DNA of 64,000 nucleotides from SAR116 cluster bacterium. GTDB lineage: Bacteria; Pseudomonadota; Alphaproteobacteria; Puniceispirillales; Puniceispirillaceae. The notes below the pieces were generated by a model that worked only from the letters and a program-made list of their open reading frames with translations, had not been told where the DNA came from and ran no database searches. Shown piece after piece: positions 1 through 64,000 of this stretch (its first letter is position 1; each line of letters begins with the position of its first letter). Made by a program: the position numbers and the translations under genes. Location of the stretch: the NCBI GenBank assembly GCA_004212735.1, contig SHBD01000001.1:124001-188000 (forward strand), in the 5' to 3' direction.

Positions 1-49
1 GGGGCGGCCTGATACCACCTTGTCCCGTCTGAGACTGATCGCTGGTTGA
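1..49 (+). CDS. C-terminal end of an upstream gene (partial)
   Basis: An open frame enters from the left edge at base 2 and ends at the TGA at 47-49, encoding 15 residues ([15 protein letters not shown]). It stops 11 bases before the argB start, a spacing typical of genes in one operon. In many alphaproteobacteria the gene before argB is engB/ysxC, but 15 residues are too few to identify it. Confidence 0.4.
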
Positions 50-60
50 AGGGCGGCACT

Positions 61-969
61 ATGGATGATTCGCAAAACACATCGGCAGACCAGTTCCTCG
101 AAAAAGCAGGTATGCTGATCGAAGCTCTGCCGTTCATGCGCCGCTACTCTGATAAGACCATCGTTGTCAAATTTGGTGGCCATGCCATGGGCGAGCCTGA
201 ATATGTGAGCGCCTTTGCATCTGATATTGCGCTTCTCGATCAGGTGGGAGCACGGCCTGTCGTGGTGCATGGCGGCGGCCCACAGATTGGCGAGATGCTG
301 AAGAAGCTGCAGATTGAGTCGAATTTTGTCGACGGTTTGCGGGTGACAGATGAAGCAACCATATCTGTTGTTGAAATGGTTTTGGCTGGAGGGATTAACA
401 AAGCGCTTGTTGCCGCCATCACCATGGCTGGTGGTCGTGCTGTCGGTATTTCCGGCAAGGATGGTAGCTTGATCATGGCACGCAAGCTGAAGGCTCAGGC
501 GAAATCAGCTGAGAGCGCGATAGAGAAAGTTGTTGACCTTGGCTTTGTTGGTGAACCCTCGAAGATCAACACTGAAGTTCTGGACGCACTCGGTGAAAAA
601 AATCTGATCCCCGTTGTGGCTCCGGTTGGTGGTGGTGAGGACGGGATGACTTACAACATCAATGCTGACACGGCAGCCGGTGCTATCTCTGCTGCGCTTG
701 GTGCCACGCGGATGTTGATGCTGACAGATGTTTCAGGGGTGCTCGACAACGCTGGCAATCTGATGTCCGAACTCACGGTGAGCGAGGCAGAAAGCCTGAT
801 CCATGACGGTACGGTCTCTGGCGGGATGATCCCAAAGGTTGAGACCTGTATTCAGGCTGTCCTTGGCGGGGCCGAAGCTGCGGTTATCATGGACGGACGC
901 GCGCCGCATGCCTTGCTTGTCGAATTGTTTACCGAACATGGGATGGGCACCTTTATCAAGCCTGACTAG
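61..969 (+). CDS. argB: acetylglutamate kinase
   Basis: Phosphorylates N-acetyl-L-glutamate in the second step of arginine biosynthesis, in the cytoplasm. The 302-residue protein has the amino acid kinase fold: the phosphate-binding KFGGHAM segment near residue 37, VVHGGGPQI near 69, the substrate loop GLRVTDEAT and GISGKDGS. Length is normal for ArgB. The ATG at 61 is preferred over an in-frame TTG at 46 because an AGGG lies just upstream of it and the TTG overlaps the stop of the upstream gene. It is the first recognisable gene of a rightward run with a HAD phosphatase, dapD and dapE, so arginine and lysine/diaminopimelate synthesis are neighbours here. Confidence 0.95.
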
Positions 970-1013
970 ACTTCTAGTCGACCTCACAGAGTAAAAAGAT
1001 GGAGTTAATAATC

Positions 1014-1703
1014 ATGCCGCAGACTTTTCCTGTGGAGGAAATCAAGGACTGGATCTTTGACCTCGACAATACAATCTATCCGGCACGTTCAAATCTGTTT
1101 GTGCGCGTTGCCGTGCGAATCACCGAATTTGTAGCCACCCATTTTGACGTACCGCAGGATGAAGCGCGCGTGATTCAAAAGGATTTGTTCCAGCGCTATG
1201 GAACGACGATGCGCGGCCTTATGGTTGAAGAGGGACTTGAGCCATCTGACTATTTGCATTTTGTGCATGACATTGATGTCAGTGACTTGCCGCGTGAGGC
1301 CGAGTTGGAGGCGATGCTTGCCAAGTTGCCTGGCCGCAAACATATCTTCACGAACGGCACCGTGCCGCATGCCGAGAACATCCTAAATGCCTATGGTATA
1401 CGCCATCATTTTGAGCATATCTTTGATATTGTGGGAGCTGACTATGTGCCCAAGCCAGAAGCCCATGCTTTTGCGAAATTCATAGAAAAGACTGGCATTG
1501 ATCCACATGGCGCGGTGATGATCGAAGATATGGCGCGTAATCTTGAACCAGCCGCGGCCATGGGCATGCGGACTGTCTGGCTGACAAGTGACTATGAATG
1601 GGCCACCAAGGGTGCCAACGAGCCTTATGTGCATTACATTGGTGAGGATTTGAAGAGCTTTCTTGCGCCGCTGACTGGCCAGACCCTTGCCAATCAGGCG
1701 TGA
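1014..1703 (+). CDS. HAD-superfamily pyrimidine 5'-nucleotidase
   Basis: A 229-residue HAD hydrolase of the pyrimidine 5'-nucleotidase (SDT1-like) type. Motif I is [11 protein letters not shown] near the N-terminus with the nucleophile and acid/base aspartates; motif II is IFTNGT; motif III is the Lys in VPKPEAHAF; motif IV is VMIEDMARN. It probably dephosphorylates nucleoside monophosphates or a similar small phosphate ester; the true substrate cannot be read from sequence. The start at 1014 is chosen because TGGAGT lies eight bases upstream, whereas an in-frame ATG at 999 has no such site. This gene commonly sits between argB and dapD in alphaproteobacteria. Confidence 0.85.
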
Positions 1704-1773
1704 AACGCCGATATCAAAGACAAATAAAAGAGGTGGCCGCGTGGTCAACCTGCTTAGCGACCAGGAGGCCAAA

Positions 1774-2634
1774 ATGGACAAGGCGCAACTTGAAACTGAA
1801 ATCAACGCTGCTTGGGATGACCGTGATAATGTCAGCACCCAGACAGGTGGCGCTGTGCGCGAGGCTGTAATGGTAGCGCTGGACATGCTCGACAGCGGGG
1901 CTGCCCGGGTTGCCGAACCACTTGGCGATCATCAATGGCAGGTCAATCAGTGGCTGAAAAAAGCTGTGCTGTTGTCGTTCCGCCTGAATGACATGGCCTG
2001 CATACCCTCAGGCACGCATTATCCGGGGGCCGGCGAGGCACTCTGGTGGGATAAGGTGCCCTCGAAATTTGCTGGCTGGGATGAGACCAGATTTCGTGCT
2101 GCAGGCTTTCGCGCTGTTCCCGGTTGTATTGTCCGGCACTCAGCCCACATCGCCTCGGGTGCTGTGCTGATGCCGAGCTTTGTCAATCTTGGCGCCTTTG
2201 TCGATGGCGGCACGATGGTTGATACATGGGCGACTGTTGGATCGTGTGCGCAGATTGGTAAGAATGTCCACCTGTCTGGCGGTGCTGGCATCGGCGGTGT
2301 TCTTGAACCATTGCAGGCTGGTCCGGTGATCATCGAGGATGATTGTTTCATTGGCGCCCGTTCCGAGGTTGTCGAGGGGGTGGTTGTTGAGCGCGGTGCT
2401 GTTCTGTCCATGGGTGTGTTCATCGGCGCCTCAACAAAAATTATCGATCGTGTGACTGGTGAGGTTCACATGGGCCGTGTACCTGCCTATTCAGTTGTTG
2501 TGCCGGGCTCGTTGCCAGGAAAGCCGCTTGCCGATGGCAACCCCGGACCGTCACTATCCTGTGCCGTGATAATCAAACAGGTGGATGAGAAAACCCGTTC
2601 CAAAACTTCGGTAAATGACCTTTTGAGAGATTGA
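1774..2634 (+). CDS. dapD: 2,3,4,5-tetrahydropyridine-2,6-dicarboxylate N-succinyltransferase
   Basis: Transfers succinyl from succinyl-CoA to tetrahydrodipicolinate in the succinylase branch of diaminopimelate/lysine synthesis. The 286-residue protein has the DapD N-terminal helical domain followed by left-handed beta-helix hexapeptide repeats ([46 protein letters not shown]). The ATG at 1774 follows a strong AGGAGG at about 1763; an upstream in-frame extension to 1687 overlaps the previous gene and is not conserved in the family. The stop overlaps the dapE start as TGATG, so the two are probably translationally coupled. Confidence 0.96.
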
Positions 2635-3785
2635 TGGACAGAACCTCAAAAGCTGTTCTGCTCGCACAGAGGCTCCTTCGATGTCCCTCTGTGACGCCTG
2701 CTGAGGGCGGTGCCCTTGATTTGCTTGAGGCCGAACTGACAGCCATAGGCTGTGTCTGCACGCGCCTGCCATTTGGCGAGGGTGAGGCCCGTGTGGACAA
2801 CCTGTTTGCCCGGTGGGGCACGGATGGGCCGCACTTCGCCTTTGCCGGCCATACCGATGTGGTGCCGCCGGGTGATGCGGCCGCCTGGACTTATGATCCC
2901 TTTTCCGGAGAGATTGTTGATGGCTGGCTTCATGGTCGTGGGGCAGCTGATATGAAGGGTGGTGTTGCCGCGTTTGTGGCCGCCGCTGCGCAGTTTTTGG
3001 AAACACCACCGCAACACGGGTCGATCAGTTTTCTGATTACCGGTGATGAGGAAGGTGATGCCATCAATGGCACTACCAGAATGGTTGACTGGGTGCGCGA
3101 CAATGATCATGTCCCGGATATGTGTCTTGTTGGCGAGCCGACCAATGTCAGTGAGATGGGTGATGTCATTAAGAATGGGCGGCGCGGGAGCTTATCCTGC
3201 CAGCTGACGGTTACCGGCATTCAGGGGCATGTTGCCTATCCGCATTTCGCCGACAACCCACTGACACACCTATTGGCCATGTTGGCACCTGTGAATGGCT
3301 GTGAACTTGATGGTGGGACAGAGTTTTTTGATCCATCGACAACGAATGTCACCTCAATTGATGTTGGCAACACAGCTGGCAATGTCATTCCAGCCAGTGC
3401 AACAGCTCAGTTTAATATCCGCTTCAATACCGAACATAGTGCTGACAGCCTGATTGGTTGGCTTGAGGAACATTTTAACCGTGTTGGCGGCAAGTGGGAG
3501 GCACACTGGAAGGCGACGGCGCATCCCTTTGTGACGCCGCCCGGCCAACTGACCGAGATGATCGCCGAGGCGGCGGAAAAAATTGTTGGGCGTAGACCGG
3601 AATTATTGACTAATGGCGGCACATCAGATGCAAGGTTCATCACCACTATCTGCCCGGTCGCCGAATTTGGGCTGGTCGGTAAGACGATGCACAAGATTGA
3701 TGAGCAGGTCGCGGTGGAGGATATTGACGCTCTTACCGATGTCTACACACACATCCTGCACTCATTTTTTGAAAAGGTGAAATGA
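2634..3785 (+). CDS. dapE: succinyl-diaminopimelate desuccinylase
   Basis: Zinc-dependent M20-family hydrolase that releases succinate from N-succinyl-LL-diaminopimelate, the step after DapC. In the 383-residue protein the metal-binding motif AGHTDVVPPGD has His73 and Asp75; the bridging Asp is in GRGAADMKGG, the catalytic Glu pair in TGDEEGD near 140, and later ligands are in VGEPT and KTMHKIDE. Length matches the family (about 375). The ATG overlaps the dapD stop. The end overlaps the next small membrane-protein gene by four bases (ATGA), continuing the operon. Confidence 0.96.
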   Translation: MDRTSKAVLLAQRLLRCPSVTPAEGGALDLLEAELTAIGCVCTRLPFGEGEARVDNLFARWGTDGPHFAFAGHTDVVPPGDAAAWTYDPFSGEIVDGWLHGRGAADMKGGVAAFVAAAAQFLETPPQHGSISFLITGDEEGDAINGTTRMVDWVRDNDHVPDMCLVGEPTNVSEMGDVIKNGRRGSLSCQLTVTGIQGHVAYPHFADNPLTHLLAMLAPVNGCELDGGTEFFDPSTTNVTSIDVGNTAGNVIPASATAQFNIRFNTEHSADSLIGWLEEHFNRVGGKWEAHWKATAHPFVTPPGQLTEMIAEAAEKIVGRRPELLTNGGTSDARFITTICPVAEFGLVGKTMHKIDEQVAVEDIDALTDVYTHILHSFFEKVK

Positions 3786-4354
3786 TGCAGCATTATGGCC
3801 TGACATTGGCACCGGGTGTCCTGTTTATCTATATCAAACGCACAGTGCTGGTGATGCTTGGCAGGCTGTCCATTGATGATGCGTTTCAGGCCAACATTCC
3901 TGGCCTGTGGCAGGCGATCTGGTCTTCGATGATTTTCACCTTTTTGGTGTCTGTATATCCGGGCATCCAGAATGGACTGACCTTGCTGTTTGCCAACATG
4001 ATGATGCAGATGGTAGCCGTCCTTGTCATGGTGTTTTTGTTCATGGCGGCGCTGCGCGCGCTGCAACTCGAAGCGCGCATGTTTGCCTATATCGTGCCCT
4101 TTCTGTGGATCGAGAATGTCCAGCATCTGTTTGCCGGGATCATCCAGAATTTCGTGATCGTTTCTGCAAACCCGAAATTGCTGATGTTGATCACGCCAAT
4201 CATCGTTTGGACAATCTATTGGCTGTGGCGGCTTGGCAAGGTGCAACTGCAGCGTGGTGGATGGATTGCAACCGGCTTTCTTGCGCTGTCATTCGTCATT
4301 GATCTTCTGCTGTTCATCATTGTGCAAGTCAGGGTGCATATGCCGGTTGGCTAG
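3782..4354 (+). CDS. small multi-pass membrane protein, function unknown
   Basis: A 190-residue hydrophobic protein with about four membrane segments, near residues 38-60, 72-95, 135-155 and 163-185, and a short basic stretch (RLGKVQLQRGG) between the last two. I recognise no catalytic motif. It overlaps the dapE stop by ATGA and is therefore probably the last gene of the argB-dapD-dapE transcript. It is convergent with truA, whose stop overlaps its own. A Yip1-like or other small integral membrane family is possible but not shown. Confidence 0.75.
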   Translation: MMQHYGLTLAPGVLFIYIKRTVLVMLGRLSIDDAFQANIPGLWQAIWSSMIFTFLVSVYPGIQNGLTLLFANMMMQMVAVLVMVFLFMAALRALQLEARMFAYIVPFLWIENVQHLFAGIIQNFVIVSANPKLLMLITPIIVWTIYWLWRLGKVQLQRGGWIATGFLALSFVIDLLLFIIVQVRVHMPVG

Positions 4355-5109
4355 GACCAGTCGATACCCTTGTAGCTTACAGCTGAGAGATATAGACCCT
4401 CGGCTGGGGCTGTTGGACCAGCCGCAGCTCTGTCAAGCGCGACAAGCGCGGCACTGACGTCATCGGCACTCCATTTTCCAGTACCAACAAGAGCCAGAGT
4501 GCCTGTGATGTTGCGCACTTGATGGTGCAGAAATGACCGCGCAGCAACATGCAGATGTATCTCTGCGCCAACGGCTTCGATGCGCAACTCGTCTATTGTG
4601 CGAATGGCGCTGTCTGCCTGGCACTGGCTCGCCCGAAAGCTGGTAAAATCATGTTTGCCAACAAGCCGGTCGGCCGCCAGCTGCATGGCTGCTGGATTAA
4701 GTCGTTGCCTGTGATGCCAAACACGTCCGAGCGCCAGCGCGGGCGGTGTCCGCTGGGCCAGAATGCGATAGAGATATTGGCGTTGCGTCGCGGAAAACCG
4801 CGCGTGAACGCTCTCATCGACAGCCTGCGCTTGCAAGATTGTCACGGGCCAATTGCCAATCAGCGCATTCAGCGCCTCAGTGACCCTGTTTTCATCGAAT
4901 TTGTCGGGCAAGTCCAGGTGTGCCACCTGTCCTGTTGCATGCACCCCCGAGTCGGTTCGTCCGGCGCCTTGAATCTGAATGGCATAACCGCATAGCTGGG
5001 TTGCTGCCTCCTCAATCACCTGTTGGACGGAGATGCCATTGGCCTGTCGCTGCCAGCCAACGAAAGGCGAGCCATCATATTCAATCCTGATCAAGAAGCG
5101 CTGTGTCAT
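4351..5109 (-). CDS. truA: tRNA pseudouridine(38-40) synthase
   Basis: Makes pseudouridine at positions 38-40 of the anticodon arm of many tRNAs. The 252-residue protein begins with the TruA signature RIEYDGSPFVGWQRQ and has the catalytic aspartate in GAGRTDSGVHATG (Asp53), then DFTSFRASQC and SFLHHQVRNI, which line the active site. It follows fmt with a four-base overlap, so def, fmt and truA form a leftward translation-related operon. Confidence 0.95.
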   Translation of the reverse strand: MTQRFLIRIEYDGSPFVGWQRQANGISVQQVIEEAATQLCGYAIQIQGAGRTDSGVHATGQVAHLDLPDKFDENRVTEALNALIGNWPVTILQAQAVDESVHARFSATQRQYLYRILAQRTPPALALGRVWHHRQRLNPAAMQLAADRLVGKHDFTSFRASQCQADSAIRTIDELRIEAVGAEIHLHVAARSFLHHQVRNITGTLALVGTGKWSADDVSAALVALDRAAAGPTAPAEGLYLSAVSYKGIDWS

Positions 5110-6086
5110 GATGGGGTGACGTCAGGTTGTGGGCCAAAGACATGGCCGGGAGCTATGTCCTGCCCATTCAAAAAGTCGCGCGCTTCCATTGCCTTTTTAC
5201 CTGCTGGCTGTACCCGGGAAATTTCAAGAACCCCGTCAATTGTTGCCACGCGCATCTGGCCTGCCGGACCGATACCGAGGAAGCTGCCAGCTTGAGCGTT
5301 GTCTGGCATGTCGGTCACAGGCCTTGCCGCGGCTATCTTGATGCGGCCCTTCGGACCGTCGAACCAGGTCCCGGGATAGGGCGAGAATGCCCGGATTTTT
5401 CGATCCGTGACTGAAAGTGGCGCATGCCAGTCAATGGCACATTCAGCGGTGTTGATCTTTGGTGCGTAGATCGCGTTCTCAACATCCTGCGCTTGCGCCT
5501 GTGCCAAAGAATTCGGCAGGTCTGCAATGACGGTTTCCAGCAGGTCGGCATTCAGCTGGGCAAGCCTGTCATGCAGGGTGCCAGCGGTGTCATCCTCCGC
5601 GATCTCGCACTCCAGCGTGGCAAGCACCGGTCCTGTGTCCAGCCCTGTCTCCATACGCATGGCCGACATGCCGGTGCGCGTGTCGCCAGTGGCGATTGCG
5701 CGTTGAATTGGTGCCGCACCGCGCCAGCGCGGCAACAGTGAAGCGTGCCCGTTGATGCAGCCATAGCGTGGCATGTCCAGCACCGGTTTTGGCAACAACA
5801 ATCCATAGGCGACAACGACAACGGCATCCGCCTCAAATGCCGCCAGCTCGTCTTGCACCTCTTTGGATTTGAGTGAGCGTGGCCAACGGACGGGCAGGCC
5901 AAGCTGCTGTGCGTATTTTGCAAGAGGAACCAGCTGCTCCTTCATGCCGCGACCAGCTGGCCGGGGAGGTTGAGTATAGACAGCAGCGACGTCATGCGTG
6001 TGGGTGAGGCGCGCCAGCGCCGGTATGGCAAAATCCGGACTTCCCATGAAGACAATACGCTTCTTTTCATCTGGCCGTCCGGTCAT
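5106..6086 (-). CDS. fmt: methionyl-tRNA formyltransferase
   Basis: Formylates initiator Met-tRNA using 10-formyl-tetrahydrofolate. The N-terminal domain starts IVFMGSPDFAIPAL, contains VVVAYGLLLPKPVL, and has the catalytic signature INGHASLLPRWRGAAPIQ (Asn and His present; the usual INVH is INGH here), plus METGLDTGPVL. The C-terminal OB domain runs from about residue 210. I place the start at 6086, after an AAGGCGAG site, giving 326 residues; an in-frame ATG at 6113 would overlap def. Five bases separate it from def. Confidence 0.94.
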   Translation of the reverse strand: MTGRPDEKKRIVFMGSPDFAIPALARLTHTHDVAAVYTQPPRPAGRGMKEQLVPLAKYAQQLGLPVRWPRSLKSKEVQDELAAFEADAVVVVAYGLLLPKPVLDMPRYGCINGHASLLPRWRGAAPIQRAIATGDTRTGMSAMRMETGLDTGPVLATLECEIAEDDTAGTLHDRLAQLNADLLETVIADLPNSLAQAQAQDVENAIYAPKINTAECAIDWHAPLSVTDRKIRAFSPYPGTWFDGPKGRIKIAAARPVTDMPDNAQAGSFLGIGPAGQMRVATIDGVLEISRVQPAGKKAMEARDFLNGQDIAPGHVFGPQPDVTPS

Positions 6087-6090
6087 CAGA

Positions 6091-6621
6091 TTACTCGCCT
6101 TTCGGGCTACCACCGCCGGATTGACGCATCTCCTTCATGAAACGGCGCACGATCATATCGCGCTTCAACCGCGAGATATGATCGATGAACAAAACTCCAT
6201 CAAGGTGATCCACTTCATGCTGGACGCAGGCGGCAAGCAACCCCTCGCAGGTCAGGCGCTTCTCATCGCCGGCGATATCGGTATATTTCACCTCGACGAC
6301 AGCAGGGCGTTCCACATCGGCTGTCTGGTCAGGTATGGACAGGCAGCCCTCCTCGAGAACGGCCAACTCGTCCGATCGGTTGATGATCTCTGGATTGATC
6401 ATTTTGAGCAATTCCCGTGTCTCATCCTTGCCGCAATCCATGACAATCAAGCGCTGACTGATATTGATCTGTGGGGCGGCAAGACCAATTCCGGGCGCGT
6501 CATACATGGTCTCGGCCATATCCGTCAGCAGTTGCCGGATCCCCTCCGTGATCTCTGGTACAGGCGCAGCCACTTTGCGCAGGACTGGATCGGGGATGGT
6601 GATAATCGGAATGAGCGCCAT
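6091..6621 (-). CDS. def: peptide deformylase
   Basis: Iron/zinc hydrolase removing the N-formyl group from nascent proteins. All three motifs are present: GIGLAAPQ, EGCLSIPD (Cys metal ligand) and QHEVDHLDG (HExxH). The start at MALIPIITIPDP gives 176 residues, the family norm; a longer frame to 6675 adds 18 residues lacking family similarity. It is the first gene of the def-fmt-truA operon and is divergent from rmuC. Confidence 0.95.
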   Translation of the reverse strand: MALIPIITIPDPVLRKVAAPVPEITEGIRQLLTDMAETMYDAPGIGLAAPQINISQRLIVMDCGKDETRELLKMINPEIINRSDELAVLEEGCLSIPDQTADVERPAVVEVKYTDIAGDEKRLTCEGLLAACVQHEVDHLDGVLFIDHISRLKRDMIVRRFMKEMRQSGGGSPKGE

Positions 6622-6763
6622 AGTTCGCCTCTGCCTGTTCGGATGTGCTGAAACGATTGGCTTCAACAATGTCAATCAGTTAGGCGATGGCGCCGTTGCA
6701 GTCAAGCCGTCGGCATGCGACACTTGTTTTAATCAGCACAGGAAAAGCAAGAGTCCGCCAGTC

Positions 6764-7843
6764 ATGCCAGGATTTTCCACTCTTATCATCATCGCGCTTA
6801 CAACCATCATTCTGCTATTGGTCATGATGATGCTGCGGCGCCAGCCAGCAGGGGATGATACCGGCCTTGCTGAGTTGAGGGGCCAGTTGGCACAGATGGC
6901 GGGCCAGTCGGGCGAGCTACAAAAGGTGATTGCAAGCCAGATGGCCGAGTCGGAGGGAAGGCTCGGCACACGGCTTGAACAATCGTTACGTGATCAGAAT
7001 GAGCGCACAACCAAATCCCTAACTGGGATGGCCGAAAAACTTGCCGTCATAACCGAGGCGAACAACCACATTTCACAATTGTCCGGTCAGGTCACACAGC
7101 TGCAGAACATCCTGTCCAACAAACAGGCGCGCGGCAGTTTTGGTGAGGTTCAACTGGAAAATCTTGTCAAGGATGCGCTACCGGACAGTGCTTTTTCTTT
7201 TCAGCATACATTGACCAATGGCCGCCGCGTCGATTGCTTCATCACTATGCCCAACCCCCCCGGCTCAATCTGTATTGACTCCAAATTTCCCCTCGAATCC
7301 TTTCGCGCTCTGATCGAAGCGGCTGATGAGGCAGCGCGTGTGGCGGCGCGGCGCTCACTAGAAGGTGATGTTAAAAAACATATCAATGACATTGCACAAA
7401 AATATATCGTTCCTGGCGAAACGGCAGAGAGCGCTATTTTGTTTCTGCCATCAGAGTCCGTTTATGCTGAAATAAATCTGCAACTGCCAAAACTGGTCGA
7501 GGCCAGTCGTCGGGCGCATGTCTATATGGCTGGCCCGGACAATTTGATGTTGATCCTGCATACTGTCAGGGCCATTTTGCGTGATGCCCAGATGCACGAG
7601 GCGGCCGGCCTGATTCAAAAAGAAGTGGACATGATGATGCAGGATGTGACCCGGCTCGATGACCGTGTTTCCAAATTGGCCACGCATTTCCAGCAGGCGG
7701 AAAAGGACATCAGCGATATTCAGACCTCGACACGAAAAATAACCTCGCGGGGTCAGAAAATCACCCAAATCGAGGTGGCGGAGGACCGGGCTGTCTCGCC
7801 GGTAGCAGACGCGGCTGACCCCAAGCCGGATCTTCTGAGCTAG
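6764..7843 (+). CDS. rmuC: DNA recombination protein RmuC
   Basis: A 359-residue RmuC-family protein: an N-terminal membrane anchor (about residues 4-25), a coiled-coil segment (about 35-125) and the RmuC core with [24 protein letters not shown] and [13 protein letters not shown]. RmuC limits inversions and rearrangements at repeats in E. coli; its biochemistry is not settled. The start at 6764 puts the membrane segment at the N-terminus; the longer frame to 6464 is antisense to def. Its stop overlaps the stop of recR. Confidence 0.9.
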
Positions 7844-8433
7844 CCCAGTTTGCCCCGTGCTTTCAGCGCTTGCGCCAGCGTTCCATCGTCAAGATAGTCA
7901 AGTTCTCCACCAACCGGTACACCATGTGCCAGCCGGGTGACCTCGACCGGCAATCCGGCAACGCGCTCCTGGATGTAATGCGCCGTTGTCTGGCCATCGA
8001 CCGTCGCGGAGAGCGCCAGAATGACCTCGGCCATTTCCGGGTGACCCGTGCGTTTGACAAGCCGATCAATGTGAAGCTCATTCGGGCCGCGGCCATCAAT
8101 CGCGCTCAATGTTCCACCAAGCACATGATACAGGCCGCGAAAGACAGCTGCGCGCTCAATCGCCCACAGGCTGCCAACATCTTCAACGACGCAGATGATG
8201 GACCGGTCTCGCCGAGTGTCGATGCAGATCTTGCAGACGTCACCAGTGTCGAGATTGCCACAATCTGCACAGGCACGAATACGTGTTGCCACGTCATTCA
8301 TTTCACGGGCGAGCGGCACCATCAACCGCTCTCTGTTTTGCAACAAAAACAGCGCGGCGCGGCGCGCAGACCGCGGGCCAAGTCCGGGGATACGGGCCAT
8401 TTTCTTGATCAGGTCTTCAACCGCATTGTCCAT
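7840..8433 (-). CDS. recR: recombination mediator RecR
   Basis: Partner of RecO/RecF in loading RecA at gaps. The 197-residue protein shows the helix-hairpin-helix region ([11 protein letters not shown]), a C4 zinc finger (Cys55, Cys58, Cys67, Cys70), and the TOPRIM domain with the acidic Glu in [14 protein letters not shown] and the conserved [10 protein letters not shown]. Last gene of the ffs-dnaX-ybaB-recR run, 16 bases after ybaB. Confidence 0.96.
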
Positions 8434-8449
8434 CTTGAGACCTGTTGAT

Positions 8450-8773
8450 TTAAAAAGGAAGGTTCATGCCGGGTGGCAATGGCAGGCCACCAGTGATGTC
8501 TTTCATCCGGGCAGCCATCTCGGCTTCGGCATTTTGCTTGGCGTTGTTTGTCGCCAGACAGATCATGTCTTCCAGAACATCAATTTCATTTGCATCGACA
8601 GACGCTGGATTGATCGAAACGGATTTTACAAAACCTTTGCCATTTACCGTCACGATGACGGAGTCGCCGCCCACTGATGCGGCAAAGCTGGCCTGCTCCA
8701 TCTCGCTTTGCAGCGCTTCCATGCGCCCTTTCATTTCCTGAACCTTCTTCATCATTCCGGCCATATTGCGCAT
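8450..8773 (-). CDS. YbaB/EbfC nucleoid-associated protein
   Basis: A 107-residue YbaB/EbfC family DNA-binding protein, usually a dimer that binds DNA and sits between dnaX and recR as here. Visible features are the amphipathic N-terminal helix rich in Met, Lys and Glu ([20 protein letters not shown]), the central beta strands [16 protein letters not shown] and the C-terminal helix. The ATG at 8773 overlaps the dnaX stop (TGATG); an ATG one codon upstream is equally possible. Confidence 0.92.
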
Positions 8774-10635
8774 CATTCGCCATTCTCCCCGTCTGTCATT
8801 GGCGGTTCATTGCCTGCATTGATGTGAAGATTACCGTTGTGGGTCGCGGCATCGCTGGGTTTGATCGCCTCGATCTTTGAGCCGGGAAACAGCATCAGGA
8901 TGGTCTTCACCAATGGCGTCTCGGTGATTTCATATTTAAGGGCATCAGCCTGTTCGGCACGTTCTTCGGCGAGGGTTTTGCCGCCGGGTCCATCTGATAT
9001 CGAGACCAGCCAACGCTGCCCGGTCCATTCGGTCAGATATTTTGCCAAATCGCCGATCAGTGAGTCAGGTGCCCTTTCTGTTAGCGCCACTTCCAGAGAT
9101 CCGGGGTGAAGTGCAACAAGGCGCAGATGCGTGCGCACCCGTGCGGCCAGCAACATTTCATCTTTGGCTTCGGCAAGAGTGGCGATGTCAGCAAGGCTGG
9201 TGATAGAGGGTGCGGCTACATCCTTTGGCGGCGGTTCCGCTGGCGTGGTCTCGCCAGGATGGGCTTCGGCTGGAAGAATTCCTGCCAGGTGAGACTCAAT
9301 GTCTGGTGGCATGTTATCGGCTAAAGCCTGCTGTTGTCCGCCATTGCCAGACATGTGCATGGAGGTGGTGGGATGGGCAACGGGTTCAGCTTCCAGCGGA
9401 GCAGAAGATTGTTGCACCGATTCGGCTGGTGGCGCGGTGCTGCCCTTCGTTGCAGCTGAAGTTTCCTTCACCCTGGTATGAGGAGCGTTTGGAAGCTTTT
9501 GCAGAATGTCTCCCGGGGTTGGCATGTTTGCCGTGTGGGCAAGGCGGATTACCAGCATCTCAAAGGCTGCTGCCGGGTTTGGTGCTTTGCTGACTTCTTC
9601 ATGTCCTCTAAGCAACATCTGCCACGCACGCCCCAGTTTGGCGATACCCAAATCACCGAGCGCGGCAATACCGGGGCGTTCACTCTCGATCAGATCGGCA
9701 AGATCTGCGCCGGCGGCAGCCAGACTTGCCTGATGGATGATGTTCAACAGGTCGGCGACGACCATTTCGGCTTCTGCACCATTCTTGTGCACCCGCGCGA
9801 ACTGTAACAGTGCCGCTGCGGCATCGCCGGCAAAAATTGCTTGCAGAATGCCAAGTGACTCCCCCCGGCCAGGCCGGCCAAGCATCTCATTGACGGCACC
9901 CTCAACCAATTTGTCCGCTGTCATCGCTGCTGCCTGGTCGAGCATTGACAGCGCATCACGTACCGATCCCTCAGCCGCCACGGCAATTGTGCGCAGAGCA
10001 GCCGCATCATAGGTGATGCCTTCCTGATCACAGATTTTTTGAAGGTGCTCCTCAAGCATGTCGGCTGACACGCGGCGCAGATCATAGCGTTGGCACCGGG
10101 ACAGGATGGTCACGGGAACTTTGCGGATTTCGGTTGTCGCAAAGATGAATTTAACAGCTTCAGGTGGCTCCTCAAGTGTTTTGAGCAAAGCATTGAATGC
10201 GCTTTTCGACATCATATGAACTTCGTCGATGATGTAGATCTTGTAGCGTGCAGACACCGGGCGATAGCCAACGCCCTCGATGATCTCGCGCGCATCATCG
10301 ACGCCTGTATGGCTTGCCGCGTCAATCTCCAGCACATCAACATGTCGTCCAGCACCAATGGCTGTGCATGGCTCGCAGCTACCGCAGGGTTCCAGCGTTT
10401 CTTTGCCGCTGCCATTCACGCCGATGCAGTTAAGCCCTTTGGCAAGAAGGCGTGCCGTTGAGGTTTTGCCAATGCCGCGAACCCCTGTCAGGACAAAGGC
10501 ATGCGCGAGTCGTTTCATCTCAAGCGCATTGCTCAGAGTGCGGACAAGCGCTTCCTGACCAATCAGGGCGGCAAACGTTTCTGGTCGGTATTTGCGTGCA
10601 AGAACGCGATAGGCTGTTGGTGCCTCTTGGCTCAT
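8773..10635 (-). CDS. dnaX: DNA polymerase III subunits gamma and tau
   Basis: Clamp-loader ATPase of 620 residues. It starts MSQEAPTAYRVLARKYRP; Walker A GVRGIGKT is at residues 51-58, four cysteines around CGSCEPC form the zinc module, Walker B is YIIDEVHMM, and the sensor region is TILSRCQRYDLRR. The proline/alanine-rich stretch from about residue 385 and the C-terminal domain correspond to tau domains IV-V. I saw no A-rich slippery heptamer at the end of domain III, so a separate gamma product by frameshift is not supported. A longer frame to 10746 runs through the SRP RNA gene and is rejected as the start. Confidence 0.95.
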   Translation of the reverse strand: MSQEAPTAYRVLARKYRPETFAALIGQEALVRTLSNALEMKRLAHAFVLTGVRGIGKTSTARLLAKGLNCIGVNGSGKETLEPCGSCEPCTAIGAGRHVDVLEIDAASHTGVDDAREIIEGVGYRPVSARYKIYIIDEVHMMSKSAFNALLKTLEEPPEAVKFIFATTEIRKVPVTILSRCQRYDLRRVSADMLEEHLQKICDQEGITYDAAALRTIAVAAEGSVRDALSMLDQAAAMTADKLVEGAVNEMLGRPGRGESLGILQAIFAGDAAAALLQFARVHKNGAEAEMVVADLLNIIHQASLAAAGADLADLIESERPGIAALGDLGIAKLGRAWQMLLRGHEEVSKAPNPAAAFEMLVIRLAHTANMPTPGDILQKLPNAPHTRVKETSAATKGSTAPPAESVQQSSAPLEAEPVAHPTTSMHMSGNGGQQQALADNMPPDIESHLAGILPAEAHPGETTPAEPPPKDVAAPSITSLADIATLAEAKDEMLLAARVRTHLRLVALHPGSLEVALTERAPDSLIGDLAKYLTEWTGQRWLVSISDGPGGKTLAEERAEQADALKYEITETPLVKTILMLFPGSKIEAIKPSDAATHNGNLHINAGNEPPMTDGENGE

Positions 10636-10666
10636 TGTTGACGACCTGTCCTCGCAATCAGCTAGC

Positions 10667-10756
10667 GGAAGACTGGACGACCCATGAACAGTCCACTGCG
10701 GCTGCTTCCTCTCGGACCTGACCGGATTGGCGGGTGACATGTCCACCCAGCCTTCC
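10667..10756 (-). ncRNA. ffs: signal recognition particle RNA (4.5S, small bacterial type)
   Basis: On the minus strand the near-universal SRP apical sequence GGTCAGGTCCGAGAGGAAGC is present at 10723-10704, with the GAGA tetraloop flanked by the symmetric and asymmetric internal loops. The ends pair perfectly: GGAAGGCTGG (10756-10747) with CCAGTCTTCC (10676-10667), ten pairs including one G-U, giving an RNA of about 90 nt. ffs directly upstream of dnaX is a known alphaproteobacterial arrangement. It binds Ffh to target membrane proteins. No terminator separates it from dnaX 31 bases downstream, so processing from a longer transcript is likely. Confidence 0.92.
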
Positions 10757-10761
10757 TGACA

Positions 10762-10792
10762 CTTATATGAAACAAAGCTGGGTTTCGGACAA
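10762..10792 (-). promoter_or_regulatory. candidate sigma-70-type promoter of ffs
   Basis: Reading the minus strand, TATAAG at 10767-10762 ends five bases before the predicted 5' end of the SRP RNA, and TTGTCC at 10792-10787 could serve as a -35 box, with a somewhat long 19-base spacer. Position supports it; the spacing makes it tentative. Confidence 0.4.
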
Positions 10793-10868
10793 GCAAATTA
10801 TCATTCGCATCTCCAATCACCGTCACGTTTCTTAACAGATCTTGGAAGTCTCACTCTGCTTGGAGAAG

Positions 10869-11747
10869 TCAGGTCTTACCGATTTGTGTGCGGTTTGCCG
10901 GGTAACAGCCAAGTATTTTGACCTCCCCCTCCTCGCAATAGAAGCGCAGTTCCTCCATTGCATGCCTCATTGCTGGTGATTCGGTATGGCCCTCAACATC
11001 GACATAGAATTGAGCATGGTCGGCAAAGCCGGGTCGCATATAGCTTTCCAGCTTCGTGATGTTGACGCCATTGGTGGCAAAGCCGCCAAGCGCTTTGTAA
11101 AGCGCTGCTGGGACACTGCGCAGACGAAACACCATCGTCGTCAGCATCGGCTCGCCATTTGGTGTCGGTGTTTGCGGATCCTGCGCCATGATCAAAAAGC
11201 GCGTGGTGTTCTGCTCCGCATCCTCAGCCGAGGCGACAAGCACATCAAGATCATAGATTTCACCAGCAAGTGCTGAGGCAATGGCCCCCACCCTTTTGTC
11301 ACCGCGTGCTGCGATATCCTTCGCGGCACCAGCGGTATCTGGATGAACAATGGGTTGCAGGCCAAGCGAACGCAGACGTTCTCGGCACTGGGCCAGACCC
11401 TGTGCGTGGCTGTGCACCTCAACCAGGTCTTCAAGCCTGGCACCGCGCGGCGCGAGCAGCTGGTGGTTGACCGGCTGGAAATGTTCGCCGATGACATAAA
11501 GTCCGGACTCGGGAAGAAGGTGATGGATATCGGCAACTCGGCCAGCAATTGAGTTTTCGACTGGTACCATCGCCAGTTGCGCGTCACCCTCCTGAACAGC
11601 GAGCAGCATGTCCTCAAATGACCGGCATGGCATCGGCGTCATCTCCGGCTTGACCGCAAGACATGCCATGTGGGAATAGGCGCCAAGGCTGCCCTGAAAC
11701 GCTATTTTATTGGCCGCATCACTCACGATTCTGTCTCCATTTTTCAT
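10869..11747 (-). CDS. pheA: prephenate dehydratase
   Basis: Converts prephenate to phenylpyruvate for phenylalanine synthesis. The 292-residue protein has no chorismate mutase domain. The catalytic domain shows AFQGSLGAYSH, VPVENSIAGRV and the TTRF motif near residue 180; a C-terminal regulatory ACT domain follows (ALGGFATNGVNITKLESYMRP), which in homologues binds phenylalanine. An ATG at 11747 directly follows an in-frame GTG at 11750; the ATG is used. It is head-to-tail with kdsB, 108 bases apart. Confidence 0.94.
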   Translation of the reverse strand: MKNGDRIVSDAANKIAFQGSLGAYSHMACLAVKPEMTPMPCRSFEDMLLAVQEGDAQLAMVPVENSIAGRVADIHHLLPESGLYVIGEHFQPVNHQLLAPRGARLEDLVEVHSHAQGLAQCRERLRSLGLQPIVHPDTAGAAKDIAARGDKRVGAIASALAGEIYDLDVLVASAEDAEQNTTRFLIMAQDPQTPTPNGEPMLTTMVFRLRSVPAALYKALGGFATNGVNITKLESYMRPGFADHAQFYVDVEGHTESPAMRHAMEELRFYCEEGEVKILGCYPANRTQIGKT

Positions 11748-11855
11748 CACAGTCTCGCCATCATCTGGCCTACACAGTGATACGCGGCAGTATCAAGATG
11801 CTGGCGGCGGCTGTCAACGCCGGGTGGATGGTCTCTTGCGATGTCTGTCTGCGGA

Positions 11856-12620
11856 TCAATGGCCGAGTCTGCGGCGCGTTGCTATCAGATCATCGTTTGT
11901 GTCGACCCCGCCGGGGGCAGCATTGATTTGTGCAACTGCGATGGTCATTCCTGCTTCCAATGCGCGAAGCTGTTCCAGCTTTTCCGTGAGTTCCAGCGGA
12001 GATGGGGGCAGCCTGACAAATGCCGAGAGAGCACTGCGCCGCCAGCCATAGACGCCGACATGATGGTAATATTCGGTCGCGCCCGCGGGAATTGGCGCAC
12101 GGCTGAAGTAGAGTGCAGTGCCAAATCGGCTGGCATTTGTTGCGGGTTGATCACAGCCATTGTCCCAGGTAATCGCGGCTTTCACCACCTGAGGTCGAAC
12201 CGCCTCCTCAGCGGTGGCAGGTGTGACTAAAGTCGCCAGATCAGCACCGCTCCTGTCAAGCGCGGTGACAAGTGCTTCTGGAATGCCCGGATCCATCTCT
12301 GGTAGATCACCCTGCAGATTTAGGATGGTCTTGAAAGAGCCATTTGGGTCAATAATCTGCAGCGCTTCAAAAACTCTGTCCGAGCCGGAGGGATGATCAT
12401 CTCTGGTGATCACCGCCCGACCGCCTGCAGCACCGATTACATTGGCAATTTCCTGATGATCGGTGGCGACATAAACCGGCGCAATGTCAGCTGCCATTGC
12501 GCGCTCCCAAACATGCTGGATCATCGGTTTGCCCGCAATATCTGCCAGCGGTTTTCTGGGCAGCCTGCTTGCCGCCATTCGGGCCGGAATGATGATAACT
12601 GTGCTGTCTCTGCTGCTCAT
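11856..12620 (-). CDS. kdsB: 3-deoxy-manno-octulosonate cytidylyltransferase
   Basis: Activates Kdo to CMP-Kdo for the inner core of lipopolysaccharide. The 254-residue protein has the nucleotidyltransferase N-terminus VIIIPARMAASRLPRKPLAD, VYVATDHQEI and HPSGSDRVFEAL, and the metal/substrate segment ILNLQGDLPE. Its presence implies an LPS-bearing Gram-negative envelope. Starts at 12635 and 12656 are also in frame; 12620 fits the usual length. It is divergent from the cytochrome c gene. Confidence 0.93.
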   Translation of the reverse strand: MSSRDSTVIIIPARMAASRLPRKPLADIAGKPMIQHVWERAMAADIAPVYVATDHQEIANVIGAAGGRAVITRDDHPSGSDRVFEALQIIDPNGSFKTILNLQGDLPEMDPGIPEALVTALDRSGADLATLVTPATAEEAVRPQVVKAAITWDNGCDQPATNASRFGTALYFSRAPIPAGATEYYHHVGVYGWRRSALSAFVRLPPSPLELTEKLEQLRALEAGMTIAVAQINAAPGGVDTNDDLIATRRRLGH

Positions 12621-12783
12621 GATGCGGCAATTCATCACATATTTGGCTTTTTGCATAGGGAAAATGCATCGCTAGGCTAGGAAAGGCTTGAGAGGCCCAT
12701 GTATTTTGGGTAAGTAGACTGCAACCGTGGTGTGGTCATCATCGGTGGTCTGAATATCACGCAACAGCGTGGTCCAATGTGTG

Positions 12784-12807
12784 AGGGGAGCCCCTGTTTG
12801 TCAGGGG
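12784..12807 (+). promoter_or_regulatory. hairpin overlapping the ribosome-binding region of the cytochrome c gene
   Basis: CCCCTG (12791-12796) and CAGGGG (12802-12807) form a six-pair hairpin with a five-base loop; the 3' arm supplies the AGGGGA that should be the ribosome-binding site of the ATG at 12816. An upstream AGGGG at 12784-12788 can compete for the CCCCT arm. The geometry could tune translation; no function is shown. Confidence 0.3.
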
Positions 12808-12815
12808 AAAACAGC

Positions 12816-13385
12816 ATGGATGAGTTGGGTTTCAACAAACTGTTTGCCGGCGTTCTGCTTGCCGGTTTGTTGCTTATGGCCGGTGTCAAGTTTGCTGATA
12901 TTTTGGTGCCACATACTGAACTGGCGCAAAACGCCTATGTGATCGAAGTTCCTGAGACAACGGACGTGGCTGGTACCGCGCCTGTCGAGACGGGCCCTGA
13001 ACCAATTCTGGCCCTGCTTGCTGACGCCGATCCGGTGGCTGGTGAGAAACTTGCGAAGAAATGCACCGCCTGTCACGTGTTCGCCGCTGACGGTGCGAAC
13101 AAAGTTGGCCCTGCTCTTTGGGGAGTCGTCAATACCGCAAAGGGTGCGGTCGATGGTTTCTCCTATTCGGCAGCGCTTGCCGGTTTTGGTGGTGTTTGGG
13201 ATTACCAGTCGCTGAACGGGTTTCTGGCCAAGCCAAAAGCTTATATCTCCGGAACGAAGATGAATTTCGCTGGTTTGAAAAAGCCTAAGGACCGGGCGAA
13301 TATGATCGCCTATTTGCGTCAGCAGGCTGATGCCGCGGCAGCTCTACCAACAGCCGAAGAAATCGCAGCTGAAAGTGCCAGCTAA
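12816..13385 (+). CDS. membrane-anchored c-type cytochrome
   Basis: A 189-residue protein with an uncleaved-looking N-terminal membrane segment (residues 7-30), an acidic/alanine-proline linker (35-70) and one class I cytochrome c domain with heme motif CTACH (Cys83, Cys86, His87) and the axial Met149 in SGTKMNFAG. This is the plan of alphaproteobacterial CycM / cytochrome c-552 / cy electron carriers that link the bc1 complex to a terminal oxidase at the inner-membrane outer face. ATG 12816 follows AGGGGA. The 3' end overlaps the likely start of the HisN-like gene. Confidence 0.9.
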   Translation: MDELGFNKLFAGVLLAGLLLMAGVKFADILVPHTELAQNAYVIEVPETTDVAGTAPVETGPEPILALLADADPVAGEKLAKKCTACHVFAADGANKVGPALWGVVNTAKGAVDGFSYSAALAGFGGVWDYQSLNGFLAKPKAYISGTKMNFAGLKKPKDRANMIAYLRQQADAAAALPTAEEIAAESAS

Positions 13386-14193
13386 GAGAGCGCACTCCCG
13401 GATTCACAGCCAGCTCGACAATGCCGAGCTGGCTGTCTTTCTTTCAAACCTTGCCACGGTCAGCCGGCCAATCATCGCGCATTGGTTTCGTGCTCACCCT
13501 GACATCGAAATCAAAGCTGACACCTCCCCGGTGACCATCGCCGATAAGACTGTGGAGCTCGCTCTACGCGACGCAATTGCCAGTCGTTTTCCGGGTGATG
13601 ATATTCTCGGAGAAGAGCATGATGTCACCCGGGGAGACGGAAGCACCGGCTATCAATGGGTGATTGACCCCATTGATGGCACGAAGGCCTTCGTCTCGGG
13701 TAAGCCCACCTTTGGGTCGCTTGTTGGCCTGCTTGAGTCTGGCCGACCGGTTGCCGGGTTTTGCGACATGCCGGTGCTTGACGAACTTTACATTGGTGTT
13801 GGCACAGAAGCGTGGCTCAATGGTACACCGATCTCAGTCAGCGCTTCAAAAGATCTTGTTACATCAAGGCTGGCGACGACCTCACCGGACGCTTTCCCCC
13901 CGGGCGGACTTGCTGTATTCAACCGGATCAGCGCGCAGGCAGGGATCACGAATTATGGGGGTGACTGCCATAATTATGCACTTCTGGCAGCAGGACATAT
14001 TGATTTGGTGATTGAGGATAGTCTTGCACCCCATGACATCATGGGCGTTGTCCCCATCATGCAGGCTGCGGGTGCCTGTGTGACCGATCTACAGGGCGAC
14101 CCGGTGCGCTATCCACACACGACAAGTTTGCTTTGCGCCGCAACGCCGGAATTGCATGCTGCGGTTCTTGCCATAGTTGGGGACAGTTTCTAG
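13375..14193 (+). CDS. inositol monophosphatase family protein, probable histidinol-phosphatase
   Basis: A magnesium-dependent phosphatase with the metal motifs GEEH, WVIDPIDGTKAF and LAPHDIMGVVPI. The segment after DPIDGTKAF (VSGKPTFGSLVGL) is typical of the HisN-type histidinol-phosphatases of actinobacteria and alphaproteobacteria, so the last phosphatase step of histidine synthesis is likely; inositol-1-phosphatase activity is the alternative. I use GTG 13375, which overlaps the cytochrome stop, giving 272 residues; no in-frame ATG lies close to the conserved start, so the true start is uncertain. Codons 11-24 run through a perfect 12-pair hairpin. Confidence 0.8.
   Translation: MPAKRAHSRIHSQLDNAELAVFLSNLATVSRPIIAHWFRAHPDIEIKADTSPVTIADKTVELALRDAIASRFPGDDILGEEHDVTRGDGSTGYQWVIDPIDGTKAFVSGKPTFGSLVGLLESGRPVAGFCDMPVLDELYIGVGTEAWLNGTPISVSASKDLVTSRLATTSPDAFPPGGLAVFNRISAQAGITNYGGDCHNYALLAAGHIDLVIEDSLAPHDIMGVVPIMQAAGACVTDLQGDPVRYPHTTSLLCAATPELHAAVLAIVGDSF
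13406..13445 (+). terminator. perfect 12-pair hairpin with T-rich tail inside the start of the HisN-like gene
   Basis: ACAGCCAGCTCG (13406-13417) pairs perfectly with CGAGCTGGCTGT (13425-13436) across a seven-base loop and is followed by CTTTCTTTC. It lies 21 bases after the cytochrome c stop, where an intrinsic terminator would be expected, yet the same bases encode the N-terminal helix of the phosphatase. It may attenuate read-through into that gene. Confidence 0.55.
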
Positions 14194-14251
14194 ACTCTCT
14201 CCTGCCCGAGCCATGGCTGGCCGGCAACCGATAATGCGGGGACAAGCGAGA

Positions 14252-15181
14252 ATGATTACCATAGGCTTTTATGGCGCGGCGAAAGAAGCCGCCATGTGGC
14301 AGCGAACATTGGCTGAATTGGTGCCGGACTGCCAGGTGGTTGATTTACTGTCCGATAGGGGGCGCATGTGTGACGTTGCTCTTGTTTGGGCGCCGCCACC
14401 AAATGCTTTTGCCGGCCTGCCAAATCTTAAGGCCATTATCCTTCAGGGTCAGGGTGTTGACCATATGATGGCTGATGAAACCGCACCGCGAGATGTTCCG
14501 CTGATACGGCTGGTTGACCCCGACATGTCCGACGCGTTGAGTCACTGGGCGATCTTGAATGCGCTGGATTTCTGGCGCAACGGCCAGCATTATCGCGACC
14601 AACAGCAACAACGCAAATGGACACCGCTGCCCCAACGGCGCAGCCGTGGCGGCATTGTCGGGGTGATGGGTGTTGGCGCCATTGGCTCCGTCATTGCCGG
14701 CCGGTTTGCAGCGCTTGGGTTTCACGTTCGCGGTTGGGCGCGCACACCGCGCATTCTCGATGGTGTTGATATCTTTGCTGGAATGGAGGGGCTGGATGCT
14801 TTTGCCGATGGGGCGGAAATCATCGTTTCGGTGTTGCCCCTCACCCCACAGACGACAGCCATCATGAACAAGGATTTCTTTGGCCGACTGGCCAAGGGTG
14901 CCTTCATCATTAATGGTGGGCGTGGACCGCAAATTGACGATGATCACCTTCTGGCCGCCCTAGACTCGGGTCAGGTTGGCGGTGCCGCGCTTGATGTGTT
15001 TAGAAGCGAACCTTTGCCAGCGGACCATGATTTCTGGAGCCATCCGAAGATTTCAGTCTGGCCGCATGTTGCCGCGCAGACCAACCCCGCCACTGCCGCC
15101 CGGCAGGTTGCCGACGCCATTACCGCGGTCATGGCAGGCAAGGAGCCGGCAAACCGGGTCGATTGGAGTCGCGGCTATTAA
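14252..15181 (+). CDS. ghrA: D-2-hydroxyacid dehydrogenase, glyoxylate/hydroxypyruvate reductase A type
   Basis: A 309-residue NAD(P)-dependent reductase of the GhrA group. The Rossmann motif is GVMGVGAIGSVIAGRFAALG near residue 140, the substrate-binding Arg is in INGGRGPQID, and the catalytic Glu and His lie in SEPLP and WPHVAAQT. Likely substrates are glyoxylate and hydroxypyruvate. The ATG at 14252 follows GCGAGA; the frame extends to 14177 but those residues are not conserved in the family. Its stop overlaps the stop of the convergent peptidase gene. Confidence 0.85.
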   Translation: MITIGFYGAAKEAAMWQRTLAELVPDCQVVDLLSDRGRMCDVALVWAPPPNAFAGLPNLKAIILQGQGVDHMMADETAPRDVPLIRLVDPDMSDALSHWAILNALDFWRNGQHYRDQQQQRKWTPLPQRRSRGGIVGVMGVGAIGSVIAGRFAALGFHVRGWARTPRILDGVDIFAGMEGLDAFADGAEIIVSVLPLTPQTTAIMNKDFFGRLAKGAFIINGGRGPQIDDDHLLAALDSGQVGGAALDVFRSEPLPADHDFWSHPKISVWPHVAAQTNPATAARQVADAITAVMAGKEPANRVDWSRGY

Positions 15182-16602
15182 CTCTGCTTGTTGGCCGCAA
15201 GCTGTTCGATATAGCGAAAGATTGCCCGCAGGCCCATCGCCTCGCCGCCCCGTGGCCGCCCTGGCCGGCCACTTAAATTCCAGGCCATGACATCAATATG
15301 GGCCCAGTTGCTATCATTGCCGGCAAACCGCCGCAGGAACAGTGCCGCGGTAATGGCGCCACCAAAGCCGGTGCTGCCGGTGCTTGATAGCGTCACATGC
15401 CCATTCTCAAGATGCCGGTCATAATCATCAAAAAGTGGGAGTCGCCACAGAGGATCACCAACCTCGTCACTGGCGGCAAGAATCTGCGTGGCGGTGTCGT
15501 CCCTGTTGCAGAACAATGCCGGTAACTCGGTGCCAAGAGCGACCCGTGCGGCGCCCGTCAAAGTGGCAAAATCAATGACGAAATCGGGATCATCCTCACG
15601 GGCAAGGGTGAGCGCATCGGCGAGCACAAGCCGCCCTTCGGCATCGGTGTTGCCAACCTCGACCTTGATGCCGGCGCGTGTGTCAATCACATCCAGTGGC
15701 CGCATTGACCGATCCGAAACTGCGTTTTCCGCGGCGGCAACAAGCACCCGCAACCTGACAGGAAGCTTTGCGGCCATGATGGCCATGGCCAACCCCAGCA
15801 CTATCGCCGAGCCACCCATATCCTTTTTCATCATTTCCATCGCCTTTGATGGCTTCAGGTCAAGGCCGCCCGAGTCAAAGGTGATCCCTTTTCCAACAAG
15901 GGTGATTTTCGGCCCTGTGTCGCCCCATGAAAAATCAATCAGACGAGGAGCGATTTCGGCGGCGCGGCCAACAATGTTGATCGCCGGAAAGGATTTTTGC
16001 AGATCATTGCCACTTACAATTGTGATAGCGGCTCCAAATGTCTTGGCAAGATCGGTTGCACTATCCTCTAAACCCTGCGGCGTCATGTGGTTCGCGGGCG
16101 TGTTGATAAGATCGCGGCAGAACCAGACCCCCTCGACCAATCCAAGCAGACGGTCGGCACTGACTCCTCCCGGAATGGCCAAATGAGTCATGAGATGATT
16201 CGACTTGTCCGTGCTGCTCTCGCCATTTTTGTAGGTGTCAAAGCTATATTCTGACAGGGCCCAGCCAAGTGCCAGCATTTCATAGGCCACCGTGTCGAGC
16301 TTTGTTCCCTGGGTGGGATCGATGTGCCATCCCCCGGGTGGCAGGGCCTTCGCAAGGCAGGCACCATCCCAGATATCATGTTTGCCAATAACACCGATGG
16401 CGGCATTGATACCGCCATCATCCGTTGGGATAATCAGTGCTGTTCCTGCCTTGCCGGAAAAGGCATGCGCTTTAATCCAGTTTTTGGCAAAGGGCTCGGT
16501 AGCCTCGCACCAAGCTGCCCAGTCATCGGCGTGGACCAGAACCAGTGCGTTTGTTCCCTTGGCCGACTCCTGCAAGCCGTAATCCGTAATTATCCTGTTC
16601 AT
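15178..16602 (-). CDS. M17 leucyl aminopeptidase family protein
   Basis: Cytoplasmic dizinc aminopeptidase of 474 residues. The catalytic domain has the metal and active-site segments VGKGITFDSGGLDLKP, MKKDMGGSA and the M17 signature NTDAEGRLVLADAL with the catalytic Arg. The N-terminal regulatory domain is shorter than in E. coli PepA, as in the second alphaproteobacterial M17 group, so I give no symbol. The ATG at 16602 is preceded by GGGAG at a good distance; an ATG at 16620 is possible. Confidence 0.88.
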   Translation of the reverse strand: MNRIITDYGLQESAKGTNALVLVHADDWAAWCEATEPFAKNWIKAHAFSGKAGTALIIPTDDGGINAAIGVIGKHDIWDGACLAKALPPGGWHIDPTQGTKLDTVAYEMLALGWALSEYSFDTYKNGESSTDKSNHLMTHLAIPGGVSADRLLGLVEGVWFCRDLINTPANHMTPQGLEDSATDLAKTFGAAITIVSGNDLQKSFPAINIVGRAAEIAPRLIDFSWGDTGPKITLVGKGITFDSGGLDLKPSKAMEMMKKDMGGSAIVLGLAMAIMAAKLPVRLRVLVAAAENAVSDRSMRPLDVIDTRAGIKVEVGNTDAEGRLVLADALTLAREDDPDFVIDFATLTGAARVALGTELPALFCNRDDTATQILAASDEVGDPLWRLPLFDDYDRHLENGHVTLSSTGSTGFGGAITAALFLRRFAGNDSNWAHIDVMAWNLSGRPGRPRGGEAMGLRAIFRYIEQLAANKQS

Positions 16603-16654
16603 TCTGGCATTATCTCCCATGACAAAATTCAGCAACCCCAAAAAGCAATCGGGT

Positions 16655-18019
16655 CTAGATGGCAAGCCCAATGACCCGGGGCAATAGCAGCCATAGGGTG
16701 AGACCGCGCATGCCTAGCCAGAGTGTAAAGGCTGCGAGCAATCCGGCAAGCCCATATGGCGCCGCAATCCAGACCAGTGCAACAAAGACAGCCGTTGACA
16801 CAAGCATTGCATTGCGCATCTCACGGCCGCGTGTCGCCCCAACAAAAATGCCGTCCATCTGGAAGGCCAGAAAGGATGCACACGGCATCAGCGCAACCCA
16901 ATGCCATTGCTGCGCCGTCAATTTGATCAGCGATTGCTGATTTGTCAGCGCTCCGATGATCGGCATCTCGCCTGCAAGAATGAACAGCCCCATCAGCAGG
17001 GACGAGGCAAAAGCCAGCGCATTTGTCCGCTTGATCGCTAAGTTCAGCATGACCGGATCCTTGCGACCAATGGCGTCACCAACAAGTGCTTCGGCAGCGT
17101 GGGCATAGCCATCGAGCCCAAATGCAATGATCCCAAACATCACGATCACCAATTGCGCGGCAGCCAGCTCCATGTCACCAAGGACAGCGGCATTATTCAG
17201 GAAAATGGCCTCGCAGGCGAGAAGCATCATAGTGCGGAGGATCAAATCCAGTCCTAGTGAGAAAAACTGGCCAAAAGCGGGCAAATCAAACCAGGATGGA
17301 GTGCGTGTAAGCAGGCGTGCCATCACGCCGCGCAACATACCCCGCCATTGCCAGCCAATGAGTCCGAGGGTGAAGATGAAGCCCGCCCATTGGGCCGCAA
17401 CGGAAGCAAGTGCGATGCCGTCTATCTTCATTTCAAAGCCAACGACAAACAGGATGTTGAGCAACAGATTACAGATATTGACGACCATGATCTGCACCAT
17501 GCACAGGCGCATCTGTTGTCGTCCAAACAGGCATCCCAACAAAACCATATTCCCCAGAGCGGCAGGCGCAGCAAACAATCTGATCTCGACATAAACCTGC
17601 ATCTGGTGTTCAACGCTGCTGCTTGCTGTCAACAGCTGGCTGGTGACCAGATGGATGATCGGCGAGGCCAGAATCGCCAGCGAACCAAGAGTAAGGGCAA
17701 TGATCAATCCCCTAATCAGCAGATCCTCAATTTCCACCTCATCGTTGCGGCCATGTGCCTGTGCCACCAATCCGGTGGTGCACATACGAAGGAAACCAAG
17801 CCCAAAATAGAGAAAGTTGAACACCAGGGTGCCAAGGGCGACACCACCGATATAGGCCGGGTCAGGAAAGCGTCCCATCATTGCCGTGTCGACAGCGCCA
17901 ACGAGTGGCACCGTGATATTGGCCAGAAAGATCGGCCAGGAGATTGACCAGATATGACGCCACGATGTTTTCTGGAGTCGCGACATCTGGCCTGTTTCTG
18001 GTTGGGCGTTCCTATTCAT
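16655..18019 (-). CDS. MATE-family efflux transporter (DinF-like)
   Basis: A 454-residue protein with about twelve membrane helices in two homologous halves. The first helix region SWPIFLANITVPLVGAVDTAMMG and the later QLVIVMFGIIAFGLDGYAHAAEALVG are hallmarks of the DinF branch of MATE exporters, which use proton or sodium gradients to expel organic cations. An internal ATG at 17986 would give 443 residues, closer to DinF. It lies upstream of the M17 peptidase on the same strand with 52 bases between. Confidence 0.88.
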   Translation of the reverse strand: MNRNAQPETGQMSRLQKTSWRHIWSISWPIFLANITVPLVGAVDTAMMGRFPDPAYIGGVALGTLVFNFLYFGLGFLRMCTTGLVAQAHGRNDEVEIEDLLIRGLIIALTLGSLAILASPIIHLVTSQLLTASSSVEHQMQVYVEIRLFAAPAALGNMVLLGCLFGRQQMRLCMVQIMVVNICNLLLNILFVVGFEMKIDGIALASVAAQWAGFIFTLGLIGWQWRGMLRGVMARLLTRTPSWFDLPAFGQFFSLGLDLILRTMMLLACEAIFLNNAAVLGDMELAAAQLVIVMFGIIAFGLDGYAHAAEALVGDAIGRKDPVMLNLAIKRTNALAFASSLLMGLFILAGEMPIIGALTNQQSLIKLTAQQWHWVALMPCASFLAFQMDGIFVGATRGREMRNAMLVSTAVFVALVWIAAPYGLAGLLAAFTLWLGMRGLTLWLLLPRVIGLAI

Positions 18020-18266
18020 TATTTTTACCCAAATTCATCCTGTTTCTTAAATGTATTTCATGACTGGCAACCGCCCGGAATGACTAAGCTCTGGTTGTCT
18101 TTGCTGTGCTCTCTGTCGCTCGAAGTGGCGCCGTCCGATGTTGCCTGTCGGTAACAAATCTAGGTGACCTCACGATCAAATGATATGGCATACCCAGTTA
18201 AAAGATGGTTTAAACAGGGGGCGTGTGGACAGTATTGCTGGCTGCTGTGGACCTGTAGGAAAAAGC

Positions 18267-19931
18267 GTGTCTTTGCTGAACAAACAATCTGCCCTGATTC
18301 TGGTGCTTGCCCTGCTGGCAGCAGCTGTTTTGATTGGCCATCAGACTGTGCCTCCGATGGATCGTGACGAGGCCCGGTTTGCCCAAGCCAGCAAACAGAT
18401 GCTGGCCAGCGGTGACTACGTGACGGTGCGGTTTCAGGAAGAGTTGCGAGCCAAGAAGCCAGCTGGCATATACTGGATGCAATCGCTTTCAGCTGGTCTG
18501 TTAGGGGCGGATGACATTGCCGCCTACAGGCTGCCAAGCCTTTTGGCCTTTCTGGCGGCGATCTGGGGAACTTATCACCTGGCCTCTCACCTCTACCGAC
18601 AGCCTCGTGCTTTACTTGCCGCCGCTGTTCTCGGGACCAGTCTTCTTGCTTTCGCCGAGTCCCATCTGGCCAAAACCGATACAGTGCTGATGGCGCTTTG
18701 TCTGGCCCAGCAAATGGCACTGATGCGGATTTATCTTGCGGTGCAGCTTGGCCGAGCGCCGCCGGAACGAAGCTGGCTTTGGTTTTGGGTCTGCATGGGG
18801 GCGGCGATCATGATCAAGGGGCCCATTGCTCCGCTTCTTGGCTTTACGACGATTGCTGCGCTGTGCCTGTGGGATCGCTCCTATCGTTGGCTTGAGCAGC
18901 TCCATTTCGTCCGAGGGTTTTTGGTTCTGTCCGCGCTCACACTGCCATGGGCAATTCTTGTGACATTGGCAACTGATGGTGCCTTTCTTGATATTGCCGT
19001 GCGGGGTGATTTTCTGGCCAAGGTGAAGGCAGGACAGGAATCGCATGGGGCGCCAATCGGCACTTACATAGTGCTTTTGGGACTTTTGATATGGCCTGGC
19101 TGCATTCTGTTGCCGCGCGCGGTGGCGCAGATGCCAACCTTGCTGGCGCATGCCCAGAGCCGGTTCCTGATCGCGTGGATCATTCCGTTTTGGCTTTTGA
19201 TCGAACTTATTCCAACGAAATTGCCCCATTATCCATTGCCTGTTTTTCCGGCACTGGCGGTACTGCTTGTCTGTGCTGTCGAAGTGCCTTTGCCCGGTAA
19301 TCTGGGAGGCGGCAAGCTCAGCCACAAAATCCAGCGCTACATTGCATTGGCTGGTGAATATTTGATGCTTGCAGTCGTCGGGGTGCTGGCGGCTGTCGTC
19401 CTGTGGGCGGCCATCACACTCGGAGGCCATACAGGTGGCAGGGCGTTTTCCTTTGCGATGATTTGCCTGTTTTTGCTTGCGGTTGTTTTGTGGCAGGGCA
19501 TTCTCTGGCACCAGGGTGGCGGTATCAGACCGATCGCCATAATCCTGCTTGTCGGGGCCTTGTTCAATTTTTCCCTGATTTCCGGATTGCTACCGGCACT
19601 TTCCCGTATGCATGTTTCAACAGCGATTGACCGGGCGATTAACAGTCTGAACATCAATCCAGCAGCCATTGCTGCCGCCGGGTTTCATGAGCCGTCAATG
19701 GTGTTTTTGCGCGGTAGTGATGTTTTGCTTCTCAATGGCTCAGAGGCGGCTTTGTTTCTGGCCGAGGCACCCGGCGGGTTGGCGATTGTTGAAAACCGGC
19801 AACGAGAGGCGTTTCTGGAGATGGTAGGTCGGCTTGGTGTAGAGTTGCTACCGCCCTATCAGATCAGTGGCTTTAATGTTTCAAAGGGTAATGATGTGCT
19901 GATTTTCCTGTATCGGTCAGTGTCTGAGTAA
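18267..19931 (+). CDS. ArnT/PMT-like glycosyltransferase (GT-C, lipid-linked sugar donor)
   Basis: Integral membrane glycosyltransferase of 554 residues. The first periplasmic loop carries MDRDEARFAQASKQML (Asp32, Asp34-Glu35), the signature of the ArnT/GT83 family, followed by many hydrophobic helices and FWLLIELIPTKLPHYPLPVFP, the conserved KxPHY segment. ArnT-type enzymes move an aminoarabinose or other sugar from undecaprenyl phosphate to lipid A. I choose GTG 18267 because GTAGGA lies seven bases upstream and it puts the first helix at residue 5. It begins a three-gene cluster with a GT2 synthase and a LABN protein. Confidence 0.85.
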   Translation: MSLLNKQSALILVLALLAAAVLIGHQTVPPMDRDEARFAQASKQMLASGDYVTVRFQEELRAKKPAGIYWMQSLSAGLLGADDIAAYRLPSLLAFLAAIWGTYHLASHLYRQPRALLAAAVLGTSLLAFAESHLAKTDTVLMALCLAQQMALMRIYLAVQLGRAPPERSWLWFWVCMGAAIMIKGPIAPLLGFTTIAALCLWDRSYRWLEQLHFVRGFLVLSALTLPWAILVTLATDGAFLDIAVRGDFLAKVKAGQESHGAPIGTYIVLLGLLIWPGCILLPRAVAQMPTLLAHAQSRFLIAWIIPFWLLIELIPTKLPHYPLPVFPALAVLLVCAVEVPLPGNLGGGKLSHKIQRYIALAGEYLMLAVVGVLAAVVLWAAITLGGHTGGRAFSFAMICLFLLAVVLWQGILWHQGGGIRPIAIILLVGALFNFSLISGLLPALSRMHVSTAIDRAINSLNINPAAIAAAGFHEPSMVFLRGSDVLLLNGSEAALFLAEAPGGLAIVENRQREAFLEMVGRLGVELLPPYQISGFNVSKGNDVLIFLYRSVSE

Positions 19932-20019
19932 GCGGTGTTTGACGCCAACAGTCACACCCGTTAAACAGAGTCAAAGTTCAAGCTTTCCAATTACAAATGT
20001 CTGCTGGCAATTAAACTCC

Positions 20020-20808
20020 ATGCCCAAACGCTCTGAAAAAGATACTACGAACATACCGGAGATATCGGTTCTGGTTCCGGTGATGAACGAAGCTGGCAAC
20101 ATTCGCCCGCTGATCGATGAAATTTGTGAAACTTTGTCTGGTCGGAATTTCGAAATCATTTATATCGATGATGCCAGCAATGATGCTAGTCCTGCCGAGC
20201 TGGCAGATACGCAAGCGGTTATTTCGCAATTGCGGGTTCTGCGGCATCATCGCCGTGCTGGACAAAGTGCGGCGATCCGGTCCGGTCTGCTGCGCGCGCG
20301 CGGAGATCTTATCGCAGTGCTGGATGGTGATGGGCAGAATGTGCCCGCTGATCTGCCCAATCTTGAACAAGCACTGCTTGCCGGTGGTCCGGCGCACGGC
20401 ATGGCGGCGGGTATCCGGGCCAAGCGTCAGGACAGCACCTGGCGGCTTGCAGCTTCACGCGGAGCAAAATGGATTCGCAGTTCGCTATTGGGTGACACCC
20501 ATCCAGACAGTGGCTGTGGCATTAAGATCCTGCAGCGTGACCTGTTTTTGCAGCTGCCATTCTTCAACCACATGCATCGCTTCATGCCGAGCCTGGTGCG
20601 CCGTCATGGTGGTTTTGTAACAGGTGTTTCGGTGGCACACAGGCCGCGGGTCCAAGGCACGTCTAAATACAAGGTTCTGGACCGCCTGCTGGTAGGAATA
20701 TCTGATATCCTAGGGGTGATTTGGCTGTTGCGCCGCGCGCCGCGCCAAGGTGAAGTTATTGAGGTTACGACCAGCGCGGGATCGCGCGATTCAAGGGAAA
20801 AAGATTGA
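20020..20808 (+). CDS. family 2 glycosyltransferase, polyprenyl-phosphate glycosyl synthase
   Basis: A 262-residue GT2 enzyme of the DPM1-like/ArnC-like group, with EISVLVPVMNEAGNI at the N-terminus, IIYIDDASNDAS, and the metal/nucleotide-binding LDGDGQNVP (residues 101-109). It lacks the two C-terminal membrane helices of ArnC. It probably loads a sugar onto polyprenyl phosphate, supplying the upstream ArnT-like transferase. The ATG at 20020 is used; the preceding 27 in-frame codons from a TTG do not resemble the family. Its stop overlaps the next start (TGATG). Confidence 0.88.
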   Translation: MPKRSEKDTTNIPEISVLVPVMNEAGNIRPLIDEICETLSGRNFEIIYIDDASNDASPAELADTQAVISQLRVLRHHRRAGQSAAIRSGLLRARGDLIAVLDGDGQNVPADLPNLEQALLAGGPAHGMAAGIRAKRQDSTWRLAASRGAKWIRSSLLGDTHPDSGCGIKILQRDLFLQLPFFNHMHRFMPSLVRRHGGFVTGVSVAHRPRVQGTSKYKVLDRLLVGISDILGVIWLLRRAPRQGEVIEVTTSAGSRDSREKD

Positions 20809-21209
20809 TGAGTGGTGCGTTTGGTCAAGCGGTCGTGTATCTGGCCCAGCAGATTGAGGCAGGGGCGACTATGGTGGCCATTGTTTTGACAACGCTTCTG
20901 CCCATTCTTCCAGACAGTCTTGTTGAACAGCCTGAAAAAATCATGATTGTCGTTGGATTTGCTGGCCAAGGGCTGTTCGCTATGCGCTTCATCATCCAGT
21001 GGCTTTCATCTGAAAAACAGGCTAAATCGGTGATCCCCATCGCTTTCTGGTACTTCTCCATCGGTGGTGGATCGGTGCTGTTTCTCTACGCCATCTGGCG
21101 ACAGGATTTGGTGTTCATGAGTGGCCAGGGTCTTGGCCTGTTCATCTATCTGCGCAACCTTTATTTCGTCCGTAGATCACGTGCCGCCATGGGCGGTGAG
21201 GGCGATTAA
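20808..21209 (+). CDS. LABN-domain membrane protein (lipid-A-disaccharide synthase N-terminal-like)
   Basis: A 133-residue protein carrying the LABN domain: GFAGQGLFAMRFIIQWLSSE, IPIAFWYFSIGGG, LFLYAIWRQDLVFM and GLFIYLRNLYFVRR, with three membrane helices. Such proteins accompany GT2 and ArnT-like genes in many proteobacteria and are related to small sugar-lipid flippases, so a role in presenting or flipping the lipid-linked sugar is inferred. Translationally coupled to the GT2 gene. Confidence 0.87.
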   Translation: MSGAFGQAVVYLAQQIEAGATMVAIVLTTLLPILPDSLVEQPEKIMIVVGFAGQGLFAMRFIIQWLSSEKQAKSVIPIAFWYFSIGGGSVLFLYAIWRQDLVFMSGQGLGLFIYLRNLYFVRRSRAAMGGEGD

Positions 21210-21625
21210 AGGCCGGTTGCGCCCTTCTCGAGGATGATCTCCCACTGTGGCTGCGACACCGGCGTCACCGAGAGCCGTGCCTGGCGCACCAGTGACATGT
21301 CCTGCAACCGGTCATCGGCCTTGATGTCTGCCAGAGTCACAGGCTTCGTCATGCTTTTGACCGCTCTTACTGTGACCATGCCGAAACGTCCATTCTTGTC
21401 GGTTGGGTCCGGGTGATAGAGTTCGATAACCTCAACGATGCCGACAATCTGTTTTTCATTGACGGAGTGGTAGAAAAAGGCGAGGTCCCCGATTTCCATG
21501 GCCTTCATGTTATTCGAGGCTTGATGATTGCGCACACCATCCCAGCCTTCGCCAGCATCGCCACGGGCAAGCTGATCCTGCCATGACCAGCTGGAAGGTT
21601 CTGATTTTAACAGCCAATAGCGCAT
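21206..21625 (-). CDS. EVE-domain protein
   Basis: A 139-residue single EVE domain, related to PUA/ASCH folds that bind modified nucleotides. Conserved blocks are YWLLKSEPSSWSW, WDGVRNHQASNNMKAMEIGD, FFYHSVNEKQIVGI and PVTLADIKAD. EVE genes next to tsaD and gpsA, as here, are common in alphaproteobacteria. The ATG at 21625 has GGAG eight bases upstream. Its stop overlaps the LABN stop in convergent orientation. Confidence 0.9.
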   Translation of the reverse strand: MRYWLLKSEPSSWSWQDQLARGDAGEGWDGVRNHQASNNMKAMEIGDLAFFYHSVNEKQIVGIVEVIELYHPDPTDKNGRFGMVTVRAVKSMTKPVTLADIKADDRLQDMSLVRQARLSVTPVSQPQWEIILEKGATGL

Positions 21626-21670
21626 CATAATCTCCGGCTCTGTTGGCAAAGCTCTGTTTTCTGCGCTGCC

Positions 21671-22645
21671 TCAGCCCTCTCTTCCAATCGGTCGGGCCAG
21701 CAGCGCCGTTACAACATCATGCAAATTATCACCGTGATTAACGACTCTGTCCACCGCATTGGTGATTGGCAGCTCCAAACCCATTGTCTCTGCCCGCTTG
21801 GCCAGTGCAGCGACAGTATGGCGTCCCTCAGCCAGACGTGTGTCAGGTGACTGCTCTGCACCGATTGCCATACCATAGGCCATATTACGCGAATGCGGTC
21901 CAGAGCATGTCAGCGCCAGATCCCCCACGCCGGAGAGCCCATATATGCTCTCCAGACGTCCGCCAACGGCGACGGCAAGCCGCGCCATCTCGGCAACACC
22001 CCGGGTCAGGATTGCGGCCTTTGCATTGTCACCCAATCCCAGACCAATCGCACAGCCAGCGGCAATTGCAATGACATTCTTCATGGTGCCACCAACCGCA
22101 ACGCCAATCGGATCATCATTGCCATAAAGGCGCAGATTGCTGTTGGTAAAGCTTTGTTGTACGGCGTCAACCAGAGCAGGTGTCTGCGACGCAATGGTCA
22201 GGGCGGCTGGCAGGCCGGACAATACCTCATCGGCAAAGCTTGGACCGGACAGGACTCCGGTTTGGTGGTCTGGAAGGTCGGTCACAGCAAGCTCCGGTAG
22301 CAGCCTGCCAACGGAGGATGCGTCGGCAACAAGGCCCTTTGCGGCAAAGATAATGCCAGCCTCTGGGTTGGCCCTATCTTTGATAAGGGAGAGTACATCC
22401 TGAGTGGCGCCTGCGGGCACGACAACATAGATCAAGCTCGCTGCACTCAGACAATCTGGATTAAGCGTTGCGGCAAGTGGTTCAACAGCAGGCTGGTCTG
22501 GCAGCTGTCGGCATTTGCCCTTGGCCAGCAATCGCACCGTCTCCGGGTTCCGCACAAATAGGCTTACATCCGTGTTCGCGGCTGTCAGCGCCGTGGCAAT
22601 GGCCATGCCCCAACTGCCGCCACCAATGACAATCTGTGTTTTCAT
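21671..22645 (-). CDS. gpsA: glycerol-3-phosphate dehydrogenase [NAD(P)+]
   Basis: Makes sn-glycerol-3-phosphate from dihydroxyacetone phosphate for phospholipids. The 324-residue protein starts with the Rossmann motif IVIGGGSWGMAIATAL and has the substrate segment ATGGTMKNVIAIAAG-like (VGGTMKNVIAIAAG with catalytic Lys) and YGLSGVGDLALTCSG. An in-frame ATG two codons upstream (22651) is closer to an AGGA and could be the start. It is 30 bases downstream of tsaD on the same strand. Confidence 0.94.
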   Translation of the reverse strand: MKTQIVIGGGSWGMAIATALTAANTDVSLFVRNPETVRLLAKGKCRQLPDQPAVEPLAATLNPDCLSAASLIYVVVPAGATQDVLSLIKDRANPEAGIIFAAKGLVADASSVGRLLPELAVTDLPDHQTGVLSGPSFADEVLSGLPAALTIASQTPALVDAVQQSFTNSNLRLYGNDDPIGVAVGGTMKNVIAIAAGCAIGLGLGDNAKAAILTRGVAEMARLAVAVGGRLESIYGLSGVGDLALTCSGPHSRNMAYGMAIGAEQSPDTRLAEGRHTVAALAKRAETMGLELPITNAVDRVVNHGDNLHDVVTALLARPIGREG

Positions 22646-22675
22646 TTGCATTCCGTCCTGTTGTTGCCAGCCCAA

Positions 22676-23728
22676 TCAGCTGCGCACGCCTTGACCCGGC
22701 GGTGGCGCGGCGTTTGGATCAAGTGGCCAGCGCGGCAATGGCGCAAAATCCAATTTATCTGGCGCCTCACGTCTCTCCAAGGCGGCCCAGGCAATCATTG
22801 CGGCATTATCAGTGCATAAATGACCAGGTGGAACAGAAATCCCAAACCCGGCTTTCAGTGCTTCTTTTTCAAGCTGTGCAAAGATGGTTGCATTAGCTGC
22901 CACACCACCGGCAATGACGAGGGTTGCCGGGCCATGGCTGGCTGCAAATCGCTGCATCGCCTGTTTTGTGCGATCGGCAAGACAATCGGCAATGGCCGCC
23001 TGCAGGCTGGCGGCGAGGTCGGTGATGGCATCGCTCTTTCCCCCCAGTTGCGCATGACGCTGGGCAAAGGCTGTTTTCAATCCGGAAAAGGAAAAATGGC
23101 AATGCGCTGCACCGCGCAGGGGGCGCGGCAACTGAATGGCTTTAGGGTTGCCGTCTTTGGCGCATTTCTCGATTGCTGGTCCGCCCGGATAGCCAAGCCC
23201 CATGATTTTGGCACCCTTGTCGAAGGCCTCGCCAGCGGCATCGTCCATGGTTGTTCCGTAACGTTCATATTGCCCCGCACCGTGCACGGCCAGTAACTGA
23301 GTGTGCCCACCGGATACCAGCAGCAACAGATAGGGGAAACTTACATCATCACTCAGACGTCCGCTCAGCGCATGACCCTCGAGATGGTTGACGGCGAAAT
23401 AGGGAATGCCCCTGGCCACGGCGATTGCCTTTGCGGTGACGGTGCCGACCAATACGCCGCCGATCAATCCCGGCCCACCCGTTGCGGCGACACCGTCAAT
23501 CTGGGTAATGCTCAGCCCGGCATTCTCAAGGGCACCATCAATGACCTGATCAATGACATCAAGATGGGCGCGGGCTGCCACCTCCGGAACGACGCCACCA
23601 TATTCGGCGTGCATGTCCATTTGCGAGGCGACAAGGTTGGCAAGAATGGTTTTGTCATCACAGACGATGGCTGCAGCGGTCTCGTCGCAACTGCTCTCGA
23701 TGCCGAGCATGATGAATCTGTCCTGCAT
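22676..23728 (-). CDS. tsaD: tRNA N6-threonylcarbamoyladenosine transferase TsaD
   Basis: Catalytic subunit for t6A37 formation on ANN-decoding tRNAs, working with TsaB, TsaC and TsaE. The 350-residue ASKHA-fold protein has MLGIESSCDETAAA, GGVVPEVAARAHLD, metal-binding His115 and His119 in NHLEGHALSG, and the nucleotide-binding GGGVAAN-type segment IAGGVAANATIF. The start is set at 23728; ATG 23710 is also possible. Divergent from hemC. Confidence 0.95.
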   Translation of the reverse strand: MQDRFIMLGIESSCDETAAAIVCDDKTILANLVASQMDMHAEYGGVVPEVAARAHLDVIDQVIDGALENAGLSITQIDGVAATGGPGLIGGVLVGTVTAKAIAVARGIPYFAVNHLEGHALSGRLSDDVSFPYLLLLVSGGHTQLLAVHGAGQYERYGTTMDDAAGEAFDKGAKIMGLGYPGGPAIEKCAKDGNPKAIQLPRPLRGAAHCHFSFSGLKTAFAQRHAQLGGKSDAITDLAASLQAAIADCLADRTKQAMQRFAASHGPATLVIAGGVAANATIFAQLEKEALKAGFGISVPPGHLCTDNAAMIAWAALERREAPDKLDFAPLPRWPLDPNAAPPPGQGVRS

Positions 23729-23860
23729 GTGCCGTCCGTGATTATACTGATGAAGCCCGAGCATACGCCATCTGGCGTCAGATCGTAAGAATGCTGGGCC
23801 ATTTATTTTCTGTAGCTTTTGTTTTGCAATGAAGCGTCAGGGTCTCTAAATAAATGGGCC

Positions 23861-24796
23861 ATGACAAAGAGCTTGAATGTTTTTGATCGCGTCCCCCTTC
23901 GCCTTGCCAGCCGTGCGTCACAGCTGGCGATGTGCCAGGCGGAATTGGTTAAGAGAAAACTTGCGCCGATTGCCACCGAAATCCAGCCAATCACTACACA
24001 TGGTGACCGGGTGCTTGATCGGTCACTTGCGGATGCCGGGGGCAAAGGGCTGTTTATCAAGGAACTGGAAAAAGCCATTCTCGCCGGGGAGTCTGACGCC
24101 GCGATCCATTCGATGAAGGATATGGAGACAAATTTTGCGCCTGGAACCGAAATTGCTGCGGTTCTGCCACGTGAAGACCGGCGTGACGCGCTTCTTGGTG
24201 GTTATGAAAGCCTTGCTGATTTACCACAGGGTGCTGTTATTGGCACGTCGTCGGTACGCCGGCGTGCGCTGTTGTTGCATCACCGCCCTGATCTCCAGAT
24301 CAAGCTGCTTCGCGGTAATGTTATTCGGCGCATCGGGTTACTTGAGGCTGGAGATTATGACGCCATCATCCTTGCGGTAGCGGGCTTGAAACGGCTCGGC
24401 CTTGATGTCGCCTACAGCCCGCTTTCCAGCGATGAGATGCCGACGGCGGCAGCGCAGGGAGCGTTGGCTGTGCAGATAGCCAGCCCCACTAATGAGCGGG
24501 CCAGATCTGTCAGTGCCGCATTTGCTGAGATGAATTGTCCGATTGCCACCGCCGAGGTGACGGCGGAACGCGCTGTTCTGGCTCATCTTGATGGTTCCTG
24601 CCACACGCCCATTGCGGCGAGTGCCAAATATAGTGATGATGGCATGATTAGCCTCGATGGCATGATCCTTCGTCCTTATGGTGAGGCGGCTCATCGGCGT
24701 CAGATCGTGGGATCTGCGGATGACGCCGCCAACCTTGGTGTGGAGCTTGGCGCGTCCCTGCTCACTGATGCTGGTGGCAGAGACTTTTTGGCCTGA
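23861..24796 (+). CDS. hemC: hydroxymethylbilane synthase (porphobilinogen deaminase)
   Basis: Polymerises four porphobilinogens in heme biosynthesis. The 311-residue protein has LRLASRASQLAM, GDRVLD, KGLFIKELEKAI, HSMKDM, IGTSSVRRRALL and the dipyrromethane-attachment Cys in HLDGSCHTPIAA. The ATG at 23861 is used; a longer frame starts at 23819. First gene of hemC-hemD-mic60-hemY. Confidence 0.95.
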   Translation: MTKSLNVFDRVPLRLASRASQLAMCQAELVKRKLAPIATEIQPITTHGDRVLDRSLADAGGKGLFIKELEKAILAGESDAAIHSMKDMETNFAPGTEIAAVLPREDRRDALLGGYESLADLPQGAVIGTSSVRRRALLLHHRPDLQIKLLRGNVIRRIGLLEAGDYDAIILAVAGLKRLGLDVAYSPLSSDEMPTAAAQGALAVQIASPTNERARSVSAAFAEMNCPIATAEVTAERAVLAHLDGSCHTPIAASAKYSDDGMISLDGMILRPYGEAAHRRQIVGSADDAANLGVELGASLLTDAGGRDFLA

Positions 24797-24872
24797 TTGC
24801 CAGACCAATTTGCGATGGCCTCGCGGGTGCTGATCAGAAATCGCAGGGGATGTGGTTTGAGATGGTTGCAAA

Positions 24873-25643
24873 ATGGCACAGATGATCCTGAACATACGTC
24901 CAGCCGCTGACTCGCTGCGCGATGCCGCCACCCTGTCCAGACGCGGCGTTGTATCGGCCTGCTTGCCCTTGATGGAGATTGTGACGCTGGCACCTCCGCT
25001 GCCAAATGTGAAGGATATATGTGGTCTTATTTTCACCAGTCGCCACGCCGTTTCAGCTTTCGTTGCTGGCATGGGGCCTGTTGATTGGGCAAGGGTGCCG
25101 GCTTTTGTTGTTGGCAATGCGACAGCGGCAGCGGCACGTGCAGCTGGGTTTGTCAGCATTTTCACCGGATCAGGTGGCGGCGCTGGGCTCGTGCCAGTGA
25201 TCCTGCGACATGTTCCGGTGCGCGAGGGGCGCATTTTATGGCCGGCAGCTGTCGATAAGAGTTTTGATATGGCAATGGCGCTCACGGCACATGAATATGA
25301 TGTTCAGACGCTTGATATCTATGTCGCACAGCCACGGGTAAATATAGCGATGAATGAGATAGGACCGCTTCGCGAGGGCGCTGTCTGCGGCGTTATCGCC
25401 ATGTCGTCGCGCAGCGTGCATCTCTTCTGTCAGTTGCTCAAGGAACAGGGGTTGGACTCACGCCGGGCCGAAATCACGCTGATTGCCGGCAGCCAATCAA
25501 TAGCCAATGCAGCGGGTTCTGGCTGGCGACAGATTCATGTTGCAGGAAAACCACGTCGCTCACGGCTTTTGGCAATTGCGACTTTGCTCTATCATCGTCA
25601 GCATGAGGAACAGGCTGCAAGCATGGTGATGGATGATGGCTAG
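24873..25643 (+). CDS. hemD: uroporphyrinogen-III synthase
   Basis: Cyclises hydroxymethylbilane with inversion of ring D. HemD is poorly conserved; the 256-residue length, the two-lobed pattern (FTSRHAVSAFVA near residue 50, VVGNATAAAARAAGF near 75, AMSSRSVHLF near 175, IAGSQSIANAAGSGW near 205) and position after hemC support the call. It overlaps the next gene by 11 bases. Confidence 0.88.
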   Translation: MAQMILNIRPAADSLRDAATLSRRGVVSACLPLMEIVTLAPPLPNVKDICGLIFTSRHAVSAFVAGMGPVDWARVPAFVVGNATAAAARAAGFVSIFTGSGGGAGLVPVILRHVPVREGRILWPAAVDKSFDMAMALTAHEYDVQTLDIYVAQPRVNIAMNEIGPLREGAVCGVIAMSSRSVHLFCQLLKEQGLDSRRAEITLIAGSQSIANAAGSGWRQIHVAGKPRRSRLLAIATLLYHRQHEEQAASMVMDDG

Positions 25644-26757
25644 ATCAAAGCAAGCAGATGATACGAAGGTCAATCGCGGCGACAAAAAGCCCTCATTGGA
25701 TGATGTTGTCGAGGGTACCGCGTTTGAAAAGGAGACGATTGATCCCGCCGGCCAGACCGGTGGACAAAATGGGCCGGCGCGGCCATCAACAACAACCCGC
25801 GTCTCTGGCGTGACACTGGTGTCGCTCATCATGTCGCTTGTGGCGGCGGCTGGTGTGGCTTTCCTCCATTACAAAATTAACACCGATACTGAACAGGCCA
25901 TGAGTGCGCGTGACAAGGAGCTGACGGAGTTCTATGACGTGTTGGGTGATCGCCTTAACGCTGTTGAGGCACGTCTTTCCCCCCTTGAGATCACGGCCAG
26001 CGCCCTGCAACAGGAGGCCGATGAATTTGAAGTAAAAATAGACGAAACCGCGAGGGCCACTGCGGATGATTTCGCGGCTATCCAGTCAGAGATGGCCATC
26101 CGTCTTGGTGATGTTGAAACGCAGGTTGCCGAATTTCTGGCTGCTGAAGCGCCAATTTCGGATGTGGATGCTCAGGCCAACACCGCCTTGATTGACGATC
26201 GGGCAGGAAGTAGTCTCGCTGGTCAAACAATTCCAGATCAAATTGCTGTCCTCATCGTCATGGGGTTGTTGTCCGATGATGCTGCGGGCCGACCGCTTGC
26301 CCGCTGGGCACCGGCACTGTCTTCCTATGCTGAGTCTGATAACGTGCCAGCGTCCGTGGAGCAGGCGGTAATAGCTGCGATCGCCGCCATAAATGCGTCT
26401 CCGCCACCGGCCGACAGTCTGCTTGCAGACGGCGCGACACTGGCGGCGTCGATGGCCATTGGGGTGAATGAGGTTGGTGTCGATGCGTCGCTGTTTGAGC
26501 GTGCGCGGGCCAGCTTTGGTCAGATGTTTCGGCTTCGATCAACAAACATCGCAGGAGATGATCCGCACAACCAGCTCGCCCGCTTTGATCTTGCTTTATC
26601 GCGCCGTGATCTTATGGCGGCGGCAGGCATCGCCGGGATGTGGAATGGTCCGAAGGTGGACGGTCTTGAGGGCTGGCACCAAAATGCCCTTTCACGCTTT
26701 GCGCTGGATAAGGCGCTGGCTGATCTTACGGCAGCTATCGTGGGGATGGTTGGCTGA
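25633..26757 (+). CDS. mic60: Mic60/mitofilin-family inner-membrane protein
   Basis: A 374-residue protein with a basic cytoplasmic N-terminus, one membrane helix (about residues 58-78), a periplasmic coiled coil (about 85-185) and a C-terminal mitofilin-type domain, including the NQLARFDLALSRRDL block and the WHQNALSRFALDKAL end. In alphaproteobacteria Mic60 shapes intracytoplasmic or cristae-like membranes and is encoded between hemD and hemY, exactly as here. Overlaps hemD by 11 bases and hemY by ATGA-type overlap. Confidence 0.82.
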   Translation: MMARSKQADDTKVNRGDKKPSLDDVVEGTAFEKETIDPAGQTGGQNGPARPSTTTRVSGVTLVSLIMSLVAAAGVAFLHYKINTDTEQAMSARDKELTEFYDVLGDRLNAVEARLSPLEITASALQQEADEFEVKIDETARATADDFAAIQSEMAIRLGDVETQVAEFLAAEAPISDVDAQANTALIDDRAGSSLAGQTIPDQIAVLIVMGLLSDDAAGRPLARWAPALSSYAESDNVPASVEQAVIAAIAAINASPPPADSLLADGATLAASMAIGVNEVGVDASLFERARASFGQMFRLRSTNIAGDDPHNQLARFDLALSRRDLMAAAGIAGMWNGPKVDGLEGWHQNALSRFALDKALADLTAAIVGMVG

Positions 26758-28163
26758 TGCTGTTTCGCCTCATCTGGCTGGTTGTTTTTCTAGTTCTCGC
26801 GGCGGCGAGTGCCAACTGGTTGATGGGGCAGCCCGGCCGGATGCAGTTGGAATGGCTCGACTGGCGCATTGAGATCCGCACCAGCCTTGCGGTTGTTCTG
26901 TTGATCATGCTGTGTTTTCTGCTGATTTTTGCTGATCGGCTGTGGCGGCGGCTGGTGACTTTACCGGGGTGGCTTGGACGCAATATGAGGCGACGCCGTG
27001 GCGCTGCTGGGCATAAGGCACTGACCCTTGGCCTGATGGCGGTCTCGGCAGGGGAAGCCAGCGAGGCAAAGCGGCAGGCGATGTGGGCGCAGCGGCTCCT
27101 GGATGCGCCACAACTGACAGATTTACTCTCGGCGCAGGCAGCGCATTTGGCTGGTGATAATCGTGCCGCTGGCCGTTACTTTCAGTCGCTCACAAAGGCA
27201 CAGGATACCGCCTTTCTTGGCCATATTGGCCTTGCCCGCCTTGCCCATGAGGGCAATCGTTTGGATGAGGCTCTAGCTGCCGCACGGCGCGCCTTGTCAC
27301 TCAAACCAAAATCAGCAATGGCTGCTGCTCAGGTTCTGCATCTGGAGGCGGCGCGCGGCAATTGGTCCGATGCCGCACCGGCCTTGGAGGTGATGATTGC
27401 TGCCAAAAACCGTACCGGCCCGCAAAATGACACGCCGCGTGCTCGCAGCCGGCAGAAGGTGGCGCTGGCCTATTTGCAGGCAAGACCATTTTTTGATGGA
27501 GATCACAACGAACAGACATTGAATAGGATATCCGAGAAGGAGGCTGTCCGCCAGTTGCGGTTGGCACTTGCGACAGATCCTGGTTTCTGGCCGGCGGCGA
27601 TTCTCCTGGCAGATTTTTATTTGCGAAAAGGCCAACGGCGAAGGGCAGCAAAGATACTTGAAACCGGATTTTCTGCGGTGCCGCATGCGCTTTTCAGTGA
27701 TCGGCTGAAACAGGCGTGGAAGGTAAATGAGGGGGCGTTCGTGGCCAAGTTTATAAAGCTTGCCAGTAGCACCGGCCATGCCCATGCTGCCGAGGCAGAG
27801 ACATTGGCCGCCGATGCGGCGCTGGCGGCAGGTCTCGAAGGAGAGGCGCGCCGGCTTCTCGACGGTATTGCTCAGGCGAAGCGTGATGTTGTGACGTGGC
27901 AGCTCATTGCGCATCTTGCTGAGATTGGTGAGAACAGCACTGAGGCAGCAATGGCCCTGCGCGCTGCAGGAGGCGCCATTCGACCACGTGGTTGGCAATG
28001 TCAGACCTGCCATGTGATGAGCGCAGAATGGCACAGCCACTGCCTGAGTTGTGAGGGCTTTGCAACGCTTGAATGGCAGCGGCCTGATCATCTGACCCCT
28101 CTGGGGCTGGCGGATGACAGGGCAGTTGAAAATTTGACAAAAGGCAAAGCCGCCGATGATTGA
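26757..28163 (+). CDS. hemY: HemY-type TPR membrane protein
   Basis: A 468-residue protein with two N-terminal membrane helices (about 3-24 and 43-62), the HemY N-terminal domain and tetratricopeptide repeats (AARRALSLKPKSAMAAAQVL and others). The C-terminus carries a four-cysteine zinc-ribbon-like element, CQTC...CLSC, seen in alphaproteobacterial HemY. Despite its name this is not protoporphyrinogen oxidase; a scaffold role in heme or membrane biology is presumed. Start overlaps the mic60 stop. Confidence 0.88.
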   Translation: MLFRLIWLVVFLVLAAASANWLMGQPGRMQLEWLDWRIEIRTSLAVVLLIMLCFLLIFADRLWRRLVTLPGWLGRNMRRRRGAAGHKALTLGLMAVSAGEASEAKRQAMWAQRLLDAPQLTDLLSAQAAHLAGDNRAAGRYFQSLTKAQDTAFLGHIGLARLAHEGNRLDEALAAARRALSLKPKSAMAAAQVLHLEAARGNWSDAAPALEVMIAAKNRTGPQNDTPRARSRQKVALAYLQARPFFDGDHNEQTLNRISEKEAVRQLRLALATDPGFWPAAILLADFYLRKGQRRRAAKILETGFSAVPHALFSDRLKQAWKVNEGAFVAKFIKLASSTGHAHAAEAETLAADAALAAGLEGEARRLLDGIAQAKRDVVTWQLIAHLAEIGENSTEAAMALRAAGGAIRPRGWQCQTCHVMSAEWHSHCLSCEGFATLEWQRPDHLTPLGLADDRAVENLTKGKAADD

Positions 28164-28217
28164 ACCCTGAGCTGAAACAAGATATACGGTCATGCGTTCA
28201 CGCGCCTCACGCGCCAT

Positions 28218-28291
28218 GCCCGCTTAGTTAAATGGTATAACGGGTCATTCGTAATGATTAATTGGGGGTTCGATTCCCTCAGCGGGCACCA
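28218..28291 (+). tRNA. tRNA-Thr (anticodon CGT)
   Basis: The 74-base sequence folds as a full cloverleaf. The acceptor stem is GCCCGCT/AGCGGGC, the D stem GTTA/TAAC, the anticodon stem GGTCA/TGATT around loop TTCGTAA with anticodon CGT (reads ACG, Thr), the variable loop AATT, the T stem GGGGG/CCCTC with loop TTCGATT, and the 3' end A-CCA is encoded. Its last 14 bases recur in inverted orientation at 30363-30350, making this the probable integration site of a mobile element. Confidence 0.95.
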
Positions 28292-28346
28292 CTTCTTCAT
28301 GCACATGACTGATATGTAGGCACTAATTGTGCTAACAGGTCAGGTG
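28278..28346 (+). repeat. tRNA 3' end plus leader, copy A (attachment-site-like)
   Basis: Begins with the last 14 bases of tRNA-Thr and continues about 55 bases beyond. It matches copy B (30363-30295, opposite strand) at 59 of 69 positions, 38 of the first 40 being identical. The flank ends with the leader TGTGCTAACAGGTCAGGTG. Downstream the leader runs into a five-codon frame (ATG at 28356, stop 28371-28373) that resembles a decayed start of an integrase gene. Confidence 0.8.
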
Positions 28347-28369
28347 ACGTACAGAATGACGTATGCGCA

Positions 28370-28849
28370 ATGAATGATTTTCTGATTATTGTTATTGCGG
28401 GTTTTTTTTCCTGTGTTGCTTTAGACTTTTTTGGCCGTGCCTTGCTGATCTTATTTAAAATACCCGAACCTTCATGGGGTGTTGTTGGTCGTTGGGTTTT
28501 CTACATGGTCAGGCGTGGAACGGTCTTCAACCCACAGATTTCAGATGCCGTGCCAATCGCTTATGAAGTAAAAATTGGTTGGGCTTTCCATTATCTCATC
28601 GCTGTCGTTTGGGCTGTTGCGTTTCATATATTCTTCGTTGGTTATCCATTATTTGAGTTATCCTATAAAAATGGGCTGTTATTTGGGGCATTAACTACGC
28701 TTGCTCCATTATTTATTTTCATGCCTTTCACTGGTCAGGGGGTGCTCGCACGAAAAACTCAAATGCCTTTGTTGACTTCGCTAATTCTGCTAGCACGACA
28801 TTGCGTTTTTGGGTTAGCCATGTTTGAGGCGTTCAGTTGGTTCCACTAA
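28370..28849 (+). CDS. DUF2938-family membrane protein
   Basis: A 159-residue protein with about four membrane helices. DUF2938 signatures are the early ALDFFGRALL, then PSWGVVGRWVFYM and the C-terminal PFTGQGVLARKT. The family is widespread in proteobacteria with no assigned role. The start overlaps the stop of a five-codon leader frame in repeat copy A. Base composition is more AT-rich than in the core genes to the left, as expected for acquired DNA. Confidence 0.8.
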   Translation: MNDFLIIVIAGFFSCVALDFFGRALLILFKIPEPSWGVVGRWVFYMVRRGTVFNPQISDAVPIAYEVKIGWAFHYLIAVVWAVAFHIFFVGYPLFELSYKNGLLFGALTTLAPLFIFMPFTGQGVLARKTQMPLLTSLILLARHCVFGLAMFEAFSWFH

Positions 28850-29207
28850 CCCGTCAACAATCAATCTGTATAACAGCACATTTATAATACCTACGTAGGT
28901 GGGTATGGTTCCTGCCTACCAATCTTATAGATATATGTATCTGTAGTAGGTCCTTTCTATTACCAGACGATTTCTGAATGGGTAGGTAAGTTATGATGGT
29001 CACATGTCTTGGCATCGCAATAGCAAGCGAAGGCGCAATTGCTATCAAAGTATACACAGACGTGCCGTGTATGACACTGTGAGGCTCGATGACGGCCTCT
29101 GGCCTCGTCACAGACCAAATTTTACCAGAACATCTTCTTGAGGCTTCTGCGTGTCAATTGAAAAGCTGAAATTATTGAGGGCGCATGCTTAAGCTATTCT
29201 CAAAAAA
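28850..29207. other. non-coding stretch, AT-rich, with a 12-base palindrome
   Basis: I see no convincing gene here. ACCTACGTAGGT at 28889-28900 is a perfect palindrome, and nearby GTAGG and CCTAC words can form a larger hairpin. The rest looks like decayed island DNA. Confidence 0.4.
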
Positions 29208-29651
29208 TCAGAGTTTTTCTTCTGAGCCTAAAAATTGATCTGACTCTCTTGCTAACTTTTCAAAAACCGCAAGCGCATCATCAGAACCAAGTCTCTTCAA
29301 TGCGCCAGCTTTAACCTCATCTTTTGTCCACATCCAACTTTTGTATGGATCAAATTTCATTGCCCAAGAAGCAAAAAGCCTTCTTCCTGTAATTTCATCC
29401 CTTAGCTTTTGAATCTCGAGGTGACGGTTATCTGTCAAAATTTTTTCATACAGATTATCAATAGCTTCTGGTGGCCCTTCTAAAATTTGAAAAAAAAGAT
29501 CAGATCTGCAAATTAAATTGCCAGAAACACCCCAGGCAACATTATTTTTTCGAGATGAACGCAAGATTTTTTTTAGAATCGTATCGCTGAAAAAAGTTGG
29601 CTTAGACGCATAAATCACGTGTTTCAGTTCTTCTTGCTTACCTCTTTTCAT
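29208..29651 (-). CDS. BLUF-domain blue-light sensor
   Basis: A 147-residue single-domain BLUF protein that should bind FAD and respond to blue light. Key residues are present: Tyr14 (HVIYASK), the Asn pair 36-37 in SRKNN, Gln55 in FFQILEG, and Trp96/Met98 in FASWAMKF. About 45 residues follow the core, enough for a capping helix but no output domain, so it must act through a partner. The ATG at 29651 has TGGAG nine bases upstream. It lies in the tRNA-associated accessory region; no partner gene is adjacent. Confidence 0.88.
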   Translation of the reverse strand: MKRGKQEELKHVIYASKPTFFSDTILKKILRSSRKNNVAWGVSGNLICRSDLFFQILEGPPEAIDNLYEKILTDNRHLEIQKLRDEITGRRLFASWAMKFDPYKSWMWTKDEVKAGALKRLGSDDALAVFEKLARESDQFLGSEEKL

Positions 29652-29791
29652 AGCCTTCATCTCCAGAGTATAGGGAACGAGGCTAGTGTATATTTGCAAC
29701 TTTGGCAAATTCTTGACCTTTCCAACTCAACCCCCATCTGTCTTGCTACCCAACAATATACTACCCACACGCCCCACTGGCTGGCAATGGC

Positions 29792-29965
29792 AATGTTGTG
29801 CATGGATTAAGGCATAGCCTTAGAGACAGGCTACGTACCGTTGAGTGTCCATCAGACATCATTGATGCCATTGGAGGATGGACAACAACAGGCATCGGCC
29901 ATGCTTATGGCAATGGCTATGGTGTGGATGTGATGGCTAAATGGATGACAAAGATTGAATGCTAA
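29792..29965 (+). pseudogene. C-terminal fragment of a tyrosine integrase
   Basis: The frame ending at the TAA at 29963-29965 encodes HGLRHSLRDRLRTVECPSD followed by IIDAIGGWTTTGIGHAYGNG and a short basic tail. This is the C-terminal catalytic part of tyrosine recombinases: the box II HxLRH with its Arg, the IGGW/GIGH block and the nucleophilic Tyr in HAYGNGY. About 57 residues remain; everything upstream is missing, so it is a remnant. Confidence 0.82.
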
Positions 29966-29968
29966 AGT

Positions 29969-30262
29969 TTACTCAGCCACACCTTCAATAATCATGAAAT
30001 CAGTGTCAGAACATTCCTCTCTTACAGCTTTTGCGGCCTGATACTCTTCACTATGGTAAAAAGTATCTGCAGCCTCTTTGCTCTCAAACTCAATCATCAT
30101 AACGATGCCACTGACATCGCCTTCAAGTCTGTCGGCGCCCGGACCACGAGCAAGCACTTTACCACCATATTTTTTAATGGCTGGCCCCGCCATGCCTGAA
30201 AATTTTTGAAACTTGTCTTGGTCCGTGACCCTGATGTTCGCAACTACATATCCCTTAGCCAT
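29969..30262 (-). CDS. DUF1330-family protein
   Basis: A 97-residue DUF1330 protein, a small dimeric alpha/beta-barrel fold of unknown role. Motifs are GYVVANIRVTDQDKFQKF, GGKVLARG, IVMMIEFESKEAADTFYHSEEYQ. The ATG follows GGAAGG. Its upstream region is the leader of repeat copy B, the same leader that precedes the integrase N-terminal fragment, so it occupies a position where an integrase gene would be expected. Confidence 0.87.
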   Translation of the reverse strand: MAKGYVVANIRVTDQDKFQKFSGMAGPAIKKYGGKVLARGPGADRLEGDVSGIVMMIEFESKEAADTFYHSEEYQAAKAVREECSDTDFMIIEGVAE

Positions 30263-30294
30263 TTAATACCTTCCAATCTTGAAAATTAACTACA

Positions 30295-30363
30295 CACCTG
30301 ACCTGCCAGCACATAAAATGCTGACATATCAGTGATGTACATGAAGAAGTGGTGCCCGCTGAG
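30295..30363 (-). repeat. tRNA 3' end plus leader, copy B (inverted)
   Basis: On the minus strand this starts with CTCAGCGGGCACCA, the 3' end of tRNA-Thr, followed by the same flank as copy A. The full tRNA is not present. It leads into the DUF1330 gene. Together copies A and B bracket 28.3-30.3 kb as inverted repeats. Confidence 0.8.
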
Positions 30364-30471
30364 AACAATGGTTCCTCCACTAGGCACGTACATGAACAGC
30401 TACGTAAGCACCACAGCCAGTTTACGCATCAGTGACTCATCGTCAACAGGCGCATTCTGTACGTCAGTTTG

Positions 30472-30510
30472 TGTGCTGGCAGGTCAGGTGAGGTACAGGA
30501 TGGTGTACAC
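30472..30510 (+). repeat. integrase leader, copy C
   Basis: TGTGCTGGCAGGTCAGGTG is identical to the leader in copy B and differs at two bases from copy A; the following GTACAG-ATG resembles copy A. It holds the ATG (30500) of the integrase N-terminal fragment. Confidence 0.7.
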
Positions 30511-30676
30511 TCAATACCCTCATATCTGCATCCTATTTGGCATCTATCACTTTGTCAGGCGTGTTCCTGCTGACCTTCGGCTGCACTATCGCAGTGACAG
30601 GGTGAGCATCAGCCTTCGCAGCAAGTTAGCCAGAGCAGCATCGGGTCTACCATGTCCATCAGATGTAGTTGCCTAA
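30500..30676 (+). pseudogene. N-terminal fragment of a tyrosine integrase
   Basis: The frame from ATG 30500 to TAA 30674-30676 encodes 58 residues, including YHFVRRVPADLRLHYRSDRV then SISLRSKLARAA. This is the N-terminal DNA-binding region typical of alphaproteobacterial phage-type integrases (DUF6538-like, with the FVRRVPADL block). The frame breaks after this, and no catalytic part follows before the next operon. It could belong to the same family as the C-terminal fragment at 29792-29965 but lies downstream of it, so the two cannot be one simple interrupted gene. Confidence 0.75.
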
Positions 30677-30682
30677 AGACAT

Positions 30683-30707
30683 TGTCATTCTTGTCATTTG
30701 TGTCATT
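30683..30707 (+). repeat. three TGTCATT repeats at nine-base spacing
   Basis: TGTCATT occurs at 30683, 30692 and 30701, a perfect nine-base period, 66 bases before the PanB-like gene. It could be a regulator-binding array or a chance short tandem repeat. Confidence 0.35.
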
Positions 30708-30772
30708 GGGATGCTCTAATTCTTCACCAAAATGAAAGAGTTTATGAAAGAGACTTGTGAGGAGACGCGAAG

Positions 30773-31606
30773 ATGAAATCTGACACCAAACCGATTTACA
30801 CGTGGGATGCGAAGCCATCCCGCCGGAATTTAACGGCAGCAGATATCAGAGCATGTAAGGGAAACAAAAAGTTAACGCAGACAACCGCGAACACTGTTGA
30901 AGAAGCGTCGGCTGCGGCAGATTCTGAAATCGACATGCTCATTTGTGGTGCCTCCAACGTGAGTCTTGTGCGTCGAGGCGCGCCTTATAATTTTCTCACT
31001 GCAGCTTTGACCATTCCCGATTACCCAACGGATGATGACATTCTTCGCGGCGCTCTAAAGGCGCTACAGAATGGTGCTGACTCAGTCATGACCGCGCGCC
31101 GATTGGCCGTTGTGGAAATGTTGGCAAGAGAAGATATACCGGTAATGGGTCATCTGGGTTTGGTGCCTCGCAAATCAACGTGGCGAGGTGGTCTGCGTGC
31201 TGTTGGCCGGACGGCGAATGAGGCCCTTGAACTAATGCAAGATTTCCGCGATTTGGAAAATGCTGGTGCATTCTCTGTGGAAGCCGAAGTCATTCCGGCG
31301 GATGTTCTCGCCGTTATCAGCCCGCAAACATCGCTGATAACGGTGTCACTTGGGTCTGGACCGGGGGGTGACGTGATGTATTCGTTTCAGAATGACATAT
31401 GTGGTGAAAACCCCTTGCCACGTCACGCGCGCGCCTTTGGCGACCTCGCCGCAATCGCGGCCCAGATGGCAACAGAACGCCGCGCTGCCTTATCAGCCTT
31501 TCGTGTCGCATGTATGGAGGAAAGTTTTCCGGGGCAGGCAGAAAATGCGAAAATTCCAGAAAAAGAGTTGGATTTGTTTCTTGCGGGTTTGGAGGACAGC
31601 AATTGA
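30773..31606 (+). CDS. PanB-like protein (PEP mutase/ketopantoate hydroxymethyltransferase superfamily), divergent
   Basis: A 277-residue TIM-barrel protein resembling ketopantoate hydroxymethyltransferase: ADSVMTARRLAVVEML, IPVMGHLGLVPRKSTWRGGL, the catalytic-base region VEAEVIPADVL (Glu172, matching PanB Glu181) and LGSGPGGDVM. By my alignment the PanB metal ligands are gone: Asp45 becomes Ala60, Asp84 becomes Ala78 and Glu114 becomes Ala108; Lys112 becomes Met. It is therefore unlikely to make pantoate. It precedes a split thiamine-diphosphate decarboxylase and probably acts on the same 2-oxoacid. Start ATG 30773 follows GGAG. Confidence 0.72.
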   Translation: MKSDTKPIYTWDAKPSRRNLTAADIRACKGNKKLTQTTANTVEEASAAADSEIDMLICGASNVSLVRRGAPYNFLTAALTIPDYPTDDDILRGALKALQNGADSVMTARRLAVVEMLAREDIPVMGHLGLVPRKSTWRGGLRAVGRTANEALELMQDFRDLENAGAFSVEAEVIPADVLAVISPQTSLITVSLGSGPGGDVMYSFQNDICGENPLPRHARAFGDLAAIAAQMATERRAALSAFRVACMEESFPGQAENAKIPEKELDLFLAGLEDSN

Positions 31607-31706
31607 CAAAAATGCCCATGGCAGGATGTCTTATCAGTCTTATAACTCTTTTCAAGACTGCCCCAGCGTGTTGTTGTTAACTGTTTAATGTTGTGTGGGA
31701 GACACC

Positions 31707-32228
31707 ATGAGTCACCAAAACAAAGAAGACAAAGGCGCGATGCTCCTGCCTCTTTTGAAGGAGCATGGGGTAGATTTCCTACCTTTCGTTCCTGATGCTG
31801 GGCACGCAAGTCTCATCGAGTTGGCCTTTGATGATCCTCACATCCAGCCTGTCGTCCTTACAACAGAAGAAGAGGGTGTTGCGCTTGCCTGTGGCCATTG
31901 GTTGGGAGGAAAAAAATCCGTTTTATTGATGCAGTCAAGTGGCGTTGGCAACACAGTCAACATGTTGTCATTGATCTCGAACTGCAATTTCCCTTTTGTT
32001 GCTCTGGTTACGATGCGAGGCAATTTTGGGGAATTCAACTCTTGGCAAGTGCCAATGGGACGGGCAACCCCGGATGTTCTGACGGCAATGGGGATACAGG
32101 TATATGTCGTTGAAAGAGATGACGAGCTTCCCAAGGCTGTCGATTCTGCGCTCTATTCTGCTTTCTCAAGTGATCAAGGCGTAGCTGTTCTTTTGTCTCA
32201 AAATTTGATTGGTAGAAAGGAATGGTGA
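31707..32228 (+). CDS. thiamine-diphosphate decarboxylase, alpha (PYR) subunit, sulfopyruvate/phosphonopyruvate type
   Basis: A 173-residue PYR-domain subunit like sulfopyruvate decarboxylase ComD or the N-terminal half of phosphonopyruvate decarboxylase. It shows the catalytic Glu cluster TTEEEGVALACG (Glu54-56) and LLMQSSGVGNTVNML, the family signature. The pocket stretch FGEFNSWQVPMGRATPDVL aligns with the ComD substrate region. ATG 31707 follows GGGAG. Its stop overlaps the beta subunit start. The substrate is a small 2-oxoacid, not decidable from sequence. Confidence 0.85.
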   Translation: MSHQNKEDKGAMLLPLLKEHGVDFLPFVPDAGHASLIELAFDDPHIQPVVLTTEEEGVALACGHWLGGKKSVLLMQSSGVGNTVNMLSLISNCNFPFVALVTMRGNFGEFNSWQVPMGRATPDVLTAMGIQVYVVERDDELPKAVDSALYSAFSSDQGVAVLLSQNLIGRKEW

Positions 32229-32800
32229 TGCTCAAACGGCGGGACGTTACGGCTAAGCTAAATGATATGCGGGGGGAGTCTCGAATCATATCTGGCTTGG
32301 GTTCCTCAACCTATGATCTACATTCCACTGGTGATACGGATCATAATTTCTATCTGTGGGGGGCAATGGGTGGCGCGGCAATGGTCGGTCTTGGCGTTGC
32401 AATGGCTCAACCGGATAGCAACGTCATAGTCCTGACTGGTGATGGCGAAATGCTGATGGGGATCGGCTCTCTTGCGACAATTGGGGTGCAAAAACCTGCA
32501 AACCTGTCTGTAATCGTGCTTGATAACGGTCATTTTGGTGAAACTGGCATGCAAGCCAGCCACACAAATTCATGTGTCGATTTGGCAAAAATAGCGGCAG
32601 CTTCAGGTTTTAAAAGGGCTGAGACTATTGAGACAGAGCAAGAGCTCGAACGTTTTTTACAGCTTTTTCAAGATGCGTCTGGACCCTCTTTTGCCGCAAT
32701 AAAGGTGGAACAGGAAGCCCCGCCACGCAGCCTGCCTATTCTTGACGGCGTTGAATTGAAAAACAGATTTAGAAGGACGTTTAATCTCTTTCCGAAATGA
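32228..32800 (+). CDS. thiamine-diphosphate decarboxylase, beta (PP) subunit
   Basis: A 190-residue PP-domain subunit partnering the alpha gene. The cofactor-binding motif GDGEMLMGIG (residues 71-80) runs to the metal-ligand Asn100 in VIVLDNGHFGETG; WGAMGGAAMVGLGVA lies before it. Together the pair reconstitutes a ComDE-type enzyme converting a 2-oxoacid to an aldehyde and CO2. AAGGA precedes the start; an in-frame ATG six bases upstream is possible. Confidence 0.85.
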   Translation: MLKRRDVTAKLNDMRGESRIISGLGSSTYDLHSTGDTDHNFYLWGAMGGAAMVGLGVAMAQPDSNVIVLTGDGEMLMGIGSLATIGVQKPANLSVIVLDNGHFGETGMQASHTNSCVDLAKIAAASGFKRAETIETEQELERFLQLFQDASGPSFAAIKVEQEAPPRSLPILDGVELKNRFRRTFNLFPK

Positions 32801-33040
32801 TCGGGGAAACGCTGCTTGGGGTCACGCCAAATGGATGGCCAGAGTATACTAGGATGGAAAGGTGTTTATCCTTTATGGCTGTCCAGCGATGCCCAGCCAA
32901 TTCACGTTCAGATACAGATTTGAAGGTTTGGGTAAGGATAACAGGTTAAATCTTTTCTTTGTCCTTACTGTTTCATAAGGCTTAAAATTCTCATTCCAAA
33001 TTTTTACGTAATTGTCGGCTTTATCGGGGAGCATTCATCT

Positions 33041-33373
33041 ATGTCTAAATCTGTTATCACAAGTTACACACTTATGGACTTCTTGTCTGAGGCTGACATG
33101 TTGGCTTTTCTATCATTTGCCGAAGAAAGCATGCAGGCACATGCCAATAATTTGAGAGCCAATGGAATGACGAAGTTTTACATTTCAAGAGTTTTCAACA
33201 AGGGCGACAAATTCACTATAGGAAATTGGCTTGAGTATGAGGACCAGGAGGCTTACGTCGCGTGCGACAAAATTTGGCAAAAATTCCTTAGCGATAGTGA
33301 TAATGAAAATAAATTTAATTTTATCAGCAAAATCGTTCCGTATAGGGGAATTGTTCAGTACGACTTTAGCTGA
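33041..33373 (+). CDS. small cytoplasmic protein, function unknown
   Basis: A 110-residue soluble protein preceded by GGGGAG. It has no signal peptide or membrane segment. The pattern of alternating strands and helices, and the mid-protein NWLEYEDQEAYVACDKIWQK, suggest an alpha/beta-barrel (ABM-like) fold, but this is weak. It is separated from the decarboxylase operon by 240 bases with no visible terminator. Confidence 0.6.
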   Translation: MSKSVITSYTLMDFLSEADMLAFLSFAEESMQAHANNLRANGMTKFYISRVFNKGDKFTIGNWLEYEDQEAYVACDKIWQKFLSDSDNENKFNFISKIVPYRGIVQYDFS

Positions 33374-33533
33374 CGCCCACCGGGTTTTTCAGCACGTGCC
33401 AGATCCAGGGCGGCAGACAGTCCGGTAAAGTTACATCCGCTCCTAGCGATATCAGCAGGCTCATCTCCACCCGTGGGATGTGATGGAAATGTGCAACGGC
33501 TATCACAGGCTCTACAGCTTCAGGGGCTGACAT
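33366..33533 (-). CDS. possible 55-residue small protein overlapping nei
   Basis: From ATG 33533, inside the last codons of the Nei gene, a frame of 55 codons reads to TAA 33366-33368. It encodes MSAPEAVEPVIAVAHFHHIP, then RVEMSLLISLGADVTLPDCL and a Trp-rich end PPWIWHVLKNPVGVS. Composition is protein-like and it fills the gap between two convergent genes, but no ribosome-binding site is clear and I know no homologue. Confidence 0.35.
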   Translation of the reverse strand: MSAPEAVEPVIAVAHFHHIPRVEMSLLISLGADVTLPDCLPPWIWHVLKNPVGVS

Positions 33534-34297
33534 GTTTCACATACGAATGCGCGCCGCCCGTTGATCTCGAAACGTCGAATGGCGTCCTTACACGTCGGAC
33601 AATTATCCTTTGCAAAGATGTTGACGCGCTCGCGATAGCGGCTTTTTGACGGGCGTGCACCAGCTATGGTGATGATCGCATTGTGTTTTACGCCGAGCGC
33701 AAGCAGCGCCTTTGCGTCGTCCCAAATTCGATCAAATGTCTGCCGGTCGACAGCTCTTCCGGGTGTTTCGGGGTGAACCGATTGGCGCCATAGAATTTCG
33801 GACCGATAGATGTTGCCAATCCCTGACATCACTGCCTGATCCATGATCAGCCGGCCAATGGGGGCTTTGCTCTTTGATATTCTTGCATATGCGAGATTCG
33901 GCTTTGCATCGGCGCGAAGCACGTCGGGTCCTATACGGTCGGTTAATGAAATGAACTCATGAGGGGCCAGAACCTGACAGATGGTTGGCCCATTGATATC
34001 TATCGCGTGCGTGTCGCCGACCAGACGCACGCGCACCGCACCGCGCGGTTCAGCCAAAGGCAGTTTATGTTTTCGAATCCGGCCGAACAAACCGAGATGG
34101 ATGTGAAGCACATCGCCCTCATCAAAACGATAAATGAGGTGCTTGCCAAATGCCTCAACAGCAAGACATGGTCGCCCGGATAGCAGAAGCGCTCCGTCAG
34201 CAAAACGCCCTTGTGGTGAAGAGATAGTCAGCTTTTGCCCGGCAAACAACCGATGATGGTCGCGTGCTGCGCGATGAATTGTATGGCCCTCTGGCAA
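33512..34297 (-). CDS. nei: Fpg/Nei-family DNA glycosylase (endonuclease VIII type)
   Basis: Base-excision repair glycosylase/AP lyase of 261 residues. The N-terminal PEGHTIHRAARDH gives the catalytic Pro2 and Glu3. The helix-two-turn-helix is VMSGIGNIYRSEILW, and a C-terminal zinc finger CPTC...CETC carries the intercalating Arg in GRRAFVCETC. The start codon must be TTG at 34297, because Pro has to follow the initiator Met; GGGGAGG lies six bases before it. The Nei branch is favoured by PEGHTIHRA rather than PELPEVE. Confidence 0.92.
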   Translation of the reverse strand: MPEGHTIHRAARDHHRLFAGQKLTISSPQGRFADGALLLSGRPCLAVEAFGKHLIYRFDEGDVLHIHLGLFGRIRKHKLPLAEPRGAVRVRLVGDTHAIDINGPTICQVLAPHEFISLTDRIGPDVLRADAKPNLAYARISKSKAPIGRLIMDQAVMSGIGNIYRSEILWRQSVHPETPGRAVDRQTFDRIWDDAKALLALGVKHNAIITIAGARPSKSRYRERVNIFAKDNCPTCKDAIRRFEINGRRAFVCETCQPLKL

Positions 34298-34315
34298 TAA
34301 GTCCTCCCCGCGTTA

Positions 34316-34594
34316 GTGAAATGTTACTCTAAATTTTGGCGGCTCATAGGGTTAGGTAACGTTGCATCCCAGCTGCATCAAGCCCCCAACTCCGAATCCT
34401 CAACCCTGACCACCAGCTCAGAATCCCAGTCCAGAATCCCAGTCCAAGGCACGGACTCACAGGCACAATTAAAATTGTTGGATGAAGAATTCCGTGAGCA
34501 CATGGCTGAAGGGTTGCGCGTGCTTCTTAATCTTTGGGCGAATAAATTTGTTCAACCTTGGGGTGGTGGAGTGCTGGTACCCGTCAGATGGTAA
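34316..34594 (+). CDS. doubtful open frame with internal tandem repeat
   Basis: A 92-codon frame filling the gap between nei and the LysR gene. The C-terminal half (EEFREHMAEGLRVLLNLWAN) looks helical, but there is no good ribosome-binding site, the middle is a low-complexity Ser/Thr/Gln stretch made by a 13-base tandem repeat, and the end overlaps the LysR stop. It may be a remnant rather than a gene. Confidence 0.25.
   Translation: MKCYSKFWRLIGLGNVASQLHQAPNSESSTLTTSSESQSRIPVQGTDSQAQLKLLDEEFREHMAEGLRVLLNLWANKFVQPWGGGVLVPVRW
34419..34446 (+). repeat. 13-base tandem repeat
   Basis: CAGAATCCCAGTC occurs twice in direct succession (34419-34431 and 34432-34444), followed by the first two bases of a third unit. 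Confidence 0.8.
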
Positions 34595-35477
34595 CCGAAA
34601 ACCGGCCATCGGCCACGGCATCGCAAAATGTTTGGTGAACTGCTTTGATCACCTTTGATTTGCCACTGTCGCTGCGCCATGCCAGCCCTAGCTGGCGCGA
34701 GGGAGCGTTGACGCCAAGCGTGATATGCTTGACCGGTAACGGGTTCATATTGCTAACACAGCGTTGCGGCACGATTGATACGCCTAGATTGGCCATCACC
34801 ATGCTGGAGATCGCCTCCAGATCCTCCAGCTCCATACTCTCCTGAACGGCAATTTTTTGCGCCTGTAGCCAGGTTTCGACCATTTGTCCGACAATCGCGT
34901 TGCGGTCAAACCGGATGAAGGGGTAATGGCGCAGCAGGAACATCGGATCGTCCGTTTCGGTTTGGGGGGGTGCCAACAATTCAAGCGGCTCTGTCGCGAT
35001 TTCATGGAAAGTAAAGCCGCGTGGCAGGCTGGCTGGACGGGTGATGACTGCCGCATCAATCTGTCGCCGGTCAATTTGCTGCAGCAGCGCGGTCGAGAGG
35101 CCGGGCTGGATGACGACATGCAATTTATCATGTTTGCGTTTTAGATGTGATACGGCCAGAGGCACCAGACCTGTCAGGGTGGTTGGTACCGCGCCAAGCC
35201 CGATTTCCCCTGCAAATCCAGCCTCATCTGATATCTCGACAAGCATATTGTCATAGGCCCGAACAATGGTCTCGGCTCTGTCGGCAAAGGCACGGCCCAA
35301 CGGTGTCAGCTGTGGGCTCCGTGGCCGGCGGTCAAAAAGCACAACATTCCAGTGAGACTCAAGCGCTTTAATCTGTTGGCTCACCGCTGCATGGGTGATC
35401 AGCACCGCCTCGCCGGCGGCGCTAAATGATCCGTGATCGCGGATTGCCAGCAGGGTGCGGAAATGACGGATGGACAT
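34584..35477 (-). CDS. LysR-family transcriptional regulator
   Basis: A 297-residue LysR regulator: N-terminal winged helix (MSIRHFRTLLAIRDHGSFSA with THAAVSQQIKALE as recognition helix) and a periplasmic-binding-like effector domain from about residue 90. It is divergent from the fumarate reductase/fumarase operon across 125 bases, the classic geometry for a LysR protein controlling its neighbour; an inducer among C4-dicarboxylates is inferred. The ATG at 35477 begins the family-like sequence. Confidence 0.9.
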   Translation of the reverse strand: MSIRHFRTLLAIRDHGSFSAAGEAVLITHAAVSQQIKALESHWNVVLFDRRPRSPQLTPLGRAFADRAETIVRAYDNMLVEISDEAGFAGEIGLGAVPTTLTGLVPLAVSHLKRKHDKLHVVIQPGLSTALLQQIDRRQIDAAVITRPASLPRGFTFHEIATEPLELLAPPQTETDDPMFLLRHYPFIRFDRNAIVGQMVETWLQAQKIAVQESMELEDLEAISSMVMANLGVSIVPQRCVSNMNPLPVKHITLGVNAPSRQLGLAWRSDSGKSKVIKAVHQTFCDAVADGRFSVTI

Positions 35478-35526
35478 TGCTAAAATCGCCAAACTACAGA
35501 TGAATCATATGTAATAAAAACTTACA

Positions 35527-35553
35527 CAAAAAGAAACTTATATTTTCTTTTTG
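35527..35553. promoter_or_regulatory. perfect 10-base inverted repeat between LysR gene and reductase operon
   Basis: CAAAAAGAAA (35527-35536) and TTTCTTTTTG (35544-35553) are perfect inverted arms around a seven-base spacer, in the middle of the divergent intergenic region. Arm length and position suit a LysR operator controlling both genes. Confidence 0.55.
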
Positions 35554-35602
35554 TTAGATAAAATTGATTTATAGTATCGTTTGCAATTAACGGGGTAAAA
35601 TC

Positions 35603-36331
35603 GTGGACAAAACCGAGGCATTTCTTGATGTATCAATCTGGCGGGAACAGAATGGCGATGGCCATTTCGAGACCTATCAGGTGCCCCGGCGTGCCAACCA
35701 GACTATTCTTGATGTGGTGGCATGGGTGCAGCAACAGGCTGACCCAACGCTATCATATCGTTTTGCCTGCCGTGTTGGCATGTGTGGCTCATGCGCGATG
35801 ATGGTCAATGGGGCACCGCGCTGGACCTGTCGTACACATGTTCTCAAGGTGGCAGAAGGGGCGTCTCTGGAAATAGCGCCGCTGCGTAATCTGCCCGTGA
35901 TCAAGGATCTGGTTGTTGATATGGATCCGTTCTTTGACAAATGGGTGGCTGCTGATGCGGTGTTTGCGCCAAGTCAAACCCGTGATGACCCCATGGCACC
36001 CATCACGCCTGATGATACAATGCGTATTGCGGCGGATGATGCCATTGAATGTATAAATTGTGCGGTATGCTACGCGGCGTGTGATGTGGTTGCTGCCAAC
36101 CCGGACTATCTCGGTCCGGCGGCACTCAACAGATCGTGGAGCCTTGTCAATGACAGCCGTGATGCAGGACAGGCTGAACGCTTGCAGGCGGTCTCCGCTG
36201 TGGGCGGCTGTCACAATTGTCATTCCCAGCAGGGCTGCGCAAAATTTTGCCCCAACGAACTCAACCCTACCCTGTCAATTTCGGGTTTGAAGCGCGCCAC
36301 GGCGAAATCACTTTTGCGCTGGGGGCGGTAG
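35603..36331 (+). CDS. fumarate reductase/succinate dehydrogenase iron-sulfur subunit
   Basis: A 242-residue three-cluster electron-transfer subunit. The [2Fe-2S] ligands are Cys56, Cys61, Cys64 and Cys76 (CRVGMCGSC...C). The C-terminal half has Cys150, 153, 156 and 160 and Cys203, 206, 212 and 216 for the [4Fe-4S] and [3Fe-4S] clusters. It passes electrons between the flavoprotein and the membrane quinone site. Start is GTG 35603 after ACGGGG. First gene of a six-gene operon in the order B-C-D-A, then fumarase alpha and beta. It is unlike the usual respiratory sdhCDAB order, suggesting an accessory complex. Confidence 0.88.
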   Translation: MDKTEAFLDVSIWREQNGDGHFETYQVPRRANQTILDVVAWVQQQADPTLSYRFACRVGMCGSCAMMVNGAPRWTCRTHVLKVAEGASLEIAPLRNLPVIKDLVVDMDPFFDKWVAADAVFAPSQTRDDPMAPITPDDTMRIAADDAIECINCAVCYAACDVVAANPDYLGPAALNRSWSLVNDSRDAGQAERLQAVSAVGGCHNCHSQQGCAKFCPNELNPTLSISGLKRATAKSLLRWGR

Positions 36332-36676
36332 ATGCTGACCCTGCGTCTCTATTTTGCCCAGCGTCTGACCGCCCTGATCATGGCGCCGCTTACCCTTGGG
36401 CATCTTGCGGTGATGATCTATGCGGTGCAGGGCGGTCTGAGTGTTGCGGAAATTCTAGCCCGCACGCAGGGCTCTGTTGCCTGGTTTCTGTTCTATGGTG
36501 GGTTTGTTGTGGCTGTTGCGGTGCATGCAGCCATCGGTCTCCGCGTTGTCGTATCTGAATGGTTGGGCGTGAGGGGCATCGCCCTGTCGGTCTTCAGCTT
36601 GGTGGTTCTTGCAACTCTTCTTTTGCTTGGTGGACGAGCTGTCTGGGCAGTGACCTTTGCTGGAGGCGGGCTATGA
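36332..36676 (+). CDS. cytochrome b556-type membrane anchor subunit (SdhC/FrdC-like)
   Basis: A 114-residue protein with three membrane helices (about 15-35, 48-70, 82-105) and histidines in helix I and II regions (LGHLAV, VAVHAAIGLR) that could ligate heme b. The VAVHAAIGLRVVVSEW segment matches the SdhC/D HxxxGxR pattern. It starts immediately after the iron-sulfur gene stop and overlaps the next gene by ATGA. Confidence 0.8.
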   Translation: MLTLRLYFAQRLTALIMAPLTLGHLAVMIYAVQGGLSVAEILARTQGSVAWFLFYGGFVVAVAVHAAIGLRVVVSEWLGVRGIALSVFSLVVLATLLLLGGRAVWAVTFAGGGL

Positions 36677-37014
36677 TCAGACCGCACCGCACACATGCTC
36701 TATGGCTTGCCTTTATTTTGCACCGTCTTTCGGGAATCGGACTGGCGCTGTTCCTTCCTGTGCATTTTTACATGCTCTCGCTGGCGCTAACTGATCCGGA
36801 CCAGCTTGATGGGTTTCTTGCCTTCACCGATCTGCTGCTCGTCAAATGTGCTGAATTCGGGCTGGTGTTTTTACTGGCTGTCCACATGTTCGGCGGGTTA
36901 CGGCTGATGGCATTGGAGTTTCTGCCCTGGAGTCCACGCCAGAAGAGCTACGCGGCGACGGCAGTGGCACTGGCGTTTTTTGTTTCAACTGGTTTTTTCT
37001 TACAGGCGGTCTAA
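36673..37014 (+). CDS. second membrane anchor subunit (SdhD/FrdD-like)
   Basis: A 113-residue protein with three helices. The N-terminal HRTHALWLAFILHRLSGIGL contains the HRxSG quinone-site signature of SdhC-type anchors, and AVHMFGGLRLMALE carries the likely heme-ligand His. It completes a two-anchor complex, so a type with two hydrophobic subunits is expected. Overlaps the preceding gene by four bases. Confidence 0.82.
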   Translation: MIRPHRTHALWLAFILHRLSGIGLALFLPVHFYMLSLALTDPDQLDGFLAFTDLLLVKCAEFGLVFLLAVHMFGGLRLMALEFLPWSPRQKSYAATAVALAFFVSTGFFLQAV

Positions 37015-37017
37015 GTG

Positions 37018-38775
37018 ATGCACTCCTCTGTTGAATGGCATGATACCGATATCCTGATTTTGGGGAGTGGCGGCGCTGGGCTGTTTGCAGCGCTGCATGC
37101 CCAGAAAGCGGCGCCGGATGCCAAGGTGACAATCGCTGTCAAGGGCCTGATTGGAAAATGCGGCTGCACGCGCATGGTTCAGGGTGGTTACAATGTCGCA
37201 TTGGCGCCAGGTGATTCGGTTGAACGTCATTTCATGGACACAGTTATCGGCGGTAAATGGCTTCCGGATCAGGATATGGCGTGGCAGTTGTGCAAAACTG
37301 CTGTCACACGCATTCATGAACTGGAAAATGAGATTGGCTGTTTTTTTGATCGCAACCCGGATGGCAGCCTGCATCAAAAGGCTTTCGCCGGGCAGACATT
37401 TGATCGCACCGCGCACAAGGGTGATCTGACAGGAATTGAAATCATCAGCCGCCTGATGGAGCAGGTGTTGGCGCGGCCTGTGGAGAGATTGCAGGAACAT
37501 CGGGCCATTGGGTTGATCCCCTCTCGTGATGGATCGGCGCTGGCCGGCGTATTGTTCATCGACATGCGCACTGGCAAATTTCGGCTGGTACGCGCCAAAG
37601 CCGTGCTGATGGCGACTGGCGGTGGCCCCACTATGTACAAATATCACACCCCTTCTGGTGACAAAAGCATGGATGGGCTGGCGATGGCGATGCGCCGGGG
37701 TCTGGCGTTGCGGGATATGGAAATGGTGCAATTCCACCCAACCGGCTTGCTGGCCGGGGCTGAAACAAAAATGACGGGAACGGTTCTTGAGGAAGGTCTG
37801 CGTGGGGCCGGTGGTTATCTGATGAATGGCGACAGGCACCGCTTCATGTTCGATTATGATGCTGATGGCGAGCGGGCGACACGTGATATCGTCAGCCGTG
37901 CCATCTACGAGGAGATGCGGCAACACCGTACCTCGCCGCATGGCGGTGTCTATATCTCTATGGCTCATCTTGGCCCGGATCTCGTGGCCAGCAAATTCAA
38001 GGGCATGGTGAAAAGATGCGCTGATAGTGGTTTTGATCTCGCCGAGGGTCTGGTCGAGGTGGTGCCGACAGCGCATTATCTGATGGGTGGAGTCGTGGTG
38101 GACACTTATACCCGCACCAGCCTGCCCGGCCTGTATGTCGCCGGCGAAGATGCAGGCGGGGCACATGGATCAAACCGCCTTGGTGGTAACGGCGTCGCCA
38201 ATTCGACGGTTTATGGCGGTATCGCTGGTGATGTCATGGGGCGTGATGCGCAGCGCGTAACCTGCCTGCATGATCCGGACAGCGATGTGCTTGATGCGGA
38301 AATGGCCCGGGCGATGGCACCATTGGAAAAACGACCTGGCAATTTGGCTGAGCTGCGCACCCATTTGCTGGATGTGATGTGGGATGACGTTGGCGTCATG
38401 CGCGATGCCAATGGGTTGCAGCGCGGCCTGAAACGCATTGATGAGATTGACGCCGAGTTATCTGCGACGGGTGTCGCGCCTGATAATCTGGCTTTTAATT
38501 TATCCTGGCATGACTGGCTGAATTTGCGCAGTCTGGTTGATATGTCGAAGGTGATCGCAAACGCCGCACTGTCGCGCGAAAATTCGCGTGGTGCCCATTT
38601 CCGCGAGGATTTTCCGGATACGGGCGCCATGGCTGACTCTTACTTCACATTGGCAACAGCCTCTGACAAGGCCATATCGGTCACGAGAGCGCCGGTTCAG
38701 TTCACCATCGTCAAGCCGGGCGAGACCTTGCTTGGCGAGGATGAGGCAGAAACGCTGGTGGAGGTTGCCGAATGA
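37018..38775 (+). CDS. fumarate reductase/succinate dehydrogenase-like flavoprotein
   Basis: A 585-residue flavoprotein. The FAD-binding motif DILILGSGGAGLFAAL is at residues 11-26. Active-site blocks are EMVQFHPTGLL, GGYLMN, PTAHYLMGGV and HGSNRLGGNGVANS. The His that covalently holds FAD in typical SdhA/FrdA (SHT-VAAQGG) is not present; the aligned position in KCGCTRMVQGG is Cys50, so FAD is probably non-covalent. That would shift its potential and suggests a reductase or an alternative substrate. A GTG one codon upstream is possible. It overlaps the fumarase alpha gene by four bases. Confidence 0.87.
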   Translation: MHSSVEWHDTDILILGSGGAGLFAALHAQKAAPDAKVTIAVKGLIGKCGCTRMVQGGYNVALAPGDSVERHFMDTVIGGKWLPDQDMAWQLCKTAVTRIHELENEIGCFFDRNPDGSLHQKAFAGQTFDRTAHKGDLTGIEIISRLMEQVLARPVERLQEHRAIGLIPSRDGSALAGVLFIDMRTGKFRLVRAKAVLMATGGGPTMYKYHTPSGDKSMDGLAMAMRRGLALRDMEMVQFHPTGLLAGAETKMTGTVLEEGLRGAGGYLMNGDRHRFMFDYDADGERATRDIVSRAIYEEMRQHRTSPHGGVYISMAHLGPDLVASKFKGMVKRCADSGFDLAEGLVEVVPTAHYLMGGVVVDTYTRTSLPGLYVAGEDAGGAHGSNRLGGNGVANSTVYGGIAGDVMGRDAQRVTCLHDPDSDVLDAEMARAMAPLEKRPGNLAELRTHLLDVMWDDVGVMRDANGLQRGLKRIDEIDAELSATGVAPDNLAFNLSWHDWLNLRSLVDMSKVIANAALSRENSRGAHFREDFPDTGAMADSYFTLATASDKAISVTRAPVQFTIVKPGETLLGEDEAETLVEVAE

Positions 38776-39713
38776 TTACCATCGACCGGTTGCAGGCGAC
38801 AGCTGAAGAGCTTATGCGGCGGGCGGCCATTGAGATCCCAGACGATTATCTGACGGGGCTGAAGGCCGCGGCGGCAGCCGAGGATGGTGATCTTTCTAGC
38901 TTTGTGCTTGACGCCATGCTTGAAAATTATGACGCCGCCAAGGAAGATGGCCGGGCCATGTGCGGCGATACAGGATGTCCACGCTGGTATGTAAAAATGG
39001 GCAATGAGGCGCGCATTGACGGTGGCCCTGTGGCGTTGGAGGCGGCGTTACGCCGGGCCACAGCAAACGCCACATCCGCAGTGCCACTCCGACCCAACCG
39101 GGTGCACCCCTTATGGCGAACCGATCACGACAACAATGTTGGCATTGGTGCCCCGGAAATTGAATATGGGTTTGAGCCGGGGGGTGATTGGATTGATCTG
39201 ACGACTGTTCACAAGGGTGGGCTGTTTGGCACCGATTACAGGATGTTGTTTCCAAGCGACGGCATTCAGGGAATCAAGCGTTTCTTTCTTGATTCACTTG
39301 TAGCCTTTGGTAAGCGTGGCCTTGCCTGCCAGCCGGCAATTATTGGCATTGGCCTTGGCGGCTCAAAGGATGCCTGTATGGTGCTTGGCAAACGGGCGGC
39401 CTGTCTGCGGGTTGTTGGCGACCGTAATCCCGATCCTAAAATCGCTGCGCTTGAGGACGAGCTAAAGGTGCTTGGCAACAATATTGGCATGGGTGCCATG
39501 GGGTTTGTCGGCAAGTCGATGGTGATTGATTGTAACATTGAAGTTGGCTACTGCCACACTGGCGGGATGCAAATGAGCGTTCATGCCTTCTGCCTGTCGT
39601 CGCGCCGGGCTGTGGCCCGGATCCATGGTGATGGCCGGGTTGAATATCGCACCAACCCAGATTGGTTCACGGACTATCAACGGCGGGAGACGGTTGAATG
39701 GCCACAGGCTTGA
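38772..39713 (+). CDS. class I fumarate hydratase-type alpha subunit
   Basis: A 313-residue protein equal to the N-terminal domain of iron-sulfur fumarases and tartrate dehydratase TtdA. It has the cluster-ligand CGDTGCP (Cys64), GIGLGGSKDACMVL and the late Cys in EVGYCHTGG, plausible ligands of a [4Fe-4S] cluster that activates substrate. Position after the reductase suggests fumarate/malate, but mesaconate or tartrate are alternatives. Start overlaps the flavoprotein stop. Confidence 0.87.
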   Translation: MITIDRLQATAEELMRRAAIEIPDDYLTGLKAAAAAEDGDLSSFVLDAMLENYDAAKEDGRAMCGDTGCPRWYVKMGNEARIDGGPVALEAALRRATANATSAVPLRPNRVHPLWRTDHDNNVGIGAPEIEYGFEPGGDWIDLTTVHKGGLFGTDYRMLFPSDGIQGIKRFFLDSLVAFGKRGLACQPAIIGIGLGGSKDACMVLGKRAACLRVVGDRNPDPKIAALEDELKVLGNNIGMGAMGFVGKSMVIDCNIEVGYCHTGGMQMSVHAFCLSSRRAVARIHGDGRVEYRTNPDWFTDYQRRETVEWPQA

Positions 39714-40369
39714 GAAAAATCCGGCTCAGCACCACCCCAACGGATGAGGCGCTGGCAGATTTGCAGATCGGTGATATCGTCTATCTGGACGGCACCATCT
39801 TTACGGCACGCGAGGGTGTGTATATGCGCGTTATCGAGGATGGGGTTGACCTGCCGCTCGATCTGCCGGCGGTGTCGGCGGCAAATTTTCATTGCTCACC
39901 AGCGGCAACGCAGCATGAGGATGGCTCGTTTGCCCTTGGCGCTGTAACAGCGACAGCGTCATTTCGCTTTTCCAAATGGATTGGTGCGTGGTTGGCTGCG
40001 TCGGGTGCCAAGTTGATCATTGGTAAAGGCGGAATGAGCCCTGAGGATTACCGCGATCACTTTGTCCCGCATGGGGCGATCTATCTGACCACAGTTGGTT
40101 ATGGCACCGGTGCCCTGTTGGGGCGGGGCGTGAAGGATGTGTGTGATTTGTATTGGCGCAAGGAGCTTGGCCTGGCTCAGGCCATGTGGGTGCTAAAGGT
40201 AGAGAATTTCGGTCCTTTCATTGTCGAGAGTGACAGTCAGGGCAACAGCCTTTTTGAACGAGAGAACACAAAAATTGCCGCCAACCTTGATGCCGCCTAT
40301 GAAGGCACCAAACCGGCAGTTTTGAAACGGTTTGGCGAAACTGATGACCGCAAGGATGAATTGATCTAG
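39698..40369 (+). CDS. class I fumarate hydratase-type beta subunit
   Basis: A 223-residue protein equal to the C-terminal domain of class I fumarases (TtdB-like): LQIGDIVYLDGTIFTARE at the N-terminus, LIIGKGGMSPED, and HGAIYLTTVGYGTGALLG. Overlaps the alpha gene by 16 bases. With the upstream four subunits it forms a module interconverting succinate, fumarate and malate. Convergent with ribB. Confidence 0.87.
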   Translation: MATGLRKIRLSTTPTDEALADLQIGDIVYLDGTIFTAREGVYMRVIEDGVDLPLDLPAVSAANFHCSPAATQHEDGSFALGAVTATASFRFSKWIGAWLAASGAKLIIGKGGMSPEDYRDHFVPHGAIYLTTVGYGTGALLGRGVKDVCDLYWRKELGLAQAMWVLKVENFGPFIVESDSQGNSLFERENTKIAANLDAAYEGTKPAVLKRFGETDDRKDELI

Positions 40370-40385
40370 GCCAGGCTGGCGCCGC

Positions 40386-41525
40386 CTAATCTTCCAGGCT
40401 CTGCCAGCCGTCAATCTCGAGATCATAACCGTCGATGCTGATCACGTTGGACGGGGTATTTGACAGCAGGATCATCCGGTGGATGCCGAGATCGACAAGG
40501 ATTTGTGCCCCGACGCCATATTCACGCAAGCCATGCACCTGATCACCACCATCATCGTCATTGCTGGAGGCGCTGGTGATTATCGGAGAGAGGCTTAAAC
40601 TCGACGATTCCCGCAGCAGAACAATGATCCCACGTCCGGCATCGGTGATTGATTGCATGGCAGCATTCAATTCATTACCGGACCGTTTATCCGATACCTG
40701 CCCAAGAAGATCGGTTAGCAGATCAACGCGGTGCATCCGAATCAGCACAGGCTCGTTGGTTGAGATGTCACCCTTGATCAGCGCTACATGCTCGACATTG
40801 GAGATCGTATTGACATAGATGACTAACCGCCACTCGCCGCCAATCTGCAGGGTGACAACGCTCTCCATTGTGCGCTGGACAAGGGATTCGTTCTGCCTTC
40901 GCCACGCAATCAGTTCGGCGATTGAGGCGATTTTCAGATCATGGTCTTTGGCAAAGGTGATGAGGTCTGGCAGGCGCGCCATGTCGCCATCATCTTTCAT
41001 GATTTCGCAGATTACGCCGGACGGGTCCTTCTGCCCGGCGGCGCGCGCGATATCAACAACGGCCTCGGTGTGACCGGCGCGGACAAGTGTGCCGCCATCG
41101 CGGGCAACAAGCGGAAACACATGGCCCGGTGTGGTGATATCCTGGTCCGCGCATTGTGGATTGATTGCTGTGCGGATGGTGTGCGCTCTATCAGCAGCAG
41201 AAATGCCAGTGGTAACACCCTCACGTGCCTCGATGGAAACGGTGAAGGCAGTTTGATGGCGACTTTCATTGCGCTGTTCCATGAGCTTCAGGCCAAGTGC
41301 TTCGGTGCGCTCGCGCGTTAGCGCCAAGCAAATTAATCCACGTCCATATTTCGCCATGAAATTGATTGCCTTGGCGTCTGCATGTTCACCGATGATGCAC
41401 AGATCACCCTCATTTTCCCGATCTTCATCATCAACGAGAATGAACATCTTGCCGAGTCTGGCATCTTCGATAACGTCTTCGATCGATGACAATGTCAAAT
41501 CGGTTCTGGTGTTGTTATTGGTCAT
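40386..41525 (-). CDS. ribB: 3,4-dihydroxy-2-butanone-4-phosphate synthase fused to a degenerate GTP cyclohydrolase II domain
   Basis: A 379-residue fusion. The N-terminal RibB domain is intact: [59 protein letters not shown] and RAGHTEA. The C-terminal half aligns with RibA, but the three zinc-binding cysteines of GTP cyclohydrolase II are absent; the segment reads [20 protein letters not shown]. Only the first activity is expected, a common state in alphaproteobacteria. Start ATG 41525. I see no FMN riboswitch upstream. Confidence 0.9.
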
Positions 41526-41684
41526 GAAAAAATCCCTGATATCTGATGAATGCGACCAGCACCATCTGCTGCGCAACATAACGCGCGAGCATGTGAATTG
41601 CCATTTTTAACGTCGTGCGTTTCCAGCCCGCTATTGATGTAATCCAAACTGCCGCACCCGGCCTGCGGGCACCGCCATTGCGTT

Positions 41685-41855
41685 TTAGATGTTGTGATTG
41701 CTGGCAGGAAAGACAAGAGGCATTGCCGCACACCAATGGGTTAGCCAGTCTCCAGGATGATTGCCCCATAGGCGTTGGCCAAAACGGGAATGTGATAATC
41801 CACCGGTCCCCCAGATGCCGATTGTCAGATCATCATCATAGTCACGCTCTGTCAT
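41685..41855 (-). pseudogene. short frame resembling part of a LigB-type extradiol dioxygenase
   Basis: A 56-codon frame beginning MTERDYDDDLTIGIWGTGGL. The IGIWGTGGLSH segment resembles the conserved block of LigB-type ring-cleavage dioxygenases (for example the protocatechuate 4,5-dioxygenase beta subunit); similarity ends there and a Trp-rich tail follows. A strong AAAGGAGG lies five bases before the ATG, so the fragment may still be translated. With the truncated LysR beside it, it looks like the wreck of an aromatic-catabolism locus. Confidence 0.4.
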
Positions 41856-41959
41856 TTCGGCCTCCTTTGACGGGATCGACAAGCTATTTCGTCTGGATTG
41901 TACAAAGCTAAAACAGTGTTTCATATTGAACAATAGGCTATAAAAAGGACAGATTGTCC

Positions 41960-42610
41960 ATGAAATGGAACATTAATGATTTGCCAATGGCGTTCAGGCG
42001 CGAGGTGATAGGAGGGCGTCTCGCCGAATTCACAATCCGGTTCCTGGATATCCGGGTGGAAGTGCTAGTCACGTCACAACAGGTCAATCTGCTGACTGAG
42101 GATATTGATGTTGCGCTGGCGGTTGGACCATTTGAGGATTCTGAACTGAACAGCCAGAAAATTGTTGAAACACCGCTGATCTGGGTGGCCTCACCCGGCT
42201 ATGTCGCGCAATTTGAATGGACGGATCAACTGGCTGCTCTTAGATCGCATATCAAATTCTGTCAGCGGCGTTACAAAAGCCGACGCCTTGTTGTGAAGGG
42301 TCATCGCGGTCGCCAGTATCTCGACACTTCCGCAGCAATGAGCATCAATGATTCGATCCTGCTGCGTGAGGTCATCATGCACGGGGGCGGTGTCGGGTTA
42401 ATGCCAGAATTATATTGCCGCAATCCTCTGCGGTCTGGCGCTTTGGTGCAAGCCTGCCCAGCGATCATTCCGGAGCCGCGGGCGCAGATTGTGCCACTTA
42501 CTGCCTCACGCCGCCTATATCCGCAGAAAACCCGCGTATTTGTGGATTTTGCCAGACTATGCGTGAAGGATTATCAGAGTTTGGCAACTGACCAGACGGG
42601 TAATCATTGA
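41960..42610 (+). pseudogene. LysR regulator lacking its DNA-binding domain
   Basis: A 216-residue frame that corresponds only to the effector-binding domain of a LysR protein of the GcvA/DmlR kind: FLDIRVEVLVTSQQVNLLTE, DIDVALAVGPFEDSEL and VGLMPELYCRNPLRSG. No winged-helix N-terminus is found upstream in any frame. It is probably a truncated pseudogene, though an orphan effector domain cannot be excluded. Confidence 0.7.
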
Positions 42611-42636
42611 GATGTCTGTCTGGGGGTTGTCGTTGC

Positions 42637-42692
42637 GGCGGTGACTGGTACCGTCTCATGCAACGCCTCAAAATTAGCAGTATGACTAAAGG
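42637..42692 (+). promoter_or_regulatory. SAM-II riboswitch
   Basis: The sequence fits the SAM-II pseudoknot usual before metA/metX/metZ in alphaproteobacteria. P1 is GGCG (42637-42640) with CGCC (42664-42667). The P1 loop has TGACTGGTACCG and ends in GCAA. The pseudoknot helix pairs loop ACTG (42644-42647) with CAGT (42678-42681), and loop TCAT (42656-42659) with ATGA (42682-42685). The conserved 3' CTAAAGG (42686-42692) carries the ribosome-binding AAAGG. S-adenosylmethionine binding would hide that site and shut off synthesis. Confidence 0.78.
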
Positions 42693-42698
42693 TAATTT

Positions 42699-42782
42699 AT
42701 GGTATTTGTCGTGCTGTACAGGAAGTTGGTTGGCCAGTTTCCAGAGCAACCCAAGCAAAATGGCAGCAATGAAAAAATCTGA
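42699..42782 (+). CDS. 27-residue leader frame after the SAM-II riboswitch
   Basis: The AAAGG at the riboswitch 3' end is positioned for ATG 42699, not for metZ. That ATG opens a 27-codon frame (MVFVVLYRKLVGQFPEQPKQ, then seven residues) ending at TGA 42780-42782, past the metZ ATGs at 42760 and 42769 in another frame. metZ itself has no clear ribosome-binding site, so it may be translated by coupling to this leader. Confidence 0.5.
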   Translation: MVFVVLYRKLVGQFPEQPKQNGSNEKI

Positions 42783-43953
42783 ATACCGCCTTTCAACAAA
42801 ACTTGTGCGGGGCGGCTTGAACCGGTCTCCAAATCGCGAAACCAGCGAAGCGCTTTTTATGTCCTCCGGTTATGTCTATGACTCGGCCGAGCAGGCAGCT
42901 GCGGCCTTTCGCGATGAGACCGACAATTTTGTCTATTCGCGTTATGGCAACCCAACTGTTGAGATGTTTGAGTCGCGCCTCGCCCTTCTTGAAGGTGCTG
43001 AGGCCTGCAAGGCGACGGGAACGGGCATGGCCGCCGTTTTTGCGGTAATGGCGTGCCAGTTGCAGGTTGGTGACAGGGTTGTTGCGAGTCGTGCGCTGTT
43101 TGGTGCCTGTCATGGAATTCTGACCAAGACATTGCCGAAATGGGGCATTGAGACGGTGCTGATTGACGGCCGTGATCTTGATGCGTGGCGCGCCGCGCTG
43201 AAGAAGCCAGCCAAGCTGGTGTTTTTTGAGACACCCTCCAACCCGCTTCTCGAGTTGGTGGACATCGCCGCTGTTTCAAAACTGGCTCATGAGGCTGGCG
43301 CAAGCGTGATTGTTGACAATGTCTTTGCCACTGCGCTGAAGCAGCGTCCATTGGAAATTGGTGCGGATATCGTGATTTATTCCACGACAAAGCATATCGA
43401 TGGACAGGGGCGGCTGATGGGGGGTGCTGTTCTGGGACGCCGGGACTTCATCGATGATGTGTTTCTGCCATTCTACCGTCAGACCGGTGCGGCGATGAGT
43501 GCTTTTAATGCCTGGGTGATGTTGAAATCGCTTGAAACCTTCTCCCTTCGCTATGATGCACAAAGCAACTCTGCAGCCAGAATTGCTCAATGGCTGACAA
43601 CGCATCCGGCTGTGGACTCGGTTTTTTATCCCGGGCTTGAGACGCATCCACAGTATGACCTCGCCTGCCAGCAGATGTCCGGCTTTGGAACGGTTCTGGC
43701 TTTCCGGCTTCATGCTGGCAAAACGGGGGCTTTTCGCGTTTTGGATAGCCTGTCGTTGATCGACATTTCCAACAATCTGGGGGACAGCAAATCACTGGCG
43801 TGTCATCCCTACACAACGACACATTCGAGCCTCAGCGAGGAGGCTCTGGCGGAGCTGGGCGTGACCAATGCCGATCTTCGTCTCTCGGTCGGTCTTGAGG
43901 CGGTGGAGGATTTGATCGCGGATCTTGAGACAGCATTGGCGGTTCTTGCCTGA
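42760..43953 (+). CDS. metZ: O-succinylhomoserine sulfhydrylase
   Basis: PLP enzyme making homocysteine directly from O-succinylhomoserine and sulfide. The 397-residue Cys/Met-metabolism fold has TKLVRGGLNRSPNRETSEAL, YSRYGNPTVEMFE, the PLP-phosphate region TGTGMAAVFAVM, the Asp in VIVDNVFAT and the Schiff-base Lys in IYSTTKHIDGQGR. The initial block RGGxxRSxxxETSEA is typical of MetZ rather than MetB. Translation may start at 42760 or 42769. A SAM-II riboswitch upstream implies repression by S-adenosylmethionine. Confidence 0.92.
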   Translation: MAAMKKSEYRLSTKLVRGGLNRSPNRETSEALFMSSGYVYDSAEQAAAAFRDETDNFVYSRYGNPTVEMFESRLALLEGAEACKATGTGMAAVFAVMACQLQVGDRVVASRALFGACHGILTKTLPKWGIETVLIDGRDLDAWRAALKKPAKLVFFETPSNPLLELVDIAAVSKLAHEAGASVIVDNVFATALKQRPLEIGADIVIYSTTKHIDGQGRLMGGAVLGRRDFIDDVFLPFYRQTGAAMSAFNAWVMLKSLETFSLRYDAQSNSAARIAQWLTTHPAVDSVFYPGLETHPQYDLACQQMSGFGTVLAFRLHAGKTGAFRVLDSLSLIDISNNLGDSKSLACHPYTTTHSSLSEEALAELGVTNADLRLSVGLEAVEDLIADLETALAVLA

Positions 43954-43974
43954 CCTGCTGGCTGGGCGTCCGGC

Positions 43975-45228
43975 CTATTCGGCGATGCTTTCCATCACTG
44001 CCAGAAACTGTGCGACCTCATGAATGCTGTTGTAGTGACACATTGAAACCCTCACACAGCCATCGACACCCAGCGGATCAAGAATGTTACCGGAATAATG
44101 ATCTGCTTTGCGAAGGTGTGTACGCACACCTTCCTCATTCAGGCGGGTTACGACATCTGCCGAGGCGATTCCATCGACGTAAATCGAGACCAGCCCCTCA
44201 CGCGCCGCATTCTCTACACCGCCAATGATCGTCACCCTGTCCATTTTGGCAAGTCCGGTATGGTTGCCTGTGCCATGAATCATGGCGTCAGTCAGCGTTT
44301 TTTCATGCGCGTGAATGGCGGCGCCAGCGGCTTCAAACTTGGCGCGCCGGTCAGAGGCATCGCTCACCTGTTCCCCAAGCCACTCAAGATAATCCGCAAT
44401 ATCGGACAAGGTGGCATAGGCACCGGTATCACGGGTTCCCAACTCCCAATTATTTTCGGGTCCACCAACAAGCGAGTCATGCGGCAACGCGGTTAACCTT
44501 TCTGAAATCCAGGCAAATCCATAGCCATGTCGGGAAAACATCTTATAGGGCGAAATCACATAGCCATCGACATCATAGCTTTTGATGTCAATCAGACCAT
44601 GAGCGGCATGCTGGATGCCATCGACAATGATGAAGCAGTCCGGTGACACGTCCCGAATTGCCGCTGAAATCGCTGCAACATCCATGCCCATGCCAGTGAC
44701 CGGGGATGTGTGAAGAATGGTCGCCACACGCGTATCTGCGGTAACGGTGGCCGCATAATCTTCTGCAGTCACCAGCCCCAGCGCATTGTCATGTGGGATC
44801 AGAACATGCCGGTTCCCGCCAATTTTCGACCAGCGTGCACAGGCACTTCGTGTTGCCGGATGTTCGACTGTCGAGCCGAGAACAACGCCGTCCGCTGCCA
44901 CGCCGAGACAGGCATTCATGATCAGACGAAACAGCAATTCAGTGCCGCTCTCGCCAACAAAAAACTGACCATCAGGTGCATTCATCAAGACGCGCATATC
45001 ATCCTTGGCCTTTTTGATGACGCGCATCAATTCATGCGATCCGACATTGTCGCGTCCCTGGTTGTCGGGGATCGCAGCATATCTGCGCGAATTTTCGACA
45101 ACGGAATGGAGCGTTAAAGCTCCGCCGGCATTTTCAAAGAAAACCCGTTGGCCCTGTTCAGGACAATGATCGATCTGGGCGAACTTACTGCGGATGGTTT
45201 CCAGCATTTCTGGCGAAATCTGTTGCAT
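43975..45228 (-). CDS. class V aminotransferase (cysteine desulfurase-like)
   Basis: A 417-residue fold type I PLP enzyme of the NifS/SufS-like class V group. The N-terminal VFFENAGGALT, FFVGESGTELLFRLIMN, and the His/Asp cofactor contacts STVEHPATRSA and FIIVDGIQHAAHG precede the Schiff-base Lys in GYVISPYKMFSRHGYGF. A cysteine loop like that of true desulfurases is not evident, so isopenicillin-N-epimerase-like or selenocysteine lyase-like roles remain possible. ATG 45228 follows AGGTCC; 51 further in-frame codons upstream lack similarity. Convergent with metZ. Confidence 0.82.
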   Translation of the reverse strand: MQQISPEMLETIRSKFAQIDHCPEQGQRVFFENAGGALTLHSVVENSRRYAAIPDNQGRDNVGSHELMRVIKKAKDDMRVLMNAPDGQFFVGESGTELLFRLIMNACLGVAADGVVLGSTVEHPATRSACARWSKIGGNRHVLIPHDNALGLVTAEDYAATVTADTRVATILHTSPVTGMGMDVAAISAAIRDVSPDCFIIVDGIQHAAHGLIDIKSYDVDGYVISPYKMFSRHGYGFAWISERLTALPHDSLVGGPENNWELGTRDTGAYATLSDIADYLEWLGEQVSDASDRRAKFEAAGAAIHAHEKTLTDAMIHGTGNHTGLAKMDRVTIIGGVENAAREGLVSIYVDGIASADVVTRLNEEGVRTHLRKADHYSGNILDPLGVDGCVRVSMCHYNSIHEVAQFLAVMESIAE

Positions 45229-45389
45229 GGCGAAGGACCTCAAAACGAAATAGGTAAAGTCAGAGTTGCGCGACAGCACAAGTTCTATAGCCTTAATCTG
45301 GTTTAGTCGAGACCCTAGCTTGTCGTTGCTGTCGGTGATTGGATGGAACTGGGTGACTGGGGTTGATGTGGTGAACGGCACGGGGATTC

Positions 45390-46391
45390 ATGAAAATGCG
45401 TGGGGTTTTCGCAAAAAGTCTCGTCTGTATCGTCCTCACGCTAGGTGCGTTGTGGCTTGTTGGTCCACGTGAGCCGGCAGCGCTGCATATTGATCATGGC
45501 CGCATCGCTATTCCTGATGATGTTGATGCTTACCTTGCCAGTGGCGAGGCGCGCTTTGATAACATTGTTCCCGGAACCGGCAAGCGCATTTTCTGGTTCA
45601 AAACACCGGGCGAGAAAACGCCTGTCTCGATTGTCTATATTCATGGTTTCTCGGCAAGTTCCGAGGAGTTGCGTCCTGTCCCGGACCGGGTGGCGGCGGC
45701 GCTGGGCGCGAATCTGTATTTCACGCGATTGACAGGACATGGCCGCGGGACGGCGGCAATGGCTGAAGCAGATGTTGCCAGCTGGATGCAGGATGTTGGC
45801 GAGGCCATGGCCATCGGACGATCGATTGGTGACCGGGTGCTTGTCATCTCGACCTCAACCGGCGCCACCCTTGCCGCTGCCGCGGCATTGGATGACGCTG
45901 CCATGGAAAATGTTGGGGGATTTATTTTCGTCTCGCCGAATTTTGGCATCAATAGCTGGGCGGCCAGTCTATTGACATGGCCGCTTGCGCGCCAATGGCT
46001 GCCTTTGGTGCTTGGTGACAATCGCAACTCTGAGCCGCGAAATGCGTTGCATGCCAGATTTTGGACAACCACCTACCCCACCACCGCGCTTTTGCCGATG
46101 GCAGCTTTGGTAAAGACTGTGATGCGGGCAGATTTCTCCGGGGTGTCCTTTCCGGCGCTGTTTTACTACAGCAGGGATGATCTTGTCGTTGATCCGGCTG
46201 AAACAGCAGCATTCGCCGATGGATGGGGTGGTGCTGTAGCTGTCATTCATCCACAGCTTGGTGACGACGATGATAAATATGCGCATGTCATTGCCGGTGA
46301 CATCGTGTCACCGCAACAGACAGACTTTGCCGTTGATGAAATGCTGCGGTGGCTTTCCACCCAACAGGGTTGGTCGGCATCAGGCCGTTAA
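45390..46391 (+). CDS. membrane-anchored or secreted alpha/beta hydrolase
   Basis: A 333-residue protein with an N-terminal hydrophobic anchor (about residues 8-26). The hydrolase fold shows the oxyanion strand VYIHGFSASSEEL, then TRLTGHGRG, the nucleophile elbow VISTSTGAT (Ser in STSTG, so the usual first Gly is Ser), the acid in YYSRDDLVVD and the His in KYAHVIAGD. It resembles serine lipases/esterases and monoglyceride-lipase-like enzymes acting outside the cytoplasm. It is divergent from the aminotransferase and its end overlaps the TauE gene. Confidence 0.8.
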   Translation: MKMRGVFAKSLVCIVLTLGALWLVGPREPAALHIDHGRIAIPDDVDAYLASGEARFDNIVPGTGKRIFWFKTPGEKTPVSIVYIHGFSASSEELRPVPDRVAAALGANLYFTRLTGHGRGTAAMAEADVASWMQDVGEAMAIGRSIGDRVLVISTSTGATLAAAAALDDAAMENVGGFIFVSPNFGINSWAASLLTWPLARQWLPLVLGDNRNSEPRNALHARFWTTTYPTTALLPMAALVKTVMRADFSGVSFPALFYYSRDDLVVDPAETAAFADGWGGAVAVIHPQLGDDDDKYAHVIAGDIVSPQQTDFAVDEMLRWLSTQQGWSASGR

Positions 46392-47171
46392 CGCGTCGAA
46401 CAGCAGCTTGACGCCCAGAATAAGAAGAAATGCGTAGGACACATGATAAAAAATCCGATCATTTATCCGCTTGTTGAGCGACCAGCCGACAAGCACACCG
46501 AGCGGAACAATCGGCAACAACATTGCCGAGATTTTCAGACTTTCCGGAGACAGCAGATTTAATTCGAGAAAAAGCGGTGTTTTTAACAGGTCTATTACCA
46601 TGAAATAGACGCTGAATGACCCGACAAAGGCTTCCTTGCTGAGCCGATGGGGCAGCAGGAAAATCTGTGCGGGTATGCCGCCGGATAAAGATACAAAACT
46701 GGACACGCCGGACAGGCCGCACCAGACAGACGCGCGTTTCCAGAGGTGCCTATCTGCCCATGCAGCAGTCTTTGCTTCGGCCTTGGCCTGCAGAATACTA
46801 AGCCAGTAGTTCGCTGCAGTTGCTACGGCGACAAAACCGATGCACAGCTTCAGGATATGATCGGTGAGATGGGCAAAGACCAACCAGCCAACCACCTGGC
46901 CGAACAATGCGAAAAGGCACATAAAGCCCACCAGTCGCCAGTTACAATGCTTGTACCAGATAAAGAACACCCCAACCGACGTGATCAGGAACATTGGCAA
47001 CAAAACAGCGAGCGCTTCTTTCGGTGACAGCACGAACAGCATCACCGGCACGCTCATTGAGGCAAGGGCCCCGCCAAAACCCGACTTGGCAACCGACAGG
47101 AGAAAGACCGATAGTGCGGCCACGATCCAAAACTGCGCAGGGCTGGAGACCAGTACGGAAAATCCGTCCAT
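46380..47171 (-). CDS. TauE/SafE-family anion exporter or permease
   Basis: A 263-residue membrane protein with eight or so helices in two repeats. The first repeat is VAKSGFGGALASMSVPVM and the second WCGLSGVSSFVSLSGGIPAQIFLLPHRLS, the double signature of TauE/SafE. Family members move sulfite, sulfoacetate and other small anions; the substrate here is unknown. It is preceded by the winged-helix gene on the same strand, 143 bases away. Confidence 0.88.
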   Translation of the reverse strand: MDGFSVLVSSPAQFWIVAALSVFLLSVAKSGFGGALASMSVPVMLFVLSPKEALAVLLPMFLITSVGVFFIWYKHCNWRLVGFMCLFALFGQVVGWLVFAHLTDHILKLCIGFVAVATAANYWLSILQAKAEAKTAAWADRHLWKRASVWCGLSGVSSFVSLSGGIPAQIFLLPHRLSKEAFVGSFSVYFMVIDLLKTPLFLELNLLSPESLKISAMLLPIVPLGVLVGWSLNKRINDRIFYHVSYAFLLILGVKLLFDALTA

Positions 47172-47314
47172 CACATTGCCTGTTGAAAAAGGCTCATCAT
47201 CGGATGGCAGCTAACGCGCGATCGTCCGGGTGATTGCCATTGTACAGACAGGAATGCGGCGTTGAGGTGAAGAATGTCTTGTCCTCCTGCGGCAAACATT
47301 TGTCGGGCTGGTCC

Positions 47315-47605
47315 TCAGGAGGAGGCCAACTGATACAATCCCGAGCGGGCTGAGCCAACCTTGTTGATCAAGCCCTTATTGATCAGGGTCTGGAAGGATC
47401 GGTAGAGCGACGGTGCCGGGATTGATGCGGTAAGTGCGTGGTCTCTGATATCATTGATACGCACCGTTTCATTTCTGCCCCCGTCAACTAAGACCAGCGT
47501 CGACATCACTCTCTTTTCAATATCGCTGAGCCCGGAGAAATCAAGATCTTTCTCCATTTCCAGGAGAAGATTTCGGAGAGTTGCGTAATGGCCAATAGTT
47601 GACAT
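47315..47605 (-). CDS. small winged-helix regulator (MarR-like)
   Basis: A 96-residue protein with a winged-helix pattern: LSDIEKRVMSTLVLVD, the helix-turn-helix around ASIPAPSLYRSFQTLINKGL, and a wing at KVGSARSGLYQLA. Short for MarR but similar to its DNA-binding core. Tandem repeats lie about 28-80 bases upstream of its ATG, suggesting autoregulation. It may also control the downstream TauE gene. Confidence 0.7.
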   Translation of the reverse strand: MSTIGHYATLRNLLLEMEKDLDFSGLSDIEKRVMSTLVLVDGGRNETVRINDIRDHALTASIPAPSLYRSFQTLINKGLINKVGSARSGLYQLASS

Positions 47606-47633
47606 CTGTTCATGCTTTCATTGTCATTTTGAC

Positions 47634-47687
47634 TTCAAATTCAGTCAAATTCAGTCAAATTCAGTCAAACTGCCAGTCAAATGGCAG
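47634..47687. repeat. tandem TCAAATTCAG repeats with adjoining inverted repeat
   Basis: TCAAATTCAG occurs three times in direct succession (47634-47663), followed by a diverged unit; then CTGCCA (47670-47675) and TGGCAG (47682-47687) form a perfect inverted repeat whose spacer GTCAAA again contains the TCAAA word. The array lies just upstream of the winged-helix gene. Confidence 0.75.
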
Positions 47688-48140
47688 GGTTCGATTCTTA
47701 TCTCAGCATGGTTTCTGCTTGCTCACCGTGGCGCTTTGACGGAAATCGGACGCAAAACAGAATTGTATTGTGTGGTCCCTTATTTTTATGCAGTGGGGCT
47801 TGTCAAAAACCACCCATCTACCCGTTCAGGCTCACAACGCTTCGACCAACCTTACATGGCAAATCTAACACGACTGGACTGACCAAGACAATCTAACAAC
47901 GAAAATAAAAACCCGCCATTCGGATGAGTTGCAGAACTGTAATTGTCGGATCAGCACCAAGGTCAAAAAAAGCACACCGGCTCTCTCTGCGCGAGCGATC
48001 TTGGCGCGGCATCTCAGATTTTGTAGGCCTAAATTCTGCCGGTATCCCGTTAATGGGCGTTTGGCTGAGACAAGAGTCGCAGTTGCCTTTGCTGGGCTGG
48101 CCGGGTATGGCTGAATAAATCTTGATAAGGGAGTTTCATC
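47688..48140. other. intergenic stretch with no recognisable gene
   Basis: No frame here has convincing codon pattern or similarity. A GGGAG at about 48129 serves the gene starting at 48141. Promoters for the two divergent genes presumably lie here but I see no clear boxes. Confidence 0.5.
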
Positions 48141-48785
48141 ATGTCCGCAGCCGACGGCACGCCTCAATTCAGACAATTATGGCCAACACAGTTCATGTCA
48201 CTTCGCTTGCCCGGTAATGAACAGGCCAACCCTGTTCTGGCCGATTTTTTGCTCACCCAGAATGTCGAAGCTGACGATATGACAACGAATTATACGGCCA
48301 GCAACCTTTTCGTGTCTGACCACCCTGCGGTGATCTGGCTGCGCCAATGCTGTGACCGGGCTGTGCTCGACTATGCTGGTGAAATGGGGATTTCCTATGA
48401 GGTTGAATGGGTTCTTCAGGGGTGGGGCAATGTGAATATGAAAGGTGATTATCATAATTTACACAACCATCCGCATTCCTGGCTGTCGGGAACTTATTAT
48501 GTTGCGGTTCCGGACCAGAGCGATTCCAGCATGTTCAGGTCTGACCTGAATCCAGCCGCCATCAGCTTCTTTGACCCGCGCCCACAGGCCAATATGAACG
48601 CCATTCGCGACGATGCTCAGGTTGATCCTGAACACCGCCTCCTGCCTGTCGCGGGAGATTTACTGCTTTGGCCATCATTTCTGCATCATCTGGTGCATCC
48701 CAACATGTCTGATGCCCCCCGGATCTCGGTCTCATTCAATGTCGTGTTGAAATGGAAGAATGATTACATCCCTCGCCAGGGCTGA
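48141..48785 (+). CDS. putative 2-oxoglutarate/Fe(II) oxygenase (TIGR02466-like)
   Basis: A 214-residue protein of the small dioxygenase family often found in marine bacteria and their phages. The metal region shows HNHPHSWLSGTYYVA, the strand ISFFDPRP, then GDLLLWPSFLHHLVHPN with a second His and the 2-oxoglutarate Arg in PRISVSFNV. Substrate unknown. ATG follows GGGAG. The first 25 residues (FRQLWPTQFMSLRL) are the typical family N-terminus. Confidence 0.83.
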   Translation: MSAADGTPQFRQLWPTQFMSLRLPGNEQANPVLADFLLTQNVEADDMTTNYTASNLFVSDHPAVIWLRQCCDRAVLDYAGEMGISYEVEWVLQGWGNVNMKGDYHNLHNHPHSWLSGTYYVAVPDQSDSSMFRSDLNPAAISFFDPRPQANMNAIRDDAQVDPEHRLLPVAGDLLLWPSFLHHLVHPNMSDAPRISVSFNVVLKWKNDYIPRQG

Positions 48786-48818
48786 GTCATATCTTTCTGC
48801 AAAAATTGATCGCGGCGA

Positions 48819-49241
48819 TTAATTATCTGTCTTTTCGCGCAGGGTTTCAACATCGCCGATATGGATCTTCAGCGCTCCCGTCGATAGATAAATTTCCACG
48901 ACGAACAGGCTCATCGATACCGCCATCAGGATGATGGCAACGGGGAACAGTAAAGGGGTGATGGTCGAGACGGAAAGATAGGTTGCCAGCACAAAGAGCA
49001 GGTTGAAGACAAAGGCAAGCCCGCCAAAAAACTGGCTGGCCTTGATCAGTTGCATGCGCCGCTTGAGGCTAACCAGCTCTGCCATGAAAATGCTGTGTTT
49101 TGTTGCGCTGAGATCCGGTTGTTCCATCGTGTCGTGAAGATTTCTGATCAGACCAGCTACGGCTGTATAACGGCCGCTGACATTGTTCATCGCCAATGGA
49201 ATGGCCGGAAACAGAATACCGGCAATCAAAATGTCATTCAC
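48819..49241 (-). CDS. DUF2721-family membrane protein
   Basis: A 140-residue protein with three predicted helices (about 5-20, 70-92, 95-118) and a cytoplasmic helical stretch with SLKRRMQLIKASQFF, typical of DUF2721. The N-terminal ILFPAIPLAMNNVSGRYTAV is the family signature. Function unknown. Convergent with the 2OG oxygenase gene. Confidence 0.82.
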   Translation of the reverse strand: MNDILIAGILFPAIPLAMNNVSGRYTAVAGLIRNLHDTMEQPDLSATKHSIFMAELVSLKRRMQLIKASQFFGGLAFVFNLLFVLATYLSVSTITPLLFPVAIILMAVSMSLFVVEIYLSTGALKIHIGDVETLREKTDN

Positions 49242-49530
49242 GCGATGGCTTCCTTCTTTATTGATCTGGCTGGTCGGCGGAAAGACGCATTTGCATCCCG
49301 GTTGAGGGTATATGCCTTTCCATGGGGGCGTTTTGCCGCTTTATCCCGATGCGAGATACTGCTTAAATTTTTCATCTCCGCTGCAAATTTTGCAGCATTA
49401 TGTGACCTGACAGGGCTTAACAAGGCATTGGTCTGTTGGTTATTTATCCATTGCCAACGGACAGCCGCATTGCGGTGCTAATGCCCGGCCACCATCTAGT
49501 GGAGCAGAACAAAGTTTTAGGGAGTCGAAT

Positions 49531-49980
49531 ATGACGATGCGGGTCTATCTTTCTGGCGAAATTCATACTGACTGGCGCGATCAGATCATTGCTGGCGCGG
49601 CGGGCCTTGATGTGGTTTTTTCAAGCCCGGTTACCGATCATGCGGCAAGTGATGATTGCGGCGTTGCCATCATGGGGGAAGAAGCTGACAAATTCTGGCA
49701 TGACAACAAGGGTGCCCGGCTGAACGCAATCCGTACCCGTAAGGCCATAGCGGATGCCGATATCGTCATTGTTCGGTTTGGCGAGAAGTACCGGCAATGG
49801 AACGCGGCCTTTGATGCGGGCTATGCGGCTGCCCTTGGAAAGTCATTGATCATCATGCATGGCGCGGATCATCAGCATGCCCTGAAGGAAGTGGATGCGG
49901 CTGCTCTTGCCGTCACCCAGACACCCGAACAGATCGTGCAGATCTTAACCTATGTCCAGGATGGCACATTGCCGTCCTGA
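49531..49980 (+). CDS. YtoQ-family protein
   Basis: A 149-residue YtoQ protein, related to nucleoside 2-deoxyribosyltransferases. It opens VYLSGEIHTDWRDQI and has FSSPVTDHAASDDCG, GARLNAIRTRKAIADADIV, FGEKYRQWNAAFDAGYAAALGK with the putative catalytic Glu/Asp residues, and IIMHGADHQHALKEVDAAA. No activity is established for the family. TTTTAGGGAG precedes the ATG. Confidence 0.88.
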   Translation: MTMRVYLSGEIHTDWRDQIIAGAAGLDVVFSSPVTDHAASDDCGVAIMGEEADKFWHDNKGARLNAIRTRKAIADADIVIVRFGEKYRQWNAAFDAGYAAALGKSLIIMHGADHQHALKEVDAAALAVTQTPEQIVQILTYVQDGTLPS

Positions 49981-50014
49981 TGGGTGCTGGATCACATCAA
50001 AATGGGAATTTCAG

Positions 50015-51451
50015 ATGACAGAATTATGTGATCTATCGGCAAGCCAGCTTGGCACCATAATCCGGACGAAAGAGGCGTCGCCCGTTGAGGTCATGAGGAG
50101 TTGTATCGCCCGCACAAAGGCGGTTGATGGAGCGCTCAATGCCATGGTGACACCGGCATTTGACACCGCCCTCTCAGCAGCCCGCAAGGCAGAGGACGCC
50201 GTGATGCGGGGTGATGATTTGGGGTTGATTCACGGGCTTCCCGTCGCGGTAAAGGATCTTGATGCGACTGCGGGAATTCGCACGACATACGGCTCGAGAC
50301 TGCATCAGAATGACATCCCCGATGCTGATCAGGGGGCTGTTGCCCGGTTCCGTGAGCAGGGTGGAATAGTCATTGGCAAAACAAACACCCCTGAATTTGG
50401 TGCAGGTGGGAATACGCGCAACATGTTGTTTGGTGCAACCAGCAACCCGTTTGACGTTGAAAAAACCTGTGGTGGTTCGTCAGGGGGGTCAGCGGTGGCA
50501 CTGGCAACAGGAATGGCACCGCTTGCCACCGGATCGGACTATGGCGGGAGTCTGCGCACGCCTGCTGGCTTTTGTGGGGTTGTTGGTTTTCGCCCCTCGC
50601 CCGGCATCGTTCCGATTGAGGATAGCGGCGTCGGGTTGCACCCGTTTGCCGTTCTTGGACCGATGGCAAGGTGTGTTGATGATGCTGCTTTGCTGCTGAG
50701 AGCCATGATGGGTTTTGATACCCGGGATGTGTTTTCGTCAGGCGCCCATCGTGATCTTGTCGCCCCGCCTATCGCAGCTGACCCTGGCAACTTGCGGGTC
50801 GCCATTTCGGCTGATCTGGGGGGCGCTGTAATGTCAGCCGCTAACCGCGCGCTATTTGCCCAGCGTGTTGATCTGTTCAGTCATCACTTTGGTGCTGTCG
50901 AGGAATGTTATCCTGATCTAAGTGATGTGGATAATGCCTTTGAGGTGTTGCGCGGTGTGAGTTTTGTGGCCGCATATGATGAACTTGTCGCCGCGCACCG
51001 TGAGGATATGTCGCCAAACGTCATTGACAATGTTGAGCGGGGCCTTGGTTTTTCAGTCCGTGATATCGCTGCTGCGCATGTGCAGCAAACAAGGATTGCG
51101 CGAAACTGGTTGTCGCTTTTTGATGATTTTGACGTGCTGATCTGTCCCGTTGCGTCGGTCTCGCCCTTCGCCCACGCCGAATGGAGTGTGAGCGAGATCG
51201 ATGGCCAGAAAATGGCCAGCTATATGAGTTGGCTCGGTATTGTCTACGGCCCGACGATGGCGTTGGCTTGCGCTGCGGCGCTGCCCTGCGGCGTTGATGC
51301 TGATGGCATGCCCTTTGGGATCCAGTTGTTGGGCGCGCCGGGCACTGACAAGAAAGTGCTGGAGATTGCAAAATCTCTGGAGATCATTCTGGCAGAAAAT
51401 CCGCTTACGGCACGCGCCGTGCCTGATCTTGGTCCCCTGAAAGCCACGTGA
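50015..51451 (+). CDS. amidase signature family hydrolase
   Basis: A 478-residue amidase with the Ser-cisSer-Lys triad: Lys in [11 protein letters not shown], cis-Ser and nucleophile in [14 protein letters not shown] and [16 protein letters not shown]. It is closest in style to amidases acting on aliphatic or aryl amides; the GatA-specific companion genes are absent, so tRNA amidation is not implied. ATG 50015 follows GGGAAT and lies 34 bases after ytoQ; the two may be co-transcribed. Confidence 0.88.
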
Positions 51452-51470
51452 CGGCATTCAGTCGGCAGAT

Positions 51471-52433
51471 CTATCGAATGTTGGCGAACTGTGCGCGGAA
51501 CATCAAAACCTTATCCCACTGCCCTACCAGATTCCGTTGCCGCTGCTTAACCCTATGATCCGGGTCTGCTGGCTCTGGTGTGGGTCGCACCGTCTTTGTG
51601 ACGGCATGTCCCGCGACAGCTGATGCTTGCAGCGCTTTTGGTTTCACAGGCCGTAAATCCCCTCCCGGATTGGTGGGTGCGCGTGCAGCCGTTGCCGCAC
51701 TTGCCGGTTTTACCACCGGTTTTGCAACAGGTAGCGCGACCGGCAGGACAACGGGTTGGGACGCTGGCCCCTCTTCTTTTTCTGTCAGGTCTTTGTCTGC
51801 CTCTTGCATGGCTCTGGCAAACGCATCATCGGTTGCAGTGCTGAGCGGTTCGAGCGGCAGTTGAAAAACGGCGGCCTGAATTTCTGCGTCTTGCGCATTG
51901 GGGTGACGTTTTGTCCATATCGCCAGAACCCGGTTCAGATAGGGATCATTTTTGCGTTGATCGCTGGAGTGATAGTGCCTGATCGCATCGTTCCAGCTAC
52001 CATGCGCGTAGTAAAGATCGGTTAAAAAGCCAGCGGCGTAGGCGATATTGCTGGCTGGATCAAGCATCTCATCCAAAGTTTCGAAAGACGCCCCATGCCA
52101 TTTCGTGTTGATCTGCATACAGCCGATATCAATGCTGGTATCTGGGTTGGTCATGTGCGTATCAAGATAATCCAGCACCTGCTCAGGATCGTCGAAAAAC
52201 AGGCCCTTGCCATTGTCATTCAGCGTCCATGGCCAGGCACGATAGCTGCCGTCGGGCTGAATACGCGAAGCCTCGACCGTCGAGATGCTCTGCAAAATGC
52301 CATCAGGCAGACCATGGCGTTCCTCGGCCGCGCGGGCAATCGCTTTACAGTCGGGTACGCCGGCTGCTGCTTCCTGTCCGGCGAAGAGGCAAATTGCTGC
52401 AACGCCAAGTGTGTTCAAAATTCGTCTGACCAT
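51471..52433 (-). CDS. periplasmic lytic transglycosylase (SLT fold) with Pro/Ala-rich tail
   Basis: A 320-residue secreted protein. Signal peptide about residues 1-24 (cleavage near AAAGV). The SLT-like domain has the catalytic-type Glu in ISTVEASR, WPWTLNDNGKG, SIDIGCMQINTKWHG and NIAYAAGFLTDLY with HYHS. The second half is a low-complexity Pro/Val/Ala/Lys stretch (about 215-290), probably spanning the periplasm, and a basic end. It cuts peptidoglycan strands. Confidence 0.85.
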   Translation of the reverse strand: MVRRILNTLGVAAICLFAGQEAAAGVPDCKAIARAAEERHGLPDGILQSISTVEASRIQPDGSYRAWPWTLNDNGKGLFFDDPEQVLDYLDTHMTNPDTSIDIGCMQINTKWHGASFETLDEMLDPASNIAYAAGFLTDLYYAHGSWNDAIRHYHSSDQRKNDPYLNRVLAIWTKRHPNAQDAEIQAAVFQLPLEPLSTATDDAFARAMQEADKDLTEKEEGPASQPVVLPVALPVAKPVVKPASAATAARAPTNPGGDLRPVKPKALQASAVAGHAVTKTVRPTPEPADPDHRVKQRQRNLVGQWDKVLMFRAQFANIR

Positions 52434-52477
52434 AAAAAGGTCAGAGCAAATTGCGTGCCACTATCCGCTATGGGTTT

Positions 52478-52870
52478 CTAGCGCCGCAACGTGCAGGAAA
52501 AAACTTCCGATTGGACCGATGGTTCATCACCATATTTGACAATCGCGCTATGAAAGAGAATGCCACCTTCGAGGCGAAAAATATCTGTCCGGTCGTCATT
52601 TTCGGCAAAGGCTCGAAAGCCGCCCTCGCCAAGCGGCGTCATCACATACTCCGGATGAAAGAATACGCCGTTGCTTTCGATGATATTTCCATCACGCGTA
52701 AAGACAAGCTGGCGTCCGGGATAGGCGGGTTGCATCATCCCTCCGGCAGAAACCGAAACCCGTTCAAGTTCACGGCATTCATAAGTCGAGGCGTTTGCCG
52801 ACCCAGCAAAAATCAAGCCTGCTGTAACAGCACACAGAACAAGCCATCTCTTGTTGGCGAAAATCTTCAT
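52478..52870 (-). CDS. small secreted protein, function unknown
   Basis: A 130-residue protein with a clear signal peptide (basic start, hydrophobic core LVLCAVTAGLIFAG, cleavage near ANAS), then about 105 residues containing two cysteines (near the start and at the end, CTLRR) that could form a disulfide. No family recognised. It lies 44 bases upstream of the transglycosylase start on the same strand and may be co-transcribed. Confidence 0.7.
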   Translation of the reverse strand: MKIFANKRWLVLCAVTAGLIFAGSANASTYECRELERVSVSAGGMMQPAYPGRQLVFTRDGNIIESNGVFFHPEYVMTPLGEGGFRAFAENDDRTDIFRLEGGILFHSAIVKYGDEPSVQSEVFSCTLRR

Positions 52871-53038
52871 GCTCTTTAACTGGGCGTGTCGGCCCGACAT
52901 TCAAGTTAAAGAAGCCGAAGACAGGAGAGGCGCCTGCCTTTTGCTATGTGCTTCGGGCTGGCCTGTGAGTAACGGGCTGGATATGAAACCGGAAATTCGC
53001 TAGACAACAGCAGGAACAACAGGCGGCGAGACAGCCCG

Positions 53039-53392
53039 ATGAAATATGTGATCAAGGATTCGCCACTTCATGGCCTCGGTGTTTTTGCCGCTGAGGATTT
53101 GCCCTCGGGCAGCACCATCGAGCGCTGTGCCTATATCGTCATTGATGATGATGATCTGCAGGAAACCAACCGGCTCAATGACTACCTTTTCACATCTCCT
53201 GATGACCCAGGTGACTATCTATGCGTGATGGGTGCGGGCATGCTCTACAATCACAGTGATGAGCCGAATGCGGCGTGGGAAATCGACGATGATGACAATC
53301 GATTGTTGCGGTTTTACACGACCAGTGATGTGTCTGCTGGTGACGAGCTGCTCCATGATTATGGCAGCGAATATTGGACAACGCGCGAATAA
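53039..53392 (+). CDS. SET-domain protein
   Basis: A 117-residue minimal SET domain: LHGLGVFAAEDLPSGSTIER, the SAM-binding GAGMLYNHSDEPNA (NHS motif) and the end SAGDELLHDYGSEYW with the catalytic-type Tyr. Bacterial stand-alone SET proteins probably methylate protein lysines; the target is unknown. Confidence 0.88.
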   Translation: MKYVIKDSPLHGLGVFAAEDLPSGSTIERCAYIVIDDDDLQETNRLNDYLFTSPDDPGDYLCVMGAGMLYNHSDEPNAAWEIDDDDNRLLRFYTTSDVSAGDELLHDYGSEYWTTRE

Positions 53393-53395
53393 TCC

Positions 53396-54019
53396 CTAGA
53401 ACAACGCCTTTACCGCACCGTAAAGAGTGCCACAGGCAAGATAGAAAAAGGCCAGCGCGCAAAGCCGGTAGGTCCAGGTTTTCCACCTTGCACCGGCGCT
53501 GCCGAACAGCTTGTTGACGATGGCAGCGCAGAAAAAGCACCAGAGAATTGACGACAGCATGAAGCCGGCAAAAAACAGTGCGAAATCTGTCGGCTGTGGA
53601 TCTGGAATTCCGATGGCGCCAAATGCGCTGCCAAGCGCTGCCCAATAGGCGATGTTCTGTGGATTGGTCGTTGACAGGATCACGCCTGCCCGCGCCGCTG
53701 ACATTCCGCCTCTGGAGATACTGCTGGCTTCGGCTGGTGCTTTGGCCGCTTTCCACGAGTCCCATGCAAGATAGCCAAGATATGCCGATCCCGCGATGGC
53801 TATCGGGAATTGCAGCGATGGGCTTTGTAGTAATACACCGATCCCGAGCAAACCCAGAATGGCCCAGAGCGCGTCGCCGGTCAGCGATCCCAGCTGCAAT
53901 ATGAGAGCTTCGCGAAACCCCCCGCTCATGCTGCGCCGAATTGTTTCCGCAAAGACCGCGCCCGGGGCCGCATTGAAAATCAAGCCAAGCACAAAGGCGG
54001 CGGAAAGTATCTGGATCAT
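53396..54019 (-). CDS. LysE-family translocator
   Basis: A 207-residue membrane protein of the LysE/RhtB exporter family with six helices. Signatures are FNAAPGAVFAETIRRSMSGG at the N-terminus (the PGP-type loop), QLGSLTGDALWAIL and the STTNPQNIAYWAALGS loop. It exports an amino acid or related compound. ATG 54019 starts the family-like sequence. Convergent with the SET gene, three bases apart. Confidence 0.88.
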   Translation of the reverse strand: MIQILSAAFVLGLIFNAAPGAVFAETIRRSMSGGFREALILQLGSLTGDALWAILGLLGIGVLLQSPSLQFPIAIAGSAYLGYLAWDSWKAAKAPAEASSISRGGMSAARAGVILSTTNPQNIAYWAALGSAFGAIGIPDPQPTDFALFFAGFMLSSILWCFFCAAIVNKLFGSAGARWKTWTYRLCALAFFYLACGTLYGAVKALF

Positions 54020-54273
54020 GGCTGATGGTCCTTTTTCCAAGCTGTCTGCGAGGATGGTATCATGGTCAATAATCTGCTCATAGTGGCGCTGATCCAGCCT
54101 GCAAACGTGACGTTGTATGCCGGTTTGATCATATTCGCTCAGGAATAAGGACGCAGCAATGTTGTGTTTTCCTGTCTATGGCCTATCGTTCGTTTAGGCG
54201 GTATGGGCTGAAAACGGATCAGCAACCACCGTCACCATAGATGCACCTCCGGTTAAAAAGGGTCTGACAGTCC

Positions 54274-55695
54274 ATGCCTCTTACCTCAGAAAATGTCCGC
54301 GCCACCAAAATTCTTGCGACGGTTGGATCTGCTTGCGAGTCTGCTGGCGGCCTTGCCGCCCTGCTTGATGCCGGTGTGAATGTTTTTCGCCTGAATTTTT
54401 CGCATGGCACGCAGAAAGAACATGGAGAGCGTATCAAGACCATTCGCGCCCTTGAAGCTGACAGGCAGAACCCATGCTGTATTCTGGCGGACCTGCAGGG
54501 ACCAAAGCACCGGGTGGGTGAGGTGGCTGCTGGAACCACTGTCGAGGCGGGTGACACTGTTACTTTTGACCAACAGGAAGAGGTTGGGTCAAAGACACGG
54601 TTGCGCCTGCCGCATCCTGAAATTTTTGCCGCAATCATTCCGGGGGCCAGATTGCTGATGGATGACGGCAAGCTGGTGTTCCGTGTGACCACCATCCGCG
54701 ATGACAGTTTTGATGCCGAGGTGATTGCCGGAGGTCCGGTAAAAAGCCGCAAGGGCGTCAATCTGCCTGACATCATCCTCGATACAAAGCCACTTACTGA
54801 AAAGGACCTTGCCGATCTTGAATTTGCCCTTGAGCAGGGGGTTGACTGGGTGGCGCTGTCATTTGTTCAGCGGGTGAGCGATATCATCGATGCCCGCCGT
54901 ATTATCGGCAAACGCGCTGGGCTTATGGCCAAAATCGAGAAGCCATCGGCGCTTTCAGGTCTTGATGACATCATCACCGCGAGTGATGGCATCATGGTGG
55001 CGCGTGGAGACCTTGGTGTCGAATTGCCGCCCGAGATGGTTCCCGGATGGCAGAAAAAAATCGTGGCGCGGTGCCGTATGGTTGGCAAGCCTGTCGTCGT
55101 CGCAACCCAGATGCTTGAATCGATGATCGAGTCACCATCGCCAACACGGGCTGAGGCATCGGATGTCGCTGGCGCTGTGTTCGATGGTGCCGATGCTGTG
55201 ATGCTGTCGGCCGAGACCGCGGTTGGAGATTATCCTGTTGAGGCAGTGGCGATGATGGCCCGTATTCTGGAGTCCGCCGAAACGCATATCGCCCAGAATC
55301 CCGAGGCGGCGCTGCCACAATTGCCGGTTGAACCGAGCATCTATCATGCGGTGGCCAGAGCGGCGGTGGCACTTGCTGACACGATTGGTGCAAAGGCCAT
55401 TGTGGCGTTTACCACTTCAGGCAATACAGCGGTGCGGATTGCGCGTGAACGCCCGCAGATTCCACTGTTGCTGATGACGCCTGATCCCGCGGTTCAGCGC
55501 CGGTTGACCCTGTTGTGGGGAACGCAGTCTGCCGCCAGCCAACTTACCAATGATTTTGAGGCGGCAATTTTGGAGGCTGTTGCCACCGTTCAGGCGCGCA
55601 ACATTGCCGCCTCCGGCGATCATATTGTGGTCATTGCCGGCATGCCATTCGGCGTTGCTGGTACCACAAATTCGATGCGTGTCGTCTCCTTGTAG
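54274..55695 (+). CDS. pyk: pyruvate kinase
   Basis: Last ATP-forming step of glycolysis. The 473-residue protein has the first barrel motif VRATKILATVGSA, VFRLNFSHG, ADLQGPKHRVGE (usually GPKIRxG), LPDIILDTKPLTEKD, the catalytic Lys in GLMAKIEKPSAL, MVARGDLGVELP and ATQMLESMIESPSPTRAEAS with AVMLSAETAVGDYP. A C-terminal regulatory domain follows from about residue 350. Stand-alone; no other glycolytic gene is adjacent. Confidence 0.95.
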   Translation: MPLTSENVRATKILATVGSACESAGGLAALLDAGVNVFRLNFSHGTQKEHGERIKTIRALEADRQNPCCILADLQGPKHRVGEVAAGTTVEAGDTVTFDQQEEVGSKTRLRLPHPEIFAAIIPGARLLMDDGKLVFRVTTIRDDSFDAEVIAGGPVKSRKGVNLPDIILDTKPLTEKDLADLEFALEQGVDWVALSFVQRVSDIIDARRIIGKRAGLMAKIEKPSALSGLDDIITASDGIMVARGDLGVELPPEMVPGWQKKIVARCRMVGKPVVVATQMLESMIESPSPTRAEASDVAGAVFDGADAVMLSAETAVGDYPVEAVAMMARILESAETHIAQNPEAALPQLPVEPSIYHAVARAAVALADTIGAKAIVAFTTSGNTAVRIARERPQIPLLLMTPDPAVQRRLTLLWGTQSAASQLTNDFEAAILEAVATVQARNIAASGDHIVVIAGMPFGVAGTTNSMRVVSL

Positions 55696-55889
55696 GTCCG
55701 GTCCGGTTTTTCCGCCAGTGATCAATAAATTATGATTGCGTTGATGTGTTTTTGCCGGTTCAAATGAATCGGAAAAACGCGTTCCTGAGTCAGCCGGGTG
55801 ACATAGGCTGGTAACTCTGTCGGCCGTATTTTTCCTGACTATCCGGATCGGCATGATCCGCTTAACTAATCGCTGTCATGGGGGACAAA

Positions 55890-56849
55890 ATGACAACAGT
55901 TGGGTTTATTGGACTTGGGAATGTTGGGGGCAAGCTGGCGGGCAGCATCCTGCGCAACGGATTGCCACTGATGGTACGCGATCTTGACCGGGATGCCGCT
56001 GCGCCCTTTCTCGAGGCGGGTGCACAATGGGCTGACAGTCCGAAAGCAATGGCCGAGGCTTGCGACATTGTCATCACCTGTCTGCCGTCGCCTGCGGCGA
56101 GTGCGGCGGTGATGGAGGCAGATGACGGCATTTTAGCCGGTCTTTCTGCTGGCAAGGTCTGGGCAGAGATGAGCACCACAGATGAGGCTGAGGTGAAGCG
56201 TCTCGGGACGATGGTTCGTGCGGTTGGCGCGGACCCGGTGGATTGTCCGGTGTCAGGTGGCTGTCATCGTGCTGCCACTGGCAACATCGCCATTTTCGCC
56301 GGATGCGACAGGGATGTGTTTGATCGGTTGCTGCCGGTGCTTACTGTTCTTGGACGCCGTGTTCTGCATACCGGGCCACTTGGCTCGGCATCGGTCTTGA
56401 AAGTGGTGACGAATTATCTGGCAACAGCCAATCTGATCACGCTGTCTGAGGCGCTTGTCACCTCCAAAATGGCGGGAATGGACCTCAATGTAGCCTATGA
56501 GGCGATCCGTATTTCCTCGGGCAATTCCTTTGTTCACGAGACAGAAAGTCAGGTTATTCTGAATGGAAGCCGTGACATCAATTTCACCATGGACCTTGTG
56601 ATCAAGGATGTGAGTCTGTTTCAAGAGGTGGCTGACAGAGCTGGAGTGCCGCTGGAAATCTCGCCAAAACTGATTGAGATTTTCAAGGACGGGCAGGACC
56701 GTTATGGGCCCCGAGAATGGTCGCCCAACATCATCAAACGGCTCGAGGAGGCGTGTAATGTCGATATTCTGGCACCAGGCTTTCCAGCAGACATGGTCGA
56801 TGATGAACCCGAGGAACCGGGATATGAGGTGATTCCCAAGGGTCGCTAG
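55890..56849 (+). CDS. NAD-binding beta-hydroxyacid dehydrogenase (3-hydroxyisobutyrate dehydrogenase family)
   Basis: A 319-residue enzyme. The nucleotide motif VGFIGLGNVGGKLAGSILRNG opens the protein; the substrate signature DCPVSGGCHRAATGNIAIFA and the catalytic Lys in LKVVTNYLATANL follow. Possible substrates are 3-hydroxyisobutyrate, tartronate semialdehyde or similar. A somewhat longer acidic C-terminus (DDEPEEPGYE) is unusual. ATG 55890 has GGGGGAC upstream; ATG 55878 is an alternative. Confidence 0.86.
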   Translation: MTTVGFIGLGNVGGKLAGSILRNGLPLMVRDLDRDAAAPFLEAGAQWADSPKAMAEACDIVITCLPSPAASAAVMEADDGILAGLSAGKVWAEMSTTDEAEVKRLGTMVRAVGADPVDCPVSGGCHRAATGNIAIFAGCDRDVFDRLLPVLTVLGRRVLHTGPLGSASVLKVVTNYLATANLITLSEALVTSKMAGMDLNVAYEAIRISSGNSFVHETESQVILNGSRDINFTMDLVIKDVSLFQEVADRAGVPLEISPKLIEIFKDGQDRYGPREWSPNIIKRLEEACNVDILAPGFPADMVDDEPEEPGYEVIPKGR

Positions 56850-56903
56850 AGCGCGATGATATTGATGCGACGGGTGGCAGTGTGAAGCTACGGAGCTGAC
56901 AAA

Positions 56904-57500
56904 CTATAGCGCTTCACCGCGGAGCCGCTTTTTCAAACTGGTGATGATTGTCTCGATCTGTTCCATATGGGGGTTTTGTCTTGCCGCTGCCTGGTAGGCG
57001 AGCAGAGCACCCTCGTAATTGCCCTGCTGGGCGTGGATCATGCCAAGCCCGGAAAGGGCACCAAAATGCCGTGGTTCCAGCTGCAGCACCCGGGCAATGT
57101 CGCGTTTCGATCCGGCCAAGTCACCAATCATGAACCTGACCGTTGCCCGCTTGTTCCAAGCCTCTGCAAAGTCGGGCGCGGCGTCGGTTAGGGTGCCGAA
57201 CCATTGTTCGGCATCTCGCAATGCTCCAGCATTCATCAGCCTCACACCGGCCTGCATCTTTCGGTCGATACGCTCGTCAGACTCAAACGCAGTCCAACGC
57301 GCCCAGATTTCCTGTTGAAGCTCGGCAGCCGTTCCCTTGTTCGCGGTGGTCTTCAGGGCTGAGAACAGTGTATTCAGCTCAGGATCATTCTGATCCGCCA
57401 AAGCCGGATTACCGTGCAGCATTGCGAGGCACAGCAGCACAGAAAAGCTGCGTGGTGAAATCCATTTTTTGCATAGGATTAAATTTTTCATTTTTGTCAT
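56904..57500 (-). CDS. secreted TPR-repeat protein
   Basis: A 198-residue protein with an N-terminal signal peptide (SFSVLLCLAMLHGNPALA) and about three tetratricopeptide units from residue 85 onward (NKRATVRFMIGDLAGSKRDI, HFGALSGLGMIHAQQGNYEG). TPR modules mediate protein contacts, here in the periplasm. ATG 57500 is used. Divergent from the small secreted gene that precedes the phosphatase. Confidence 0.8.
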   Translation of the reverse strand: MTKMKNLILCKKWISPRSFSVLLCLAMLHGNPALADQNDPELNTLFSALKTTANKGTAAELQQEIWARWTAFESDERIDRKMQAGVRLMNAGALRDAEQWFGTLTDAAPDFAEAWNKRATVRFMIGDLAGSKRDIARVLQLEPRHFGALSGLGMIHAQQGNYEGALLAYQAAARQNPHMEQIETIITSLKKRLRGEAL

Positions 57501-57648
57501 ATGGGATGATCTCCACCCTTTTCCAAGAGGTTTATGCAGGTGCAGGCAAAACTGGGTCTCTGCATGCCACAGCGTGGTCAGCGCAACTGTTGATTCGGTG
57601 CAAATTCCTAATTGCCCTAGAATGAGCCTGTCTGAAATGGAGGCCGTG

Positions 57649-58050
57649 ATGAAACATCTTTTTCTGGCATTTTGTCTTTTTGGCACCATCTGCGCAGTAG
57701 TGCCGGAGTCTGCACGCGCGGCATCTGCTGGTGGTCTGCAGGTGAGTGATAAAATTGAGCTGCAATCAGCGCTGCTGACATTTCTGGAGCAGGGAGGAGA
57801 CGCTGACGGCACGTTCCGTATCCTTGACCGTGAGAGTGGGGTAATGGTGGTGGCGCATGTGGGGGCGATGCACCCAAAAATAATCCGCCTTGGTCCTGAT
57901 TATGTGCTGTGCATCGAAATGTATGATGATATGGGCCAGCGGCATGATGCAGATTTCGTCATGCGGAAGGGATCAAATGGATGGATTGTGACAGATGTCC
58001 TGTTTGATCAGCGCGACCTCCTGAAAAAAGCCCGTAAGCAGACCAAGTGA
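57649..58050 (+). CDS. small secreted protein upstream of the SiaA-like phosphatase
   Basis: A 133-residue protein with a signal peptide (HLFLAFCLFGTICAVV, cleavage near ARAAS) and a compact domain with VMVVAHVGAMHPKIIRLGPD and CIEMYDDMG. No family recognised. ATG 57649 follows GGAGG. The stop overlaps the start of the phosphatase gene (GTGA), so the two are probably translated together; a periplasmic input to the sensor phosphatase is a reasonable guess. Confidence 0.75.
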   Translation: MKHLFLAFCLFGTICAVVPESARAASAGGLQVSDKIELQSALLTFLEQGGDADGTFRILDRESGVMVVAHVGAMHPKIIRLGPDYVLCIEMYDDMGQRHDADFVMRKGSNGWIVTDVLFDQRDLLKKARKQTK

Positions 58051-59906
58051 ACATCATGCGCTGGCGTTTTCGTTCGTCCGGTCTGTTTTCGCGATTGCTG
58101 ATGCTTTGCCTTGCTGCGGCGCTTCTTGTTCTGCTGGTGGCCATCGCTGGGATTCATATCTACCGGACAGAACGTGACACCAACAGATTTTCGGCTGAAC
58201 TTGCCAGCCTGGCCAGATCGATCGGGCCCATCATCGAGGTTGAGTTGGACAATGACAGGCCAGACACTGCGGCCGCGGTACTTCGTGCCTTTGCCGGAAT
58301 GCATTATGTGGTCTGTGCTGATTACATGCGCGGTGGTGAGCGCATGGCCAGCTGGCCCACCTACGGCTGTGATGTCATAAAGGGGCAAGCCGACTGGATC
58401 ACCCTTCCCCTGATGGACAGTGCTTCAGGTGGTGCCAGTATAAATGTTCGTCTAAAAAGTGAGGCTCTGGGGGCAACCATTCTGGCCGAGACTGCCAGCC
58501 TTGCGGTACCGCTCATTGCTGTTGTTCTCGTGATTTTCATTGTGCTGACGGTGGCGTTCAGATGGCTTGTGCTTATGCCGCTTGACTTGTTGAAGCAGGC
58601 TATGGTCGAGTCCACTCCACGCGGCCCGGTTCGTGCTGGGGTTGTGCGGGATGATGAGATCGGATCGCTGGTCAAGGTTTACAACAAACTTGTCGCGGGC
58701 TCGCGTCTCTACATCCGGCGTCTTGATCAATCACAATCACAGCTGGCGGCAAGTGAAAGACGGTTTCGTGAACTGGCCAAGGTTTCGGGAGATTGGTTCT
58801 TTGAAATGGATGCCGAGCTTAATCTGACATTCATTTCTGACCGTTTTTACGAAATAACCGGGCTTGAACCTGCGGATGTGATTGGCAAGTCACGTCTGGA
58901 TCTCGCAGTTGAAAACACCAACGCGCCGAACTGGAGGCGTCATCTCAATGACCTTTCGGCTGAGCGTGAATTCAAGCGATTCGGTTATCAGTTGCGGGCC
59001 AAGGCAGGCCATCTGGTTGATATCAGCCTGAGTGCCGTTCCCCTGCATGATGACAATGGAGTGTTTGTTGGTTATCGAGGGGTTGGAACTGACGTCAGTG
59101 AAATCAGGGAAAAAGAGCGTCAACTTGCGGAGGCCAACCGTAATTTTGGTGACTCCGTTACCTATGCAAGCTCCATTCAACGTGGCCTTCTGATTGGGTC
59201 TGAGGCCCTGTCGGCGCATCTTGGCACCGCCCGCGCAATCTGGCAGCCAAAAGATGTCGTTGGAGGTGATTTTTACTGGGCCAAGACGATAGCCAATATT
59301 CAATATCTGGTCTTTTTTGACTGCACGGGTCATGGCGTTCCCGGCGCATTCATGACTCTGATTGTGACCTCGGTCTTGGATCAAATTGCGGTTTCCGCCC
59401 CCTCCGCTCTGCCGGCCAAGCAGGTGTTGCAGCAAATTCATGACGGCGTCTGTCGGTCGCTTCACATCACCCGCGATGAACCTGGCATTGATGGGCTGGA
59501 TTGCGCCGTGGTGCGTTTGGATCGAAGCGAGGACAGTCTGGAATTTGCAGGCGCGTCAATTGACCTCTATGTCATCGACCAGAAGGGCACAACCACCCGT
59601 CACAGGGGCGCGCGCATGACACTTGGCTATGAGCTGCATGATCAGCCCTTGGGCATTGAGTCGGTGTCTATGCGGGTTGGCAGCAACAGTTTCGTGATGA
59701 CAACGGATGGATTGTTGACCCAGGTTGGTGAGGCAACGGGGCGCGTTCTTGGTACGCGCCGTTTTGAAGCAGCGCTAGGTGAAGTGGGCTGCAACACTCC
59801 CTCAAAACTGATCCGGGCAATTGCCCGGCTTTTGAAAAACTGGCAGGGGCGCGAGGAGCGCCGTGACGATATCAGCTTCATTGCCTTCAAACCCAATGAA
59901 TTCTGA
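58047..59906 (+). CDS. membrane sensor PP2C/SpoIIE-type phosphatase with HAMP and PAS (SiaA-like)
   Basis: A 619-residue protein: membrane helix (about 17-40), a periplasmic sensor region (about 41-150), a second helix (about 153-175), HAMP (about 175-230), PAS (about 240-355) and a SpoIIE-type PP2C domain (about 375-619). Phosphatase metal motifs are VVGGDFYW, FFDCTGHGVPGAFMT, MTTDGLLTQ and RRDDISFIAF. By homology with Pseudomonas SiaA it should dephosphorylate a SiaC-type protein, and a SiaC homologue lies 1.3 kb away on the other strand. Start is GTG 58047 or ATG 58056. Confidence 0.87.
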   Translation: MNIMRWRFRSSGLFSRLLMLCLAAALLVLLVAIAGIHIYRTERDTNRFSAELASLARSIGPIIEVELDNDRPDTAAAVLRAFAGMHYVVCADYMRGGERMASWPTYGCDVIKGQADWITLPLMDSASGGASINVRLKSEALGATILAETASLAVPLIAVVLVIFIVLTVAFRWLVLMPLDLLKQAMVESTPRGPVRAGVVRDDEIGSLVKVYNKLVAGSRLYIRRLDQSQSQLAASERRFRELAKVSGDWFFEMDAELNLTFISDRFYEITGLEPADVIGKSRLDLAVENTNAPNWRRHLNDLSAEREFKRFGYQLRAKAGHLVDISLSAVPLHDDNGVFVGYRGVGTDVSEIREKERQLAEANRNFGDSVTYASSIQRGLLIGSEALSAHLGTARAIWQPKDVVGGDFYWAKTIANIQYLVFFDCTGHGVPGAFMTLIVTSVLDQIAVSAPSALPAKQVLQQIHDGVCRSLHITRDEPGIDGLDCAVVRLDRSEDSLEFAGASIDLYVIDQKGTTTRHRGARMTLGYELHDQPLGIESVSMRVGSNSFVMTTDGLLTQVGEATGRVLGTRRFEAALGEVGCNTPSKLIRAIARLLKNWQGREERRDDISFIAFKPNEF

Positions 59907-59937
59907 TAATCTTGCCAGATCAGTTCATGAGCTTGCG

Positions 59938-60240
59938 TCATTCCTCGATATCAATGGCTGTTTTCACCGCGAGAGTGAAAATCTCAGAATCAATATCAAA
60001 TTTCCGCGGAATTGAAACAGCTCCCTCCATTGAAGACTGCACCCATTCCATCGCCTCGGCATCGGGATATTCCCACAGCTCAAAGATGACAAACGGGTCT
60101 TCGGTACATTGATATAAGCGGTATTTGACATCGACGGCTATTAGCCGGTCCTTGATCAGTTCGGTGGCCTTGATGAACTCTTTGACATCAAAGGTACTGT
60201 TGAATCTGCGTTTATAGATTCTGGCTAGTTTTGGTTTCAT
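59938..60240 (-). CDS. ABM-like alpha/beta-barrel small protein
   Basis: A 100-residue protein. KARIYKRRF-like first strand, DRLIAVDVKYRLYQCTEDPF, VIFELWEYPDAEAMEWVQSS and a short end suggest a dimeric alpha/beta barrel as in antibiotic biosynthesis monooxygenase-like proteins. No catalytic residue stands out. It overlaps the 3' end of the cyclase gene by 29 bases, so it is probably the last gene of that operon. Confidence 0.65.
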   Translation of the reverse strand: MKPKLARIYKRRFNSTFDVKEFIKATELIKDRLIAVDVKYRLYQCTEDPFVIFELWEYPDAEAMEWVQSSMEGAVSIPRKFDIDSEIFTLAVKTAIDIEE

Positions 60241-61234
60241 TGAGTGCCTGTCCTGTCGAATTTTCAAGTTGTCTGACAGCCCTTTTCAGCAAGCTGAGCG
60301 CAACTTCCTTGTCGGATAGAATGTCAAAATCGACGAAAATACGGTAACCGTCACCATTTCCCATAACGAGATCTGACGCCGATTGTCGTTGGGTCGAATT
60401 GACCTGATAAAGCTGCACAGGTTGCTGTTGCCCGCGCAGGATAACATTCTCGCGCGCGCTGGTTGAATAGAAATCCCGTACACGCAGATAGGTGATGGGG
60501 CAAATATAGACGTTGTCCGGCGTACACAGAGCCTGAATCCGAGACGCTTCATTGACCGCATTGCCAATGGCGGTGTAATGCATCCGCCGATCTGAACCAA
60601 AATTGCCAACTGTGGCATAACCTGTTGCGATCCCCATGCGCACATGCAGTGGTGTTGGCAGTCCCATATCATTCCATTTCACACGTAGAACCTCGAGTCT
60701 TTCCTGCATTTCAAGCGCCATGCCCACACCGTTGCGGGCATCTGCCTCGCTGCCGCGTGATTCGGGCGCGCCAAAGAAGATGACAACCGCATCTCCAATA
60801 AACTGGTCCAGCGTGCCGCCCCACTTCTCACACAGGCGTCCCATCTCGCTGAAATAATCACCCAGTAATGTTGACAGCTGCTCCGGTTCCAACTGTTCAG
60901 TCATTGCGGTGAATCCAACGATGTCGGAAAAGAAAACGGTCAATTCCCGCCTATCTCGATAGCCGATCTGTCGCTCCTGCGGGTCCATGAGCCGGTCGAC
61001 AACTGTCTTCGGGACAAACCGCGAGAGGTTTTCAGTCAGCGCTGACAGCCGTTGATTGGTTGCCATCAGATTTTCAGCTGTCGCATCTGACAGTTTGACC
61101 ATGCGGTTGATCTGTCTCACCTGCCTCTCATATTGGGCGATCAGCGCTTCGGCTGCCGTTACCAGCCCCTCATGATCGCTATTATCGATATGTGTCCGCA
61201 GGGTATCGACAATTTTCTCAGTCCGGGTCGCCAT
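60212..61234 (-). CDS. class III adenylate/guanylate cyclase
   Basis: A 340-residue cytoplasmic cyclase: N-terminal helical/coiled-coil region (1-85), then one class III catalytic domain. Metal aspartates are Asp104 in VFFSDIVGFTAMT and Asp148 in FIGDAVVIFFGAP. The transition-state Asn and Arg are in IGNAVNEASRIQ, and Thr in HYTAIG suits adenine. The purine-selecting Lys before the second metal motif is Gln144 (LDQFIGD), so specificity is uncertain. It overlaps the SiaC-like gene by 17 bases and is the probable output of that switch. Confidence 0.88.
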   Translation of the reverse strand: MATRTEKIVDTLRTHIDNSDHEGLVTAAEALIAQYERQVRQINRMVKLSDATAENLMATNQRLSALTENLSRFVPKTVVDRLMDPQERQIGYRDRRELTVFFSDIVGFTAMTEQLEPEQLSTLLGDYFSEMGRLCEKWGGTLDQFIGDAVVIFFGAPESRGSEADARNGVGMALEMQERLEVLRVKWNDMGLPTPLHVRMGIATGYATVGNFGSDRRMHYTAIGNAVNEASRIQALCTPDNVYICPITYLRVRDFYSTSARENVILRGQQQPVQLYQVNSTQRQSASDLVMGNGDGYRIFVDFDILSDKEVALSLLKRAVRQLENSTGQALNETKTSQNL

Positions 61235-61610
61235 CAAGATCCAGAATATTTACCGATGTGGCACGAATATCGGCGGCGATATCCTCGGCGAATTCTCGCG
61301 TAATGTCATCATCGGGGTCACAGTACCAGTTAACAATTATCTTGACTCCCTTCTCGGCGGCTTCGTCAAGTTGGTCCAGCAGTTCCATCAGTGCGCGCGC
61401 CGAGCCGGAGTTGAAGTAGGTCAGTTTTATCGCCACATCCAGCCGTTCTGGCTTTGTGGTGAAATAGACCGCCAGCTGTTCATTGATCGTCGTATAGAAC
61501 TGGCGAACATCCTCAGGATATGACTCGCCAGAGATGACTAGTGTCATGTCAGCAGTGTTCAGGTGGATTGCTGGGGTCCGGCTGGTTGCCTGAAGGGAGA
61601 AATCGCTCAT
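61218..61610 (-). CDS. SiaC-type switch protein (DUF1987)
   Basis: A 130-residue DUF1987 protein. Family blocks are LVISGESYPEDVRQFYTTIN, KLTYFNSGSARALMELLDQL and VNWYCDPDDDITREFAEDI. In Pseudomonas SiaC, Thr68 is phosphorylated by SiaB and dephosphorylated by SiaA; the aligned residue here is Ser68 in FNSGS. Dephosphorylated SiaC activates the diguanylate cyclase SiaD; here the following gene is a class III nucleotide cyclase. It lies 10 bases after the SiaB-like gene. Confidence 0.88.
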   Translation of the reverse strand: MSDFSLQATSRTPAIHLNTADMTLVISGESYPEDVRQFYTTINEQLAVYFTTKPERLDVAIKLTYFNSGSARALMELLDQLDEAAEKGVKIIVNWYCDPDDDITREFAEDIAADIRATSVNILDLDGDPD

Positions 61611-61620
61611 AATCGGCACC

Positions 61621-62172
61621 TCAAACAGTCGCCCGGATCATGAAAAAGCTCAGATCATCACTGGTACGGGTGAACTCAAAATTGATTGGCAGGGTTGATC
61701 GACGGGCAATCTCGATCAGCCCAAGGCTGGCGCCTTTTGAACGCCCATCTGGAGTGTCACGCAGTTGTTGCCGGTACAAGCCTCGCAGCTCCTCCCGTGT
61801 CTTGTCCCGTAAAAATGCCATTTTTTGCTGCAACATCGCTGCCTCGTCATTGCTGACAAAATTCCCGGCAATCACATCCATGGTGCCGTTGTTTTCTGAC
61901 ACCATGACGATGCCAAAAGAGGGTTTTTCACTGTCAGCAGGGCCGGGTTGAGGGCCATCAACGCCATAGCGGATGATATTTTGCATCAACTCGACAAAGA
62001 TTGAGAAAACATTTCTGATCTGCCGGCCATCACGCGCATGGTTTTCAAGTCGCTGGCGCAGTGTATCTCCTACCGCCTCCAGAATATCTTCTGACACATA
62101 GCCTGAGTAACTTAGGACGAATTCATCCCGAAGCAACAGCTGGCTAAATTTGAAAAACCGTTCAAACTCCAT
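61621..62172 (-). CDS. SiaB-type protein kinase (DUF6272, GHKL ATPase)
   Basis: A 183-residue protein of the SiaB family. RDEFVLSYSGYVSEDILEAV opens it and IFVELMQNIIRYGVD is the N-box of a GHKL-type ATP site; the Gly-rich KGASLGLIEIARRS lies near the end. It should phosphorylate the SiaC-type protein encoded next. First gene of the leftward siaB-siaC-cyclase operon. Confidence 0.86.
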   Translation of the reverse strand: MEFERFFKFSQLLLRDEFVLSYSGYVSEDILEAVGDTLRQRLENHARDGRQIRNVFSIFVELMQNIIRYGVDGPQPGPADSEKPSFGIVMVSENNGTMDVIAGNFVSNDEAAMLQQKMAFLRDKTREELRGLYRQQLRDTPDGRSKGASLGLIEIARRSTLPINFEFTRTSDDLSFFMIRATV

Positions 62173-62243
62173 AACGGGGGCAGTGTTGTCGCAATTAGTA
62201 ATTTGCGACTAACAAAATCTTCACCTGTCGTTTCCAGCGGCGT

Positions 62244-62645
62244 TCAGCTCTGTCGCCAGGGGAGATTGTGGAATTTCCAGCCATCAAGGCTTGATCTGTG
62301 TCCCTGCCGGTCAACAGATCCTTCAAATCCCTCAAGGATGTTGCAAACGTGAGAGTACCCCGAGGATTCTAGAAGGTGGCAGGCATTGGCCGATCTGCCA
62401 CCAATTCGGCAGATGATGTATATCGGGGTGTCCGGACCAGCAATTTCGGCAATACGGGTGGTGAAATTTGCGTTTGGCTGACCTGTCTCGTCGGCGATGC
62501 TCTCGAGAACAACCTGCTTGCCGATGCTCGATAGATCAGGAATGCCAACATAGAACCATTCGGCTCGAGTCCGGCAATCCACGAGGACCGCCCTGTCATT
62601 ATTAGCCAGCTCTTCATAGGCCTGCGGTGGTGTTAGTTCTTTCAT
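62244..62645 (-). CDS. rhodanese-domain sulfurtransferase
   Basis: A 133-residue single rhodanese domain: LTPPQAYEELANNDRAVLVD, CRTRAEWFYVGIPDL and the active-site loop IYIICRIGGRSANA with the catalytic Cys. It could carry persulfide sulfur or act as a cyanide/thiosulfate transferase. A TTG at 62696 would extend it by 17 residues. It precedes the siaB-like gene on the same strand, 71 bases away. Confidence 0.85.
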   Translation of the reverse strand: MKELTPPQAYEELANNDRAVLVDCRTRAEWFYVGIPDLSSIGKQVVLESIADETGQPNANFTTRIAEIAGPDTPIYIICRIGGRSANACHLLESSGYSHVCNILEGFEGSVDRQGHRSSLDGWKFHNLPWRQS

Positions 62646-62796
62646 CAGCTGGTCATCAATCCCTTTAGCTCTTATCCGTGATATTGGTTTTTCCAAACAA
62701 ACCCAACAGCGCTATTGCCGCGTCGATGGACTGGGCGATATAGTTCAGTCAGATGTATGGCAGCACCATCCCTTAATCTTAACAAAGGTAAACAAA

Positions 62797-63789
62797 ATGT
62801 TTAAGGCGTTAATCATCGATCAGGCCGACGAAAACGCAATATCAGCGAGTGTTGAGGAGGTTTCAGAAGACCGACTGCCTCAAGATGGCGAGGTTGACAT
62901 CGCTGTTGAATATTCGACCGTCAACTACAAGGATGGTCTGTGTCTCAATGGCCTTGGCCGTTTGGTAAAGACTTATCCGCATGTTCCCGGAGTCGATTTT
63001 GCCGGTTCGGTGATCAACAGCAGCGATGATCGTTTCAATCCGGGCGACAAGGTCATCATGCATGGATGGCGTGGTGGTGAAATCAGATGGGGTGGTTATG
63101 CGACAAAAGCCAATGAAAAGGCTGATTGGCTGACGCCGCTACCTGAGGGGCTCAGCAGTTTTGAGGCCATGTGTCTCGGCACCGCAGGCTTTACCGCTAT
63201 GCTGGCGATCAAACGTCTCGAGGGTGACGGGATGACCCCGGACAGTGGTGAAATCCTGGTCACGGGCGCTGGCGGCGGCGTTGGTTCGGTTGCCACCATC
63301 CTGTTGGCAAGCAAGGGCTACAAAGTTGCGGCGATGACCGGCCGCGCGGAAATTGCCGATTATCTGATGGGGCTTGGTGCGGCGCGCATCGTCACCCGTG
63401 ACGAAATGCTTGATGATCCCGGCAAGGTTCTGGAATCCAGCGTCTGGGGTGGTTGCATTGACAGTGTGGGGGGTGCGCTAATGGGGCGCATCCTCAAACA
63501 GCTGAATTATGGCGCGGGTCTGGCGTCGCTCGGCAACGCCGGGGGGGCTGAGCTCAGCGGCAATATCATGCCATTCCTGTTACGCGGAGTAAATGTGTTC
63601 GGCATCGATTCGGTCGCCTATCCGATGGATAAGCGCGCCAATATCTGGCAGGCACTCGCAACAGAAATGCCCAAGGGACCACTTGTTGAGATGGTGACAG
63701 AGATCGGCCTCGCTGAATTACCGTCCTATGGCAAGCAAATTCTCGAGGGGCAGGTCAGAGGCCGCGTTGTTGTAGATGTGAATAAATAG
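62797..63789 (+). CDS. acuI: acrylyl-CoA reductase (AcuI/YhdH family)
   Basis: A 330-residue NADPH-dependent medium-chain oxidoreductase that reduces toxic acryloyl-CoA to propionyl-CoA. It has VEYSTVNYKDGLCLNGLGRL, HVPGVDFAG, the glycine-rich VTGAGGGVGSVATILLASKG and GGCIDSVGG, as in AcuI of Rhodobacter and DMSP-degrading bacteria. No zinc ligands, as expected. It is directly followed by dddP, so acrylate from DMSP cleavage can be detoxified by the same operon. Confidence 0.92.
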   Translation: MFKALIIDQADENAISASVEEVSEDRLPQDGEVDIAVEYSTVNYKDGLCLNGLGRLVKTYPHVPGVDFAGSVINSSDDRFNPGDKVIMHGWRGGEIRWGGYATKANEKADWLTPLPEGLSSFEAMCLGTAGFTAMLAIKRLEGDGMTPDSGEILVTGAGGGVGSVATILLASKGYKVAAMTGRAEIADYLMGLGAARIVTRDEMLDDPGKVLESSVWGGCIDSVGGALMGRILKQLNYGAGLASLGNAGGAELSGNIMPFLLRGVNVFGIDSVAYPMDKRANIWQALATEMPKGPLVEMVTEIGLAELPSYGKQILEGQVRGRVVVDVNK

Positions 63790-63853
63790 CGCTTGATTTA
63801 CCAATTGTAACGGGTCACCGTAATGTCACCTCCGGTCGGCAATGAGGTGCAAC

Positions 63854-64000
63854 ATGGATGACTTAATCGTTGGTTCCAATCGTAAGATTGACCCATCGCG
63901 CCGCGCGCACCTAAAACCTGACAATACCCCGAACGACAATGATCGCATCGAGATCGGACCGACCGCACTGGCCTTTGCCGAATGGGAAAATCTTGGCCTG
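63854..64000 (+). CDS. dddP: DMSP lyase DddP, N-terminal part (runs off the window)
   Basis: The first 49 codons from ATG 63854 encode RKIDPSRRAHLKPDNTPNDN then DRIEIGPTALAFAEWENLGL. The KIDPSR and NDNDRxEIGPTxLAFxEW pattern is that of DddP, the M24-peptidase-fold lyase of marine alphaproteobacteria that cleaves dimethylsulfoniopropionate to dimethyl sulfide and acrylate. The gene is cut by the window edge, so the metal-binding residues cannot be checked. It follows acuI by 64 bases. Confidence 0.82.
   Translation, partial: MDDLIVGSNRKIDPSRRAHLKPDNTPNDNDRIEIGPTALAFAEWENLGL

Follow-up and report, generated by a model that had tools for sequence, protein, structure and literature searches.

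The locus examined here raises the question of what a protein with the fold of ketopantoate hydroxymethyltransferase (PanB), but without the metal and keto-acid site of that enzyme, does ahead of a split ThDP decarboxylase. The window, by which we mean the whole stretch of 64,000 nucleotides that was analyzed, covers positions 124001-188000 of contig 1 of a 2.49-Mb genome (96% complete; alphaproteobacterial, judging by its relatives; designated G000). An earlier note on this DNA suggested an undescribed route in which the PanB-like enzyme would build or break a 2-oxoacid and the ComDE-like pair behind it would decarboxylate it, for example in sulfonate, phosphonate or C1 metabolism. The features of the region are the following:

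28218..28291, + strand: tRNA-Thr (CGT).
28278..28346, no strand: first arm of an inverted repeat, 69 nt, formed by the tRNA-Thr 3' end and the bases downstream of it.
29774..29956, + strand: remnant of the C-terminus of a tyrosine integrase (tblastn with the L034, L035 and L025 integrases, 57-59% over 61 aa, ~1e-21).
30295..30363, no strand: second arm of the inverted repeat, in which part of the tRNA 3' end recurs in inverted orientation, 86% complementary; an att-like scar.
30539..30757, + strand: weakly matching remnant of an integrase N-terminus, of the kind seen at 29774..29956, with an internal stop (tblastn 30-34%, E 2e-4 to 8e-4).
30773..31606, + strand: PanB-like gene, 277 aa, with a Shine-Dalgarno-like 'aggag' ahead of its ATG; PanB fold without the metal/keto-acid site.
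31707..32228, + strand: ComD-like ThDP N-domain subunit, 173 aa from ATG 31707 (alternative listed start GTG 31695).
32222..32800, + strand: ComE-like ThDP C-domain subunit, 192 aa, overlapping the ComD-like gene by 7 nt.
33041..33373, + strand: DUF6974 gene, downstream of the pair.

The protein encoded by the PanB-like gene passed the Pfam model PF02548 (E 2.8e-31, 109.3 bits; gathering score 28.7), while the PEP mutase/isocitrate lyase model PF13714 gave no match, Pantoate_transf alone being found at E<=0.1. Both panB models were missed (TIGR00222, 70.3 bits with a cut-off of 207.55; NF001452, 92.8 bits with a cut-off of 272), and a separate canonical panB (304 bits) is located elsewhere in the same genome. 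An AlphaFold model (26 sequences; pLDDT 91.6, pTM 0.83) was closest to six PanB entries among known structures (Z 25.2-23.7), the next best being PEP-mutase/isocitrate-lyase enzymes at Z 15.5 and lower. The gene, its coordinates and the PanB fold signature that had been read from the sequence were thus confirmed. Relatives of this protein were assigned to a metal-less PanB-like family when they scored more than 240 bits to a family profile of 20 rows (A2); the window protein scored 409.7 bits, being itself one of those rows, and it has the deleted D45 flap and the residues H127, E170 and E172 of the family.

PanB residues are numbered here according to E. coli PanB (1m3u), with equivalents set by phmmer alignment. 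In PanB the 2-oxoacid enolate is served by the metal, the Mg ligands being D45, D84 and E114 and the active-site Lys K112, and Glu181 is the proton acceptor for C-H deprotonation. In the window protein D84 is replaced by A78, K112 by M106 and E114 by A108, whereas H136 and E181 are kept as H127 and E172, and the D45-S46 flap together with the following ~20 residues is deleted. The residues lost include those that bind the 2-oxoacid in PanB. The earlier note had listed Ala, Ala, Ala and Met at the metal/Lys site and a kept catalytic Glu172. The alignment to 1m3u and the family alignment showed that these residues were read correctly, with A78, A108 and M106 in place and Glu172 matching E181, and they corrected only the first ligand, since the D45-S46 stretch is missing and an 'Ala' at D45 is an alignment choice (another alignment sets Gly60 there).

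To place these changes in the family, 115 members were aligned (114 and the window protein, with the broken L024 and the 182-bit G003 fragment L183 left out). The K112 column contained Lys in 0/115 members, the D84 column Asp in 1/115 and the poorly aligned D45 column Asp in 15/115; the E114 column was shifted for the canonical controls and was therefore not scored family-wide. Five residues were invariant in all 115 members (H127, E170, E172, H218 and R236), of which H218 and R236 were absent from all 25 PanB-type controls. At the position of E170, Val is found in 20 controls and Glu in only 5 of the 25, the latter being the PanB-type paralogues L290 and L306-L309. In the predicted secondary structure of the model, E170 and E172 lie on one strand and H127 on another, and these three residues may be a candidate for a relocated metal site. 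The kept Glu181 equivalent could equally mean that enolate chemistry persists on another substrate. Overall, the clade is derived from PanB and its Mg/2-oxoacid site is gone: the fold, the H136 and E181 equivalents and the GHxGLxP motif are common to the family and PanB (PF02548, TIGR00222), whereas the equivalents of D84, E114 and K112 and the D45 flap are lost, H218 and R236 are found in the family only, and the gene partners are others.

The family is large and mainly alphaproteobacterial. It was present in 21 of 385 genomes of a class sample, in 18 of 398 genomes of a phylum sample, all of them within the class of the window, and in 49 of 198 genomes of one family-level sample (own or centre genome counted in each); outside Alphaproteobacteria, at least three Verrucomicrobia loci were found. 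Matches of ~140-177 bits to A2 were regarded as PanB-type and not as family, and L290 and L306-L309 were placed among the controls; three loci in this range reach 250-255 bits with the panB model, whose cut-off is 207.55. In a contig scan, 8 among at least 80 loci were read as family members by identity, the remaining 72 having no A2 score. In a plasmid collection 604 records matched the window protein, canonical PanB among them, and among the 40 matches listed each annotated one was a 3-methyl-2-oxobutanoate hydroxymethyltransferase. Similarly, the family member carried a pantothenate-enzyme label in 11 of 11 annotated regions examined.

Published genetics on one member bear on this label. 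RHE_PE00443, the second 'panB' of Rhizobium etli CFN42, located on plasmid p42e, corresponds to RHE_RS26335, matched by place and length, which is the sole p42e match at E 1e-40, has a family-profile score of 355 bits and is 40% identical to the window protein. According to the passages of PMC3082293 that were available, the R. etli CFN42 panB mutant was auxotrophic although RHE_PE00443 was present, expression of RHE_PE00443 failed to complement the mutant ('data not shown'), 5 of 12 active-site residues were kept and the metal domain was not detected. The loss of the metal site in the family had, through these remarks, already been noted once before, and PMC3082293 was the only paper in the open-access PMC literature in which RHE_PE00443 was named. 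Members of the family are most likely not ketopantoate hydroxymethyltransferases, the evidence on function being the genetics of this one member, and the family is most likely misannotated as a pantothenate enzyme. The Pfam PF02548 match and the database label would suit an ordinary PanB wrongly held to be unusual; with the panB cut-offs missed, a canonical panB separate in the same genome, the metal and Lys residues lost and, in the passages of PMC3082293, a family member that failed to substitute for PanB, we find this explanation hardly credible.

The two genes behind the PanB-like gene encode a ComDE-like split ThDP decarboxylase, as had been claimed, with ComDE sulfopyruvate and phosphonopyruvate decarboxylases as the best models of the pair, although all of these scores are under the curated cut-offs. 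For the ComD-like protein the best model was TIGR03845 (116.8 bits; cut-off 147.95), and TPP_enzyme_N reached 24.9 bits vs 26.8. For the ComE-like protein it was TIGR03846 (144.3 bits; cut-off 221.5), followed by NF004813 (143 bits; cut-off 240), and TPP_enzyme_C was passed (66.1 bits vs 21.9). The phosphonopyruvate decarboxylase model TIGR03297 gave 73.8 and 129.2 bits for the two subunits vs a cut-off of 312.5. The likely start of the ComD-like gene is ATG 31707, which is preceded by 'gggag' and leaves a gap of 100 bp to the PanB-like gene. In the window genome (96% complete), the PEP mutase model PF13714 had 0 matches and no Xsc was found above cut-off (best 390 vs 676 bits).

We then compared this trio across 61 genomes, the window's own and 60 relatives. 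The neighborhood recurs in other genomes, but none outside the genus: it was found in 4/61 genomes (G000, G001, G003 and G004), which belong to a single genus, in a constant gene order across three flanking contexts. The downstream glycosylase and LysR genes are common to G003 and the window, and G001 and G004 have other flanks. The DUF6974 gene lies directly after ComE in G004 and ~6 kb off in G001, and is not a constant member of the trio. ThDP pairs without a PanB-like gene are common; G002 has such a pair at 76%, and other pairs are found beside MttB-like, 3-oxoadipate, 2-oxopentenoate hydratase or aldehyde dehydrogenase genes (names by sequence reading). A PanB-like gene was present in 21 of the 61 genomes (>=157 bits) and a close ComE in 23 (>=179 bits); both occurred in 9, against 7.9 expected if independent, and in 5 of these 9 they are located on different contigs. 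Around 115 family anchors, ComDE was found within 4 kb at two same-genus contigs only, in addition to the window and a same-genus contig-end fragment.

Within the genus, the dN/dS values between the window and G001 were 0.08 for the PanB-like gene, 0.15 for ComD and 0.08 for ComE, indicating purifying selection on all three. The ComD and ComE reading frames are open in all four trio genomes, whereas the PanB-like copies of G003 and G004 each have a stop, in different places, and the G003 copy is also cut by the contig end; sequencing error is possible for the broken copies, as the G001, G003 and G004 assemblies are drafts, 57-73% complete. Because the order is kept and the first gene has acquired stops, the trio is a unit that persists within the genus and yet is losing one member in two of four genomes, and the ComDE coupling appears to be a local association, in decay in these two. 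The constant order in three contexts and the purifying selection speak for a route in which a 2-oxoacid formed or cleaved by the PanB-like enzyme is decarboxylated by the ComDE-like pair. However, the confinement of the trio to one genus (61 genomes, 115 anchors), the lack of a clear excess in co-occurrence, the first gene broken twice beside open ComDE genes, a genome without PEP mutase and without Xsc over cut-off, and the loss of the residues that bind the 2-oxoacid in PanB make such a route unlikely, with little to favor it apart from the genes being neighbors. The interpretation in the earlier note was therefore partly supported, in that it holds for the oddness of the first gene and not for a general PanB-like/ComDE route. 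A search of the open-access PMC literature gave no paper with both oxobutanoate hydroxymethyltransferase and sulfopyruvate decarboxylase.

The tRNA-linked nature of the region had also been recognized correctly, as shown by the tRNA-Thr, the inverted 69-nt partial copy of its end (86%) and the integrase remnants. The second repeat arm is located ~0.4 kb upstream of the PanB-like gene, with integrase pieces flanking it on both sides, and G001, G018 and G025 also have integrases of the same kind on contigs that carry family members. This pattern of integrases and tRNA ends fits repeated mobility of the PanB-like gene. A curated RNA search of window positions 28000-34500 found the tRNA alone and no riboswitch, and an IMG/VR search, limited to close relatives, found no viral relatives of the PanB-like protein. 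In addition, G001, G003 and G004 contain intact standalone paralogues with 84-85% amino acid identity to the window copy. The PanB-like gene could thus be a passenger of a mobile region whose place before ComDE is due to chance and whose function is that of the standalone paralogues, a view in keeping with the integrase remnants and tRNA-end duplicate directly upstream and with paralogues that are intact in G003 and G004, where the trio copy is broken. As the trio order stays constant in changing contexts and selection on the copies of the window and G001 is strong, we regard this as rather unlikely.

To determine which genes recur beside the family, 17 reference proteins were searched around the 115 anchors at 113 loci (selected by score; the broken L024 included, L183 left out, and L215 and L322 contributing two anchors each), with the 25 PanB-type loci as controls. 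The family is most commonly found adjoining an oxygenase from any of three unrelated classes, accompanied at some of the loci by LacI regulators and sugar-type transporters. A MocD-type FA_desaturase, an FA_hydroxylase or a PhyH oxygenase was found within 4 kb of 75/115 anchors compared to 1/25 controls (Fisher p 6.6e-9), the single positive control being a PhyH at L309. Like for like within one sampled family, the numbers were 35/42 anchors vs 0/20 canonical PanB loci (p 1e-10); these p values overstate independence because the loci were chosen by score and are related. FA_desaturase accounted for 51 anchors, FA_hydroxylase for 17 and PhyH for 8, one anchor having two kinds; 73 of the 75 oxygenases are on the same strand as the anchor and 61 lie within 500 bp of it. 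When the seven loci that had supplied reference oxygenases were removed, 68/108 anchors were still positive. Rieske ferredoxins were found within 4 kb of 51/115 anchors vs 0/25 controls, the neighboring ferredoxin in S. meliloti passes the TIGR02377 MocE cut-off, and Pfam supports all six domains checked in the reference oxygenases, ferredoxins and reductases.

A quick LG+G4 tree was built from 102 rows, thinned from 119. Of its 98 family rows, 70 were oxygenase- or Rieske-linked with 16 state changes, and PhyH, MocD and FA_hydroxylase interchange inside supported sub-clades. The window groups with the standalone paralogues, and in the sister clade of six rows L053, L312, L056 and L311 are MocD-linked while L031 and L055 are not. 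None of the three oxygenase classes was found within 4 kb of 40/115 anchors, among them L023-L030, i.e., all eight same-genus and near-paralogue loci, and the three Verrucomicrobia anchors. Searches of the window with MocD, FA_hydroxylase, PhyH and MocE references found nothing, and the two FA_desaturase matches of the window genome are on other contigs. The oxygenase, a result obtained outside the frame of the earlier note, is better supported than ComDE as the recurrent partner of the family. This association by itself gives a misannotated family a testable class of function, and makes a PanB-like/ComDE pathway less plausible.

Since members often adjoin oxygenases and are without the metal site, the family probably handles a product of these oxygenases. 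PanB chemistry is a hydroxymethyl transfer with tetrahydrofolate as the C1 carrier, and MocDEF demethylates rhizopine. We suggest, as a tentative reading somewhat short of an even chance, that the metal-less, oxygenase-linked PanB relatives take over a C1 unit, and that the trio in the genus of the window is a local, decaying arrangement. The oxygenases would hydroxylate a C-H beside O or N to give a hemiacetal or hemiaminal, and a methyl ether or amine dealkylated in this oxidative way would yield a hydroxymethyl group or formaldehyde. The PanB-like protein might accept this unit, most simply onto tetrahydrofolate, with Glu172, the invariant Glu170 and His127 staying as acid-base groups; as this proposed chemistry has no enolate to stabilize, Mg, the three acidic ligands and the Lys would be dispensable. 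From gene neighborhoods and residues we infer that the product handled is shared by these oxygenases and is most likely the hydroxymethyl/formaldehyde unit of an oxidative dealkylation, taken up without the Mg-enolate site of PanB. If this C1 role is true, it would provide rhizobia and marine roseobacters with a formaldehyde-capturing partner of their oxidative demethylases, and would explain how a PanB fold works without metal.

The family could instead act on the carbon skeleton of a hydroxylated sugar- or cyclitol-like compound, by retro-aldol cleavage, isomerization or hydrolysis. Next to PanB, the enzymes closest in fold act on C-C and C-P bonds, and the clusters within 4 kb at the 113 loci included LacI-like (24), Gfo/Idh/MocA-like (18), sugar-ABC-permease-like (16), DUF4432-like (9) and sugar-isomerase-like (9) genes (names by sequence reading), all five of which were absent at 20 controls. 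As the three oxygenase classes, though unrelated, replace one another across the tree, a small common by-product seems likelier than a common skeleton, and we hold action on the skeleton to be somewhat unlikely. A narrower form of the C1 reading, which as a whole strikes us as unlikely, would be a metal-free hydroxymethyltransferase family, derived from PanB, that hands the oxygenase-made hydroxymethyl group to tetrahydrofolate so that no free formaldehyde arises from the demethylation of sugar-like compounds; in the genus of the window, the ComDE-like ThDP enzyme may instead join this C1 unit to a decarboxylated 2-oxoacid.

Known systems offer partial likenesses to the C1 reading. The MocE-family ferredoxin, FA_desaturase and FAD reductase of the MocDEF rhizopine oxygenase system recur beside family members, although the components tested are absent from the window; RHE_PE00443, of the same family as the window protein, adjoins MocD-MocE-MocF-type genes where the window protein has ComDE. 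The literature on MocDEF, in the parts available, speaks of rhizopine catabolism, and a search of the open-access PMC literature gave no paper with both rhizopine and ketopantoate hydroxymethyltransferase. In the P450 O-demethylation of 6-O-methyl-galactose, as described in the available part of PMC10033563, an oxygenase releases formaldehyde in sugar catabolism, although that oxygenase is a different one and no PanB relative is mentioned there. L308, one of five PanB-type paralogues that have diverged less, is directly adjacent to a VanA-type (VanA_C Rieske) O-demethylase with a GcvT/DmdA-like (GCV_T) gene near, and L309 seems to adjoin a VanA-type gene (N-terminal sequence only), the other three having no VanA-type neighbor in the listed neighborhood. 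Likewise, the part of PMC4433239 available describes a Filomicrobium methanesulfonate monooxygenase region in which a PanB-annotated gene occurs with a glycine-cleavage T gene.

Two PanB-like genes of the metal-less family stand in tandem at L215:7235-8940, adjoining two genes that look PhyH-like, and the Verrucomicrobia loci L058, L059 and L060 have family members (284-286 bits) with no oxygenase gene (MocD-type, FA_hydroxylase or PhyH) detected within 4 kb. At the Alisedimentitalea scapharcae locus (L046), an enzyme gene sits directly upstream of the PanB-like gene, and its product is matched at 481 bits by a beta-hydroxyacid dehydrogenase of the window that missed every NCBIfam cut-off (best 171.5 of 397).

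Window 55878-56849, +, beta-hydroxyacid dehydrogenase gene, product similar to the L046 enzyme

A second group of PanB-type paralogues (L290 and L306-L309) retains D45 and K112 (E. coli PanB numbering), while D84 is replaced by Ser, Ala or Cys and E114 by Gln. Since this group exceeds the panB cut-off (249.8 against 207.55), it is possibly misnamed as PanB too.

L308:4661-6615, PanB-type paralogue region, VanA-type O-demethylase adjoining, GcvT/DmdA-like gene near
L309:5368-7361, PanB-type paralogue region, apparently with a VanA-type neighbour too, judged by (N-terminal) sequence only

The tRNA-Thr duplicate and integrase remnants of the window are a scar left by an integrated element and look rearranged.

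Window 28278-28346 and 30295-30363, tRNA-Thr 3' end with downstream bases, inverted partial duplicate
Window 29774-29956 and 30539-30757, accompanying integrase remnants

The accessory stretch also encodes a BLUF blue-light sensor.

Window 29208-29708, -, BLUF gene, matching PF04940
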